From Diplocarpon mali (lineage: Eukaryota > Ascomycota > Leotiomycetes > Helotiales > Drepanopezizaceae), in NCBI GenBank assembly GCA_024741835.1, contig JAENRP010000101.1, forward strand, positions 1 through 64,000: a stretch of 64,000 bases of DNA. The letters run 5' to 3'. The notes under the pieces were generated by a model. It did no database searches. It was not told the origin of the DNA and saw only the letters and a list, made by a program, of their open reading frames with translations. Shown piece after piece: positions 1 through 64,000 of the stretch. The position numbers and the translations under genes were made by a program. Position 1 is the first letter of the stretch. The number at the start of each line of letters is the position of its first letter.

Positions 1-1095
1 ATGTATATATGTATCTGTATATATATAAAAGTATATATACACACATTTAAACATGTGTATGGGTGTAGGTATATATGCACATGTGTGGGTCAATATGTAT
101 CTATAAAAATACATATAGATATACAAATACATCCCTTCCAAGCTAGAATAATAAAATATATATACACACATACATCTCCATGCATTGTGTGGGAATATAT
201 GTAGGTACACGAATAGATCCCTTCCAAGCTCAAATGACGCCTCGTCACGCACGTGTAGAAGAGTTGCTGGCAGCTGTCGGATTGCTATCATTCTAGATCT
301 ACGCTGCGTCGAGATGGTGTGGACAGCGACGGCACGACAGAGACATCCTTCGAACTGTCATGTTTTGAGTTGGGATGAGCCGCGAGGGTCACCAACTTGG
401 AGGGGGATCCCGTCCGACGAAGTCCTGTCCCGTACTGAGGCCGTCCGAGACTCTGGTTGTCGCCCGGCGACTGCGCGAGGGGTGCAGATTGCACGCATTT
501 TCCTGCCCCCATGGCACCAACGCCAATCGAAGTATATCGATCGACCCGAGAGATCCCGCCGATGGAGAGGATCCTGCATCTCTCTTCCCCTCCCCCCGGC
601 ACGAGTGCTTGACTCCTACCACCGCCCGGGGGAAAAGATCCCAAGATACTCGCAGGGGACCGGCAATACGAGACTGGCTTCCTCCTGAAGTCCCCGGCGC
701 ACCATCTCTTCTCCGCATTGCTGAAAGGCTACGAGTAATGTCAATTTTACGCAAGATTGCTGCGGGGGACGAGCCACCCCTGGGCGGGCTTGCGCGTGAG
801 CAGCAGGAAATTGCAACAAATCCGAAGGCCCAGGCAACACGAATCAACACAGACCCGAGCTTTACAAAACTACAGGACCTCCCTCTCACCAAGTGTTACA
901 AGTTCCATCGATTCCTTCATCCTCCCTCCCTGCTCCACCACCACCACCTCCTCCTCCTCCCTCTCCCCCCCCCTCCTCCTCCTCCCTACTACTCACTCTA
1001 CCATGATCCTGCCCGCGGCGGCGACCTTGCAGATACAGGACCACCGGACAGCAACGCGATACTCGTAGTACTACACGCCCTGGTGGCGAGACAAC
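1..1095. other. Left-end intergenic DNA with AT microsatellite
   Basis: The first ~200 bases are an impure tatata/gtatat microsatellite. A short block, atcccttccaagct, occurs twice (near 131 and 208). The rest up to the ATG at 1096 is mixed sequence, with a pyrimidine-rich run (about 900-1000, many ctc/ccc/cac triplets) of the kind often seen upstream of fungal genes. Several ORFs overlap here on both strands. None shows a domain or biased composition, and I treat them as chance. Confidence 0.6.
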
Positions 1096-3440
1096 ATGGC
1101 GGAGGACAAAGAGGCCGCCCCGGTGCTCAAATACTCGAGGTACCGCTCAGTGCGCCAGGCTGCAAAGCCACACCAGCAGCCACGGCCTGAACCACAGCCT
1201 GTCCCTCAGAAACCTAAAAATGACATCTCCCGCACGAAAAGCATGGCTCGATACCGCCGATCAGTTGTCCCGGCGAGAACCGCCCAGATCGCTGGGTCCT
1301 CGCATCCTCCAGTTCCAGACCTCCCCGGAGCGCAGCAGGCGGCCAACCTTCTGGAGGGGAGGAATGTCGCCAGGAGAGTCACGGAGCCGGCGCGGAATAG
1401 AGGGATGGAGCAGAGTCCGGCCCATGATGGCAGGTCTCACGGGAGGGACCGGGAGACAGAGGCGGCGCGGCTGCGGATGAAAGCCCTCGAACGAGAGAGA
1501 CAACTTCGGAGAGTCGAGGAGGAGAAGGCAAACCAAGCACGCCTGAGACAGCAGCTCAAGATGGAGGAAGAGCAGCAGCGTCTGGCGGACGAGGAGACCG
1601 AGAGGCTGCTCGCGGAACAGAAGCGCAAGGATCTGCAGAGGCTACAAGCTGAACTGGATGCTGCTCCTCCGCCTACAAGACCACTCGCCAGTCCGAAGAA
1701 GGAGAAATTCGCATTCTTTTCCAAGAAAAGAGGAGCGACGAGGACAAGCCCCCCGACGACCGCGGGGAGCGGTTCTGGGTCGCAATCGATCACGCAAACT
1801 CGCAGTCACGAACTACCGCGAAGCAAGGAGGGCCCGAGGAACCATGACGTGCTCAGAGGCATTGAGCAAGGGGGAGGTGGCATAGTGCCTCGCACAGATG
1901 CGCCACTCTCCGCCTCGAACGCCGGAGAGCGAGTAGGTGCGCGCCCCTTTGGCTGGACAACATGGCTAATCGGTCGTAGAGAGTCCTCGTTCGGTGCAAC
2001 CAATCCTCTCTCAACCTTCCCATTACTCCTGAAACCACACCAGTCGATATCATCTACGCCTCTGCCAGTATCATGCCCCACAGCATCGTCCCGTCCACGG
2101 CCATACTACTCGAATCGTACCTGCCGCTGGGTCTGGAGCGTCGGGTCCGCCGATACGAGCACATTCGAGACATCATGAACTCCTGGGACCGGGATACACA
2201 GAACGCCCTTCTCGTGGTAAACTCAGAGTCGCCGAATTACGAGAAAGACCTCGAGGCCTTCTCGGTCCCTCGCGAAGCACCCGGAGATGTGACGGTCTTA
2301 ATGTACCATTCCCAGAAGCCTGGGAAGTGGAACAAGCGATACATACACATGCTTTCGTCGGGTCAAGTGTTCACATCCAAGAACGCGGTAGCCAAGATGA
2401 CGGATAAAGAGTCCCTAAGCATTTGTCATTTATCTGATTTTGATATCTATAACCCGACTCCCCAGCAGATACGCAAGAGTATCCGGCCCCCCAGGAAGCA
2501 CTGCTTCGCGGTCAAAAGTCAACAGAAAACAGTCATGTTCCTCAGCACCGAGAACTTCGTCCACTTCTTCAGCTCCGACAACCCAACCGTATCCGAGAAA
2601 TTCTACGCCGCCGTCCAGGTCTGGCGCAGCTGGTACTTGGTGAACAAGATGGGCGTCGGCAAGAAGGAAGACAGCAAGAGAGAACTTGAGATCAGCGGGA
2701 CCCAGGGACGTCCCAGCACTCGAGGCCGACAACGCCACTCGGGCAACCGTTCCGTCGACGAGAGCCCCTCCGCAATCGCCTCCTCCACGCCCCCGACGAC
2801 GAAGGAGCGCTTCCGTCCCCATGACTCGGAATACGACTCGGAGGAAGAGAACAAGCCCCGGCAAATCCCCTTCCATCTGCGCAACAGTATCTCCCTGCCC
2901 CCCAACACCGAGAGTCGACGGTACCCCCCGCTCGTGGCGTACAAACTGCCCCCTGGAGCCGAAGACGAGTTCGCGTCGTCGGGCCTGCTGGGCCGCACCT
3001 ACTCCCAGCGGGTGCGCGTCCAGAAGGAGAGGGAGGACGCTGCGAGAGCGACGGGCCCGTTCGCCGAGGGCACGCTGCTCCAGGGCCCCGAGTACCAGCG
3101 CACCCTATCCATGAGATCGGCCAAGGACGGTAGACGGCCCCAAACGTCCAGCGGAGCAGCGGCCGGCGATCTCCAACGCCGGCCGAGCCAGAAAGTTCCC
3201 AAGCCGCTGCTGGACTTCACCCCACAGTTCAAGGAAGCGCCGCAATGGGATAAGAAGAACCGGGGCCATGGGGTTGCGGGCGTGGACGGCGTTCCACTCG
3301 TTGAAATTGCGACAACTCCCGACACGGGTCTGGGCGAGATGCCGCGCAACGGGACGGTCTTTAGGAGGGATGCGAGACCGACTACTAGCTCGAGTGCCGG
3401 GGGGCCGTTTGTCAAGGGAGGCTTGGTGGGTGGGCGATAG
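1096..3440 (+). CDS. RA-PH domain protein (adaptor-like)
   Basis: Model: exons 1096-1932 and 1980-3440, 765 aa. The 47-nt intron starts GTAGGT, ends TAG and contains CTAAT. Splicing joins N-A-G-E-R to R-V-L-V-R-C, which restores a Ras-association-like domain (about residues 280-365, including V-D-I-I-Y-A-S-A-S and L-L-E-S-Y). A pleckstrin homology domain follows (about 382-500, with G-K-W-N-K-R-Y-I near its start and F-Y-A-A-V-Q-V-W at its end). Residues 116-190 are rich in E, R, Q and L and should form a coiled coil. The C-terminal ~260 residues are Ser/Pro-rich and probably disordered. RA-PH tandems bind small GTPases and phosphoinositides in membrane and cytoskeletal adaptors. A cortical or polarity role here is inference. 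The start is the first ATG in frame and gives a basic, Pro-rich N-terminus. Confidence 0.85.
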
Positions 3441-3723
3441 AGAACCGGTGCCTTGGGTGGCCGGCTCACGATGACTGGGTAGCCGTTGGCTCTCCCCAGT
3501 CGAGAGTGTGGGCATCTGTCGGGACTGGTGTTTTCGGCGCCCCGAGACAGGGACGTCGGTCGGGAAAAGGGCGGGTGCATTGCTTCGCGGGATCGCTTTT
3601 CCCTCCCAGCGGCGATACCATTTTGTTTGTCGGGCCGTTCATGCGTTGCTGAGGAGTTTCTGGGAGAAAGGCTGTGTCTGCTAGACTCTTCTCCGAACGT
3701 GCAGAAGCCTGTCCCTGTCGTTG
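3441..3723. other. Intergenic spacer
   Basis: This is the space between the stop of the RA-PH gene and the last codon of the minus-strand monooxygenase relic. The two are convergent, so it should hold two 3' ends. No feature is visible. Confidence 0.5.
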
Positions 3724-5021
3724 CTATCCATGTGTTCTACCATCTCGCCTCTCATTGACCCTCATCCACACGTCCATTCTCGAATGCCCTCGCTCAGAGA
3801 TTCTCAGCAACTCCCTCTCAAACTCGGCAGCCGGCTCCCCCGGCCGCTCCCTCAGCGTCTTAAAAGACTGCTCGAGGTCTGGGTACAGCGCTGTGAATGG
3901 CACGCCGTCGCCTCTGTACGCTCTCCTATCGCTCTCCCACTTGTCCTGCACTGCTTGCCACTCGTCCACGTTCAAGGTCAGACCCGCTGCGACCGGTTTC
4001 CTTCTTGCGGTAGTCCCTATATCTTCTGTCGCAGCAAGAAGAGGGGGCGGGGAATCACCGCTCCTCCAACAACCAACGTTGGTCCTGGCGCTGCAACACA
4101 TGCAGTGACAGACCCGGCACGCAGGCTGCTCCTCAGCCGCACATCTGGTAGGAAAGGCGAGGACCACGCAAAGCCAGTGCCGAAGAGGCTACAGTCGACG
4201 TCGTCGACGGCTCTCCCGCCTCTGAATTGTACGGCGCGCGCGCCATTCTCGCCGTCCACGCGAGAGATCTCGGGGTGTGTCTTGGAGAGCTGGGTGATCA
4301 GGTGTCAGATCACGATGCCTCCCGGACGACGGCGTGGACGGGGGACGGGGGACGGGGCGTGCCCGACGAAGTCGATCGAGATATCCATGCCGGACACTGA
4401 GGCGCCAACGACGACGACATTCTGGTGAGCATTCGCCGATTGCCGTGCCCCAAAATCCAGCTGACCGGATCGTAGCAAGAGAAACACGATTGATCCCCTT
4501 CCCACGGGACTCCCCAGGGCCTCGGTACCCCTTGCTGTGCACAACAGCCCCCTCGCACCTCGTTGCCCACGCCCCGAGCCTTGGCCCATGGCGGTGATGA
4601 CATTTGCCTACATTCTGAATGTTCGCTGGCCACACCTCCTGGCCACCTCTCTTGTGTTGTCGACCTGGAGCCCGTTGACGACGTACACGCCCACCATCGC
4701 CATGGATCCGGGCCTCGCGCGGGTCGGGACCAATGCGCTGGCGTCGGTGGGAATCGCGCGGGTTGGCCCTCTGCCCCCCTCGCGCCGCCAGGCCTCTCTG
4801 GGATTGCGAATGGGCTTCCCCGCGCGCGGACGCTGGCGCGACCAGTCTCGGGGTCGTGTCCGCCAACGCCGGCATGGGGTCCGGCACGCAGTACTCCCAG
4901 GCTGACGACGGCGATCGGGGTGGCGAGCGGGGACGCTGTCCTGGTGGGCCTCCAGGAAGCGGCCTACCGGCTCTGGAACTGGCAGGTCTGCGGCGACGAC
5001 GGAGGGACCCATGAGACTCAC
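3724..5021 (-). pseudogene. Flavin-containing monooxygenase relic
   Basis: Minus-strand fragments resemble the FAD/NADPH monooxygenase (FMO) family but lie in changing frames. In order they are: A-V-V-H-S-K-G-Y-R (about 4530-4560, frame 0 by position mod 3); the NADPH-binding turn N-V-V-V-V-G-A-S-V-S-G (about 4430, frame 2); G-R-A-V-D-D-V-D-C then G-T-G-F (about 4180-4240, frame 2), like the FMO ATG motif; and an acidic C-terminal helix region (3724-4040, frame 0). The shift near 4440-4480 could be an intron, since CACCAG precedes the NADPH motif, but no proper donor is seen. The shift near 4030 cuts through a continuous homologous stretch and looks like a true indel. The N-terminal FAD motif is not recognisable. 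I infer a dead gene. A sequencing error at one site cannot be excluded. Confidence 0.6.
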
Positions 5022-6224
5022 GACAGGGTGTGTGCTGTGAGGGAGGATGGGCCATGCCGCCGAGCAGGATTCTTGGTCTAGCCGAAGCTTCTGCGGCGCT
5101 CGTAGCGTTGTTATCTACATGCTGGCCCCATCTCTCTCTCCCCCCCCCGTCTCTGGTGCATAGGTGTAGGTGTATTGTCACTCTCAGATGTTCTGTAGAG
5201 GTTCTTCTTACTCCCTTCCATACCACCGGCCAACAACACAACGTACACCTCGCCAACGGCCAGCTAACCCCGCGACCACCCCGCGAGCCACACATACCAG
5301 CGACCCACTTGGCCGAGCCGCAGCCTCCCCCCCCCTCCTCGCTTGTCAACAACGATGTCCCTCCCTAAGCGAGCCCGTCAACGCGGCCGCCAGGTCGAGG
5401 CTCCGGTCTGTGTGTATCGTGTGGTTGTATGTAGATAGCATAGCATGGCGTGTAGACAGCATGGCGTGTACATAGCATGGCGTGTACATAGCCCCCGTCT
5501 ATATATATACAGTATGCGGCATGTAGTATCGCGCGCCATACCCGACGCCGACGCCACGCTACCCCACACGTAGACAGCCCATACGTAGACAGCCCACCCG
5601 TAGACAGCCCACCACAAGGCGAGAGCACACACGCCCCTCGGTGTGCGGAGGATGCGTGTCCTCGCCCGGGAGGGAGGGCACCGCGTGTCGCCCCACGAGG
5701 CCCTCCACGGCCGCTGGGGGAGAGGAGACGCGCCCCGAAGCGTCGAGGCACTGCTGCACGGAGGGAGACCGCGCCGTCTCTGGTGGCAGCTCTGGTGGCA
5801 GCTCTGGTGGCAGCTCTGGTGGCAGCTCTGGTGGCGTGGAGAGAGCCGGCAGGCTGGCACGGCGAGACGTGGAGGAGACCCAGGAAGCAAGCAACGCGCC
5901 AGGAGACCATGTTTACCTCTCGCACAGGTCGAATCCCCTCTCTGCATCACTACTGGCGGGGCTTTCGGTCACAAGGCAGTCCCGTCACCGTGGAGAAAGC
6001 CGGCGTCAATCATTTCAATTTCAAAACTAACATTCCACGCATCCTCTCCGCACATCAGACGAAGCATGCCCAGTGTTGGGGTTGAGATTGGCCGTGGTGG
6101 CGAGCCATCCTCCCGGTCCCCGTGTCTTCAATGCCAACAAAGGGACGTCCGCATGGAAGCAGGCCTCCGAAGACGAGACAAAAGAGTACACGGGGAGTCT
6201 TCTTCCACAACCACATCTCCGGTT
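5022..6224. other. GC-rich intergenic DNA with minisatellites
   Basis: There is no supported gene. Three short tandem blocks are visible: a ~16-bp tgtacatagcatggcg unit (about 5440-5490), a ~15-bp cgtagacagcccac unit (about 5570-5613) and the 12-bp unit listed separately. Long ORFs here on both strands are low-complexity Arg/Pro/Ser translations of GC-rich DNA. Confidence 0.55.
5779..5835. repeat. 12-bp tandem repeat, 4.75 copies
   Basis: The unit tctggtggcagc is repeated perfectly four times, followed by nine bases of a fifth copy. On the minus strand one frame reads as a short Pro-Glu-Leu-Pro run and another as Ser-Cys-His-Gln. Because it lies in DNA without a supported gene, I treat it as a plain minisatellite. 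Confidence 0.9.
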
Positions 6225-7476
6225 TCAATCCGCAAAGCATTCCGGGAGCTCCTCGACCTCGTCCTTCTTTTCCGCGCCTCCACCTGGGGCAGCACTTCTA
6301 GCTGGCGCGGCTGGCTTCTCGCTTGGCGCGTTCATCGTGGCAGGATATGTCGACCCGGGCTCTGGTCTTGCTTTGTGCTGAGGCATCCTGACAGCTTCGT
6401 ATCCCGACTGGCGACTCGCCACGGCGAGTGTAGAGGAAGGCTTCCGGCTGGTGACGGGTCTCGGGATCGTGTCGATATCATGATCTTCGAAATTCACAGA
6501 TTCGTACTCCAGAGACTTCACCAGCTTGTATATGATGACGGCGAGTATGACGCCGGCAATGGGACCAACCCAGTATATCCAATGGTAGCTGGGAAAAGAG
6601 TTGTTCACGATGCATGGCCCCAACGAGCGAACCGGATTGAGGGAGGCTCCTGTCCAGAATAGCCCTCGCACTCTGTCAGCGTAAAGGCTTCACGGCACGG
6701 AAGCATGGACACACCGACGAGCTCTGCGACGAAGAACGACAGGCCGATAGCCACCGGCGCGAGGTAAGTCGCAGCGTGGTGTTCTGCGGCGAGCATAAAG
6801 ATGACAAACGCCAGTTGCGCCGTCAGCAGCATTTCAATGACCACACCTTGTGCAGGGCTGGTTCCACCGCCGAGAGTCGTGCCGGCATTCATTCCACCAT
6901 TGAAGAGCGCATAGACGACGTACGAAGCGATGATGGTTGCTGCAGTCTGGGCGACGCAGAGAATCGCACACCGCGCCCACGTGATCGCGCCGATGAGAGC
7001 CATGCCGAGGGAGATCTGCCACGGGTATCAGAGTCCGGCAGAACGAAGGCAGAGAAGATGATGCGTACCACGGGGTTGAAAAGCCCCCCGCTGATCCGGA
7101 AAAATGTCCACGCAGTCACCACCAGGGCGAAGCCAGCGGACAGAGCGGCGTACAGGAGCTGCGACGGAGACGCGGCTGGCGGCGCAGTCGAGACTCCATC
7201 TCCCTGATCTTTGTTCGAGGACGCGCCAGCCGTCTCAACGCCAGCAAATGCGAGGGTGACGAAGACCAGGGTGCCGAGGAACTCGCCGAGGAAGCCAACC
7301 ACATGGCCACGGGCCGATGGATGGATGAGCTTGAACAAGCTCCGGAACATTGCTCTCAGGGGGTCGACGCGCGAGAGGTTGGTACCTTCGCGGTCGATCC
7401 TGACCGTGGGAGCGCGGACTAGCGATCCGAGTCTGTTGTCTGCCACCACTCCCGGGGGTAAGAGTCTGGAAGCCAT
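6225..7476 (-). CDS. Aquaporin / MIP-family channel with two NPV motifs
   Basis: Model: exons 7476-7069, 7015-6711 and 6672-6225, 386 aa. Intron 1 (GTACGC...CAG) is clear. Intron 2 is placed as a 38-nt GTCCAT...CAG intron because it keeps F-W-T-G-A-S-L-N-P-V-R. A GTGTGT donor with a later CAG is possible but would delete five residues of the channel loop. The protein has the MIP layout of six hydrophobic helices with half-helix loops. Both pore motifs read N-P-V rather than N-P-A: G-G-L-F-N-P-V in loop B and S-L-N-P-V-R-S-L-G-P in loop E. The N-terminal ~55 and C-terminal ~90 residues are hydrophilic tails. It should move water or small neutral solutes across the plasma or vacuolar membrane. 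Substrate is unknown. The minus-strand neighbour (LovD-like) is ~1.1 kb upstream. Confidence 0.87.
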
Positions 7477-8549
7477 CGCAGGGTTAGAAGAAGGTAGGCC
7501 GTCCAGGAGATCGTAGGGTTCAGAGAATAAATATGATGTTAGGACTGGCGCATAGGCGGCACTGAGGGAGGCAGAGGCAAGTATCGGAAGAAGACATCGG
7601 TGGATATACTCGTCTGGCGAAGCTCCCGCGGCGGGGGAACGGCAGCTTCAGTCGTGAACCCGTCGAGCCTTCCGGATCGAGCTGATCCAGGATCCTGCGT
7701 TTCCAACCAGCCCACGACTTCGCCCGGCTTTCTTGAAGCAGGTCGGTATGCTCCTCACGGAAGATCGAGAGACCCCCTGATTCCGGCAGCGCAGCATTCG
7801 CCTATCCGCCGGCGAAGCCGACGCCAGACATTGTTTGCGCGGCTGATCTCCTCCCGGGGGAGGCTGCCTCGTCCACGGAGCCTCACACGCGCGCGGTTGC
7901 AGACGCCCGACCATTCCTCATTCCCCAGTCTGTGGAGGGCGGCGGCGAGCGACCGCGGCTTGTTTACTCGGAACGACGGGGCCACAACACCGTTGCTGGG
8001 TGGGTAAGCGAGTGCTTGGCACGCGCAGGGCACGTGCCGGCCCCAGGGCCACGATCAGCAGCACAAGCAGAGACGGAAAAGACAAGACGTGAGGGTGGGA
8101 GCGATCGCAGCAGGAGAGGTCACATGTGCACGTCGGAGATCAGCGAGATGCCGCGGAACAAGCAGAACCCACGAGCAGAGCGCGGACACCGCTGGGGAGA
8201 TCACATCTCGAGGGGGGGGGAGCGGCGCTTCTGTAGGCCAATCTGCACTGCTGCCAGACTATCGGGCCTTCACGTTGTTAGGATGGTCGCAGTCTTGTGT
8301 GTCGAGAACAGGCGAGCCATCAAGGGACGGCTGCTGGGCACGTCGGTACGGATACTGATCATGTGATGCATACCGAGAGAAAACACCAGGGAAAGGCTGC
8401 TACTATTATAGGATCAATCAAGGTGGAGAGGAATAAGTCCTGGTCGAGCCCAGGTAGGGCTTGCCAGCTTCGCGCAATCAGCTCACCCAAGCCTCCAAGC
8501 CTCAAACGAGTCTGTTACACGCCACTTCCCTCAGAAACAATCTACTCAG
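7477..8549. other. Intergenic DNA upstream of the aquaporin
   Basis: The space runs between the aquaporin start and the LovD-like stop, both on the minus strand, so it should hold the aquaporin promoter and the 3' end of the next gene. A short G-run lies near 8210-8220. No coding signal is convincing. Confidence 0.5.
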
Positions 8550-9950
8550 CTATAGCTTCTGTCTCCCGCATTTCTGATAAATTTCCTTAGACCAAGCTTC
8601 AAACAGCTCAAGCGTTTTCGGGTCCCCGGGAGGCACCATCTGCGAGCCGTAGATACCCGACATACCACCAGCCCGATCGACGAACCAAATCAGATTCGGA
8701 TACCCACCCCAGGTCATCGTCCCCTTCCTCCGGCCTACCACGTCGTCCAAGAGAATCAGGCCTCCGAGCCCATGATCCACCCGGGTCCCCGGCGGGTGCC
8801 CCCCGAACGTCTGGCTCACCTCAGGGATCTTGATGAGATTGTTCAGCGTCCTTCGGGCAGCCTCCGAGAGCTGCGGCTTGAACATCTCATCCACCGTCGC
8901 CTTCTTGAGTAGCTTCTCATCATCGGCCAAGAGACTGTGCAACAACTTCTGATAATCCAGTGGCGCTCCATACCCCCCAGCCCCCCCGGCGCAACCCCGC
9001 GCCTCCATATTCCAGACCGTGTCATCTGAATGCACCATCTTGCCGTCAGGATTCGCCGTCGTACCATACCGAGTCAGGCTTCCTTCCCGCCTACTCATCT
9101 CGGTCAACTTGCTGAGAACTCCCGGCTTCTGCCTGGGAAAGAAGGCAAAGCTGCCCACGCCTAACGGCGCCCAGATGTTCTTCTCGACGTAATTTTCGAG
9201 AGAGATGTCGTCCTGCACGCGTTCGACCAACCAGCCTGCCCAATCGATCCCCACGCTGTATTCCCAGGAATCTCCGGGGGCGAATAGGAGCGGGAAGGTG
9301 AATGCTTCTTTCATGTCGACTCTCACGGTCATGTCTGGGTTCTTTCCTTGTATTTTGCGGTATTTCATCAAGGCAGGGTCTGTTCACGTGGGCATTAACA
9401 GTCGTACTGGTAAATCACGAAAGAGCACCTACTGAAGAAGTCGTATGAGAGGCCCGAGGAGTGGGTGAGGAGATGCCTGTTAGAACCGTCAAGCAGATTT
9501 CTTCCAGAATCGGCGAACAGGACATGCATACCTTAGCGTAATGGTCTTCGTGTTCTTCGTAAGAATCGGCTTCTCTTTCCCATCTACCTCTTCAAAGCCA
9601 GTCAGGATCTGGATATCCTTGAGCTCAGGCAAGATGATTGAGACGTCATCATCCAGGTTCAGCAGCCCTCGTTCTACGCATTGCATTGTGGCGATTGTTG
9701 TCACCAGTTTCGTGCAGGAAGCGAGCCACATCGTAGCATCGAGTTGCATTGGATCATGGTTCTTGAGTGATCGATACCCAAACGCTTTCTCATATCGGAA
9801 TTCATCTAGAGGTTGTTAGCCAGGTCTCAGGACATGCTCATAAGATGCCCGAGAGTGAGTACCTTCTCTGTCGCCAGCGACTAAAACCGCACCGGGAATC
9901 AACCCGCAATCGACAGCGTCCTGCATCTTCTGCTCGAAGCTGCCCACCAT
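8550..9950 (-). CDS. LovD-like serine hydrolase/acyltransferase (beta-lactamase fold)
   Basis: Model: exons 9950-9863, 9805-9532, 9476-9433 and 9379-8550, 411 aa, all introns GT-AG and phases consistent. The 44-nt third exon restores H-L-L-T-H-S-S-G-L. Catalytic marks of the class C beta-lactamase / LovD esterase-transferase family are present: S-C-T-K (Ser59, Lys62), Tyr176 in W-E-Y-S-V-G-I-D-W, and D-H-G-L-G-G near the C-terminus. Length matches LovD (~413 aa). Known relatives hydrolyse esters or lactones, or transfer an acyl group to a polyketide; here the substrate is unknown. No polyketide or peptide synthase lies nearby, so a cluster role is not supported. No signal peptide is visible and it is probably cytosolic. 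Confidence 0.9.
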
Positions 9951-11135
9951 CTTGATTGCTGGCTAGCTACACGTTTCCCTCATAGCTGTCCTTCAAATTC
10001 GTTGCGGGGAAACAAGACAGGGGATCCAGAAGAAACAAGCACCGCCGAGAGTAGCGCACGATAACAAGCGACACGGTACCACGGCTGGACTCCGAGCAAG
10101 AGGAACGTCCGAACAATATACCTGCGCCTCTGCTCGCGCCCCCATCGCATTCTCAGACCCCGACATACGTCAGGGGCCGAGGCTAGACATCTAGCCTCGC
10201 GCGCAGATTCCCGCATTGGAGGAGCAGCCCCTCCCACCAGCCACCGCGCGCCGGTATCCACCTACCGAAATCCATACCGGTGAACTCTGGCTCTTCTGTG
10301 TGCTACCCACGTCGCCCAGGCCAGACACGTGTGGCAGAGCCTGCAAGACAAAAGATGGCGCGAGCATCGTGCGAACGGGGGAAAAGACTCGTCGTTTTTT
10401 TCCGCCAGGCGTTAGGAGCCCAAGGCGAGGAGGCCGTGAAGGCGAGCATTCTTGTTACGTAGCGCAGGCCGCACCCGCATCCGAAAGCGACGGTGGTTGC
10501 GAGATACCTACCGGTAGTCGGGCTGGTCACGCGGATGCGAACGTCGTACTAGTCGTGAAGAACAGTACTGGGGCCGACGTCTCAGCCTCGCGTGTCGCCA
10601 TACGTTCCATCGTGACCCGGCCGGCCGAATGATCGCCCTGGACAAGGCTTTGTGGAGAGGAAGACGGGGGCGCGACCCCCAGTCGCATCCTGTTGCTCCA
10701 TTGTTGTTCCGCTCCACGCACCCTCCAACGACTGCTCATATTCCGCTCGAGACTCGCAACGATGCCTTCTTCTGGCCCAGCGCCTCGCACGATCTTCCGC
10801 TCACCCACATTCCCAGCTCGACATTCGCAATAATGCCTTCTTTGGGAAACCCAGGTCATCGTCCCTGGTCCCACGCAAGGCCACATCATGCCCACGTCCG
10901 GCTGCAGATTCACACGGGCACACGGGGAAGCGGGCAACGAAGAATCGTGGCTCATCAATGAAGTCTTCATTACGAGGTGGGAAGAAGGCCCCTCTCTGGT
11001 GATCCTACTCCCAAATTGTGGTACGAAGAAGAGATATCCCCGGGCCGGAACGCCTTGCCAATGTACTCCATAGTCGTACCGACAAATGTCAATACAGCCA
11101 ACCAACTACTCATTCGAGACCGTGCGCCCTCTTGC
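9951..11135. other. Intergenic DNA upstream of the LovD-like gene
   Basis: This holds the LovD-like promoter and the 3' end of the mannosyltransferase gene. Short ORFs on both strands (for example 10527-11105 minus) lack domain marks. A stretch near 10980-11070 reads P-K-L-W-Y-E-E-E on the plus strand, but I recognise no family. Confidence 0.45.
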
Positions 11136-12472
11136 TTATCCCAGTCCGACGTACTTGAACCAGTTCGATCTACAGTCTTCTTTCATCAGCCAAGACTCGC
11201 CGTCCGTGAAGCGGCCTGTGACGCAGCCACTGCATTTGGGCGAATTGGGGCAGTTGAAATAGGGAATGTGTTGGTAGCCAATGTCACGGAACCTAGAGGA
11301 CATTAGTATCCGAATGCCGAACTCGTTCCGCAGGGAGCCTACCAATGGATCTTGCTTGTATCCTCAAACAATCCTAGCGCAATACTGTGGACAGGGGCAT
11401 CCCCCCATCTCTCGTAGAAGAACCCACCCGCACGGTCTAAGTGGTTGAAATAATCCTCATACGCCTGGCTCCGCCAAAAACTCATATCGGCGATCTCGAA
11501 ATTCGACCAGAAATGGCACGTCGAATATCCGTTTGCCTTAGTGTTGTGCTCGGGCCTTCTGGAGCTATCTGTTAGCCATGCCATCGCGTTCTTGTCATGG
11601 AGGTATTCCGGGTGCGCAGCGACAAACTTGGTCGTCTCGGGCCACAGCGTCGGAATAGATTCTGGCGCGTCGTATAGGTTGATCGTGAATCCGTACGTCT
11701 TGTTGTGGTCGGCCATGTATCTGAACACATCGTAATCCACGTCGCAGAAGAAGTGGACTTTTGGTTCCACTCGCCAGTAGAATTGTGTGTTCGCCAGAGC
11801 TGGATGTTTGTAGAAAAGCCCGCTGTTCCAACGGCACATCTGGTGGTACGACTTCATGGCGGCGTACTGGATGTCGTTCTCCTTCAGTATCCTGGCCGAC
11901 TCCTGGAACAACTCCTCATCGATCCAAGAAGGCACATCCCAATGTTCTTTGGGAATAACCTCTGCAGGCAGAATTAGCAATGCCGCTTAGCAAACTTTTT
12001 GTAGCCCTACCATATCTACATTCAGCTTTTGTCTCTGCTGACGTGCGCTCCTTGAACTCTGCCGTGAATGGTACATCGTTGAAAAACGTCCATGGATAGT
12101 TGAATTTAGAGTTCCACGTCCGCTCGAGATCTCGCATAGCTTGTACAATCCCCTCGACTTCCTCATTGCGCACCAGCGAAAGCAGGGTCGCGTTTATTCG
12201 ATTCGTGCCCTCGGCGCCCGGCCCGTATCCCTCTTTTGCTCTCCATAACACTCCTTCAGGTTCTCCAGTGACTAAAGTACATGTGAGCACTGCTCAACCA
12301 GCGATAGGGCAGTTGAGCGCATACGATCCAGGAGAGGGTCTCTTTCTATATTCTCCAGTGTATCCCCAGGCCCCTGGGGATACTTCGCCGAACCGGAGAT
12401 CTGGTACATGAAAAAGACTAATAAGCCTAGAAATACCAAGCCCAGCACTCGGACGGGTCTCGCTATCGTCAT
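11136..12472 (-). CDS. Alpha-1,2-mannosyltransferase, GT15 (KRE2/MNT1 family)
   Basis: Model: exons 12472-12325, 12271-12011, 11961-11343 and 11292-11136, 394 aa. Introns run GTATGC...TTAG, GTAGGG...GCAG and GTAGGC...CTAG (the last with ACTAAT). Residues ~7-25 form a single hydrophobic signal anchor after a short basic N-terminus, giving a type II Golgi protein. Family marks follow: T-G-E-P-E-G-V, W-T-F-F-N-D-V-P-F-T, F-Y-W-R-V-E-P (~197), F-F-C-D-V-D-Y-D-V-F and T-C-H-F-W-S-N-F-E-I (~284-293). The Glu of the last motif corresponds to the proposed nucleophile of yeast Kre2. The enzyme adds alpha-1,2-mannose from GDP-mannose to O- and N-glycans. It is divergently arranged with the GCP5-like gene 190 bp away. 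Confidence 0.92.
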
Positions 12473-12662
12473 TTTGTGAGGATTTTTATCAACAACCTCC
12501 GTCGACAGAGGCTGGATGCGTATGAGAGTTGCCCTTGTGTATCTTGCTACGGGTTTTGATTAAGCTATCGCTTACATAATCAGGCGCGTCTCCCTGGCAG
12601 TCCCAGCGCGTTCAGTTTCTTGGACAAGCAAATGTCAATCAATCTGGGATTACGGTTTCGCC
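12473..12662. promoter_or_regulatory. 190-bp divergent promoter region
   Basis: This is the whole space between the start codons of the GT15 gene (minus) and the GCP5-like gene (plus). Both promoters and 5' leaders must fit here or overlap the neighbouring transcript. No specific element is claimed. Confidence 0.5.
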
Positions 12663-15526
12663 ATGGCGCATGTTCTAGAGCTTGGAGCGTTGACAGATGA
12701 GCTTGTAACGTTAATCACATCCATATCAGCAGAGGTAATTGTTCTCTGTTCAGGGACTTCCATTCGTAGTCATAATAGCCGTTCTCCTCGACCTTCGCTG
12801 ACGTGCGACAGACGGATCCTTCAAGATATAGCGCACATCGAGAAAGTGCGCTCCGAGCTTTGCGGCTACAAAATCACCCCCGCACAAACCAGTTCGATGT
12901 CACCAGACAACTCGGCGGTCTGGAAGAAAAGTTCCGAGTATACAATGAAGATTCATTGGCAGATGCACTAAGGGAACGTCTAGACAGAATAGCAGCTTTG
13001 GATGTGAAATGGACGCCAGATATATTGCAGTTGCTCCTTGAGCTGTCAGACCAACCTGTATCAAAATCAAAACTGAAGGATCTCGACAGGCTCAAGGATT
13101 TAGAACAGGACACAAGGCTCGCCTTGAAGTGGCAGGATCTTGTTGCGGAGGATCCGCTGTTAAGAGAAAGGAGTGTCTGGCAAAATGTTGACTTTGGCGC
13201 AGAAGAATCGGATGGCGAGGATGGTTTCGAAGACTCTCGGTCAGATCTATCTAGAACCACGGAGGACACTACAAGATCAAGTGTATACGACAAGTACACC
13301 TCACGGCCGGAGTACGCAGTTGACACGGCCAGTATTCATGAATTGAGCGCTCTCCGTGATCAACAGTTCTGGCAGAAGACGCCCAATGCATACGGAGTGC
13401 CGCTGGAAACAGTGAAGAAACCAATCACTGAGCTTCAAGCTATCCGGGAAGTGCTGTTTATGCTCGGGGGACTTCCGACATCTTTATTCGAGAGCGATGT
13501 GGATGATCCAACAACCATCCGACCGTCCAAGGGATACTCTCTGAAGCATGCATCTGCAGATGCGTTCTTGAAGCTTGCCAAATCATTTGCCGATAATGGC
13601 TCGTCTCTTAACCGTATAAGATCGTGGGTCAAGATTCCTCAGCCTAACCCTTTAATTCAGGGTTTCCAAAGTGCTTTGCTTCGTCGAATCATCGACTTTG
13701 AAGCCCGTTTATCTGGGATTCAACAGCGGCTGGTATCGCCCACAGAAGACATTATTATTAGTCTACTGGCTGTCCAAGCAGAGCTAGCTACTCATATCCT
13801 TCCCCTAGTTCGACTTTCTGAGATCACTAGAAAACTTGAGGCCGAGCCATACGCACACGCATTCCGATATCTGGAACTTCTGTACGACGAAGCTTGTACA
13901 TCCCAGATGGGTGGAGATGATGACATGTACGCATTTATGGGCCGCGTATTCTTTGACTGTTTTCGTATATACCTCCGGCCAATGCGGCTCTGGATGGAAG
14001 AAGGGGAATTGGCCAAAGATGATAATGTGTTCTTCGTATCTGAAATATCTGGAGGCGCGGACTTGAAATCGTTATGGGAATCGCGGTTCAAGATCCGGAA
14101 AACGCAAAATGGCTTACTCCATGCGCCCAGATTTCTCCAGGCCGCTGCCAACAAGATTTTCAACACAGGCAAAAGTGTCGTGGTTCTTAAACATCTCAAC
14201 CAATACGACTCAATGAGATCTACTGGAGGTGCTTCTGAGCCGGTGTTGGATTTCGATGCCGTTTGCAACCCCGCAGATCAACTTGCTACTTTCCCGGAAA
14301 TATTTGATGTCGCATTTGACGCTTGGGTTCAGAGCAAGCACCACCATGCATCTTCTATGCTGCGAAAGACGTTGTTTGACTCTTGCGGTCTGCATACTGC
14401 ACTCGATGCCCTATCTCATATCTACTTCATGGCGGATGGCATAACGGCTTCGGCCTTCACCAACACTATCTTCGACAAACTAGACACACTCAACACATCC
14501 TGGAACGATCAATTCACTCTCACCGAGCTTTCTCGAAGTACCTTCGGATCCATACAGTCAATAAATCCGGATCGGTTGCGGACGAGAATCTTGGCAATGC
14601 CTCGCAAGCACTGCGACGTCTCGAGCTGTCGGAGGACAGTAAAAGTCCTCGCTGTTGTGGAATTTAGATACCATCTTTCCTGGCCAATTCAAATCATACT
14701 CACGCCGGCCACGATCCCATCATATAAACGAATCTTCACATTCCTCCTGCAAGTTCGACGGACCTCCCATATCCTTTCACGGCAGCGATTGATCAACGAT
14801 GGGCTTACAACCAACAGCAGCTCTGACGAGCGAGCACTATATTACTCGCTAAGAACTGCGCTCATTTGGTTCACCCAGAGTTTATACTACTACCTCACAT
14901 CACTCGTCCTGGAACCCTCATCGCAGAGAATGCGAGCAGAGCTCAAAGAAGCCGAAGACGTCGATGCTATGATATCAGTTCACTCTCGATATGTCAAAAA
15001 CGTTCTTGACCAGGCACTTCTCGGCAGCAAGTTAGAGCTCATCCACAAAACAATTTTGAAGATTCTCGACCTTGGCATCAAGCTCGAGGATGCGCAATCA
15101 GCCAACGCGGTTGCTGATCGAGTGGCCCTCGAGCAGCAACAAGAGATGATGGATCTCTCTTTGGCCAGTCTGGGACTGCAGACACCGAGACGGCAGACGA
15201 AGCAACTCATGCGGGTACCTAAATCGGCCAGCAAAAATACCTGCTCGAGCGCGGACGAGGACGAGGATGTAGACGTCGACCTGAGTATCTTGTCTTCGGC
15301 CGCAGGTGACCAAAAGGAGGAGTCGTATGTGGAGAAACTCAGGCAGATGAAGGCTGACTTCGACAGGCTTGCGAGATTCGTCGCTAGTGGATTGAAGGGG
15401 GTCGCTAGAGCCGGTGCCGGTGACGAGGCCAGGCGCTGGGAGGCTTTGGGTGAGATCTTTGAGTCTGGACTGGGGACGGGGACGGGGATGGGGATGGGGA
15501 TGGGGAATCGAAGGGATGGCATTTAG
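12663..15526 (+). CDS. Gamma-tubulin complex component, GCP5-like
   Basis: Model: exons 12663-12734 and 12812-15526, 928 aa. The 77-nt intron starts GTAATT and ends CGACAG, phase 0, and adds a 24-residue N-terminus starting M-A-H-V-L-E-L-G-A-L. The protein belongs to the Spc97/Spc98 (GCP) family. A conserved N-terminal block V-L-F-M-L-G-G-L-P-T-S lies near residue 235. The C-terminal gamma-tubulin-binding region includes W-P-I-Q-I-I-L-T (~647) and I-F-T-F-L-L-Q-V-R-R. The L-G-G-L-P-T-S block fits GCP5/Mod21 better than GCP2 or GCP3; GCP6 is less likely. It would act in the gamma-tubulin ring complex at spindle pole bodies and septa. The extreme C-terminus (G-T-G-T-G-M-G-M-G-M-G) is encoded by a G-rich simple repeat at about 15475-15506 and may vary in length. 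Confidence 0.85.
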
Positions 15527-16340
15527 CAGGACTCGCCTCGAGACTTCTTTATATGAGCATACAAGCATGGGGAGAGAATAGCCAAGGGAGCCGCTACCAT
15601 GGTCCGGAATCTCGCTGACTACCCTTAGCGAGAAAGAAAGGGGCAGCTCCCTTAGCTCGTCCAGTCTTTCCCTTCGAAAACGCTCACGTGAGTAAATGGT
15701 GTCTCGCGTCACGCACAATGTCGTGCTTCGTTGTACCCGCCGCAGTGTATTCCCCGGCACGTGCGTCTCCAGCGCTTCTTTTTCATGCTGCTCCGACGCA
15801 CCACCGTTGCGAGATTCCCGACCGGACATCTTCGTCTTGCGCTTCCTCTCATGGACTCACCCGCAACCCGCGCTCCAGAAAACCACGATGATGTCTCGAA
15901 GCCTCGGTGGTGGAGTCTGCGAATAGCCACGATGCTGCACGTCCCGACTCCTGCGCCGGCCAACAATGGTGAGCTGTGTGGTGCTTGGTCAGAATTCCTC
16001 AGGTTTCGGCAGAGAGAGGCGGATAACCTCCAGTGCAGTCGGACTTAACCTCATAATATTGCCTGGCATTAAGTCCGAGGAGCATCTGTAGGTACCTCGA
16101 TGCGTGCCAGCTATCTTGGCCTTATCAGGTAACTCGACCTCGACCGCATCGGAGGGGATTCAGGCTAGGTCGACATCTTGTCCTTCCCTCTTTCTTACCT
16201 TCTCTTCTTTCATATTCCTCTCATCTCTTCTTCGATTGCCAGACGTGGCCATTCTCTATCCGGGTCAAGATCTGGTTCTGGTTCTGGTTTATCGACTGTT
16301 GGATATCGACTTGGAGAGGCCGCTTTACTCCTCTCACAAG
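15527..16340. other. Intergenic DNA upstream of the aminotransferase
   Basis: This runs from the GCP5-like stop to the aminotransferase start. Small ORFs around 15690-16050 on both strands show no family marks. The last ~200 bases are pyrimidine-rich (ctctt/tctc runs, 16180-16330), as in fungal core promoters. Confidence 0.5.
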
Positions 16341-18410
16341 ATGGCCGACTTGCAACATCTCTCGAAGGAGGCTGCACGCCTAAATAGCCCTTCAAAGCCT
16401 CCCTTGGATCTCAGCCATCACTTCTCCAGAGTTACGGTTGCGCGCAAGGACAGCAGCATCAAGAAGTTCTATCAGTATTTTCAAATACCTGGGATTGCAA
16501 ATTTGGCCGGCGGTAAGTGGCAACTCTCGTTGCTGTCAGAGCTGCGGTGCATTCGAAACCCTAACCTGCCTCTCCACCACTGCAGATGATTGTGCAATGC
16601 TGACAGAAGTCCAGGCCTTCCACACGCCTCCTTATTCCCTTTCGACACGCTCGAGGCTCAAACCGCAAAGCCCGAACGCTGGACGCCTACCCCGAACGAC
16701 CCCAACGATCCCAGTGAGCAGCTCCAATTGACACGCCTCACCAAGGGCCACGATGCCATGGCCTCAACACACATCACCGTGCCGCACACATCAGCCGCCG
16801 CAGACCTCCTACAGAAGATCGACCTCACATCTGCGCTGCAATACGGCACCGCGCAGGGCTACCCACCTCTATTCTCTTTCCTGCGCCAATTTTCGCGCGA
16901 GGTCTTGCATCCCAATACCCCATATGCGGGTGGGCCAGAGATCAACCTCACGGTGGGCAACACGGACGGCATGGCCAAGACAGTGGAGGCTTTCACGAAT
17001 GTCTGGAGTGCGGGCCGTGACCGGATCCGCGAGAGACCCGGGCTGTTGTGTGAACATTTTGCGTATCTAACTGCTGTGCAGGCCGTGGAGCCGAGGGGCG
17101 TGCAGGTTGTGCCTGTGGCGATGGATGGGGTGGGGTTGGCGCCTTCAGGGCCCGGGGGCTTGGAGGACGTCTTGGAGAACTGGGATCCGGCGAAAGGGTT
17201 AAGACCTCACCTGCTCTATACTGTCTCGTGAGTACAAACCTAGCAACAAGTGGATATCTGGCTAACGCTCTCTTCAGCATCGGTCAGAATCCAACTGGTA
17301 AAACTGTTTCTGTGCAGCGGCGCAAGGAAGTTTATGCTATTTGCAGTAAGTATGATGTTATCATCATTGAGGATGACCCTTACTGGTAAGCGAATCTTGA
17401 TGTTACACGCGGAATACCCCTGAGTTGTTTACTCTCGGTCCACGTACTAACCTTCGAGAAGGTACTTGCAATACCCAACTGCAGCATTACATGAAGCAGA
17501 AGCGCGAAACCTGCCCGTTCCAGTCGAACCAGTGCACCAGCCTGCCAGAAAGTCCGGCTACCCTTTCCTCGACAGTCTCGTGCCGTCATACCTCAGCGTC
17601 GACACTGACGGCCGCGTTGTGCGACTTGACACATTCTCCAAGACAGTCGCTCCTGGGTGCCGTGTAGGATGGATCACCAGCCAGCCAGCTATAATCGAGC
17701 GTATCCTCCGCATTACAGAATGCTCGACGCAACAACCTTCCGGATTTGTACAATCTCTGCTCTCCGAGCTAGTTCTTGGCGCCAGCCAACCAGCAATGGC
17801 TGAATTTAAAAGGAAGTCACCGAAAGACCAGCTCTCTTTCGCGGGTTGGCAATGCGACGGCTGGGTGCGCTGGCTCGCTGGTCTCCGCGGTGTCTATGAA
17901 CACCGCATGAACAGGATGTGTGGGCACCTGGAAGAGAATCGCTTCCTGCTGGAGCAGAAAAAGTTCTTACGAGCTGCGGATGCTGACTGGGCTGTCGTTT
18001 CTAAGACGGAGATGTACTCATTCAGCTGGCCTCGCGGCGGCATGTTCGTCTGGGTGCAGTTGCACTTCGAGAACCACCCATTAGCAGATGTTCTCCCCGG
18101 CCCTGAGTTGTCAAAAGCCTTGTGGATTTTCTTAACCAAACCTCCGTATTTGTGTTTGGCCTCTGTAGGCTCCATGTTCAGCCCTACGGAGAAGATCAGA
18201 ACCGAGGAGGGATGGAAATATTTCAGACTCTGCTTCGCGGCTGTCGCGGAGGAGGAACTGGATACGAGCAGCAAGAGGTTTGCTGCGGGCATCAAGGCAT
18301 TCTGGTCAATTAAGGATAAGAAGGAGTTAGAAGATATTCACGAGAGTCATGTAGATGCGGAGGATTACGCCGGAGACATAGTTAATTTGGGCATGATGCA
18401 CGCCTGCTGA
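16341..18410 (+). CDS. PLP-dependent aminotransferase, class I/II (ARO8-like)
   Basis: Model: exons 16341-16512, 16615-17227, 17278-17385 and 17462-18410, 613 aa, phases consistent. Introns: GTAAGT...CCAG, GTGAGT...TTCAG, GTAAGC...AAG (the last with GTACTAAC). Fold-type I marks are N-L-A-G-G-L-P near residue 55, G-T-A-Q-G-Y-P, the N-P-T-G loop (Q-N-P-T-G-K), I-I-E-D-D-P-Y-W, and S-K-T-V-A-P-G-C-R-V-G-W with Lys358 as the Schiff-base lysine. The pattern matches fungal aromatic/2-aminoadipate aminotransferases (yeast Aro8). At 613 aa it is ~100 residues longer than Aro8, mostly an extended C-terminus. Substrates are likely aromatic amino acids or 2-aminoadipate with 2-oxoglutarate; the exact choice is not readable from sequence. 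Confidence 0.88.
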
Positions 18411-18790
18411 AGCGATTGTTTACTCGCATTTCGAATCGAGGTAGATACTGGAATGAATAATGATTGAATGTGGAGACTAGCATTAACTTGAATTGAGAGA
18501 ATTGGCGACTGACCATCTGCCATCTTCACACTCCGACCAAAAAGCGAGTTGTACCTTACACTTACTTGGCATCCGCGACACCGCGCTCGTGAGTGTTGAT
18601 TATTTGCCTATCTCTATACATTCACTTTATATCCGACGTCAACGAGGCTTGAAAAGTCAGCCTCGCCTAGCAAAAATCCGACCCGTCACCACTGCAGCCT
18701 CGCCACTCCTCTCTTCTCCTCATCCTCCCTCCTCTGTACCGCTCCCACTCTTCACAGTAAACGCAACCTCCTCCCCGCCGTTCTCCGACA
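18411..18790. promoter_or_regulatory. Intergenic region upstream of MET12
   Basis: This 380-bp space ends in a strong CT-rich tract (about 18700-18780) directly before the MTHFR ATG, a common fungal promoter feature. No specific site is assigned. Confidence 0.45.
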
Positions 18791-20782
18791 ATGGAGAAAA
18801 TCACCGACAAAATCGCTGCCCTGCCCCCGGGCTCCTCCTACTTCTCCCTTGAGTTCTTCCCGCCCAAGACAACAATGGGCTCCTCGAACTTGCGCGCTCG
18901 GCTCGACCGCATGTCGCGCGCCCTTCGCCCTCTCTTCGTAACAGTCACCTGGGGCGCCGGCGGCTCCACAGCTACCAAGTCTCTCGAGCTCGCGGAGCTG
19001 TGCCAACGCGAGCTCGGCCTCACCACCTGCCTCCATCTGACCTGCACGAACATGAGCCGGGCCTTGGTTGACCAGGCTTTGGAAGATGCGAAGGCACTAG
19101 GGATTCGGAATATCCTGGCTCTGAGGGGCGATCCGCCGCGCAGCGAGGAATATCGGGAGCCAGATGAGAACGGTCAGAGTGCGCAGGCCATGGAGGAGGA
19201 GTTTGAGTGGGCCGAAGACCTGGTGCGGTACATCCGCAAGCAGTACGGCGGCTACTTTTGCATTGGCGTGGCGGCATATCCGGAGGGCCATGCGGATGAG
19301 AGTGATCCCAACGGCCAGAGCTTAGAGCACGACTTGCCGTACCTGGTGGGCAAGGTTGCGGCGGGGGCGGACTTCATCATGACGCAGTTGTTTTTCGATG
19401 TGGATGCGTATGATGGGTTCGAAAAGCGTCTGAGGGAGCACGAGAGTGGCGTCTTCACGGATATGCCGATTATCCCTGGCATGATGCCCATACAGAGCTA
19501 TCAGATGATCAAGCGGACTGCAAAGCTGAGCCATGCGAGGATGCCGGCCAACGTCATCTCCAGGCTGGACGAGGTCAAGGGCGATGATGAGATGGTCAAG
19601 AAGGTCGGAGTAGATGTGGTGAGCGAGATTGTCGCGCATATCCAGAAGAAAGCCGCGCCTGGACCGAGAGGGTTCCATTTCTATACTCTCAATCTGGAGA
19701 AAGCCGTCGCGTTCATTCTGGAGCGGACGCATCTCATTCCCTCGCTGCCACTGGCCTCCGAGTCTGCGATTCTGGATGTCCCATCGCCCCTGGAATCTGT
19801 GCAGCTAAACGGCTCCTCTCATACACGGCCCTCCCGCCGCCACAGCTCTATAGGTTCCGATCCTCATAATCGCGTTATAATAAGCGGCCCCAAGACCTCC
19901 AACCCCGACCGCGAAACCACGGCTTTGGAAGCCGCCATCCCCGCCGAGCCTGTCAACACTCGCGCGAACACGCTCGCCATCTCCGAAGGCGAAGGTAGTC
20001 TCGGCCGCGAAGCAACGTGGGACGATTTCCCGAACGGCCGCTGGGGAGACGCCCGCTCGCCTGCTTACGGCGAAATAGACGGCTACGGCGTCAGCCTCCA
20101 CATGTCCGTCGCCCAAGCCCTCAAGCTCTGGAACCACCCTCTCTCCTCAGCAGATATCACCTCTCTCTTCATCCGCCACATAGAGGGCTCTTTACCCGCC
20201 ATTCCATGGAGCGAAGAAGGCCTCAACGAGGAAAGCAACACGATCAAATCACAGCTCCTGACACTCAACCAGAAGGGCTGGTGGAGCGTCGCTTCCCAGC
20301 CCGCAGTTAACGGCGTGACGTCCTCCGACCCCATTTTCGGCTGGGGTCCTAAGAACGGGTTCGTATTTCAGAAAGCGTTCGTGGAGATCTTCATCCCATC
20401 TTCAGAATGGGTATCCCTCCGTGCCAAGCTCGCCTCCGCCGCCATCGCGCCTAATGTTTCGTGGTACGCATCTAATGCCTCGGGCACATTCCTGTCCTCT
20501 TCCCCGAACTCATCAGAGGGTAATAGCGGCAGCACGAACGCCGTGACGTGGGGCGCCTTCCCCGGCAAGGAAATCATCACGCCGACCATCATCGAAGAGG
20601 TGAGTTTCCGCGCTTGGGCTGAGGAGGCATTTGGGATCTGGGGCGAGTGGGGGCGGGTCTATCCACCAAGGAGTGCATCGAAGAAGTGCATCGATGAAGT
20701 GGCGGCTGACGTATGGCTGGTGAATGTTATCCATCATGGGTATGTGGAAAAAGAGGGCCTGTGGGAGTTGTTACTCGGATGA
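18791..20782 (+). CDS. MET12: Methylenetetrahydrofolate reductase, MET12 type
   Basis: A single uninterrupted reading frame of 663 aa. The N-terminal ~300 residues are the MTHFR TIM barrel, with E-F-F-P-P-K-T, V-T-W-G-A-G-G-S-T, L-T-C-T-N-M, L-A-L-R-G-D-P-P, G-V-A-A-Y-P-E-G-H and T-Q-L-F-F-D-V. The C-terminal half is the eukaryotic regulatory (AdoMet-responsive) domain. The enzyme reduces 5,10-methylene-THF to 5-methyl-THF with FAD and NAD(P)H, feeding methionine synthesis in the cytosol. Details such as P-L-F-V-T-V-T-W-G and A-A-Y-P-E-G-H match yeast Met12 better than Met13, and the length (Met12 ~657) agrees. In yeast Met12 is the minor isozyme, so a second MTHFR gene is expected elsewhere. 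A linker at about 335-400 is Ser-rich and poorly conserved. Confidence 0.93.
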   Translation: MEKITDKIAALPPGSSYFSLEFFPPKTTMGSSNLRARLDRMSRALRPLFVTVTWGAGGSTATKSLELAELCQRELGLTTCLHLTCTNMSRALVDQALEDAKALGIRNILALRGDPPRSEEYREPDENGQSAQAMEEEFEWAEDLVRYIRKQYGGYFCIGVAAYPEGHADESDPNGQSLEHDLPYLVGKVAAGADFIMTQLFFDVDAYDGFEKRLREHESGVFTDMPIIPGMMPIQSYQMIKRTAKLSHARMPANVISRLDEVKGDDEMVKKVGVDVVSEIVAHIQKKAAPGPRGFHFYTLNLEKAVAFILERTHLIPSLPLASESAILDVPSPLESVQLNGSSHTRPSRRHSSIGSDPHNRVIISGPKTSNPDRETTALEAAIPAEPVNTRANTLAISEGEGSLGREATWDDFPNGRWGDARSPAYGEIDGYGVSLHMSVAQALKLWNHPLSSADITSLFIRHIEGSLPAIPWSEEGLNEESNTIKSQLLTLNQKGWWSVASQPAVNGVTSSDPIFGWGPKNGFVFQKAFVEIFIPSSEWVSLRAKLASAAIAPNVSWYASNASGTFLSSSPNSSEGNSGSTNAVTWGAFPGKEIITPTIIEEVSFRAWAEEAFGIWGEWGRVYPPRSASKKCIDEVAADVWLVNVIHHGYVEKEGLWELLLG

Positions 20783-22504
20783 GAAGATAATTTGTCGCCT
20801 AGGGTGGGCCGCCCGTCGGGATGGAGAGTGGCTCTACGGGGAGGGCTGGATAGTTGATCGGCGCGGGGCGATGGGCTCGAGCAGTTTATAGGACGGGCAT
20901 ACGAGGAGTTGGATTTGTAACGGATAAGGAAAATGGAGTCGGCGCTCACGGCATTCGTGGTGGGTCTGCTCAGATGTAAATATAAAATACCATCTTTCCT
21001 ACCATACCAAGCAGAGCGACAGCGAGCGATCAAAAGCACGCAACCCTCTCTCGCCATCTCCGCTTATAAGCGAATGCTCCTATCAAACATCGACCCGTGA
21101 GAAAAGCGCAGCAATGCCACCCCCCCCCCCCTCCCCTCCAACCTGCGTACCACTCGCATATTCCACCTGCTCTACAGAGTCCAGACCGGAAGCCGGCGGC
21201 AGCGAGGGCACCTTGACCGTAACGACGTGACGACCTGGCGGGAGCAAGGCGGAGTGGGGCTTGGGAGCTGAAGCTGCCGAGCGGGTGGTGGACTGTGTTT
21301 GCGAGACATGGGATGTAGGATGTAGGATATAGGATGTAATGGATGATGTGGCACTCTTCGATCTTGGAGGTTGGAGATCGGAGTTTGGAGAATGGAGGCC
21401 GGAGAGTCGGAAACCTGGATGGGTGCTGTGCTGTGCTGGGTGGGAGGGGTGCGGTTGTCAACTTGTTACGCGTGGGTATCGATCTTACAGGCAAGGCAAT
21501 AGGTGCTTTGCTTCTTTCAGGCTCGTCGCTCGTCGCTTGTAGCCTGTACCTGTTGCTTTTTGCTCCGCGTAAGAGATGCGGACGGTTGGTGGAGCAAACG
21601 CGGGATTGGTTCATGTCAAGGTTTCTAGGGCACTTGGGTCACCTATGTTATTTTGTGGCTCACACTCACGTCTCGGAGCATGGGTTAAGGCCGGATTCAT
21701 ATCACGGAAAAGAATGTATTCATCCTGGTGAATTCGTAGTAGGCGAAACGCGCCTCCTCTATCCATCCTCGACCTCAAAGAAAGAAACAAATCCCCGAAT
21801 CGTACGCACCCGATCCAGACCAGACAGACGCCCCAGCTCCTCGTCACAAGCATCTAAGCCCAGTCGGAGAAGTACCGAGAGGGATATCCCGATCGTGTGG
21901 CGTGCCTCGTCTGATGTGCGTGGATAAAGGAAAAGCGCGTCGTATCGAATCGTATGTGGAAAATGAGAATAAAACCCCGACATCAGCTGTCCAGCAATGA
22001 TCCCCCTCCATGAGAGGAGCCGGGGATGAATCCTAGTAGAGGCCAATCCCCACCAATGCAATCAATCATTCAGCCCGTCTCGGACGAGGTAGAAAGGTGA
22101 GATGGACAGCACGAAAAAGAAGCCGGAGCCGGAGAACAAACGATTGTGGCAAACAAGCTGCTGGAAAGTCTTCGGAGTCGAGACACAGAGAATTCATTTG
22201 CGGTTGTCCATTATTGGGACTGGAACTCCACCATCGGTATTTTGGTGCGCGCAGTGCTGACGAGAAATCGAAAGAAGAAAGAAACAAAGAAAGTAAACAG
22301 CCAATGAATGATCGGAAATCTATGCTTTGCACATCGAAGCATACCGAGCCGAGAGGAAGTGATCGCGTAGAGTTGCGAAGTGGCGGGGCGGATCTTTTCG
22401 TCCAGAGACGGGTTGTCTGGGATGACTTCTCAACTACCTCAAGTGAAGCTCGCAGACAGAGATGAAATCGAGCATGCCGGCCGAAATCGCTGGCTGGTAC
22501 ACGC
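20783..22504. other. Convergent intergenic region
   Basis: This lies between the ends of MET12 (plus) and the tandem-exon gene (minus). It contains a c-run near 21121-21135 and a short gatgtagg/gatgtaat repeat (21311-21340). ORFs on both strands (21030-21614 minus, 21343-21927 plus) overlap each other and show no domain. I see no gene. Confidence 0.5.
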
Positions 22505-25500
22505 TTAAACATCCTCGTTGTCGTAGTCGTGGAACTCTTGCTCTTCGTCCTCGTCGAAGCCGTCGTTGGTGCCGTGACCGCGAACAGCGTAGCTCTTGCG
22601 GTTGGGGCCGGTGGAGCGGAGGCTGCTATAGCCGTGACCCTGGGTGAAGGTAAGCTTGCTATCTGTCTCTTGTTCTCGTTGAGAAGAGTTATTGGGGGAT
22701 CTGCGAGGGTTGGGTTTTGTTTTGTTTTGGGGAAGTGCTTACATCAGCGGGAATCAGACCAGCGTGCATGTCATCATCCGATTCCTCATTGTAGTTTTCG
22801 ACCTTGACCGCAGCGCTGCGCTTGGGTGTAGTCTTGGTGACTCGACCTCCCTTGACCTTGTTCAAAGGGGTCTTATTCTTGGAAGGGGTCCCGGCCATGC
22901 TCTCATCGTCTTCGCCACCGTCAGCCGGAAACTCCTTCTTCACCTTCTGCTTGATGTTAGCGCATGTCCACGAAGTCCAAGACGCTGAAAAGAGAGCATG
23001 GAAAAAGAAAGAGAGGCGAAATGAGGAACTTTCCTTGGTGGGAGTCATCTTCACAGCCTTCTTAGCTGAGCCACCATCTGAAATAACATCGTTAGTCGTC
23101 CGCTGCCAATTTCGATGCTTCACGCGCTTAAAGTAGGTGGAGACATCTTTACCTGTGACGCTATCGCCAGATTGACGGGCAATAGCTGTAGAAGTCGTTA
23201 GCGTGAAATCTTTCAGAGAAGTAGCGGTTGATGACAGGGAAGACGGAAGGAAACACGGTATGAGATGGTGTGACGAGAGGGAGTTCAAGCAGGCTGTTGG
23301 GGGTGAAGAGCTGGCTACCAGCATTCATCGCAGCGGCCTCCTTCTTTATCGGTCGGAAGACGTGCTGCAACGCAAAAGTAGTGGTGCCATCAGCCAAGCG
23401 CAGGGCGATATCTGTAGAACCATTAATCCCATGACCATCGGGAATATTATCAAACCTGCTGTACTGAGCGGTCTGTGGCGCAGAGATAATAGGGAAGAGA
23501 AGCATCAGAGGGAAGCTGTGTACATCCACCAGCTCGCTTGGAGCGCATGGCCTCTGCTTCCTTGATCGGCCGAAACCAATGTTCCAGAGCAGAGCGCGTG
23601 CTACCGTCGTCGAGATACCGGCTGATCTCGAGATGGAATTTCAAGAGATGATCAGGCTTGCTTAGCAGTGCTGTGCTGTGCTGTGCTGTGGTCCATCGAC
23701 TAAAGCAAAGCGACAAAGGAAACAAACAAGTTGTATAAGAATCATCTGAGCCTTCAGGAGGGTTGTCTTGGATCTTGCGCTTCGCAGCCGGCTTCCCATT
23801 TGGATCACAATCGCATGGGGTGTTCTTGGGATCGCGGCCGGTGGCCAGAGCCTTCTGGAGGTTTCGGGCTCCTGCCTTGAAACGACGAAACTGCCACTTC
23901 AACGCATCTTTGGTAACGTCACTACCAAGATGAAGGGCCATGGCTAGAATGAGATTAACATCATATTCCACAACAACCATCGTTTGCTGAGTGTAAGGAA
24001 GGAAAATGTGCCGAGAAGGAATTATAGACAATTGCGACGTAGTTCCTGCCACCACTAGTGGTCTTTTCACCTCCTCCAATATGAAGGATCCGAAGAATTC
24101 AGTTAGACTCGTAGCAATCAGGTTGACGCTTGACGTCGGTCTGGGTAGAGCGGATCTTGAACTCGATACCATCCTTGGTACTATATTGTGCAGAGTATGG
24201 ATTCACGACAGTTTGCAAACCATTACAAGGTATAATAGCCTGCCAGTGAAGAGACGCCACGTTATAGACATAAGAATTCAAGTTCTGACGCTGGGCTTTA
24301 CCGCCTTTGACAGTGCCGACGTCGAGATCCTTGGGATCTTTGCCAGCTGCAAGCATCGCAAGCTGCATCTGGCCAACGGCCTTGATGCTGCCACCAATCT
24401 GATGTCGTAGGGCCTTAGAGGTGATATCGCTACCCATGATACGAGCTGTCTCTAGATAACAGAATCAATAGCTGCCCTAGAACAATATCATAGACAGCGA
24501 CGAAGGAAACGCTGCCTGACTGCGGGAACCGGTCTTGCTGCCTTTTGCGCTGTACAGACTCCCCAGATCAGAGATCTTTTGCATCTTCGCCAGCGGATCT
24601 CATCTCCAGCATCCGATTGCCAATGGGCCGAATACGATCTGTGAACTGAAACTTGAGACCGTTGCGAGTAACGTCGCTGCCCATGAGGCTCGCTATCTCT
24701 GCAGTGATCATCACCAATGTGCTCAGCTTGCGTCATCGAACACCAGAAGAAGAAATAACGGAAGGCTCTAACAATTGCAAGTCTCGTTCAGAATTGGGGG
24801 TTGGACATCCTTGCAGTCAATAGTACCCTTGTGATGTACTTGACTGTAGTCGCGAACTGGAAGCGCGCACTGCCAGCGGCGACATCGCTTCCAACTAAGA
24901 CGCAACCTCTCATAGACGATCAATATGCATATCTTGAAAACGAAACCGAATGCAAGGTTGAAAAGCACCTGTCTGAGCCTTGAAAGGTTTGCCACTCAGA
25001 GCCGTGAGAGCGACATGTTTGCCACTCTTGCTAGCAGTGCCCTTGACATCCACACCGAAATTAAGATCCATAGGATTACCCTAGGATCGAGCACAGTCCT
25101 TGACAGGCTTGAAATAAGGAGTGACGTTGCGTTGGACACCCATGCGAAGTGTAGCATTCTTCATGGTACTGTCATAGTGCTTGAGGATCTCTGTTGCTAA
25201 TTAATCAACGGCACAGATTCACAGAAGCGAGCAATGTAAATGACATGATGAAATCGTGGAAAATTGCGCAACATTGTACCCTTTCCGCTCTTCGCATCGC
25301 TGGCTTCGAGATTGAGCGTCAGATCCTTGGGATCTCCGCCGGCCTGAACACACTTTCGGACAGCCTTAACATTATCTCTGTAATAGCGAGAGTAGTGCTT
25401 TTGAAGAGCCCCAGCAGTAGTATCACTACCAAAGTGCTTGGCCAAGTCTGCAAACGTCAATGTGTGAACGAGCAGCGAGCAAGTAAATAAACAAAAGGAA

Positions 25501-28166
25501 AAGGTAAGATGTGCTTAGGCAGCGACATTAAGTGTGCCTGACCCTTGCCGCCATTCTTTTGATCTTCAATCAGCTTCAGATCCTTGCAATCACCACCAGA
25601 GTCGGCGAAATCCTTGACACGCTTGGCCATAGGACTGAACTGACGACGGACAGCAATACTCAGCGCATTCGAGGTCACGTCGCTGCCGAAGTATTTGACC
25701 ATCTCTGTTGGAGTCAATAAGCAGCTAGTGAGATACATAGACAGCTGTGTATTGAACAGAAGAAAAGCGTAAAGTATGTGTGGGAAAAACAAGAGGCGTT
25801 TACTCTTTCCGCCCTTGCCTCTGGCTTGGCTCTCGACTTCACTGAACGGAAGCAGATCCTTCGGATCACCCCCTGCATCAGCAAATTCTCGAACCGTCTT
25901 TCCATAAGGATTGTAGTAGCGAGACATAGCGATCTGGATCCCCTTTGCGGTGGTGTCGCTGCCGAAGTATTTGACCAGCACTACTATTATCAATACTCGG
26001 TCTGGACAAGAGGAAGTGTCTGCTTAAGTGCTTGTGGTTGTGGTTTTGTGGGAGTGAGAATAAAGAGATTGACCTTGCCCCTGCCGATTTCGCCACTGAT
26101 GGGCACAGTTCTGGCTGGATCTTCTCCACGCGTGAGAGCGCCGAGGATCAGCTTAGAAGCCGGCCTGATATTGCGCGTAAAGTGCATAGAGAGCGCATGG
26201 CCTTTCAGTCCATCGCCGAAGCACTTCGCAGTTTCTGTGGGACCTCTATCAATACTGTCATCTGGAGGAAAAGAAAATGAGAATGAGAAAGTGCTGTGTT
26301 GAGAGCTCATGTCTGACATTTGCCTCCAGCGATCTTCACAATCCCGGATAGCTGGACTTCTTCGGGGTCGCCTCCGACCGCCAGCGTATCGAGCACCAAT
26401 TTGACGTCGTTCTTGACGGTTCTGTGGTAAAAGTTGCGAATGGCTTTTCCGTTGACGGATTTGCCGTAGCAACGCGCTACTTCTGGAAAGGCATCAATAA
26501 CAGCAGGCTCTGGACAATGGAAACAGGCTTAGAAATGGGAGAACGCGGGATTATCGGGCTCTTTCCTTCTACCAAGATAGTAGTATCCTTGGGATCTTGG
26601 TCTTATTCGACCGTTACCTTCAAGAGCTTGATATTAGGTGAGACCTTCATATTGTAACGTTTTTGAAGTCCAGTCTTGGTGCAGTGGCAACCATAACATC
26701 GGGCTACCTCTTTGGAACGTCAATCTTGGCCAAGAACGGAAAACTCTCAAACCGCAGTACAATCTTGTGATATGCTTGGTGCAAAACATCAAAACATCTA
26801 ACCCTTTCCGCTCTTGCCATCTCGGACGTTCTCGAACAAGGTGATTTCCTTCGGATCAACTCCTTGTTCAAAAGCCGCCTGGAGCCGCGTGGCGTTTGGC
26901 TTGATGTCGCGAGTGAAGTGCGCAGCAAGGCCGGACTTTGTACAATGCGATCCGAAGCGATTTGCGATGTCTGATAACAATCAATAAAAGCTTGAGGAAA
27001 GAAGCGCATTCAGCAATCATAAAGAAAAGGCAAGTATGAAGAGTGTAGAGCCTCGTAACACAGAAGTACCATTCTTCTCACTAAACCAGAGCTGGTCAAC
27101 AGCTAGGTCTTTGGGTCCGCCTGAAGCCACGGAAGCCTTGAGCTTCTTGAGAACAGGTGTGACTTGGCGGTCGCAAGCATCACGAACAGCCCCAGGAGTT
27201 GTGTCGGAACCATAGCAAGTTGCAATGTCCGAATAATATCAATTATCACCATAGGAAACAAACTTATCCACCAACGCAAACATAAGGGATAAGTGCCGCG
27301 CGCAAATGTGCGAGAACACCTTGTACCTTTCTGGACACCCCAGAGGCTTCCTAGGGTGAGATCTTTTGGATCGCCTCCCTTTGCCAGACAATCCTTGATC
27401 ATCTTAGTAGCAGGTCGAATCTGGCTGTTAATGGCGTGGGAGATCGCGCTGATGCTTGCATCTGAGCCGAAGCAGCAGGAGATGCCTGCAACGAGATCAA
27501 TTTTGGACAGAAAGAAATATGCTTGTGTTGCAGGTATGGGGATGGATGTGCCTGACCAGATCCGGAATTGACTTGGTCCAGTCCAATAGGCAGAGTAATA
27601 GGGTCAACGCCCTTCTCCACCGCATCGTTGACCAGCTTAGCATCAACCTTGATACGACGGAATCGATTCTCTATAGCAGATTTGGTACAGTCGCCACCAA
27701 ACCTTGTCGATATGTCTGGCGAACATCAACAAATGGAGGAAAACATGAAAACAAAGGCAATGTGCGGACTGAAATGCGCGAAAATATCATGAGCTACCTG
27801 GGGTCTTGGACTTGACAGCCAGCATGCTATCGACCAACGGCACTTGGAAGGGGTCGAGACCAGCTTCGACCGCGGCTGCGATGGCCTCGGCGTTCTTGTT
27901 GATGATTTTCATGCGGTCCCAGACAGACTTGTACTTGGCTCCATCTCCGTAGAAACGACCGACATCTAAACAAGATATATTATCAGGTACCACCAGAAAA
28001 AGCCCCGACTGAATGAAAGAGAAGATTGTATATGACGCGACTGCGTTGATGGAGGATTGAAATTCTCTCAGAACATACCGTCATAGTTCAGCTTGAGCTG
28101 GGGATGGGCTGCGATGATTGCGGACAGAAGCCGGACGGAACTCTCGTAGGATTTCCAATTCGGCAT
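22505..28166 (-). CDS. Tandem-exon gene: ~20 repeats of a ~53-aa FGSD/GGDPKDL domain
   Basis: Supported exons (minus): 28166-28079, 27965-27798, 27715-27557, 27485-27327, 26970-26803, 26482-26318, 25980-25804, 25704-25543, 25447-25280, 24451-24290, 23943-23530, 23411-23319, 23185-23153, 23077-22743 and 22639-22505. Joined they give 2586 nt, 861 aa, with no stop. Exon 1 starts M-P-N-W-K-S-Y-E-S-S-V-R-L-L. Each repeat exon then encodes a helical unit: hydrophobic start, F-G-S-D-x-T, A-L, R-x-x-x-P, G-G-D-P-K-D-L, and a Gly-Lys-rich end. The tail is Lys/Pro-rich then acidic, ending F-H-D-Y-D-N-E-D-V, which suggests a nuclear protein. I recall related Pezizomycotina proteins with one or two such units; this is from memory. 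The unit resembles a small helix-turn-helix, so DNA or chromatin binding is inference. Seven further units in the introns are broken and left out. The 23077-22743 exon may contain a small in-frame intron. Confidence 0.8.
24060..24208 (-). pseudogene. Repeat unit with lost acceptor and stop
   Basis: The unit aligns as V-V-N-P-Y-S ... T-K-D-G-I-E-F-K-I-R. It fits the period exactly, 243 bp from the unit before and 265 bp to the next. The expected CAG acceptor reads CTG. A TGA at 24101-24099 ends the frame after ~36 codons, and the G-G-D-P-K-D-L part is not recognisable. Confidence 0.65.
24520..24698 (-). pseudogene. Repeat unit with TGA and frameshift after KDL
   Basis: The first 42 codons are well preserved (E-I-A-S-L-M-G-S-D-V-T, then D-A-K-D-L). 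TGA follows in frame at 24570-24568. The normal end (L-G-S-L-Y-S-A-K-G-S-K-T) is still readable in a shifted frame, so a small indel next to the motif broke the unit. Confidence 0.75.
24785..24908 (-). pseudogene. Strongly decayed repeat unit
   Basis: After an AG the frame opens E-V-A-S and meets TAG, then G-S-D-V-A-A-G is readable only in another frame, and D-C-K-D-V in a third. At least one stop and two indels are present, and part of the unit is deleted. The distance to the next unit is the shortest in the array (210 bp). Confidence 0.7.
24969..25190 (-). pseudogene. Repeat unit with in-frame TAG
   Basis: The unit reads E-I-L-K-H-Y-D-S-T-M in frame after ACAG. TAG at 25083-25081 falls inside the position of the G-G-D-P-K-D-L motif, and the frame continues recognisably after it (N-P-M-D-L). 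The unit is longer than the others (222 nt to a GTGCTT donor) and keeps phase 1 at both borders. Confidence 0.8.
26074..26234 (-). pseudogene. Repeat unit with phase error
   Basis: The frame is open (T-A-K-C-F-G-D-G-L-K) but the exon is 161 nt, because GTCAAT follows G-G-C-A-A-G directly and one G is missing. Its donor is therefore phase 0 while the acceptor is phase 1. In addition, the upstream unit (26482-26318) ends in T instead of G, so joining it here makes TAA. Joining that T to the next unit at 25980 gives a sense codon (TTG). Confidence 0.7.
26561..26709 (-). pseudogene. Repeat unit with in-frame stop and lost donor
   Basis: The unit starts normally after AAAG with E-V-A-R-C-Y-G-C-H-C-T-K. 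A TAA at 26605-26603 lies in frame just before D-Q-D-P-K-D. At the expected exon end G-G-A-A-A-G is followed by AGCC, not GT. Inclusion would end the protein early, so it can only be skipped or used as a poison exon. Confidence 0.8.
27070..27228 (-). pseudogene. Repeat unit with lost splice acceptor
   Basis: The exon-like frame is open for 53 codons (D-I-A-T-C-Y-G-S-D-T-T) and ends with a normal GTACTT donor. The two bases before it, where every working unit has AG, read GG (after tattattc). The core motif is also shortened to G-G-P-K-D-L. Without a usable acceptor this unit should be skipped. Skipping keeps the frame because both borders are phase 1. Confidence 0.75.
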
Positions 28167-29599
28167 ATTGGCGGAAACCGGTTGAACTGTAAATGACGAT
28201 TAGTATTGATGAGCTTGAGAGCCGCGCGATGTGAAGTTGGGCAGAGTTTGACGGGTCGAGGTGTGGAAGGTGAAGTTGGAGGTGAGTATGAAGTACCAGA
28301 ACCGAAGTGATGAAAGCCGAGCGGATCGCAGCGACAACAGTACAGCTTTGCCGGTGCAGATTGCGACGCAGACTGTGAGGAATGCTGAATTCAGCTGGAA
28401 GAGAGCAAGGAGAGCGTTTGGGGAAATGTGGTCAGGCTGCAGAAATGAGAAGATACGACTTGAAGGTTTCTTGACGTGCGCAGAAGAGATCGTAAAACGA
28501 GGCAAGCATGAAAAGATACGAAGAGGGAGTAGAGCAGCGGTGAAATTAGAGCGTGCGCTGATAAGGATTAGACTTGCCTTGGGAGTGGTTGTGTTTGCTA
28601 TGTTTAGTGTTTAGATCTCGAAGAGCGACGTGAAGCTGCTCGGCAATATGGTCATTAGAAGCTCGAACGAGGAGGAAGGATGAGACAAAGCATGTATAGA
28701 GTATGAAGCGTACCTTGGGCGATATCAAGTGGATTTTTTATTGTGCTGTGCGGAAAGAGAATCTGGCAATGAAGTTGTTGGGGGAAAAGAGATGAGGGCG
28801 CGGTTAAGGGGAGGGAGACCTTTTGTAGGCGACCGACGAAGGCAGCGTTGACGCTAGCGAGTTCTGAGAGAACGGCGAGGAAATCGAGAGCAAACTCGAG
28901 CCACAAGGAGAAAGTCATCAACAAGGGAACGTGAGATCGCGTTCTTTTTGGTGAATGAACAAGGGCTGCACATAGGTTATTGCACTGCAAACCCTGACTG
29001 AAAACCATCCATTATTTGTCCTACGAAGCAGTTCGAGTCCCGCAGGCTGCACCTGTACACCTTTCCAGCCTTTTCCTGGTTCTTTGTCCTTCGCGTGGAC
29101 CTTTCCGTGTCTCTTGACAACATACGAAGCAACTGACGATGTTCACAAATTCTCACGATCTGTGCACGCGAAGCGAGGAAGCAACCCCACCCCTTGATTT
29201 ATAACACACCAACTGCCCTGATTGCGTCTGTCGTCCTGCGCCCAGGCCCTGAAGCGAATTTTTCCTTGATCAAAAGACCCTCTCACATTTTGTTTCAGCA
29301 ATCGTACATGACTCTTGGACTGCGACATGGGACTTTGAGATCTGATCCAATCTGCAGCATTGGCCAACAGCAAGGAGCATCCAACCACCTCATTTTGCCG
29401 TCTTGAGTTTGCAAGCCCCAGACGAAATCAACAAGTTCGAGCAAAATTTTTGAAGGCGTGCCGGAGACTCGATATTTGTTTCATTAAAACTGATGGTTGC
29501 TGGCGCCGAGGGCGAAAGCAGCTGCCAAGGGACCAGGCGCGACGGGCATCCCACAGAGCCCCGGGGATTTGCAATTCAATCTATTCAGATCTTCATACA
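28167..29599. other. Upstream region of the tandem-exon gene
   Basis: This lies between the tandem-exon gene start and the PQ-loop gene stop, same strand. Just upstream of the ATG an atttacag on the minus strand could end a 5'-leader intron. ORFs here are short and unremarkable. A ttcgagtccc string at 29031-29040 was checked as a tRNA T-loop and rejected. Confidence 0.45.
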
Positions 29600-30525
29600 T
29601 TATCCAAGGCGGATATCCATCTCGCCAAGTACATGTTTATGGTCGTTTGCTCTTAGTCCCAGTTCGTGGTGATCCCTGGTGCTGGATTCTCCATTTCCAT
29701 AAATATAATACTGGAAGCCGAGAAAAAAGTCACAGCACATTTGGAAAATGCCACACAGTTTGAAAGTCCATGGTATTTCCGTGGTTGCCGTAAAAAACCA
29801 CAACATCTTCATGACATCGCCAGCGATCCAGGACGCAAGCACAGAGAACCTGAAACCCTTACACGATCGTGATCGACGATTCGAGAGAATCTGGGGGACG
29901 GGCAAGGTGGCCTCGATCGAGAGACCTGCGATACCAAGACTGGCGGAGTAGAGAGCATATACACTGGGCATGGTGGACAGGATTAACTCGCCAAACACGA
30001 GTCCGACAAACATATACATGAGGAACTGCCAGTATCTGAGGGTTTTGTCAACACTTATTCGTATATCTGTCAAGTTACAGTACTTACGGCTTAGGGGACC
30101 GCCATTGCCAGAAGTTATAGGGTCGCTGGAATCCAAACTCTCCCTCCCTTGCGCTTGCAAACGGATTTGCCATCTCACCCCCTTTTGAAGACGGGCCCGG
30201 TCGGTGTTCGAGAGCAACTTTCAGAAGGGCCAGCTGAATCGCAATCATGGTGAACGATTGAATGAGCAAGGCAGTGTCAAACTTCGCGCCGGGGTAATAG
30301 AATACTCTGCGAGGTCTGGTTAGTCATATTTGCTTGCTCACCTTGATATAGCTGCACCTACCTGAGAGCAGACGCCACTAACATAATCAGTGGAATGTCC
30401 AGAGAGAAGCCCGCACTGGACTTGGTCTTGTGTATCGAGTACGTCTGATCGGCATACGAAGTGATGGGTGAAATTACAATGAAGATCGGAGCGAAAGCGC
30501 CCATAACCATGGACACGACGCCCAT
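29600..30525 (-). CDS. PQ-loop repeat membrane protein
   Basis: Model: exons 30525-30362, 30306-30088 and 30035-29600, 272 aa. Introns GTAGGT...GCAG and GTAAGT...CTCAG; phases fit. The protein has about seven hydrophobic segments and two PQ-loop units: one near residues 18-58 (S-I-H-K-T-K-S-S-A-G-F-S-L-D) and one in the second half (L-P-V-P-Q-I-L-S-N, then S-C-K-G-F-R-F-S). The layout with a hydrophilic loop between (~85-125) matches fungal proteins related to yeast YMR010W. PQ-loop proteins are small transporters of amino acids, sugars or other metabolites in organelle membranes; the substrate here is unknown. The C-terminus is polar. It is divergent from ADE6, 584 bp away. Confidence 0.85.
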
Positions 30526-31109
30526 TTTGAAGGACTGAGAGCGCGATGCAGATACGAGGTAGGTGGACAGTTTGAGTCTATAGAGGTCCTATGGAGAACT
30601 GGAAATGTCTCAAACAAAACAGATGAAAGCGAACTGCACGCGTTTTGGTTCGAGGTATATGACGGTGTTGAGAATGTTGCTCAAGAAATGGCAAGTTCGA
30701 GATAATTCGGGTTCAAGCCAAGAATATCGGACCTGATAGCTTGTAGGGAAATCGCAAGACCTGGCCGACATGAGTGTACAGTGCTCATTTAAAGCCGACG
30801 TTTACCCCCACACCGCCTTTGAGAGCGGCGCTGCAGTCAGAATGTGGTGAAGTGTTGTTGCCTTACTATTGGCGATTATCATTGGAATGACAATCATTTC
30901 AATATTTCAAGTTCGTTTTATTGGAGGTGCTCTACAAATTGGCGTTACATTTCAAGCTGTGAGATTTTGATCTCGTTATGCAGGTATCACGATCAAGCTA
31001 ATCCGGGAGAGCCGCATCTCAGCACATTATTTTTTCTGCCGCTCCTGTACTGAACTGAACCCCTCAACCAGATCTCTTCCCCGCCATCTCTCCTTCCTGG
31101 ACTCCAACA
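30526..31109. promoter_or_regulatory. Divergent promoter region, PQ-loop gene / ADE6
   Basis: The 584 bp between two start codons facing away from each other must hold both promoters. The half nearer ADE6 (30860-31000) is T-rich. No specific binding site is assigned. Confidence 0.5.
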
Positions 31110-34100
31110 ATGTTCCTCTCCATCACAGGAGATTCTTGCTTCACTTCTGCAGAGGCAAAGAAGCTTAAGAAGAACATCAACGCGACTGATGCTGGTGCTT
31201 GTGTGACGAGAGTCCGAGGGTATTGGGTTCACTATGTCCATTTCAAAGATTCAGCTGCTCAGGTAAGAGATTGCTTGTCCAGGGCGTATCTATGGCATTG
31301 CCGCTATGTTTCTGCGGAGATTCGGCAAGTCGCGATGCTGAAATAGGTACCAGAACACCCAAGACCAAGTTAGACAGTTACTTCCAGGCGCGGAAGAGTC
31401 CAGCGAGGTCCTCAAAAGTCCCGGCAGCTTGACCCAACTCTACCACATCACACCGCGCAACATCTCGCCTTGGAGTTCCAAGGCTACCAGCATCGCCTAC
31501 GTATGTGGACTGAAATCGGCATTGCAGCGGATCGAGCGCGGGCGGGTCATCCTGTTGAACTTCGAACAAGGTGGAAAAACTGCAGATGCGAACACAGTGG
31601 ATGTTCCATTCAGGGATCAGCTGTATGACAGGATGACGGAGAAATTTGAGCTTTTCGAACCGGATATGAATGCGATGTTTGCAGAGCATCAGCCATTTCC
31701 ATTGGAAGTTATTGCTTTGGGAGAGGAGGAGTCTGGCAGATTGGATGTCTTGAAAGCATATAATAAGGTGCGAGGGCTTTCACTGGATCAACCTGAGATG
31801 GAATACCTCGTTCAAGCTTGTAAGACTTTCAATTGTCATTTTAGCTGTCCCAGAAAACGTGGAGGGGTCGTATAGAAACCACTTTGCGTTCCAAACCAAG
31901 AAAGTATGCTAATTTCCATAGATAAACAACTTGGAAGAGATCCCCACGACATTGAACTGTTCATGTTTGCACAAGTCAACTCCGAGCATTGCCGACACAA
32001 GCAGTTTAATGCAAACTGGACAATCAATGGAATCCCGATGGGGAGATCCTTGTTCGAAATGATCCGGAACACACATCAAGAGAGCCCGAAATACACGGTT
32101 TCGGCATATAGCGATAATGCTGCCGTACTAGAGGGTGAAACAGCCAGCTTCTGGGCTCCGGAATATTCTACTGGAAGTTGGAGACAAATCAAGGAGAAGG
32201 TTCACTTTCTTATCAAGGTATAGGCTGAATCACTGAGAGTTGAAGGGATGGAAAGTTGCTGATTCGTGCTCAGGTCGAGACACACAACCACCCGACAGCC
32301 ATATCTCCCTTCCCAGGAGCGGCGACTGGCTCTGGTGGTGAGATTAGAGATGAAGGTGCCGTCGGCCGAGGCTCAACACCCAAAGCTGGACTTTGCGGAT
32401 TCTGGGTCTCCGATCTCCTGATTCCTGATCATAAACAACCTTGGGAGATAGATTTCGGCAAGCCATCACATTACGCCAGCAGTCTGGACATCATGTTAGA
32501 GGCACCAATCGGTAGTGCTGCATTTAATAACGAATTTGGCCGGCCATGTCTGACTGGCTGCTTCCGCACGCTTCTGGCTAGTGTAGATACTGGAGTCGAT
32601 GGCCGCGATATTCGGGGATATCACAAGCCAATCATGGTTGCAGGCGGGGTGGGCACTGTCAGGCCTCAACACGCCCTCAAAAACGGACGAGATGTTAAGG
32701 AAGAAGCTCATATCATTGTTCTCGGTGGACCAGCCATGCTCATCGGTCTCGGAGGTGGTGCAGCATCAAGCAATGCCTCGGGAGAATCCTCTATGGAGCT
32801 AGACTTCGACAGTGTTCAGCGTGGAAATCCTGAAATGGAACGCCGCGCCCAGATGGTCATCAATACTTGCGTGGCTCTAGGAGACAACAATCCCATCGCG
32901 TTTATCCACGACGTTGGGGCTGGTGGTCTCTCTAATGCTTTGCCGGAATTGGTCAAGGATGCCGGTTTCGGGGGTAGATTCGAATTGCGACAAATCGAAA
33001 ATGCAGATAAGAGTATGAGCCCCCTACAAATATGGTGTTGCGAGGCCCAGGAACGATATGTTATAATCGTCAACAAGGAAAATTTGAATAGATTCGTTAG
33101 CATCGCCAACCGAGAGCGTTGTGGGTTTTCCGACGTCGGTACAGTGATGACCATGGATTCCAACGGTCATGGCAGTCTTGTCTTAACGGATCGGGAGTCA
33201 AAGAAGTACCCAAGGCCTATTGACATGCCAATGTCGCTCCTCTTTCCCCAGGGCAGAAAGCTGGACCGAAATGTCAAGTCAAGCCAGCCTATCCTGACAT
33301 CATTTGACGCCCGGCAGGTTCTCATCGACGCGTACCCACAATTCCCCGAGCACGACCTTCTCAGAAAGGCTGTTGAAAGAGTCTTCCGTCTACCAGCAGT
33401 TGGCTCCAAGTCCTTCTTGATTACGATTGGAGACCGTACCGTGGGAGGAATGACGGTTAGAGATCAGATGGTTGGCCCTTGGCAAACACCAGTTGCAGAC
33501 GTTGCTGTTACCGTGACTGCTTTGAACATCGGCGACAAGATCAAGACCGGTGAGGCTATGAGCATGGGCGACAAGCCTACTCTTGCTTTGATATCGCCAG
33601 CTGCATCGGCGAGAATGGCTGTTGCAGAGAGTCTGTTGAACCTGGCTGCTGCGCACATTCTCCGTGCTAATGAAGGTGACTTGGCCCGTGTCAAATTATC
33701 TGCAAACTGGATGGCTGCCGTCAATCATCCTGGGGAGGGTGCTGCCCTTTATGAAGCGGTACATGCTATTGGTATGGACTTGTGCCCCGCACTAGGTGTC
33801 AGTATACCTGTCGGCAAAGATTCGATGTCGATGAAGGCATCTTGGAAGGATCAAAAGACAGGCGAAGCCAAGAGTGTTACAGCTCCCATGACGGTTGTCA
33901 TCTCAGCTTTCGCCCCCGTCGCAAATGTTCGAAATACGTGGACTCCTGCCCTTCGGAGACTTGAGGATGTCGGAGAAACTGTTCTGATGTACGTTGACCT
34001 TGCTCAAGGCCACAAAGCTCTAGGAGGTTCGGCACTTGCCCAGACCTTCGGTCAGCTCGGAAATGAGGTCCCAGATGTTAGAGATGCTGATCTGATCCGT

Positions 34101-35453
34101 GACTACTTCGATGCTATTGTGCAAATGCACGAGACTGGCGTTGTCCTCGCTTACCACGATATCTCAGATGGTGGATTGATCACTACTGTCGCCGAGATGA
34201 TGTTTGCCGGCCGATGCGGTGCCGAAATTGTTATCGATAGTCTCACGAGCAGCTCATCTTTAGAAGACACTCTGAAATCCCTCTTTAATGAGGAGCTGGG
34301 TGCAGTATTTCAAGTGCGGAAGTCGGACGAGACAAGGTTTAAGAGTTGCTTCTCTACTTGTGGTCCCCCACCAGGTATGGTTCGCAAAATTGGCCGTGTT
34401 CCTATAGCATCAAAGCAAGAACTCTCCGTTCGGTATGGCCAGAAATCAATCCTACACATGCGACGCTCAGATATGCAGCAAATATGGGCTCACACATCCT
34501 ATCAAATGCAACGCATTCGAGACAATCTTGATTGCGCAGAATCAGAGTTCGAGACCATCAGAGACGACCGAGATCCTGGTCTGCATTACAGACTCTCCTT
34601 TGACCCTAAGGAGAATATCCTTCCACTCACATCGACAATCACGTCAGTCTTCTCTAAAATCCCTCGTGTCGCCATTCTCAGAGAACAAGGTGTCAACGGC
34701 CATGCTGAAATGGCATTCGCGTTCAAAGCCGCGGGATTCGACCCTATCGACGTCCATATGACGGATATAATATCTGGTCGTACCCTTACGGACTTCGTTG
34801 GTATCGCAGCCTGTGGCGGGTTTTCCTACGGAGACGTCCTTGGCGCAGGACAAGGATGGGCCAAATCCATCCTCATGCACGAGGAGAATGCACGCCCTGA
34901 ATTCCAGAAGTTCTTCGCTCGACCTGATACTTTCGCTCTGGGTGTCTGCAACGGATGCCAAATGCTCTCCCGTATTGCTGAACTCGTTCCCGGTGCCCAG
35001 CACTGGCCCACCTTCCTCCGAAACGAGAGTGAACAATTCGAGGCCCGCGTCTCAATGGTCAAGATCCAGGATAACAAGAAGAGCCCTTCTGTCTTCCTGC
35101 ACGGCATGGACGGCTCCTCGCTGCCTATCGTCGTCTCGCACGGCGAAGGCCGCGCTGCGTTCAAGAATACGTCAAATCTAGAATTCATGAATGAACATGG
35201 TCTCATCCCAATCCGGTATACCAATAACTCGGGCAACGTCACTACCCGATACCCGTACAATCCAAACGGTAGTCCGGAGGGCATAGCTGGTGTTAGGAGT
35301 CTGGATGGAAGAGTCCTGGCTATGATGCCACATCCTGAGAGGACGATTTTGGCGGATGTGGGTTCATACGTGCCCAAGCAATTGGTGGATCAGTGGGGTG
35401 AGTTTGGGCCGTGGGTGCGGATGTTTAAGAGTGCGCGGAGATGGGTCGGATAG
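31110..35453 (+). CDS. ADE6: Phosphoribosylformylglycinamidine synthase
   Basis: Model: exons 31110-31262, 31354-31819, 31922-32217 and 32274-35453, 1364 aa, close to yeast Ade6 (1358). Introns: GTAAGA...CCAG, GTAAGA...ATAG, GTATAG...TCAG. Single-chain FGAM synthase: N-terminal domain, two AIR-synthase-like halves ([10 protein letters not shown] and V-E-T-H-N-H-P-T near the substrate site; [19 protein letters not shown]) and a C-terminal class I glutamine amidotransferase. The amidotransferase has nucleophile Cys1197 in L-G-V-C-N-G-C-Q-M and the triad His/Glu in P-H-P-E-R. It makes FGAM from FGAR, glutamine and ATP, the fourth step of purine synthesis, in the cytosol. No defect seen. Confidence 0.97.
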
Positions 35454-37035
35454 ACGCGTGCTTTGGTGTGTTTGTCTGCTGACTGCAATCTGAGGTTGGG
35501 TACGATGGTGGGCTAGGGCGTTTAGAAAAATACCACGATTTATGACTTCAGATTTTTAGCGGCCTTGGGCTGAATTACATTATTCTTACACTTCCGCTCA
35601 GACAGAAAACCGGGAGGTACTGGTCGAGCGTTTCAGGATTGATGCCAGTAGTTTGAATGCAAATAGACAGCTTCATCCAGGTCAGCGCTGATGAGAACGC
35701 AGCAGAGCTAAAAGTGACAGAGCGACGAGGTGAAGAACTCCTTCAAATTCAAATGGCCCGATGTAAATGTGGAAAATTCCTCTCAAGCAGGGCCGTGAAA
35801 ACCCTCCGTTCGAGAATTTTGGCACGATTTTCAACGCAGTAAGTAGTGCGGTGCATTTTGTACCGTCCGGAGCCGGCACCCGACAAAGCGGTGTATTGTG
35901 TTCAGGAGGGATTGGAGCGCTGGAAGACTAGTCGTGTAGTTTGTTGTCTCGGAAGGAGTGGGTAGGGTAAGGTTAAGGTAGAGGGTGATAAAGAGGTTGT
36001 AGTGTGTAATGCGACAGACGGGGCAACGAGACCAGATCCGGGTCGCTGGGTTCTCCTGGTGAGAAGCGGCTGGCTTGGGTGGTAAAGAACGCCAGTACCG
36101 TGGGTAATGGAATGGGAATGGGAATGGATCATCAGTATTGAACCCGCGGTCCTGCTCGGACGTAGTCTTAATGCCATGACAATTTGCTTACTCAATGCAG
36201 CTTTAGGTCGCCTCTCGATGGAAGAAAATTGTCAAGCATTCGGGGTCTAGACGCGATTGAAAGGGAGATGGTGAGCGTTCGCGTACATTTAGTGTATTAT
36301 ATATGAGTGGCTTTTATTTATACACGCAGAGCGATGATGCCCATGGAGCAAATAAAAAGGGGGAGTAAGCGAACGAGCCGTTCAAGCGAATAGTAAACAG
36401 TACTCAAACCACAACCCAAACCCCAACCCTCAGCTCCAGCACTCAAGAAAGACACTAGGGAAATTGCGTACCTGTCCCTCCTCCCTCCTCTAGAAACGGA
36501 GGCTATACCACCAGCGCATCTCACAACCGAGGATTCATCTTGCTTCGCTTCCGAGCTGCCTTGGGTTCTTTGTCCTACGATAAGCCCTCCTCGTCGATGG
36601 CAGCTATTTATTTAGCTATTATTCGACATCTTATGAGTCTTCGGCAGTTATCAAATTAAAATCCTTTTTATTGACTTCTATACAGATCTTCGAAACGTAT
36701 CCGTTTTCCTCCTCCTTCTTGTATACTATAACTTGCCTTTTTCCCCTTTGAATCCTTCGTTAAGTCTTCCCTTCGGCTGCAGGTATACATTTCAATAACC
36801 CCGTAGTACGCAAGTAGAGGTCGGAAGTAGAGGGTACTACTAGAAGAGGTGGTGAGAACTTTTTTTCGTTTCAAAGCTTTCGAAAATTTATAGCTTTATT
36901 CGACTTAGGTTTTCATTATTTAAAAGTCGAAAGGACTTAATCTCACCTTTGTAAACTCTTGATGAGCTGGAGGCTCGTAGAAGACACTGCTTACCGTTGT
37001 TGAGTCGTCCTCTCCCGCTGACTAGCTTTATATAG
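35454..37035. other. Start of gene desert after ADE6
   Basis: After the ADE6 3' end the sequence becomes AT-richer, strongly so after about 36550. No ORF above ~100 codons shows a recognisable domain. A gggaatggg triplet repeat lies at 36108-36126. Confidence 0.5.
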
Positions 37036-37070
37036 CTGTATGTATGTGAATACATGTAGATAAGTATATA

Positions 37071-37160
37071 TGTATATATATGTATATATATGTATATATA
37101 TGTATATATATGTATATATATGTATATATATGTATATATATGTATATATATGTATATATA
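37071..37160. repeat. Period-10 microsatellite, ~9 copies
   Basis: The decamer tgtatatata repeats nine times almost perfectly from 37071, then breaks down into looser tatatgtgtg/tatagatata sequence up to about 37265. The plus-strand ORF across it is only a Tyr-Ile-Tyr-Val repeat and is not a gene. Confidence 0.92.
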
Positions 37161-37265
37161 TTTATTTATATATATGTGTGTGTAAATGTGTAGTTATGTA
37201 TGTATATGTATATAGATATACATTTATACGTTTGCATAAGTATATACATATTTATATATATACAG

Positions 37266-40236
37266 CGCCTTGTCTACTGTCTCCGAAGAAAAGAAGCAAA
37301 GTTAAACACGTCGTTTCCCTGGAGCTTAGGTTATTCGTTTGTTGAGATTTAAACCGTTCGTCTTGCTTTGTTTGCTTTACTAGGTATACGGCAACTTTGC
37401 TTTACAACACTGAAGTAAATTTCTCGTCGGGCTCTGACCCACTGTGCTAGAATGAAACAGGAGTACTCAGCGAACATCTACAAAGTACTCAAACTGACAT
37501 TTAAATTGACATCATAGGAGAGATCTATCCTTTCCCAAAACCATCTCACTGGTCATTACTTCCGCCACCGGGGAAGGATACGCTTTACACTTTCAAGATA
37601 TAGTTTTGAAGGTAGCAATCTCAGAGCTGAAAGGCCGCGATTTCACTTTAATGCTTGACACCCCCGCCCCCCCAAAAAATAGACGAGAAAGGGACGATGA
37701 TACGGTAATTTCCAATGAATTGATTCTCTTACACGGTAAATAACATTCGTTTTCGGAGTGATTAATTCCCCTTTAGCATTTCCAGATCAGTGGGTTTTCG
37801 ATCCAGCGCTTGCCGCCTGGGGGAACGGAAAAAAGAAGCGTGGTACTTGCACTTCATGTGCGGTAAATCATAACAAGAAGAAATAAATCCACTGAAAAGT
37901 AAGAGTCTGGCCATATAAAGAAGTAAGCGAAGCTGGTCAATAACTGCAAAGCTTATACACCAGCGGTAAGCTGCCTTCGAACGAGTATGTTCAATTGCAT
38001 TTTCTTTTCAAAGCATGGTGAGTTAGCTTTCCTATTCACTTGGCATTTAGCATGTCGAGATAAAAGTATGTTGTTCTTTCCGCGGTAGTGGAATGCTATT
38101 CGGTGGGGTTATCGACCTATCGTCAGCGGGAATAAATCTCAGGGAGAACAGTGCGTAGTAGATTTTCCCGAACAGAGCAAAAACTGTGGAGCAAAGGGTT
38201 ATTATTTTATATTCGAAATAAGCAAGACGGATAAAGATTAAGGGTAGGTCTCAATTACGGAGTCCTTCCGACTCCTTTTTTGTCGGGTACAGTAGATTAG
38301 ACCCATAAATTGTGTTCCACTCCTGGATCTACCTTAGAAGAAGTACAGATACTAAAAGCCGACTGGCTAGAAAATTCCCTGGTGGGGGATCCACTAGACT
38401 AAAAGTTAATTAAAATATCTTGTACTTTAAATTCCCGTACTTTTGGAGGTTGGGAGCATCCTTTTCAAGTCCTGAAGCGTTTAACGTGGTTTCGCAGGCC
38501 AAACAAATACCTCATTCAAGTGTGATTGAACCTTGCAAACTCACTGTAAATTTACCTTGTAAATAGCACTAATACATTGTTTCCTTTGCCTACGACGAAG
38601 CAGATACAATGTTTGCAGTTCTGAATGGCCAGAATACATACTTTTCAGCGGATCTCTGCCCATCGTACATGAAAAAAAAAATGATAAAAACTCTTAAAAC
38701 TCAGAAGTATCCTTGCGATTCAGAAACACGGCAGGTGAAGTCTAGATCCGACTCGTCAGGATATCCGGGGTGCGAGTACCGTAGGCGCCGAGCGGCTGTT
38801 TTGCAGCCTCCCGTTCGGCTTGTGCCGTGCGAGGACTGAGATCCTACTGGCCTTCGTGAGCTGGCAGTTGGAAATTGAGATTGACTTATGCACCGGGTGC
38901 TGTCGCAGAGAAAAGATGAGCGAGAAATTGCCGTGGTACCTTGATCCACAGTGCTGCACGAGTAAACTCAGGATGGTTTTAAGATGGCGAACTGCCGCGG
39001 GCAAGCAGACTAGATTCCATGGATGAGGCGGTGGGGACGGCATGGTCCCCCAGTCAGCATCTTACCCAAAGAGGAAGATCTTGCGAACGGTCGAGGCTGT
39101 CAGCGTCCCGGGAGCCTGTAGCCCACAGATATGCAGCTGCACGACCCTCTGAACTGTATATACGGAGTACGGGAACAGTACAGGGAGCGGATATCGATCC
39201 GAGATAATTCTCCAGAGAGCTCGTTTCGAGGTTGATTATATCATGTGCCCAGCAGATTCCGGTGGAGTCTTCCTGTGGATGGAGAGTATCAATCATTTCG
39301 TAGAAGGACGAAATGATTGTGTACTTTGTTTGCACCGGATCTCCCAATTGGCCCCGCGTACGCGTACCGCAGTCCTGTAAGATCGACCTGACCCCTGTGT
39401 AATCCCTGTGACAGGCCCGCACAGGCAGGAATTGCCGCGTGCAGGGCTGGACCGGGTGGATGCGCTGAAGAGATCCGATGCCCACATGGCTTATACTAGG
39501 TATCGCGGCCCGGGCTTCACAGAGAGCCGATAAGATGCAGGACTTGAGAACTCGGGATGGATCGATGCGTAAAGCATGTTTTCCTTTCCGAGTAATGTCC
39601 ACATACTCCATGTCCAGTACGGGAGACGTTCATGCACAGCGCTGACACATCGTTCGTCAACTCCTAATAGTTCCGTCAGTCGATGAAACAGCACAGCAGT
39701 CGACAAATGTATGAACGGCGATGAAATGTAGCTTCACAGTAACATCAACATGGACGGGTATTGTAGCCTCACAAGATCCTAACCTTATACAGCACTCCTG
39801 CTGTAGGGCAACAAGCAGGCTGAGAGATGCTACGCTGCCGCCGTTGGTCTTGGTCACCGACTTCATCTTCGAGCAGGCCGATGGGGCAGACGATGGGTCT
39901 TAACGAACATTTGCTGGAGCGACATGGGCTGGTGAAGGGTTGAGGCTTGAAGCTCAATTGAGCTCTTGGCTTCTTCACGACAAGGAGTCGGTGGTCTCCG
40001 CGTTCGCATATGGAGTACGCAGTCCGCCAGCGCGCCTTGCTGATCCAATGGAGCATGTCGACAAGGGAAACTCATTAGCCAGCTGGCATCACCTTCCGGG
40101 TCGGTGAAGATGCGGAGGGGTACGGCTGATCAGGGTCTTGTCATTCTGTGCAGGATCGTACAGTGAGTTTGCAAGAGCACGGAGATGCCAGGTTTAATTC
40201 TGCTCACTTCAAACTGTGACAGGGAAAAAAGACGAG
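37266..40236. other. AT-rich then mixed gene-free DNA
   Basis: From 37266 to ~38700 the sequence is AT-rich with no long ORF. From ~38700 composition is more balanced but ORFs stay below 190 codons, overlap on both strands and show no family marks. Decayed transposon sequence is possible but I recognise no terminal repeats or transposase motif. Confidence 0.45.
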
Positions 40237-40318
40237 AAAAAAAAAAGGCGGTAACAGGTATCGAAGCGAGGTCGTGGCTGACTAAGTCTCTTTAGCCACT
40301 AGGACAAAATTGCTGCGG
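40237..40318 (-). ncRNA. Possible Pol III unit / tRNA-derived element
   Basis: On the minus strand an A-box-like TGGCTAAAGAG is followed after 20 nt by a B-box-like GCTTCGATACC (consensus GGTTCGANTCC), then a run of ten T at 40246-40237, a Pol III terminator. The stretch between the boxes forms a GTGGCT/AGCCAC stem. It does not fold as a full tRNA, and the box spacing (31 nt start to start) is short. A SINE head or tRNA-related repeat is my best reading. Confidence 0.35.
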
Positions 40319-43300
40319 CAGAGGTCAGAGAACCAACATACTTCGTGGAGTGGCAAGAAAAACCTTGCTTCAGGCATCCCAACCAACCCCAGTATCTCCC
40401 TCCTGAACGACAACACCATACACCATGCCAGCTGCTGCAAACCTCAAAGTGCACAAAAAGCCGACGGCCCAATAGGCAACATTCTCCTGTCATCAACATC
40501 GTCGCTCCTCCCACGAATCACGGCATATCCGAACCCTCGCTCGGTAGTGGTTTAATGCCTGTTATTCCACTATCTCACAACAACTATTCGTACGCGGAAT
40601 CATGGGGCTATAGTGTTTTTCGCTTTCAGACACTCTTTACAACATCTCCGACATCAGTCTATCTATGGAGTACCATCATCGAGTAACACCGCAGCGAGAC
40701 AGCCGCACGCCGTCTACACCGTCTGTCTCATCAGACCATGGCCATGTCCAGGTCACTCCAGGGCCCGTGGAGGGACGAGGATCGTCGACCTTTCTACTTG
40801 CGGATAAAGTAGACGAGAAACTTCAGAAAGCTTCTTTGCCCGGTGCTTGAGGCTTCGATCGAAAAACTCAAGTCTCCGAGATCGTTCTAGTCCTTTTAGG
40901 CTGCCCGAAAGTGGGAACTGCTGCTGCACTAGGCTTAGCTGCTGTTCGCAGTATGTAGTAGATTATCTCGTACCGGGTACGAGATTACGCTACATCCGTA
41001 TCGAGATATCTGTATGTTTTGCGGGCAGAACCCCTGTCCCTGCGGATCTTTCTTAGGCTGACAAAATACAGGCTGGGCTTCGCATGGTATTGCAAGAAGT
41101 CTGTTTACAGGCCGCGGATGATTTATCGGACCTTTCACTGCCATCTTTACAGCACCGTCAAGAATTCCTAATGTGAACGACGTTGGATAACTTTGATAGA
41201 AGGCGGGCCATGTTCTTTCGCAGTACCGATTGTCCGGTAATCGAAATGAATGATGCACAGGTCTATTCTTAGCAGCTTTGTGCAGAGGCAGTTTGCCGCA
41301 TTCATTTCGTGGCAGCCAGATGGAAAGAGTCGTAAGTGATCAGTTCACCGTGCGCTCCAGGGAGATAACGTAGGTTCCGCGAGATACCATGAGTGGTAAG
41401 AAGGGGCTTAATCCCGAGAAAAAGATCCGTGACGCTGCAGGCCAAGGGTAGTTGCAAGGGTTGCGCTGGTTTCGGGTTGGGCCGGGAACTGGACACGTGG
41501 GCTTGCTGAGCATGGAGGAAGTACTTCGTGTTTGCTCTTAGCCTTCAACAACACGCAGGCAGATGATGACGAGTACTGCATCACGGAATCTTCATGCTTT
41601 TCGGCTGGCACATGTTGAGAGAAGGAAAATGCTGGCTTAGCAGATAGCTCATGGACGCAGTTTTGCCTTGGTCGTCAATTTCTGTACGACGCTTGGAGCA
41701 GCTGCTTGAGTCGACGAAGTGCCTCGGCACGGCATCGAAGAGATGAGAAGACTCCTGGCTGCACTTGGAATACAGGCGCAACGGCATTGGGAGCGGCTTG
41801 TGCCTCTTGTTTACGGTACATTGACTTCTCCCGGCGCTTTCGGTAAAACTTTTTGGCGGCATTTTATCGATGCGTCGCACCCCAGCTATCGTCTGGTCGC
41901 CAAAATTACCAAAGCCTCTGCGACTGCGAGCGGCATAGTGCACATGTACCTATTACACTTCGTCACTACACCGTACTACGAAGTACTACCTACCGTACCA
42001 TGTATAGGACTCATGGCTAGGCCATCCATGTGTCCCGCGCTTGTTGCTGCAGCTGAGTGGCACAGCCCGGGATGGATAATCGGTGTGGGAGATGGCTATC
42101 CTTGACCGGTATTGTGATCGTGTGAACGGCACATGGGTATCATCGAATTGAGACGATGAGACCTGCGTCTCTGTAAGCCGTGTCCCCCTTTCCTCAAGTT
42201 TCACGGGAGAATCATAGGAAATACAGAATGCCGGCAGAGTCAGATACAAATCTACGACCCTACTGCGGCACTGTTTGGAAGTATACGACAAGTAATGCCT
42301 GATGAGGAATGAGACTATAGTTGATTATCGGGGTGGCAGCTTACTTTCTCGTTTAAAGGTCACGCGCCGCACCGCCGGGAATAACGATGCGCTGTAACCG
42401 TCTACTGCCACATCTCTCTGAAGTGGGAGTATATCGATCCACAGTCAATCGAGCGCGCGTAGGCACAGAGCCTGCCTCAACTTGCTAAGCGGAAGATCAC
42501 GAAGACGTAAACACTTGCCAGTCGAGAGCCTCGACTCTGCGGCCAGAATTCTGCACCCTTCAAAGCAGCCTGTCGCGGATCGGGTTTCTGGGCGAGGAGA
42601 TTGATGAGCACTGGGTCCATTCCCCCTGGGCGCGGGCGATGCTTCGGGCGTTACTTCGTCGCAGGTCAACCATACGCTCAACCGGCGTGAGATGAGTGCA
42701 CTTTGCAAGGTTAAATATACTTTCATGTAGTGTTTATTTGACCTGCGACGATGTAGAATCTCCAACATCTCTGGTTTTGCTCGTGTCACAATTACATGAA
42801 GGGGCGACTAACTACACTAATTTTGGCAACCTCGAGCAGCTTAGCAACGCCAGCGCAAGCCCCTCGCGATACCACTGCAACATGGGCTCCGCTACCACTT
42901 GCACAGCTTCACCTCTGTAGTTCACGTTGGCTCGAGACAATCTTGGCACAGGGAACATCCCGATCTAGGACCAGCATCACGAATGGGAATGCCGGAATGG
43001 AGAGCCTGACTTTTGTTGATACTCGGCTGGAGAAGTGCCGGCACGAGTGGAGGAATTACGGGATGATCAGATGGGTCCTGCTCTCCCATGACGCCGGGCT
43101 GCGCCAAACAAGCCGAGCGGGCCGAAAGGAACAGCAACACTCCCCCGGACTCCCAAGAATTTCGACAAGCATCGCATGACTCAGCTGCAGAAACCCAAGG
43201 AGACGAAAGGAGATCGGTAAGCAGGTTGAGTTTCACCACACGGACGCATCTGTTCGAGAACATGGGCCAGCAGCGAACCCGCTCAGAGTGGCTGTTGTCC

Positions 43301-46221
43301 GAGGCATCGTCCACAACGAGGCTCGAATTGCGAGGCTGTGGTCATGGCGGTACGTCGGACGAGGCACTGTATTTGCCTTGCACAGCGGGAGAGTACGACC
43401 ACCCAGGGTGGATAGAGACAAGTGGACCGCGCATCGTCGAACCGTCCAGGCAGGTTGAAGTTATCCCGAGTGACAACCCGAGACGGCATCACTCAGAAGG
43501 AAGCCCAAGCTTTGACGGACAGACGAGGAGTCGCTTCTTCGCAGAAGAGGACAGGGAACGAATGGGTTGCCTGGCGTGGTGGCAAACACTGTCCCGACCA
43601 GCTTCCCTTATGCACGGAGCCGCAGGCTGAAAGGCGCCGCTAGACAACAATGCTACTTACTGTGTGCTCGAACTGTCTGCAGTACTTATCGAATGCTCAA
43701 CCACGGCGGATAGCGGCACCGGATTGTGGGGGGTTCGGGAGCTTGGATCGCGCCTTGGAGGAGCTGCCAATGCCAGCTGCGGGACATGCAAGTGCAAGTC
43801 CTAGCTACTAGGTGCAGTGGTACTCTGTCCAGGTGCCAGCCAGCTCGTCTCCAACGCGGAATAGCCGTGAGGGCAGGCATATCGTTGCAGCGGTCGCCCA
43901 GCCGGCGAACTCGTAGCTGGACAGAGGACAGTAGTGTTCTTCGACCGCGCTCCCCTACTTGTACGTACATTGCCGAGGGTTGGCATGCTCAGCCTCGCAG
44001 TCTCGCCGCCGCGCAGTCCAGCAGTCCAGCAGTCCAGTAGCCCAGCTGCCACGCGAGGCGAAGCGATTCCCGAAGCCCGGCACCTCTCCGCTGGAGCAGA
44101 TGGACTTTGTACGTACAGTAGTAGTACCGAGCCGACCTCTCACAAGCGAGGTTGGGTTGGGCCCTTCGCGAAGTTTACCTGATCGGTTCTGCCGGCACTC
44201 AGCACTCAGCACCCAGCACCCAGTGCCCAACGCCAGAGCCCATCCCCAGCTGCCCCCCACAAGCTGCCGGAAACAAGGCAGCACGGAAGCCGCAGACACC
44301 GTGGACCCAGGGGGACTGCGTATCCACTATTCGTTCGCTTACTGTACACAGTCCAGTGCTGTAGAGCACAGAGAAGTGCACGAGTACGCTTCCGTGCTCT
44401 TCGGTGTACAGTGCAGCATGGGCCCCGTGTATGAAGCTTGGTGCAGATTCTGGCAAGCTGACACGGGCTTGCACCAGGAGGGAGATCCGCAGCTCCAAAG
44501 AGTATGGCTTGCGATCTCTGCGACGCGACCCAGCTCGGGAACCCGCCACCCACTCTACCCCCACAGCTGCAGGCCACGCTACGCTACAATACTGTACGTT
44601 AGATGCTCGCCGGGGGGGGGGGGGGGATAGCGGAGAGGAGTCGGTACCCCAGACCAGAGTAGACCCGACCACGAGCACGCATCCGCTGCGGAGGATCGCT
44701 CTGTTTCCTCTCCTCGGGGCAGAGTGTATGTAGTCGACATCGTCTCGACTTGTCTTGCCTCGTCTCGTCTGGTCTGGTCTGGTCTCTCCGACTTGAGACA
44801 GCCCCAATCCTGTCCTGTCCTGTCCTGTCCTGGCTGGCTGACCTCTTGCGCCGAGGAGCTCTGGGAAGCGCGGTCAGGCCATGCCAGCCAACCAAGCGCA
44901 AAGTCCTGTGTTAGAGTTATGGTCCCGTCCTGTGCATATCGTCGCCCCTGCCTGGCCGTCCCTCCAGAAAAGATTCTGCCTCATGTAGAGTAGGTTTGAC
45001 CAAACTCGATCCCAGCCCCCAACGGCTCTGGAGAGCAGAGTTAGTCCCCTCCTCAGTTCCCGTCGGGTCTCGCTAACGGTGGCGGGGGACGACAGGGCCG
45101 TTGCCGGTACTTTAATGGAGGCGGAAGTGGTCGCGGAAGTGATAGCGGAGGCAAAATAAACTAAGCTGACCCGCCCCGACTAAGGTAGCGAGTACTGCAC
45201 TGTACTCGCCCGGCACTGTACTACTCGTAGTCCCCGCCTCCCCCCTCCCCCCGCCCGGTCGGATCACATCTTGCCTCGCTACCACTTTCGCCCCTCGAAT
45301 CGCAGACTCGGACCTCTGCTGTTCTTGCATCGCTCAGGACGGTCTAGTCCCCTCTGGTGTGGTCGACTATACTACACTACTCGGTACAGTAGTGTCCGGC
45401 TCTGAGCATGGCGGGTATCATCGATACTCGTATACTACACATGTTATCTCAAGCCTCCGTGAGTCTCGTCCCTTGCCAGACCCCCACGACTACTCCTACC
45501 ACTCCTACTGCCACTCCTACTGCCACTGCGGACTTCCTGACACGAATCTCCCACAGTACGCTGCCCTGATCTGCTCTGCGACTTCAGACCGAAGACCAAG
45601 GCGCCGGAAGAATACAACCTTGCTGCCGAACTCCAAGCGTCCCCTTGCCCCTGGTCTCGCCAAACCCATATCATCCCCATCGTGCGGAAAAGCAATCTAT
45701 CGCCCTGCACGAACTGGGGAGGGGAGGTATCCTGGGAATCCACCCCGTTTGTGACCCTCGCGTTCATATTATTTGCTCACCGGATCTGTCACCACAGGCC
45801 GGTTCTGCTTGCACGAGTTGCCGTTTCCCAGAAGAATGGGTGTAGCCAAATTGCTGGTTACAGCATAGGCCACAAGTTCCATTTCTCTCTACCACCGCAA
45901 CTCGTCCCCTTCTTAATACTTGCGTGTTACGCCCAGCCCGCGTGGTATCTGACTCCGACCGCTACCTTTCCTCTCTCGTACTCAGTGGCCGCAGCAATCA
46001 ACGATCACTTTCTCAGAAGCATCCCAACATCGGACGCTCTCTACGAAACCTTCTGTACCCGCCGGACTGACGACACCCTGATGAGACTGCCGCTGCAGAG
46101 AACTCCTGTATGGTTGTATAATCCAGCTGGTCCAACGAAATAATCCCAACCGAGAAAACGCCATCAAGACGCTGGAGAACGGACCGCCAACCGGGATATC
46201 GACCGTCAAACAGCCTCGAAT
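40319..46221. other. Gene desert upstream of the Zn2Cys6 regulator
   Basis: No supported gene in ~5.9 kb. Visible items: a 21-nt palindrome at 40965-40985; nested cagcagtccag and cactcagcacccag short repeats (44010-44225); a G-run at 44611-44626; tctggtctgg and tgtcctgtcc runs (44765-44830); an 8-bp inverted repeat at 45374-45395. The last kilobase may be regulatory for the regulator gene at 46222. Confidence 0.5.
40965..40985. other. Perfect 10-bp-arm palindrome
   Basis: ATCTCGTACC is followed by one G and then GGTACGAGAT, its exact reverse complement. Arms of ten bases with a one-base centre would suit a dimeric DNA-binding protein, but it lies ~5 kb from the nearest gene start. Chance is possible in 64 kb. 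Confidence 0.5.
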
Positions 46222-49200
46222 ATGACGCAAACATACACCCAGGAGGCTCCCGCCCCTCTCCACGAACGGCCATCTGTCTACGACCCAGAACCAGTCCACT
46301 ACACACCCAGAGACGATCAACTCCCCCACAGCAAGACCTCGCAGTGCTTGGAGGACGGGCGGCACGAAGGGAACTCTTGGAGTATATCCCAGTCAGGCTC
46401 ACCAATGGCAGATACGAAGGATACAGTCTTTGAATTCTCCCCGCTTAGAGCTGGGGTGATGTCCCAGACACGGCCTGAACCAGCGCAAAAGATCACAAGG
46501 GAACAACTGCCTCCGCTAAGTAGTTTGTTTGCAACACGTTCGCACCAGGATGACCAATCCCCAACGTCCTATTCGGATGGCACTCCTGTTTTCCCAGCAG
46601 TCTCTTCTATGGATCCGAGGCAGCCAGCGACTCCGATCCACCATCCAGATCGATTGTACGATGCACCGTACTTTCACAGACCATCCGTTCGTCACTATCC
46701 TCTAAACACCGTGAGACCGGAACAGATCGAGAGGCTTGGGATACCTCCTCCCCCTCCTCGTTCTGAGCAACTGTACACCGGACCCGAATCAGCTCGAACC
46801 GACTCAAGGTATGGTCCAGTTCAATATCCCAGGTATCGCGCGCCTTCACCCCTCCGCTCTCGGTCTCCCCCATCAAGCTTTACCCGATCGGAATACCACC
46901 TTTCCAGAGACTCCGCCTCTTCCTCTCAGAGACGTCCAGACTTGCGCCAACCCGAGCAGATCAGCAGATCAGAGATGGATCAGAGGGCATTTTTCCGAGA
47001 TGGGCAAATGAGTGCGCCAGTGACTCCAACTCAGCTCCTAACAGCCAATGGATTCGTCACGGGAGAACCCCTCACGGCCAAAGACGGGCTCGGCCCAAAG
47101 ATATGGACAGGTACCCAATTTTTACCACGATTCGTGCGGCAAGCAGAAGTACCAGGCGAGGGACTGTGCTACTTTTACGATGATGGCACTCACTGCAGGA
47201 CTGTCATCGACGGGGAAGTCGTCAATGCGCACTGGGGTGTAACGAAAGCTGGCAAGCCCAGAAAGAGGTTGGCTATCGCTTGCATCACATGCAGAGAAAA
47301 GAAAATCAAGTGCGATCCAGATTATCCGCGATGCGTGCAGTGTGAGAAATTTGGGCGAGTATGCAAGTTCAAAAACGCGTAAGTCAAGCGCCGCCGGAAT
47401 CATGGACTTTGAAGAAGTCATGTGCTGATGTGATGCATAGCCCCCGTGGTGGTCATGTATCGCCCGACACCCCACCGTCGGATCCAGAAGACACCATATC
47501 ACGCCCATCATCATCTCGCGCCGATGTAGACTCGTTCAAGGTCGAGAAGCCAGAAGGTAGCCTCCATCCTGTCTCGCCCCGACAGGTACGTCCAGCAACA
47601 CCGGACTCCGAGTTTCACCACTCGAAACGTCAGCGAACTGGATACCATGACTTCACTCCTGTTGCGTCGGAAGCATCGCCTCGCCTCTCTGTGCAAGACC
47701 CAACCTCGCCGGTAACTACCTGGGCAGAGCCTGCGACGATGGGACCTGTCGACACGGCCAGCTTGCAGCGCGAGTGGCAAACTAACCCGATGACCACGCA
47801 GCCTGGACTCATGGTCGATCTCATCCATGGCTTTTTCGAGCGTGTCCCGGAGACGGTCTGCTGCATGTTCCCCCAGGGGCCTTTCACTTGCTGGTTTTTG
47901 TCGGGTGCCGACAAGTCTGCCGACGATCTGATGCTCGTCTATACCGTTCTGGCCCTCGCAACAGTGTTCTCGCAGAGGCCAGAGCACAAACCGTTCGGCG
48001 CTCAGTATGCCATGGTATCCCGGTTTGCCTGTGACAACAGTCGGTTCAGCATTCAGCTGGTCCAGTCGCGGCTATTGCTCGCGCTGTACTATTTCGCAAA
48101 CAACAATATAGAAAATGCTTGGGACTATTGCGGGGCAGCACTAAGAGCTGCGAGCGGGCTCAAGTTGAATATTGAACTCGACAAGACGGACGACCATGCT
48201 CACGGGGTTTTTCCTTACGGTCTCAACCGTGCAGGTTTTGCCGAGTGCAGGCGGAGGACGTTCTGGAGCTGCTACCTGATGGATCGGTTCAACGGGTTCT
48301 GCTCCGGTCACCTCAGCATCATCCAGTCCGACGATGTCTTTCTGCGGCTTCCCTGCGATAGTAATAGCTTCGAGTCTCAGTGCGACGTCCAGAATCCATT
48401 TTTCGACCTCACGACTCCGCCTATCCAGAACGTCAACTGGACGATTGGATCCATGGCATATCTCATCAACGTCTCTACCATCTGGGGGGACATCATGGCC
48501 AACGCCTACCGAGCGTCACAACGACCAACCCTCACGACATCCCGCGCCAACTTCGACGCTTTCTACGAGAACGCAACTAATCGACTGCGCGTGTGGAACG
48601 AGTCCTTGCCGAGATGCTACATCTTCTCTGCTGAGAACATGTCGAGAGCGGCGCACAGTGGCAAGCTCGGCATATTCATGACGATGCATGCCGTGTACCG
48701 CGTCGCAGCGATGAAGCTTAACCGTTACATCCAGCGGTTCACACTGAGCAGTTCCCAGCTGAGTCACCACACCGCAGTTGCGCAGCACCACGCCGAAGAT
48801 CTCTTGAAGATGATCGACACCCTGGCGACCTGCCGCGCGCTAGCCCCGTCGAGCGCAGTACCGCAAGGCGACTTGCAGGCTCCGTTCTCCTCGCCATTCG
48901 TGGGCTACGCCATCGTCTCGGCCGTCGATATTCTCAGCGCTAAGGTGACGCTCCCCATGATCGGCCCGCGGCTTGCCTCCTTCCAAAGCGCGCGTTCGAT
49001 TCTAGCGGAGCTCGCACAATTCTGGCAAAGCGCGAGGAATCAAGAAGCCTCGGTCCAACTGCGCGTCCGAGACCTGGCCGATCTGGCCCGGGCTAGAGGA
49101 GACGCCGCGGCAAGCGGGGTCGGTTCCAGGACTGATCATCTGGCAGCCATCGCCCGCGAGGCGAGCGATGGGGTTTTTGAGATGCGGGAGGCGATTGAGA

Positions 49201-49238
49201 AGACGTTCTCGAGGGACTTTGATTGCGCGTACGCGTAA
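46222..49238 (+). CDS. Zn(II)2Cys6 transcription factor with fungal_trans domain
   Basis: Model: exons 46222-47378 and 47441-49238, 984 aa; 62-nt intron GTAAGT...ATAG directly after the zinc cluster. The binuclear cluster starts at residue 354 (C-I-T-C-R-E-K-K-I-K-C, then R-C-V-Q-C and V-C; spacing CX2CX6CX6CX2CX6C). A conserved block precedes it (I-W-T-G-T-Q-F-L-P-R-F-V, G-L-C-Y-F-Y-D-D-G). The fungal-specific transcription factor domain follows, with R-R-R-T-F-W-S-C-Y-L-M-D-R. The N-terminal ~280 residues are Pro/Ser-rich with R-E-Q-L-P-P-L-S-S-L, likely disordered. An internal rather than N-terminal cluster is typical of one subgroup. The target pathway cannot be told. It stands alone between two gene deserts. 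Confidence 0.93.
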
Positions 49239-51232
49239 TCGGCGGCGCTTGTCCTGGCCTGAGAAAATGATAGCTTTGTTTCACGACTGAACGATTTACG
49301 ATGACAGCTGGCTCTGGTTTCCTTGACTGGAAGGGAGGTGCATTTGTTGCGAGAGGATTAATTGTATGATATTAGCGGGAAAGCACTGCACGGATATGGC
49401 TTCATAATAAGTTGTATATACTGTAATCTTATTATATTTGTATGAAAATCCCTGGTCACCACCTGATGATCTTTCTCACCTGGTCGCTTCAATTGTGCTC
49501 AAGTTCATATTCTGACCTAGCACTTTTCTGAAACGGGTGAACCGTGGAACCATTGAACGTCAGCGGACATGTTCGAGGACTCGAAGGCGAGATTTTCAGC
49601 AGAGGAGTAAGAATATGTGGACATGAAACCACCGGAGCCGAGGTGATCAATCAACTAATTTCCGGGGGCTTTTTTTAAAGATAACCCACCTTGTCAAGTT
49701 CGTTCGAGGATCGGAACAAAGATGAACAGTGTTGGATCTTCTCCGAGGGTTCCTTTTTTTGTCCCTTCTTCCACAACGGCCATTTTCGCTGCTGTTATTG
49801 TTGATTTTGTTGTTATCATCGGGATATTGGTAGAGGTGGTGGTTCTGGATCTCCAAACGGTTAAAGTGAACTCACGATTACCTGGCCTTGTAAGTTTCAA
49901 GTTTCAGATTCCGGTACATGCGAGAGAAAGAAGAAGGAGAAGAAGTTGGAAGCACCTCCTTCTTGGTTTCTATTGCTAGTCAGGCGCTGCGACTGAGTAG
50001 GCGGGGGTGGGATGGATGTGATGGCGGGTTGTACGCTGCTGGGAACCACGTAGCCCGGCGTCTGCGAAAGGAGAGGAGATAGAACACCCCATGCCGGGAG
50101 GATCGGGAGGGGTACGCTCCCCCCCCCACGGCCTCGGATGAGATCTCGGCTGCGCGGCTCTGGGCGGGTCGGTAGGCGAGTTCGTCTCGTCGGCTGTTTA
50201 CTATGTCGTGTAAAGTGTGTAGCGCGGCGTGTGACGTGTGACGCGTAGCGTGTAGCGGAGGCTGGAGGAGACCAGAGGAAGCCAGGAGAGGCGGTGCTGG
50301 GAGATCGCGCTGGCGCTGTCCCGCTGGTGTGGCCCCGTCGGCAACTTGACCGCCCCGCTCGAGGGAACTGCCCTGCCCGAGTGAGTTGGTGGTCGTTGGG
50401 TCGGAGGTAGGGAGCAGCGAGGTGTTGGGTGGGTAGATGTCCATTGAGCCAAGCGAGCGGCGACGGCTCGCTTAGCGAGTCGGGACTCGGTTGCCGGATA
50501 GGGGGGCGGGATGGGGAGGAGAGGAGGGAGAGGGAGTTAGCAGATAGTGGTGGCAGTAGTCTTTAACGGTTGCAATAAGCATGCCGAAGCTGGATTCGAA
50601 TTTGCTATCACGACTATCATGCAGCATGCAAGTGTTCAGGTAATGTGATTTATCAAGCGACGGTCTCCACAGGCTCTATTATCCATGATACCACCGCGAG
50701 ATTCCGTAAAATGAAAAGTCAAACAGGAGCGGTGGACCTGCGTCTCGGCTGTGCGATTTCGCTGATTTACAATTCAAGGAAGTCAGGGATGGGATGTGGC
50801 ATTGTTGCTGGTATATGGAGGCACGGTGGCTTAGTGTTGTCCCCTACCGGTAAAGGGATCCCTGGACACTTGTTCTCAACGCTATACGCTCCTTTCCATT
50901 CTCAATAGTAGCCGATGGAAAAAGACTGGAGAATTCGCGAAATAGACTTTGATTTAGCGCCAAGTCACTCTTCACTTTTTTTGTCCTGTGCTTGTGGCTC
51001 ATTTGCAAGGAAGCAAGTTTCGCCCTAACTGGCAGGGGGAAAACACTCAGCTGCTGTACGTCTGTAGTTTCATCGGCTATGTTAGTACTACCCGGATCAG
51101 TAGGGGTATGTTGAGTCAGGCTTGTGACGACGGCTCGCTTAGCAGGAGTAGGCACTTACTTCAGTAGTGGTGATAGTAGTAGTGGTGGCGGTGGTGGTGG
51201 TGGTGGTGATATTAGTAGCAGTAATACTAGAT

Positions 51233-51263
<31 letters not shown>

Positions 51264-52300
51264 CTGTGATGTTTTGAATTTCACTTTCGTACACCATAGT
51301 GTAAGCCCGTGATCCTAGGACACAATCGAAAAGTCCTTCCAGGCCCCTTCGAATATACGCTTTGACAAAGAAAGGTACGTCCGGTTCTAGGCCTGCATGC
51401 TCAAAGCATGGAGGTATATGATGGAGGCCACGGGATGACAGGCCGCACGCACGGCATGAACCTTGGTAGTTGTTACCACAAAGAGTTACGAGCAAAAGTA
51501 ACGAAGAGAGAAGAGGAAGAGAAACCTGAAAAGGCCTGAGCTCAGACAGACAGGATCATCGCGCGCAAAGAGGCGGGCTGCTGTCCCAAGGCGATGCGAG
51601 GACGTCACGGAGATATGTCCTCGCTAAGGGTACGTCGACCGCTAGGCTGTCCCGCCAGCCTGGTTGGTGGTAGGGTCGCTCGTTGATGCCAGGCTTTCCT
51701 GCTGGTGAGACCAGGATGCGGATGCTGCTAGCTGGCTTCGACTCGCCTTCTCTGGGAGTATTGTTTGCCGGGGCGTGTCGAGCCGCAAATTGATCAGTGG
51801 GTCAGGTGGCAGGTTGGAGCGCGCGAGCAGCGGGTTTTGTATTTCTTTTTTGTTTCGATTCGATTTTCAGGGCTGCTCACGTAGCGGAGAGGTCTGTTTC
51901 TATCCTGCAATATAGCAGGATTAGAGTGGCGTTGCGAGGACCGAGGTGAGAGTTGGATTGCCTTTGTGAGGTGTTTCCCCCCTCGTTTGTTTGGATCAGG
52001 ATGGTGAGTGGCCAAGTGATCTTTTCTGTCCTGGGAGCTAGCTTCCCGCGAGTAGGTGGCACTTGATCTGGTTGTGGATAGCGGTGATGCTGTGCTTTTG
52101 GGATTTACGTTATGTTATGATCTAGACTTGCGAGCTGGCGATTAGCTGAAGCTGATCTGGGGCTTTGTTCAAGTTCTTTACAAGGAGGTTATCTTACCCA
52201 ATTGCATTTTGTCATAGCGATTTTCTGCACGCCTTTGCTCTTCTTGACTGTAGGTCTAGAGTGACTGGTGATAAATTTGATCAGTCCTAGAATACCACCA
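49239..52300. other. Gene-free DNA after the regulator
   Basis: A GC-rich part (49980-50550, with a c-run near 50111-50119) and mixed sequence, with no ORF showing a domain. The only distinct object is the agt/ggt trinucleotide repeat at 51160-51265, listed separately. Confidence 0.5.
51160..51265. repeat. Imperfect trinucleotide microsatellite (agt/ggt)
   Basis: Runs of agt, ggt and ggc triplets. The plus strand reads Ser/Gly-rich (51124-51312) and the minus strand Thr/Ile-rich. I take both frames as translations of the repeat rather than as genes. Confidence 0.85.
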
Positions 52301-55300
52301 AGATGGGTGATTTTTTATGGGTCTGGTGTCGTTTCGAATTATACCAAGTAATCTTAAATAGAAATAACTTGACGCATACCATTTGACATCGTGAGATATA
52401 ATTTGCTACTTGCGCGCTCTGCATGATTTGTGCGAATTTAAAATGCTATACCCCAGAAAACTTGAAGTATACAATAAGCCTACATCTCTAAATCTTTCGT
52501 AGCAAATTTAAGCGGGGTATTAAATTATCTTAATATTTCACCTTCTAACTGGTAATATGATTTCAATTCAAATCCGATACTAATTACAGGCCTCTCGTAT
52601 CTAACTTCTTTTGCAAATCCCAATCAATGATATATGTATTATAATTGCCCTAATATCGTTAAGTGTGAAGATAAAATCAGGCACTCTCGGTAGGCTTACC
52701 GATTTCTGACTATTACCACAACAACCGCTTGGCCCCCTTTTCGAAACCCGTGATTGCCGCATTTTCAATTTTGGGGCTTCTTTACTGCAGATCACCATTG
52801 CGTAGATTCTGGCAACACCACAAAAACTAGCATGACTTGGAGATCTGGGATGCACGTCGTCGGCGGCGGATGATCGACGCCCACACTTACCAGAAGCCAC
52901 TCGGTGGAGTGCTGGCCTCCGTTCACGCTTTAAAGCTGCTAAAGAATGGCAATCTTGATTGGGAAGGGGGCTGACTACCTTGTCTATGAGTGCTAGCGGT
53001 TGCCATTTGCCATCTCCAGTCCTGGAATGCAGCGAGGATGCAGGGTCCATGGCCTTGGTTAGGTCTTTTCAGAAGGGAATCAGCTATTATCTTTAGCCTG
53101 AAAATAGGCAAGTAGATACAGATTATGAACATTATCAGATCACAGGTAATACTTCAACACTCCATATGGTTTCTCCTTCACCGTAAGTTCAATAGCTACA
53201 CTTTCATTGTGATCTACAAACAACTTCCTCCAGCTTTAAACGGTGCTATAACTTCTCAAAACCCTACAACTCCTGTTCTTACTAACAGAGACTCAAAGCG
53301 GCGGTCTTTTTCGACCTATTCTTTATTCACGACTCCTGTAATAGCGCAGCAAGTCACATGGATATTATGCAAACTCTTGATATAATAACTTCGTGGAAAA
53401 TTCGTTAGCTAAACAAGAGCTTCTCTCCAGGGTCTCTATCCACGGATGACAAGAATCTCAATATATGCCACGGGTTGGGTATAGAAGAGACGAGGTACGC
53501 GAGGGAGCACGACCCACCTTGTAGCTGGATCACGGTTCATCGACTGATATATTTGTGTTTACAATGTAATGCGGATCTTGCGCGATTTCTTGCGACAACG
53601 ATTCACTCACATTATGATATGTGATAAGTTTATAGGGTGATACATATTTTGCGTCGAAGCAAGCATTGCTCATTTTAATAGTCAAAAAGAGCGCTCTGAG
53701 TAGGCTTTACAGATGCCATTCTCTCCCAAATAGCATGATTTGTTACTCAACAATTAAGACTCAGAAACCCATAGCACTTGAAGATAATGAGCCGCTAAAT
53801 GGCTTATTGCCTAGGAATCCATATCTATTGTTTATGAATAACCAGATCAAAACACTGCTTTCAACCCTTTTGGTAAAAGATCAAGAGCAGGGTCTTTCTC
53901 TATACACGTGAGTCCTAAGTCTCTAATTGCACTTAAGTCATAGATGGGCTCAGGAAGGCTTGGAGAAGCTTGCGCAAAGAAATATGACGGCTAGAGTAAT
54001 GTCGAAAAATGTAAGTCAGTAGTATTAAGAAATTTGATTTATTTGGCATAAGATAGTGCTGCCCTTTTTGTTAGGCTATCTTTGCGGTTACGCGAGTTTT
54101 GTTACATGCTTATTAGTACAGACTAGCCAGTATACAATAAGCAATATGTTATTAAGACATAACGTAAGACACAATGCTGTTTGTTACTAGGAGTTACAAT
54201 AGCGTATTAAGTCAAGGCTCTATCGTTTCCCTTGAGGACTTCTTGCTCTATGCTAAATAAGTCTTTATATCAGAGTTTTCTCTAATGAATCTGCTAATTA
54301 GCAAAACATAGATGGCCTAGGTTCCTCTATTCATAATTCTAGTCTAGAGAAAGAACTGGGTTTCGATTTGCGGTCTTTTAGCAAACCTTGCATAAGCAGT
54401 TAGATCTAAACATCTGGCCGCATTTCAAGGCATTTTAACTTATAGTTGATCCTGGATGCTCTCTAGAGAATATAAAAAAGCTTTCTCAGAATGCAGATGT
54501 TAAGAAAGAATCAATAATAGTCCTTTGTAGTAATTGAAAGCTCTTATAAAACTTCTCTCGCATTACATAAGTACTTAAGATATTCTAAAGTGATTAAAAT
54601 GATCAATATCGTTTTCGATCCCCTAAGTAATTTTCAAAGCTACGGCGGCCATATACTCCAGGGATAAGTACTGGCCTATCTTAGCAGCAATAAGAGTATC
54701 TAGAGGTCCTAAGCCAGAGTTGTTAGTCTTATAGCACTAATCGAGTCCTCTCCCAGCTTAATGAATAACTTAATTGAATCAAGGGCTCTTTAGTAGACAG
54801 GATGGATAATTGCAGCTTAATACTAGCTTGTCTCTGCTAAGACTGCATAGCTGGTATACGCTTTTCGGCATCCATGAGCGAAAATTGCTAGATATCTCTG
54901 TTAGACAACGCCAGCGCAATCTCGTTCAATAATTATACGCCTCTTTTCCTAGAGGAAAGTAGCAGAAGAGCTGATAATCGAACGAAAAAATGATAATCAT
55001 GATCGTAAGTAAATTTTCATCAAGTGTTGCCTTTGGAGACTTTGGCATTGTGATGATTCACGATTTACGATGTCAGCCTTACTCCTATGAAGAAAGAAAG
55101 ACTACGGTTTTAAAAGTTTCATGCAGATACTCTGAAGTTTTACTTTTAAGTAATTTCTTACTAAGATATTGAAAAAGTAAGAAAATATCATGGTAAGGAA
55201 CCATGAGAAATTAAATAACTACCTGACTTTTTCAACAGCAGCATGTTGAATGTATTTAAGACTTGTCCTCAAACAGTATTTAACATCCCCGACTACAATA

Positions 55301-58100
55301 TTTTTCATATTTACCTAATGATAATTTCGCCTAGTAAGCCTTTTGGCGCTGTCATCTGTTGTTAAAGTGTCGGATCTCCTGTCCTTTATATTCTATGAGC
55401 ATTAATATTTAACGTAGGTGACTTACTATACGTCCTATTGCTATTGAGAACTCCAATTACAATTTCTGTGCCTATCCTAGCTACCGGCGCTTGTATTGTG
55501 TCCAAGATCCTCATCAGTAGCAACATTTCTTGTATATTAAAATAGCCAATATACCCGCAGAACCTTAGGGAACGAATTGGTCGTGAATCCTTGGACTTAT
55601 TATCTAACAAGTGCCCTCAAGTAACGCTACCAACCATGTCAGGTGTCGCATTGCCCTAGAGAATATTCAAATTGGTTACTGAGGAACGCATGTCTTAATT
55701 GGCTTATAGAAATTGACAAGATAGAATCAATCCACTTGGACCTTGATATTTTCTGTTTCAAGTTTCTTGCAACATAGCATAAGACTCTTTGGGTCCAGCA
55801 ATTGCTTGGGATATATCATACGGATGAAAGAAGGTATAATAAGAGCCCAAATCATACGCAAGTCTTCAATAGTCCTAGCAATCTGTTCTAATCACTTTGA
55901 TTCTGAACCAACGAAAACACATTGGACATTGCAAGTGTTTTTGTTGATATTATGAATGTATGCCTCGAATGTATAAGAAGAATAGTGATACTCCTAGAGT
56001 CCTAATCGTTAAATTGTTTATGCAGATCTCCAAAGACCAGAGCAGTTCCTTGTTCTATGAGGATATTTATATTAAATCTTGCGGGCTCCAAGACTTGTTC
56101 ACGCGATTGATATAGGGGCCTTCAATGTAAAGGCCTTGCGTAGAAGTGTACTATATTGCAAAATACTTGTCGGATATACATCCTGTAAATTTACCAGGTT
56201 CATTCTGACATATAATTGGTGGAGCTTTTTCAAAATCGATTTTATGTAGTCTATTACATAGCTAGCATGAACAACATCTTGAGCTTTAATAAAATTAATA
56301 ACTGTCGCACGTAGCGAAACTTCGGATTGTGACTTGTCTTTCAGTATGTTATGCATCCAAGTCAAAAGTTGTCATTATTGCAACGTGCTGCTTGTAAGAG
56401 GCCATAGATAAAACCGCCTTCACCACTAATGGAAGACTGACTCTGCTTAATCTTGTCTTTTGGAAGGCATAGAATATTACTCCACCCTTAATATGGCCAC
56501 TTCACATTCTCAATGATTGGAGACTCTAGGGTGAGTCTTAGAGAGTAGATGTTCTCAAAATTAAAAAGGTCGACCCTGTCGATGAAATGTCTAAATGAGA
56601 CTTCATCCATCTTACTATTTATGGTGTAACGAACTTGCATCACGAGAATCCAGATAGATATTATTATGACGGCTAGAATACATTCAATTAAGGCTTCATA
56701 GAACTCTGCTACTCGTGAAGTTGCTTTCTAAATTCTGCTCCTACCAGAAGAATGATATTCTTTCTCTCTTTGGCTGAGCAGAATTCCTGCAGAGAAATCA
56801 CGGCAGCTAATCAATGCCTACACAAACCTTCCTTGTAAGGAGAAGGGATTCGCTTATTTGAGTCTAGATTCCGTGAGCTTGCTTGAACTTCGATATTAGT
56901 CTGGCTGCTTCTCAATCAAGCGCAGATAGCCCATTGAATAATTGGACTCGTCAGTCCATGTTACCCAGATTGATGGCAATAATATGGCAATGGAACTAGC
57001 AAGAAGTCCCTGTAATCGAGGTACCTGGCGCTTTTGGTTGGCTGACGCAACCCTGACCGCAGCTAAGAAAAAGGCCGTTGACGTGTAAGATTTCAAATTC
57101 TGGGAATCTAAGAATGGGCTGAGTATATCGAGGAGAAACTGTTGAAACTCAAGGGGCTTAGTCTCCCAGTACAGGGCGGTTACTGGTCCAGTGTTTGGTT
57201 GTAGTTGTTCCAGTATTGCAGGACGACCAATGAAAATTACTGTGACTTGACGGATAGGAAGCATGGAAACGAAGATTATTCAAGAATGGACGAATATTTG
57301 ATGTACAAATTACTAGGCGGATTTCCAAAGTTGTATGTGGATAAGTAGTGATGCAATCATATTAATATTCCCTATCTTCAACAGGAAGTTTTTTCTTTGG
57401 CGGGTATATTTCAGTAAATCTCATACCTGAATGAAAATACTATCTGACACATCTATTCCTTAATGAATTTAGTCTGACTTTCAACATTAGTCCACGTATA
57501 TGGTATGCACAGTATCAAGATGTAGTATCTTCACTGCGAATAATTTATTTGCCTATCGTTTGAATCATCCTCTAAACATTCAGAGTGATTGAAAGAGGTG
57601 TTGAAAGTCAGGTTCTCAAAAGTACATAACCCACAACTTGAATGCTACATAGCAGCTCGACAAGGAAAAATACTTCTATGATTTGACCACTCCACCAACA
57701 CTTCGCAAGCGAAAGTTCTTTCGACTCCGCGCCTAGTATACTATTGTCTTTACATCATTGACCATCACCATACTACCAGAAAAATAGTCATAGAATATTT
57801 AACAACAGCTAAAAATTTTCTTACTACCGTGTAAGTTTCTCCCAGAGATAACAACCCTTGGGAAAAAAGTTCCAGTTCGCATGATAGAGCCGTGAAATAA
57901 GTACGACGTTTGGCTAGAGAGAACATCTCGCAATTTTGCTACAATGATCTTAGACAATAAGCATCGTTACTGCACTATGAATTTACACAGGAGATCTGCA
58001 GTCCTATGAAAAATTACCTCACTTTTCGCTTCCCAGTAATTAGCGTGAGCATAATAAACAAACAGCGCACAAGCTAGGAACCATAGTAGGCAATAAAGTT
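52301..58100. other. AT-rich gene desert
   Basis: About 5.8 kb of TA-rich sequence with frequent stops in all frames, looking like an AT-rich isochore or RIP-mutated repeats (inference; no index computed). The longest frame with protein-like composition is 56896-57264 minus. No terminal repeats or target-site duplications were found by eye. Confidence 0.5.
56896..57264 (-). pseudogene. Orphan 122-codon frame of unknown family
   Basis: An open frame in AT-rich DNA with balanced, protein-like composition (for example F-Q-Q-F-L-L-D-I-L-S-P-F and S-I-W-V-T-W). I do not recognise the family. No flanking exon is apparent and surrounding frames are full of stops, so it is either a remnant of a decayed gene or chance. 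Confidence 0.25.
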
Positions 58101-60503
58101 CCTTTCAGGACCCTTACGACTCGATAAAATTATGGATGTGGTTCAGTCAGCTAGAGGTGGATTTCTGGTTTGGACTTTGGCGTGTGGCAGTCGAAGATCT
58201 TGATAGGCTTTGAGATCCGTTCAACCCAACACATCGTTCTTAGCGAGTCAGCCTATCTGACATCCCCGCGTTCACAGCACTACTCTAACTCGAATATGGA
58301 AGCTCGCGATCCGTGGTCAACCCCAAGTAAAAGCGCTCGCCAATGGTTCATCTGATACAGTTCAGAAAGTCTCACCGCCACTTACGTTCTAAAGTATGAT
58401 ATAGATGCTGACTACTAACCTGTCGCTTGACAGAGTCATTGGTAGATTCAATCAATTCAAGGGCAAAGATTCCCACAGATAGGCAGTTGAATCTATTTTG
58501 CAGCAGCCTGTAAACTCACATATCGAGGAATGTGGAGAACTGCTTGCAGGAGCATCAACTCCCTGTCACCGGAAAACTACGCTATTTTCGGGAGCTACCT
58601 TAGAAAATATACCTTGTGTTCGTCGCCGCTTTAATCCATTGCAAGGCCAACGTGAGTATATTATCCATATTCGACCTCTTTGAACACGCGATGACCCAGA
58701 TGTCGCCAGTCATGGCATGGATAACAAACATGCTTTGAAGTAGACAGCTAGCCTGCATTTCCAAATCTTGAAAGGTATGAAGTGAATTTCCTAGCTATTA
58801 GACGAACATGGTTAACCATTTATTACAAAGCGGCTTTGGCTAGAAGAGACAAGCAGGGAGAAGTTCGCTGCGATATGCCTGTTTCAAAATAGGAGCTGTT
58901 ATCGTTCTTTGAACCCGGCAAACACTCCCGAACAGGTCGTTTCGGCTTCGAGCCATATTAAGGCTGCTTGCTTAGTCTTAAGTACTAAGATCGCGTTGCT
59001 GTACAAGGAGCCTACGACGACGGCCTCTCAATTGAATGATATTGTTGGTAAGAGAGGAGATACAACTCCTCTCTGTAATATACTGCTTATTGATTATTCG
59101 TCTGTTCGTGTGTAATTCAAGCATTTCATATGATCTGCACTCACTGATTGAGTCTAATTCGGGACAGTTAAGTCTGATTTCAACTTTACAACTAAGTGCG
59201 AGAAACTTCTTCTCTCGAACGCGAACGGTAAAGCACCTAGCCAGATACCCTTAAAGAACAGCTACATCGCCACAATACAGTTCGCCTCTAGCACAACATC
59301 CTCACCCAAAGCAGCGTGCCTAGGTCATAGGAATGTCCTAAACAATGGCTTCCTGGTAGGTTGCGGCATGCAAATGTCCGAGCTAGATTTCATCTGCTGC
59401 CCACCCCGCTTTATCATTGCTTCGGACTCGTCTTAGGATTACTAGCAGCAATGTCATAGTATGTTATATCCCATGTTTACCCCTAAATTCGTTTGCTTAT
59501 TTCTTGCAGGCGCATGCCTCATTCTGCCATCCGAAGCTTCGACGCCAGGGCAGTCCTTCGATCAATAGAAGAAGACCGGCAACAGCTCTCTACGTTGACC
59601 CAAACACGTTTCTGGCAGAACTCCAACCTCTATCTCAAGGGTTAGCAAACTTTCTCATCGACGGCCAAGACTGACTCTTCCCAGCTTTGTCAGAACTCGG
59701 GATTTCTCCCACCTAAGGACCGGCGTCATTGGGGACAGTCCCATCCCAACGGCCTGCGCGAACTCTACACGAGAAGCCCAATCTCCTGGGCCCAGCCAGC
59801 TGTTACGGCCTCACGGAATCCTCGCTAATCATCTGCATGACACGCCCCTCCGACTGCCTCAAGCAGAAACTCAACACGGCAGGCCGAATGCTACCTTGCA
59901 CCTCTCTCAAAGTCGTCTCCCGCGACGACCCGAGCAAGAACTCGTATCGCGGCGAGAAAGTCGAGCTGCTGATCTCGGGGTGCTGCGTCATGGAAGGCTA
60001 CCGGGAAGATGAGAAGCGGACGTCTGAAGCTCTAATTGCGGACTCTGAGAATAGTGTTGAGAAAACATGGTTGAGATCTGGGGATGAGGCAATGGTTGAT
60101 GAGGCGAATTTGCGAATCACTGGTCGGATGAAGGGTGTTATCATTCGTAGAGGTGAGAGTATCTATCCGTCTGATGGAGAATGTGTTTCTTCAACATGCA
60201 TTGGTGGGGAATTTCAGTGTCGTGAGCCTGCCGGATGAGAGATATGGGGAGACCGTCAGTGCATTTGATGTTCTCAAGGATGGAATCGTCGCAGGAGATA
60301 ACGAGGGTGGCTCGCAGGCATTATTTGGCAGCCTTGCTGGACGAGATGTGCCATCTGGAGTAGATGCGAGAACACTGGGGAGACAGGAGGTTCAGAAATG
60401 GGATCACAAGAGGCTGAGCAAGACGATGGTACCGAAATACGTGTTCTGGGTTGATGGGATGCCTTTGATTGCGAGTGGAAAGATAGAGAAGTTCAAGTTA
60501 TGA
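58101..60503 (+). pseudogene. Acyl-CoA synthetase / adenylate-forming enzyme relic
   Basis: Fragments in order match an AMP-binding (ANL) enzyme: N-P-A-N-T-P-E-Q-V-V (58909 on); S-S-T-T-S-S-P-K-A-A at about 59290-59320, a degenerate form of the S-G-T-T-G-x-P-K loop; P-L-Y-H-C-F-G-L-V-L-G-L-L-A-A (about 59405-59450); an intron-like GTATGT...TTGCAG (59459-59508); S-C-Y-G-L-T-E-S (59800); W-L-R-S-G-D-E-A and R-M-K-G-V-I-I-R-R-G-E (60070-60155); and S-G-K-I-E at the C-terminus. Several frameshifts and stops separate them, including a clear frame change near 60160-60200. The N-terminal ~250 residues are barely readable. Family members activate fatty or aromatic acids to CoA esters. Confidence 0.75.
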
Positions 60504-61879
60504 GAAATGAGCATCTCTATACTTCAAGAGCCACTTGCGCTGGTGGAGCCTTGATTGATGAATATCAAATTTCGCTAATCTCTTGGTCTTGGCAACTGGT
60601 TCCATTTTCCGTGGGAATGGCTCGGCATATAGCGTCAAGCTGCGATATGAGGGGTGATTTTGCCAAAGGATAGAAGTGGTTTGCATGGGAGAAAACATTC
60701 GGAGAAGCCTCGACCCATAGCTAGAACGTGTCAAGCTGCACATAGAGGTCAGACTCTACCTGATCTGTTCTTGAGCCATACCTTAGACCTGTCATGGTCA
60801 ATGCCAATAAACATTAGTCAAATGGCTGTCCTGTACCAAAACACCGCGTATTTACCTGAGCGTTGTGAAATATTGGTTGGAGAACTATACATGAAAAACA
60901 ATCATTGTTAAAGTCATAGGAGAAAAGAATCAAGGTTGTTTGGAGATTATTTCAGAATACTAGATCGGTACGTAAGCGAGTAGAGCAGTGGTAAGCCTTG
61001 AAACACAACTTCTGTTACTAAAAGACGCGGGTCTGACTACTAGTGATCTCAAAGCCTACGAAATTACGAGTAAAATCCACATATGTTATGCTCGGTAATT
61101 GAGGTAATTCAAGCTCCCAAGATCGAATATTTCCATGTGGCAGTTGGTCACCTGGTGGGAGAAAGTGTAGAGCGCTATTTTCTGGTGTATGAAGGGCAAA
61201 TGGCTAGCGTCGGTAGGCTAGTACTACAAGCCCCCTTGAGAGCATTGGATTTCATGCAAGTAACGAAAGCCATGAGGCTTCTTCGACCCTCTACGCACCT
61301 GTCATCGAGCGAAGGACTGCCGATTAAACGGCAATTGCTTTCCAAGAGCTTCCCAGGTTGGCAGTCCTTCTTTCTACGGAGCACATTGCAAGACCTGCGG
61401 CGACGTTTGAGCGGGCAATGTAATGCGTGGTGCGGTGGTGATGGTGGAACGGAGCTACGTCGAGCGTTCTCCATCCCCTGAGCCCAGTTCAGGACTTTGG
61501 GCGCAGCAAATCAAATGAGCCCAAATAACCTATAGCAGCTCGCAAGTTCAAAGTCTGGCCCAAGGGAGCTTCAGATCCAGATGCTCAATTCCCACCCGCT
61601 ACGACTTCCAGCTTCTCATAAATCGAGACCGCCAGCTCAGCTCGCGTCCTTGGGATGAATAGAATCCGCTACCTTCAGGTCCTGGAGCCAGCCGCTCTCT
61701 GTTTCTCGCCCTGTCCTGAGAACTTGATATGATAACGAAGTATAAGAATTCGAGTCGACGGCAGGAGGGTTTGGATATTTGTTGACTGGTTAAAACCTCG
61801 CTCCGGCAACTACACGGCCGTATACTCGCTACACCAAGACGTTAGGAAAACGAGAGCGGGCATGTGGCTAAGAATCTTT
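60504..61879. other. Gene-free DNA between relic and repeat array
   Basis: Mixed sequence without a supported gene. A 132-codon plus-strand frame (61083-61481) has no recognisable domain. A tRNA-like string lies at about 60974-61050 (agagcagtggtaagcc, then gacgcgggtctgactac) but its T-arm does not pair, so at most it is a decayed tRNA-derived element. Confidence 0.4.
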
Positions 61880-62965
61880 GTTGCATGTCGCAAGGTTCTA
61901 TTTTCTGAAGCCGTACGGTTATACTTTAGCAAGTTAAGAGCCCAGAGAGGGTTATTTCATGTACAACCTTTGTTGCATATCGCAAGATTCTATTTTGTGA
62001 GGCCAAGCGGCTAGACGTCGTTGACTACGCAGAAAATTAAAGTGGATACGTGGCTGTGATTCTGCATTGCACATCGCCGGAATCTATTTTCTGAGGCCAA
62101 GCGGAGAGACGCTAACAGCGTGAGAAGTCTCGAGCCGGCTATTTATTGTACGCGGAGTTTTCGTTGCACATCGCAGGACTCTATTTTCTGAAGCCGAGCT
62201 CGAGAGGCGCGACCGGCCAGTGTCCCTTAGTCGGGAGAGAGTTTGCTGCGGGCTATCTATAACAGATCGAGCTCTTGTTGCACGTCGCCGGAATCTATTT
62301 TCTGGAGCCGTGCGGTTGGGCGTTGCTCGGCCGGGAATCCAGAGCGCCGTATCTACTATCGATTTTCTCTGCTTTCTCTCCCTGCTGCGTATCGCACGAT
62401 TCTATTTTCTGATGTTCATGCGGCTGGCCGCTAGCAGTTCACCAGTCTCGTGCGGCCATCTGAAGAACTATTATAGAACAAGTTTTTGTTGCACGCCGCC
62501 GGAATCTATTTTCTGAAGTCGTGCGGCCTGAAGCTGCTAGTTCCAGAGCTTAAAGTGGGATGTTCAATTCCAGATGTTCCGTTGCACGTCGCTGGAATCT
62601 ATTTTCTGAAGCCAGGCAGTCAAATAAGGGTGGGCAGCGTACGGCAGAATTCTCGCTGCAGATCGCCAGGACCGATTTTCTCCAGCCAAGCGCTTACAAG
62701 GCGATACCAGCACCGGTTCAGGAACTCGCAGCGGGAACCAGGTCATGGGAATGTCGTTGCTGCACCTCGCGGAAACGTGCCCCCGCAAACGAGCGGATAT
62801 TAACTCAATGTAGAGTTTTATTCTCCGTATCGCCAGGACGGCGACGCCCCTGACGTCAGGCGCTTATGACCTGACGCCAAGTGCTTGTCAGGCGAAACTA
62901 AATCAAGAGTAGAGTTCTGTTGCATCTCGCAAAGAACGTGTTCCTGGAGTTGGGTGTTTGTCAGG
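61880..62965. repeat. Degenerate ~100-bp tandem array, about 12 copies
   Basis: A conserved core recurs: GTTGCAcrTCGC, two to five bases, then TCTATTTTCTGAAGCC and often TGCGGC. Core starts are near 61880, 61972, 62066, 62163, 62277, 62384, 62488, 62581, 62655, 62759, 62823 and 62919, giving steps of about 64-114 bp (mostly 92-107). The ~60 bp between cores are poorly conserved. The last four copies share a different 3' flank (agcgcttacaaggcg, gtgcttgtcaggcg). In the copies at 62277 and 62488 GCACG and CGTGC could pair across the core. I know no named family with this core. Confidence 0.85.
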
Positions 62966-64000
62966 CGGTCACTAGGTCATCGGCTGAGAGCGGATTGGAC
63001 GATATGTTCCGGTCCAGGAGGTTTCCCCTATGTGTCATGAGAAGCTGGACTTGGGGACCCCCCAGCAGTCCGAACGTCAGGTCGGGAGGCTGTGACCCCA
63101 GCCTCCCCCCACCCTGCGCAGCCCCCGCCACTCGGTCTAGTCTACCACAATACATCCACTTTGAATCACCTCAGACACCCGTCCTCAATCGCTCTTCATC
63201 TCCCTTCGAACACCCAGCCTGTCTTCCGAAATCAAATATCCCTTTGGCCGCCACCATCGCGCGCCTTGCATCATCTGTTGACAAACCGGTCGCTTAATCC
63301 CACCTACCCCTGCACTCTTCGCTTAACAAGACACGCACGACCTCTATAGCTCTGATGCGTCGATATCACAACGCGTCGTCTGTGATCTCACTCTTAGCGT
63401 CTCTATCCCCGATGCCGAGGGCATCTCCCGAGACGGCTTCAGAATTCCCGTTGCACTGGTCCTGGATTCTCGTCTGCCGGTGGTACTCCTTCAGTGCGGG
63501 TAGAGGAGACGAAGGTCTTCCATCTACACAACGCACGGAGATACTCTCGACAGCTACAGCATCGTCGAACCCGATACCGCGCCTGGTAATCGCCTCTCCG
63601 ATGGTCCAGCCATACACTATTTCAGAGGGCGAAAGGCTCGCACCCTTGGACGACCGAGCGTCCTCCTTGCAAACAACAGAGAGTTGGTTCCAGGGGACGT
63701 ATTCGACGCTCGCTAGAGCTAGATGCGTGACGCTAGATTTCAGATCAGAGCAAGGAGGAGCAAGGGAAGAGTGAGATTGAGAACAAGAACGAGGACGGGA
63801 GCTGAGAGTAAATTTGTGTGGTAGGCGCGCACGTAATGCATGCGCGCGAGACGGTTGGCGCGATGAGATATACTCATAGTGGAGCCTGGGCCCTAGCCTA
63901 CAGCTGGGTCTGGGTAGTGGACGCCTTGCTATTTGCAGCCAGATCCGGGTTTTCATGCGTAGCGGTAGCGACAGCAACTACAGGTGAGGGATATGGTGCA
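62966..64000. other. Right-end DNA without supported gene
   Basis: A pyrimidine-rich part (63080-63340) is followed by overlapping frames on both strands, the longest 203 codons on the minus strand (63366-63977). No domain marks are seen, and a partial gene reaching past the window edge cannot be excluded. Confidence 0.4.

Follow-up and report, generated by a model that had tools for sequence, protein, structure and literature searches.

To our knowledge, exon-by-exon growth of repeats has been described mostly in animals. Animal tandem-exon arrays such as Dscam (cf. PMC4835542) are rows of exons that have the same phase at either border, and the gene described here is like them in this. It lies in a window of 64,000 nucleotides from Diplocarpon mali (contig JAENRP010000101.1, assembly GCA_024741835.1) where its minus-strand model begins with an ATG at 28166 and closes with a stop codon whose last base is 22505; a single start exon is followed by 20 unit exons in tandem and then by three tail exons. 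The array is real, large and class-wide in its distribution; it is ordered and old, with partial decay in this species, and a diversity of isoforms is unproven. A fungal class shows, in this family, exon-by-exon repeat growth at large scale within one gene. The related proteins are labeled hypothetical or uncharacterized in most records. Among open-licence titles and abstract openings, a scope that does not imply absence from print, no account of the family or of a comparable fungal exon array was found; nor was a published name, and "Leotiomycete MPNWK repeat-protein family" is our own label.

The exons and splice sites of the gene model were set down after all three frames had been read. Exon 1 (28079-28166; ATG, MPNWKSYESSVRLLSAI..) encodes MPNWKSYESSVRLLSAIIAAHPQLKLNYD, which includes the first helix (helix 1) of the N-terminal domain; its donor, GTATGT, is in phase 1. 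Unit start-to-start spacing ranges from 208 to 315 bases with a mean of 252 over the 20 units counted. Fourteen of the 20 units have an open frame, a length divisible by three and borders that read as phase 1, and six (units 4, 6, 12, 13, 14 and 16) are damaged. Unit comparison together with the exon model places units 2 (27557-27715), 3 (27327-27485), 5 (26803-26970) and 15 (24302-24451) as well as the short units 18 (23530-23628) and 19 (23319-23411). The ends of units 7 (26324-26482) and 8 (26079-26234) have GC donors or shifted borders. A single border between open units, that of unit 17 (23752-23943; model and unit comparison) with unit 18, lacks a usable in-phase donor and acceptor; the frame runs open across it, and the two units may be a single exon. 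When joined, the exons called intact give 2556 nt free of stops. The preliminary description had put the array at about 19 to 20 tandem units some 250 bp apart, with phase-1 borders on both sides of the intact ones and a stop-free join of 2586 nt, and all of this is borne out here, the two lengths reflecting different border choices. The motifs it ascribed to each unit are present in part of the array only: G-S-D-x-T occurs in seven of the 20 units (4, 9, 10, 11, 14, 15 and 17) and the exact G-G-D-P-K-D-L in three (3, 9 and 11).

A profile built from 425 units, all of them from other species in the final alignment, matched 17 units in the window at E<0.01; every one of these matches is on the minus strand, between 27960 and 23320. 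Units 12 (E 0.24) and 20 (E 0.95) scored below this threshold and unit 16 was missed. None of 20 control windows, shuffled base by base within 500-base blocks, contained a match at E<0.01, and the single weak match elsewhere in the window, at 53746-53693 with E 0.05, is close to what chance would give. Three protein queries against the organism's own genome (49.4 Mb, 676 contigs), of which only the best candidates were scored, found no second locus. That the array is one gene is well supported by its relatives. Tandem Repeats Finder detected no array in the window because the units are too diverged at the DNA level; an Rfam scan returned nothing, and NCBIfam nothing of note for four proteins. 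The neighbors recognized by Pfam are ordinary genes, all on the plus strand: a gamma-tubulin complex component (12803-15523), methylenetetrahydrofolate reductase (18791-20779) and the FGAR amidotransferase of purine synthesis (32256-35450).

Relatives were gathered by searching three times, with about 8,000 candidates scored each time; the third search was limited to proteins of about 200 to 630 residues and is represented by the best 120 of its 126 matches. At least 164 proteins are listed, and these were split by organism name, with seven set aside. The preliminary description had proposed counting units across relatives with a profile, and the count separates two groups among the listed matches: 96 Sordariomycete proteins with one (3 proteins), two (66) or three (27) units, and 61 Leotiomycete proteins with 1 to 19. 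The first search, which reached proteins of about 1,490 residues, listed 18, all from genera placed in Leotiomycetes. The family start MPNWK[ST]YE..RLLSA with helix 1 is present in exon 1, the family core, a tandem of about 40 residues with I-A-x-x-F-G-S-D-x-T..R-x-I-K..G-x-D-P, is present in the window gene, and the family tail TPSK..LNKVKxGRVxK is found as TPSK..LNKVKGGRV.K in tail exon C2 (22743-22984), which is followed by C3 with the stop codon (22505-22639). These comparisons of sequence support a class-wide family, not an array peculiar to one species. The earlier view that its scale is unusual for a fungus stands, although the locus is not a one-off. Relatives with one to three units make the growth of the exon array traceable across genera.

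Searched by pattern, the conserved start occurs in 51 of the 61 Leotiomycete proteins, the tail in 29 and both in 21; the other 40 are without one or both, so that many of these models are partial or split. Each of the 21 with both ends is annotated as one protein, the unit counts ranging from 1 to 19, and with the homology these proteins uphold the proposal of one gene of symmetric exons. The alternative is that the array represents several small separate genes, or a pseudogene array that is wholly dead. Six of its units are indeed damaged, and in three relatives the array is split between consecutively named neighboring models (P0038/P0046, P0020/P0050 and P0022/P0052). However, each pair has the start on its first model and the tail on its second, and the window array itself has a single start exon and a single tail. 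For eight of the 14 open units, moreover, a reciprocal best unit is present in D. rosae, with identities of 79-94% except for unit 3 (66%); unit 1 (27798-27965) reaches 94% and unit 11 (25280-25447) 89%. We regard separate genes or a dead array as highly improbable.

In 65 annotated proteins, gaps of more than 30 residues fall at 37 of 369 unit junctions, and most of them resemble translated introns, a few being degenerate units instead (in P0001, part of unit 4). Insertions of more than eight residues inside unit cores number 0 of 434 in the same proteins, a count that would be biased if a unit cut by an intron escaped the profile. Because long insertions fall at junctions and none in cores, the intron borders seem to be common to the whole family and class, as judged from the relatives' annotated proteins.

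The units themselves are individually recognizable across genera. Units 7 and 8 are 79% and 81% identical to their Cadophora counterparts, whereas within the window array the best-scoring unit matches them at only 28% and 35%. Reciprocal best units were colinear at p<0.05 in 11 of 15 chosen proteins, among them the D. rosae models (10 and 7 pairs, tau 1.00), Cadophora (11 pairs, tau 0.96), Phialocephala (10 pairs, tau 0.96) and Hyaloscypha (8 pairs, tau 1.00). The four non-significant tests were those of Rhynchosporium (tau 0.50, p 0.11), Venustampulla (p 0.083), Botrytis hyacinthi (p 0.083) and Monilinia (p 0.33). Since most units match same-place units in other genera better than their array neighbors, the array appears, from these alignments, to be an ordered set of old individual units with some gain and loss, not a series of fresh copies. 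D. rosae is represented by two gene models, P0003 and P0008, which lie on different contigs and keep differing sets of units.

DNA is shared between units in short stretches only, the longest being 23 bases between units 9 (25804-25980) and 10 (25543-25704). Unit 9 is an exception to the general pattern in being about as close to units 10 and 11 as to any relative, and it has no reciprocal match in the D. rosae models. The starts of units 9 and 10 (25955-25976 and 25679-25700, minus strand) share 22-23 identical bases, though protein identity is 48%, possibly the result of a recent copy or of gene conversion. Of the 23 model introns, 11 have ATTGAY within their final 45 nt, vs about 0.5 expected from the whole window, an expectation that ignores the higher A+T content of introns; the motif is perhaps a trace of introns copied along with their exons. 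BLAST among the array introns found no mutual similarity at E<0.01.

Among the six damaged units, unit 4 (27070-27228) retains an open frame and has lost its acceptor AG, and unit 6 (26561-26709; model and profile) has an in-frame stop. Farther on, unit 12 (24969-25190) contains an in-frame stop, unit 13 (24810-24906; model and profile) has broken frames, unit 14 (24542-24698) carries a frameshift and unit 16 (24070-24180) is a relic seen in the exon model. A public protein of Diplocarpon coronariae (P0001, 593 residues) ends exactly at the unit 12 stop of the window. It is identical to the window in exon 1, units 1 to 3, 5, 7 and 9 to 11 and the part of unit 12 before the stop; it agrees in 45 of 51 residues of unit 8 and 31 of 52 of unit 4, and unit 6 is absent from it. 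On this agreement of most 5' exons, the window belongs to Diplocarpon coronariae or to something very close to it. P0001 probably derives from another assembly than the window (a contig of 2.47 Mb vs one of 136,893 bases), and several assemblies of Diplocarpon coronariae are described in the excerpted text of PMC11527701. A slip in a single assembly is unlikely at the unit 12 stop because P0001, probably from another one, ends there too.

This coincidence is an argument for a truncated gene, in which transcripts would include unit 12, translation would halt at its stop and the 3' half would be decaying. The damage to units 12, 13, 14 and 16 also speaks for truncation, and the D. rosae protein models retain units 12 to 14. 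Against it, the 992 nt of model exon that comprise units 15, 17 to 20 and the tail exons C1 to C3 contain no in-frame stop or frameshift, and the family tail is retained. The clustering of damage suggests continued selection downstream of the dead units, and we lean towards skipping of these units and continued production of the tail. Unit death may, though, be recent. We judge truncation possible, but less likely than not. The six damaged units bear on what Diplocarpon coronariae can still make, and, lying between live ones, they would allow a direct test of exon death where the exons are symmetric in phase.

The predicted model of P0011, which is of middling confidence (mean pLDDT 67), has three helices in its N-terminal 63 residues, and its later units each comprise a short helix followed by one of about 24 residues. 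When profiles are compared, the unit aligns with helices 2 and 3 of the domain found at the N-terminus of short relatives (E 7.9e-16). On this evidence, the Myb/HTH-like domain has its helix 1 from exon 1, and the repeated exon encodes helices 2 and 3 only. The fold prediction for P0001 (pLDDT 53) was too weak for use, and a fold search with the P0011 model gave no significant match. Sequence matches in the PDB were weak and to engineered or unrelated chains only (best E 0.0096), and were set aside.

Weak resemblance, below threshold, was seen to Myb_DNA-bind_8 (PF22980) and HTH_WhiA (PF02650). The Pfam cut-off for both is 27 bits and is not reached by any bit score shown, nor did any other Pfam model pass its own cut-off in scans of the window protein and of relatives. 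In the window protein there was no match to PF22980 at E<=10, and PF02650 scored 16.1 bits. The best bit scores shown for relatives were 12.7 for PF22980 and 21.5 for PF02650. In a 34-member comparison, for most of which E-values only are available, five were at E<0.1 for PF22980 (best E 0.0066) and nine for PF02650; PF02650 is also precomputed on four Xylariales-type relatives. Thirteen of the 14 intact units carry a positive net charge and unit 20 is neutral. From sequence and predicted structure, we infer that the protein is a multi-HTH binder of nucleic acid, either DNA or RNA, with a nuclear or nucleic-acid role. A separate cluster in the same genome (G000:C6:170593-187603, L020 to L024) has five Myb_DNA-bind_8 matches within 17 kb, four of which are over, or counted over, the cut-off.

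The reading we consider probable is that of an uncharacterized ascomycete family of Myb/HTH-like repeats, in which tandem-duplicated half-domain exons form one gene with old units. Exon 1 would encode helix 1, and unit 1 would complete one three-helix domain by adding helices 2 and 3. The helix 2+3 exon, together with its intron, would have been duplicated in tandem, above all in Leotiomycetes, each later unit being a half-domain on its own phase-1 exon. As both borders are in phase 1, addition, loss or skipping of a unit would not shift the frame. Units would have been gained and lost over time, each individually conserved, and the unit exons would be joined into one mRNA from which the damaged units are presumably skipped in Diplocarpon coronariae. 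The basic units would probably bind nucleic acid as an array with multiple points of contact.

The end of the array offers one further feature. Unit 20 is modeled as its first part only (23153-23185), and the next stretch is also coding in many relatives. The 75 nt between unit 20 and tail exon C1 (23030-23077), at 23153-23077 on the minus strand, have good splice signals (GTAAAG, CTAAC and TTTCAG), and the same 75 nt are open in frame and a multiple of three. By a strict pattern, the corresponding stretch (GKAVSTYFERARKDP..) is coding in 13 of the 30 proteins that bear the tail, and in more by eye, the pattern being a rough one that missed P0012, P0048 and P0050, which plainly carry the segment. 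P0002, P0009 and P0030 are annotated without the stretch and are cut at the identical place. The 75 nt may thus be an intron that serves as coding sequence whenever it is retained. An extended version of the proposal would make the protein a modular reader of nucleic acid with one half-HTH of conserved identity per exon, whose reach is tuned by exon birth, death and skipping and whose last unit is switched by this intron; we consider it unlikely.

The preliminary description also suggested that the array yields many isoforms, and this part finds no support. Were the locus a Dscam-like generator of protein variants by alternative inclusion of units, exons symmetric in phase 1 would suit it, as would donors of which several are weak or GC. 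A crude count of complementary intron pairs gave 58, just above all of 20 shuffled controls (24-56), which preserve base composition and not neighboring bases. On the other hand, no individual intron exceeds the shuffles in complementary partners (6 vs 3-6) and no single docking intron stood out, so that the pair count is ambiguous as a sign of docking sites. Both the identity and the order of units are kept between genera, which speaks against such a generator. The introns are short, with a median of 98 nt in the model, and for this reason splicing here is probably by intron definition. Where splicing is by intron definition, exon skipping is generally rare. In Cladosporium fulvum, a plant-pathogenic ascomycete, intron retention accounts for about 71% of alternative splicing events according to the excerpted text of PMC11694984, a predominance that likewise speaks against alternative unit inclusion. 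We therefore judge an isoform generator of this kind quite improbable.

Among known systems, the closest are uncharacterized proteins of Helotiales, for example those of Cadophora sp. M221 (IFR05_005410) and Phialocephala subalpina (PAC_06636). Both have the start, the tail, the unit and the colinear order of the window gene; they contain 16 and 19 units by profile, respectively, and the window gene 14 intact units of 20. Anthostomella pinea Uu.00g091860, a short Xylariales relative, shares the N-terminal domain and the unit. Short relatives of the Xylariales type differ in extent, the 96 Sordariomycete proteins counted having one to three units. The window gene is unlike Dscam in that it shows no evidence for mutually exclusive choice of exons, in that its units are half-domains, and in that it is fungal.
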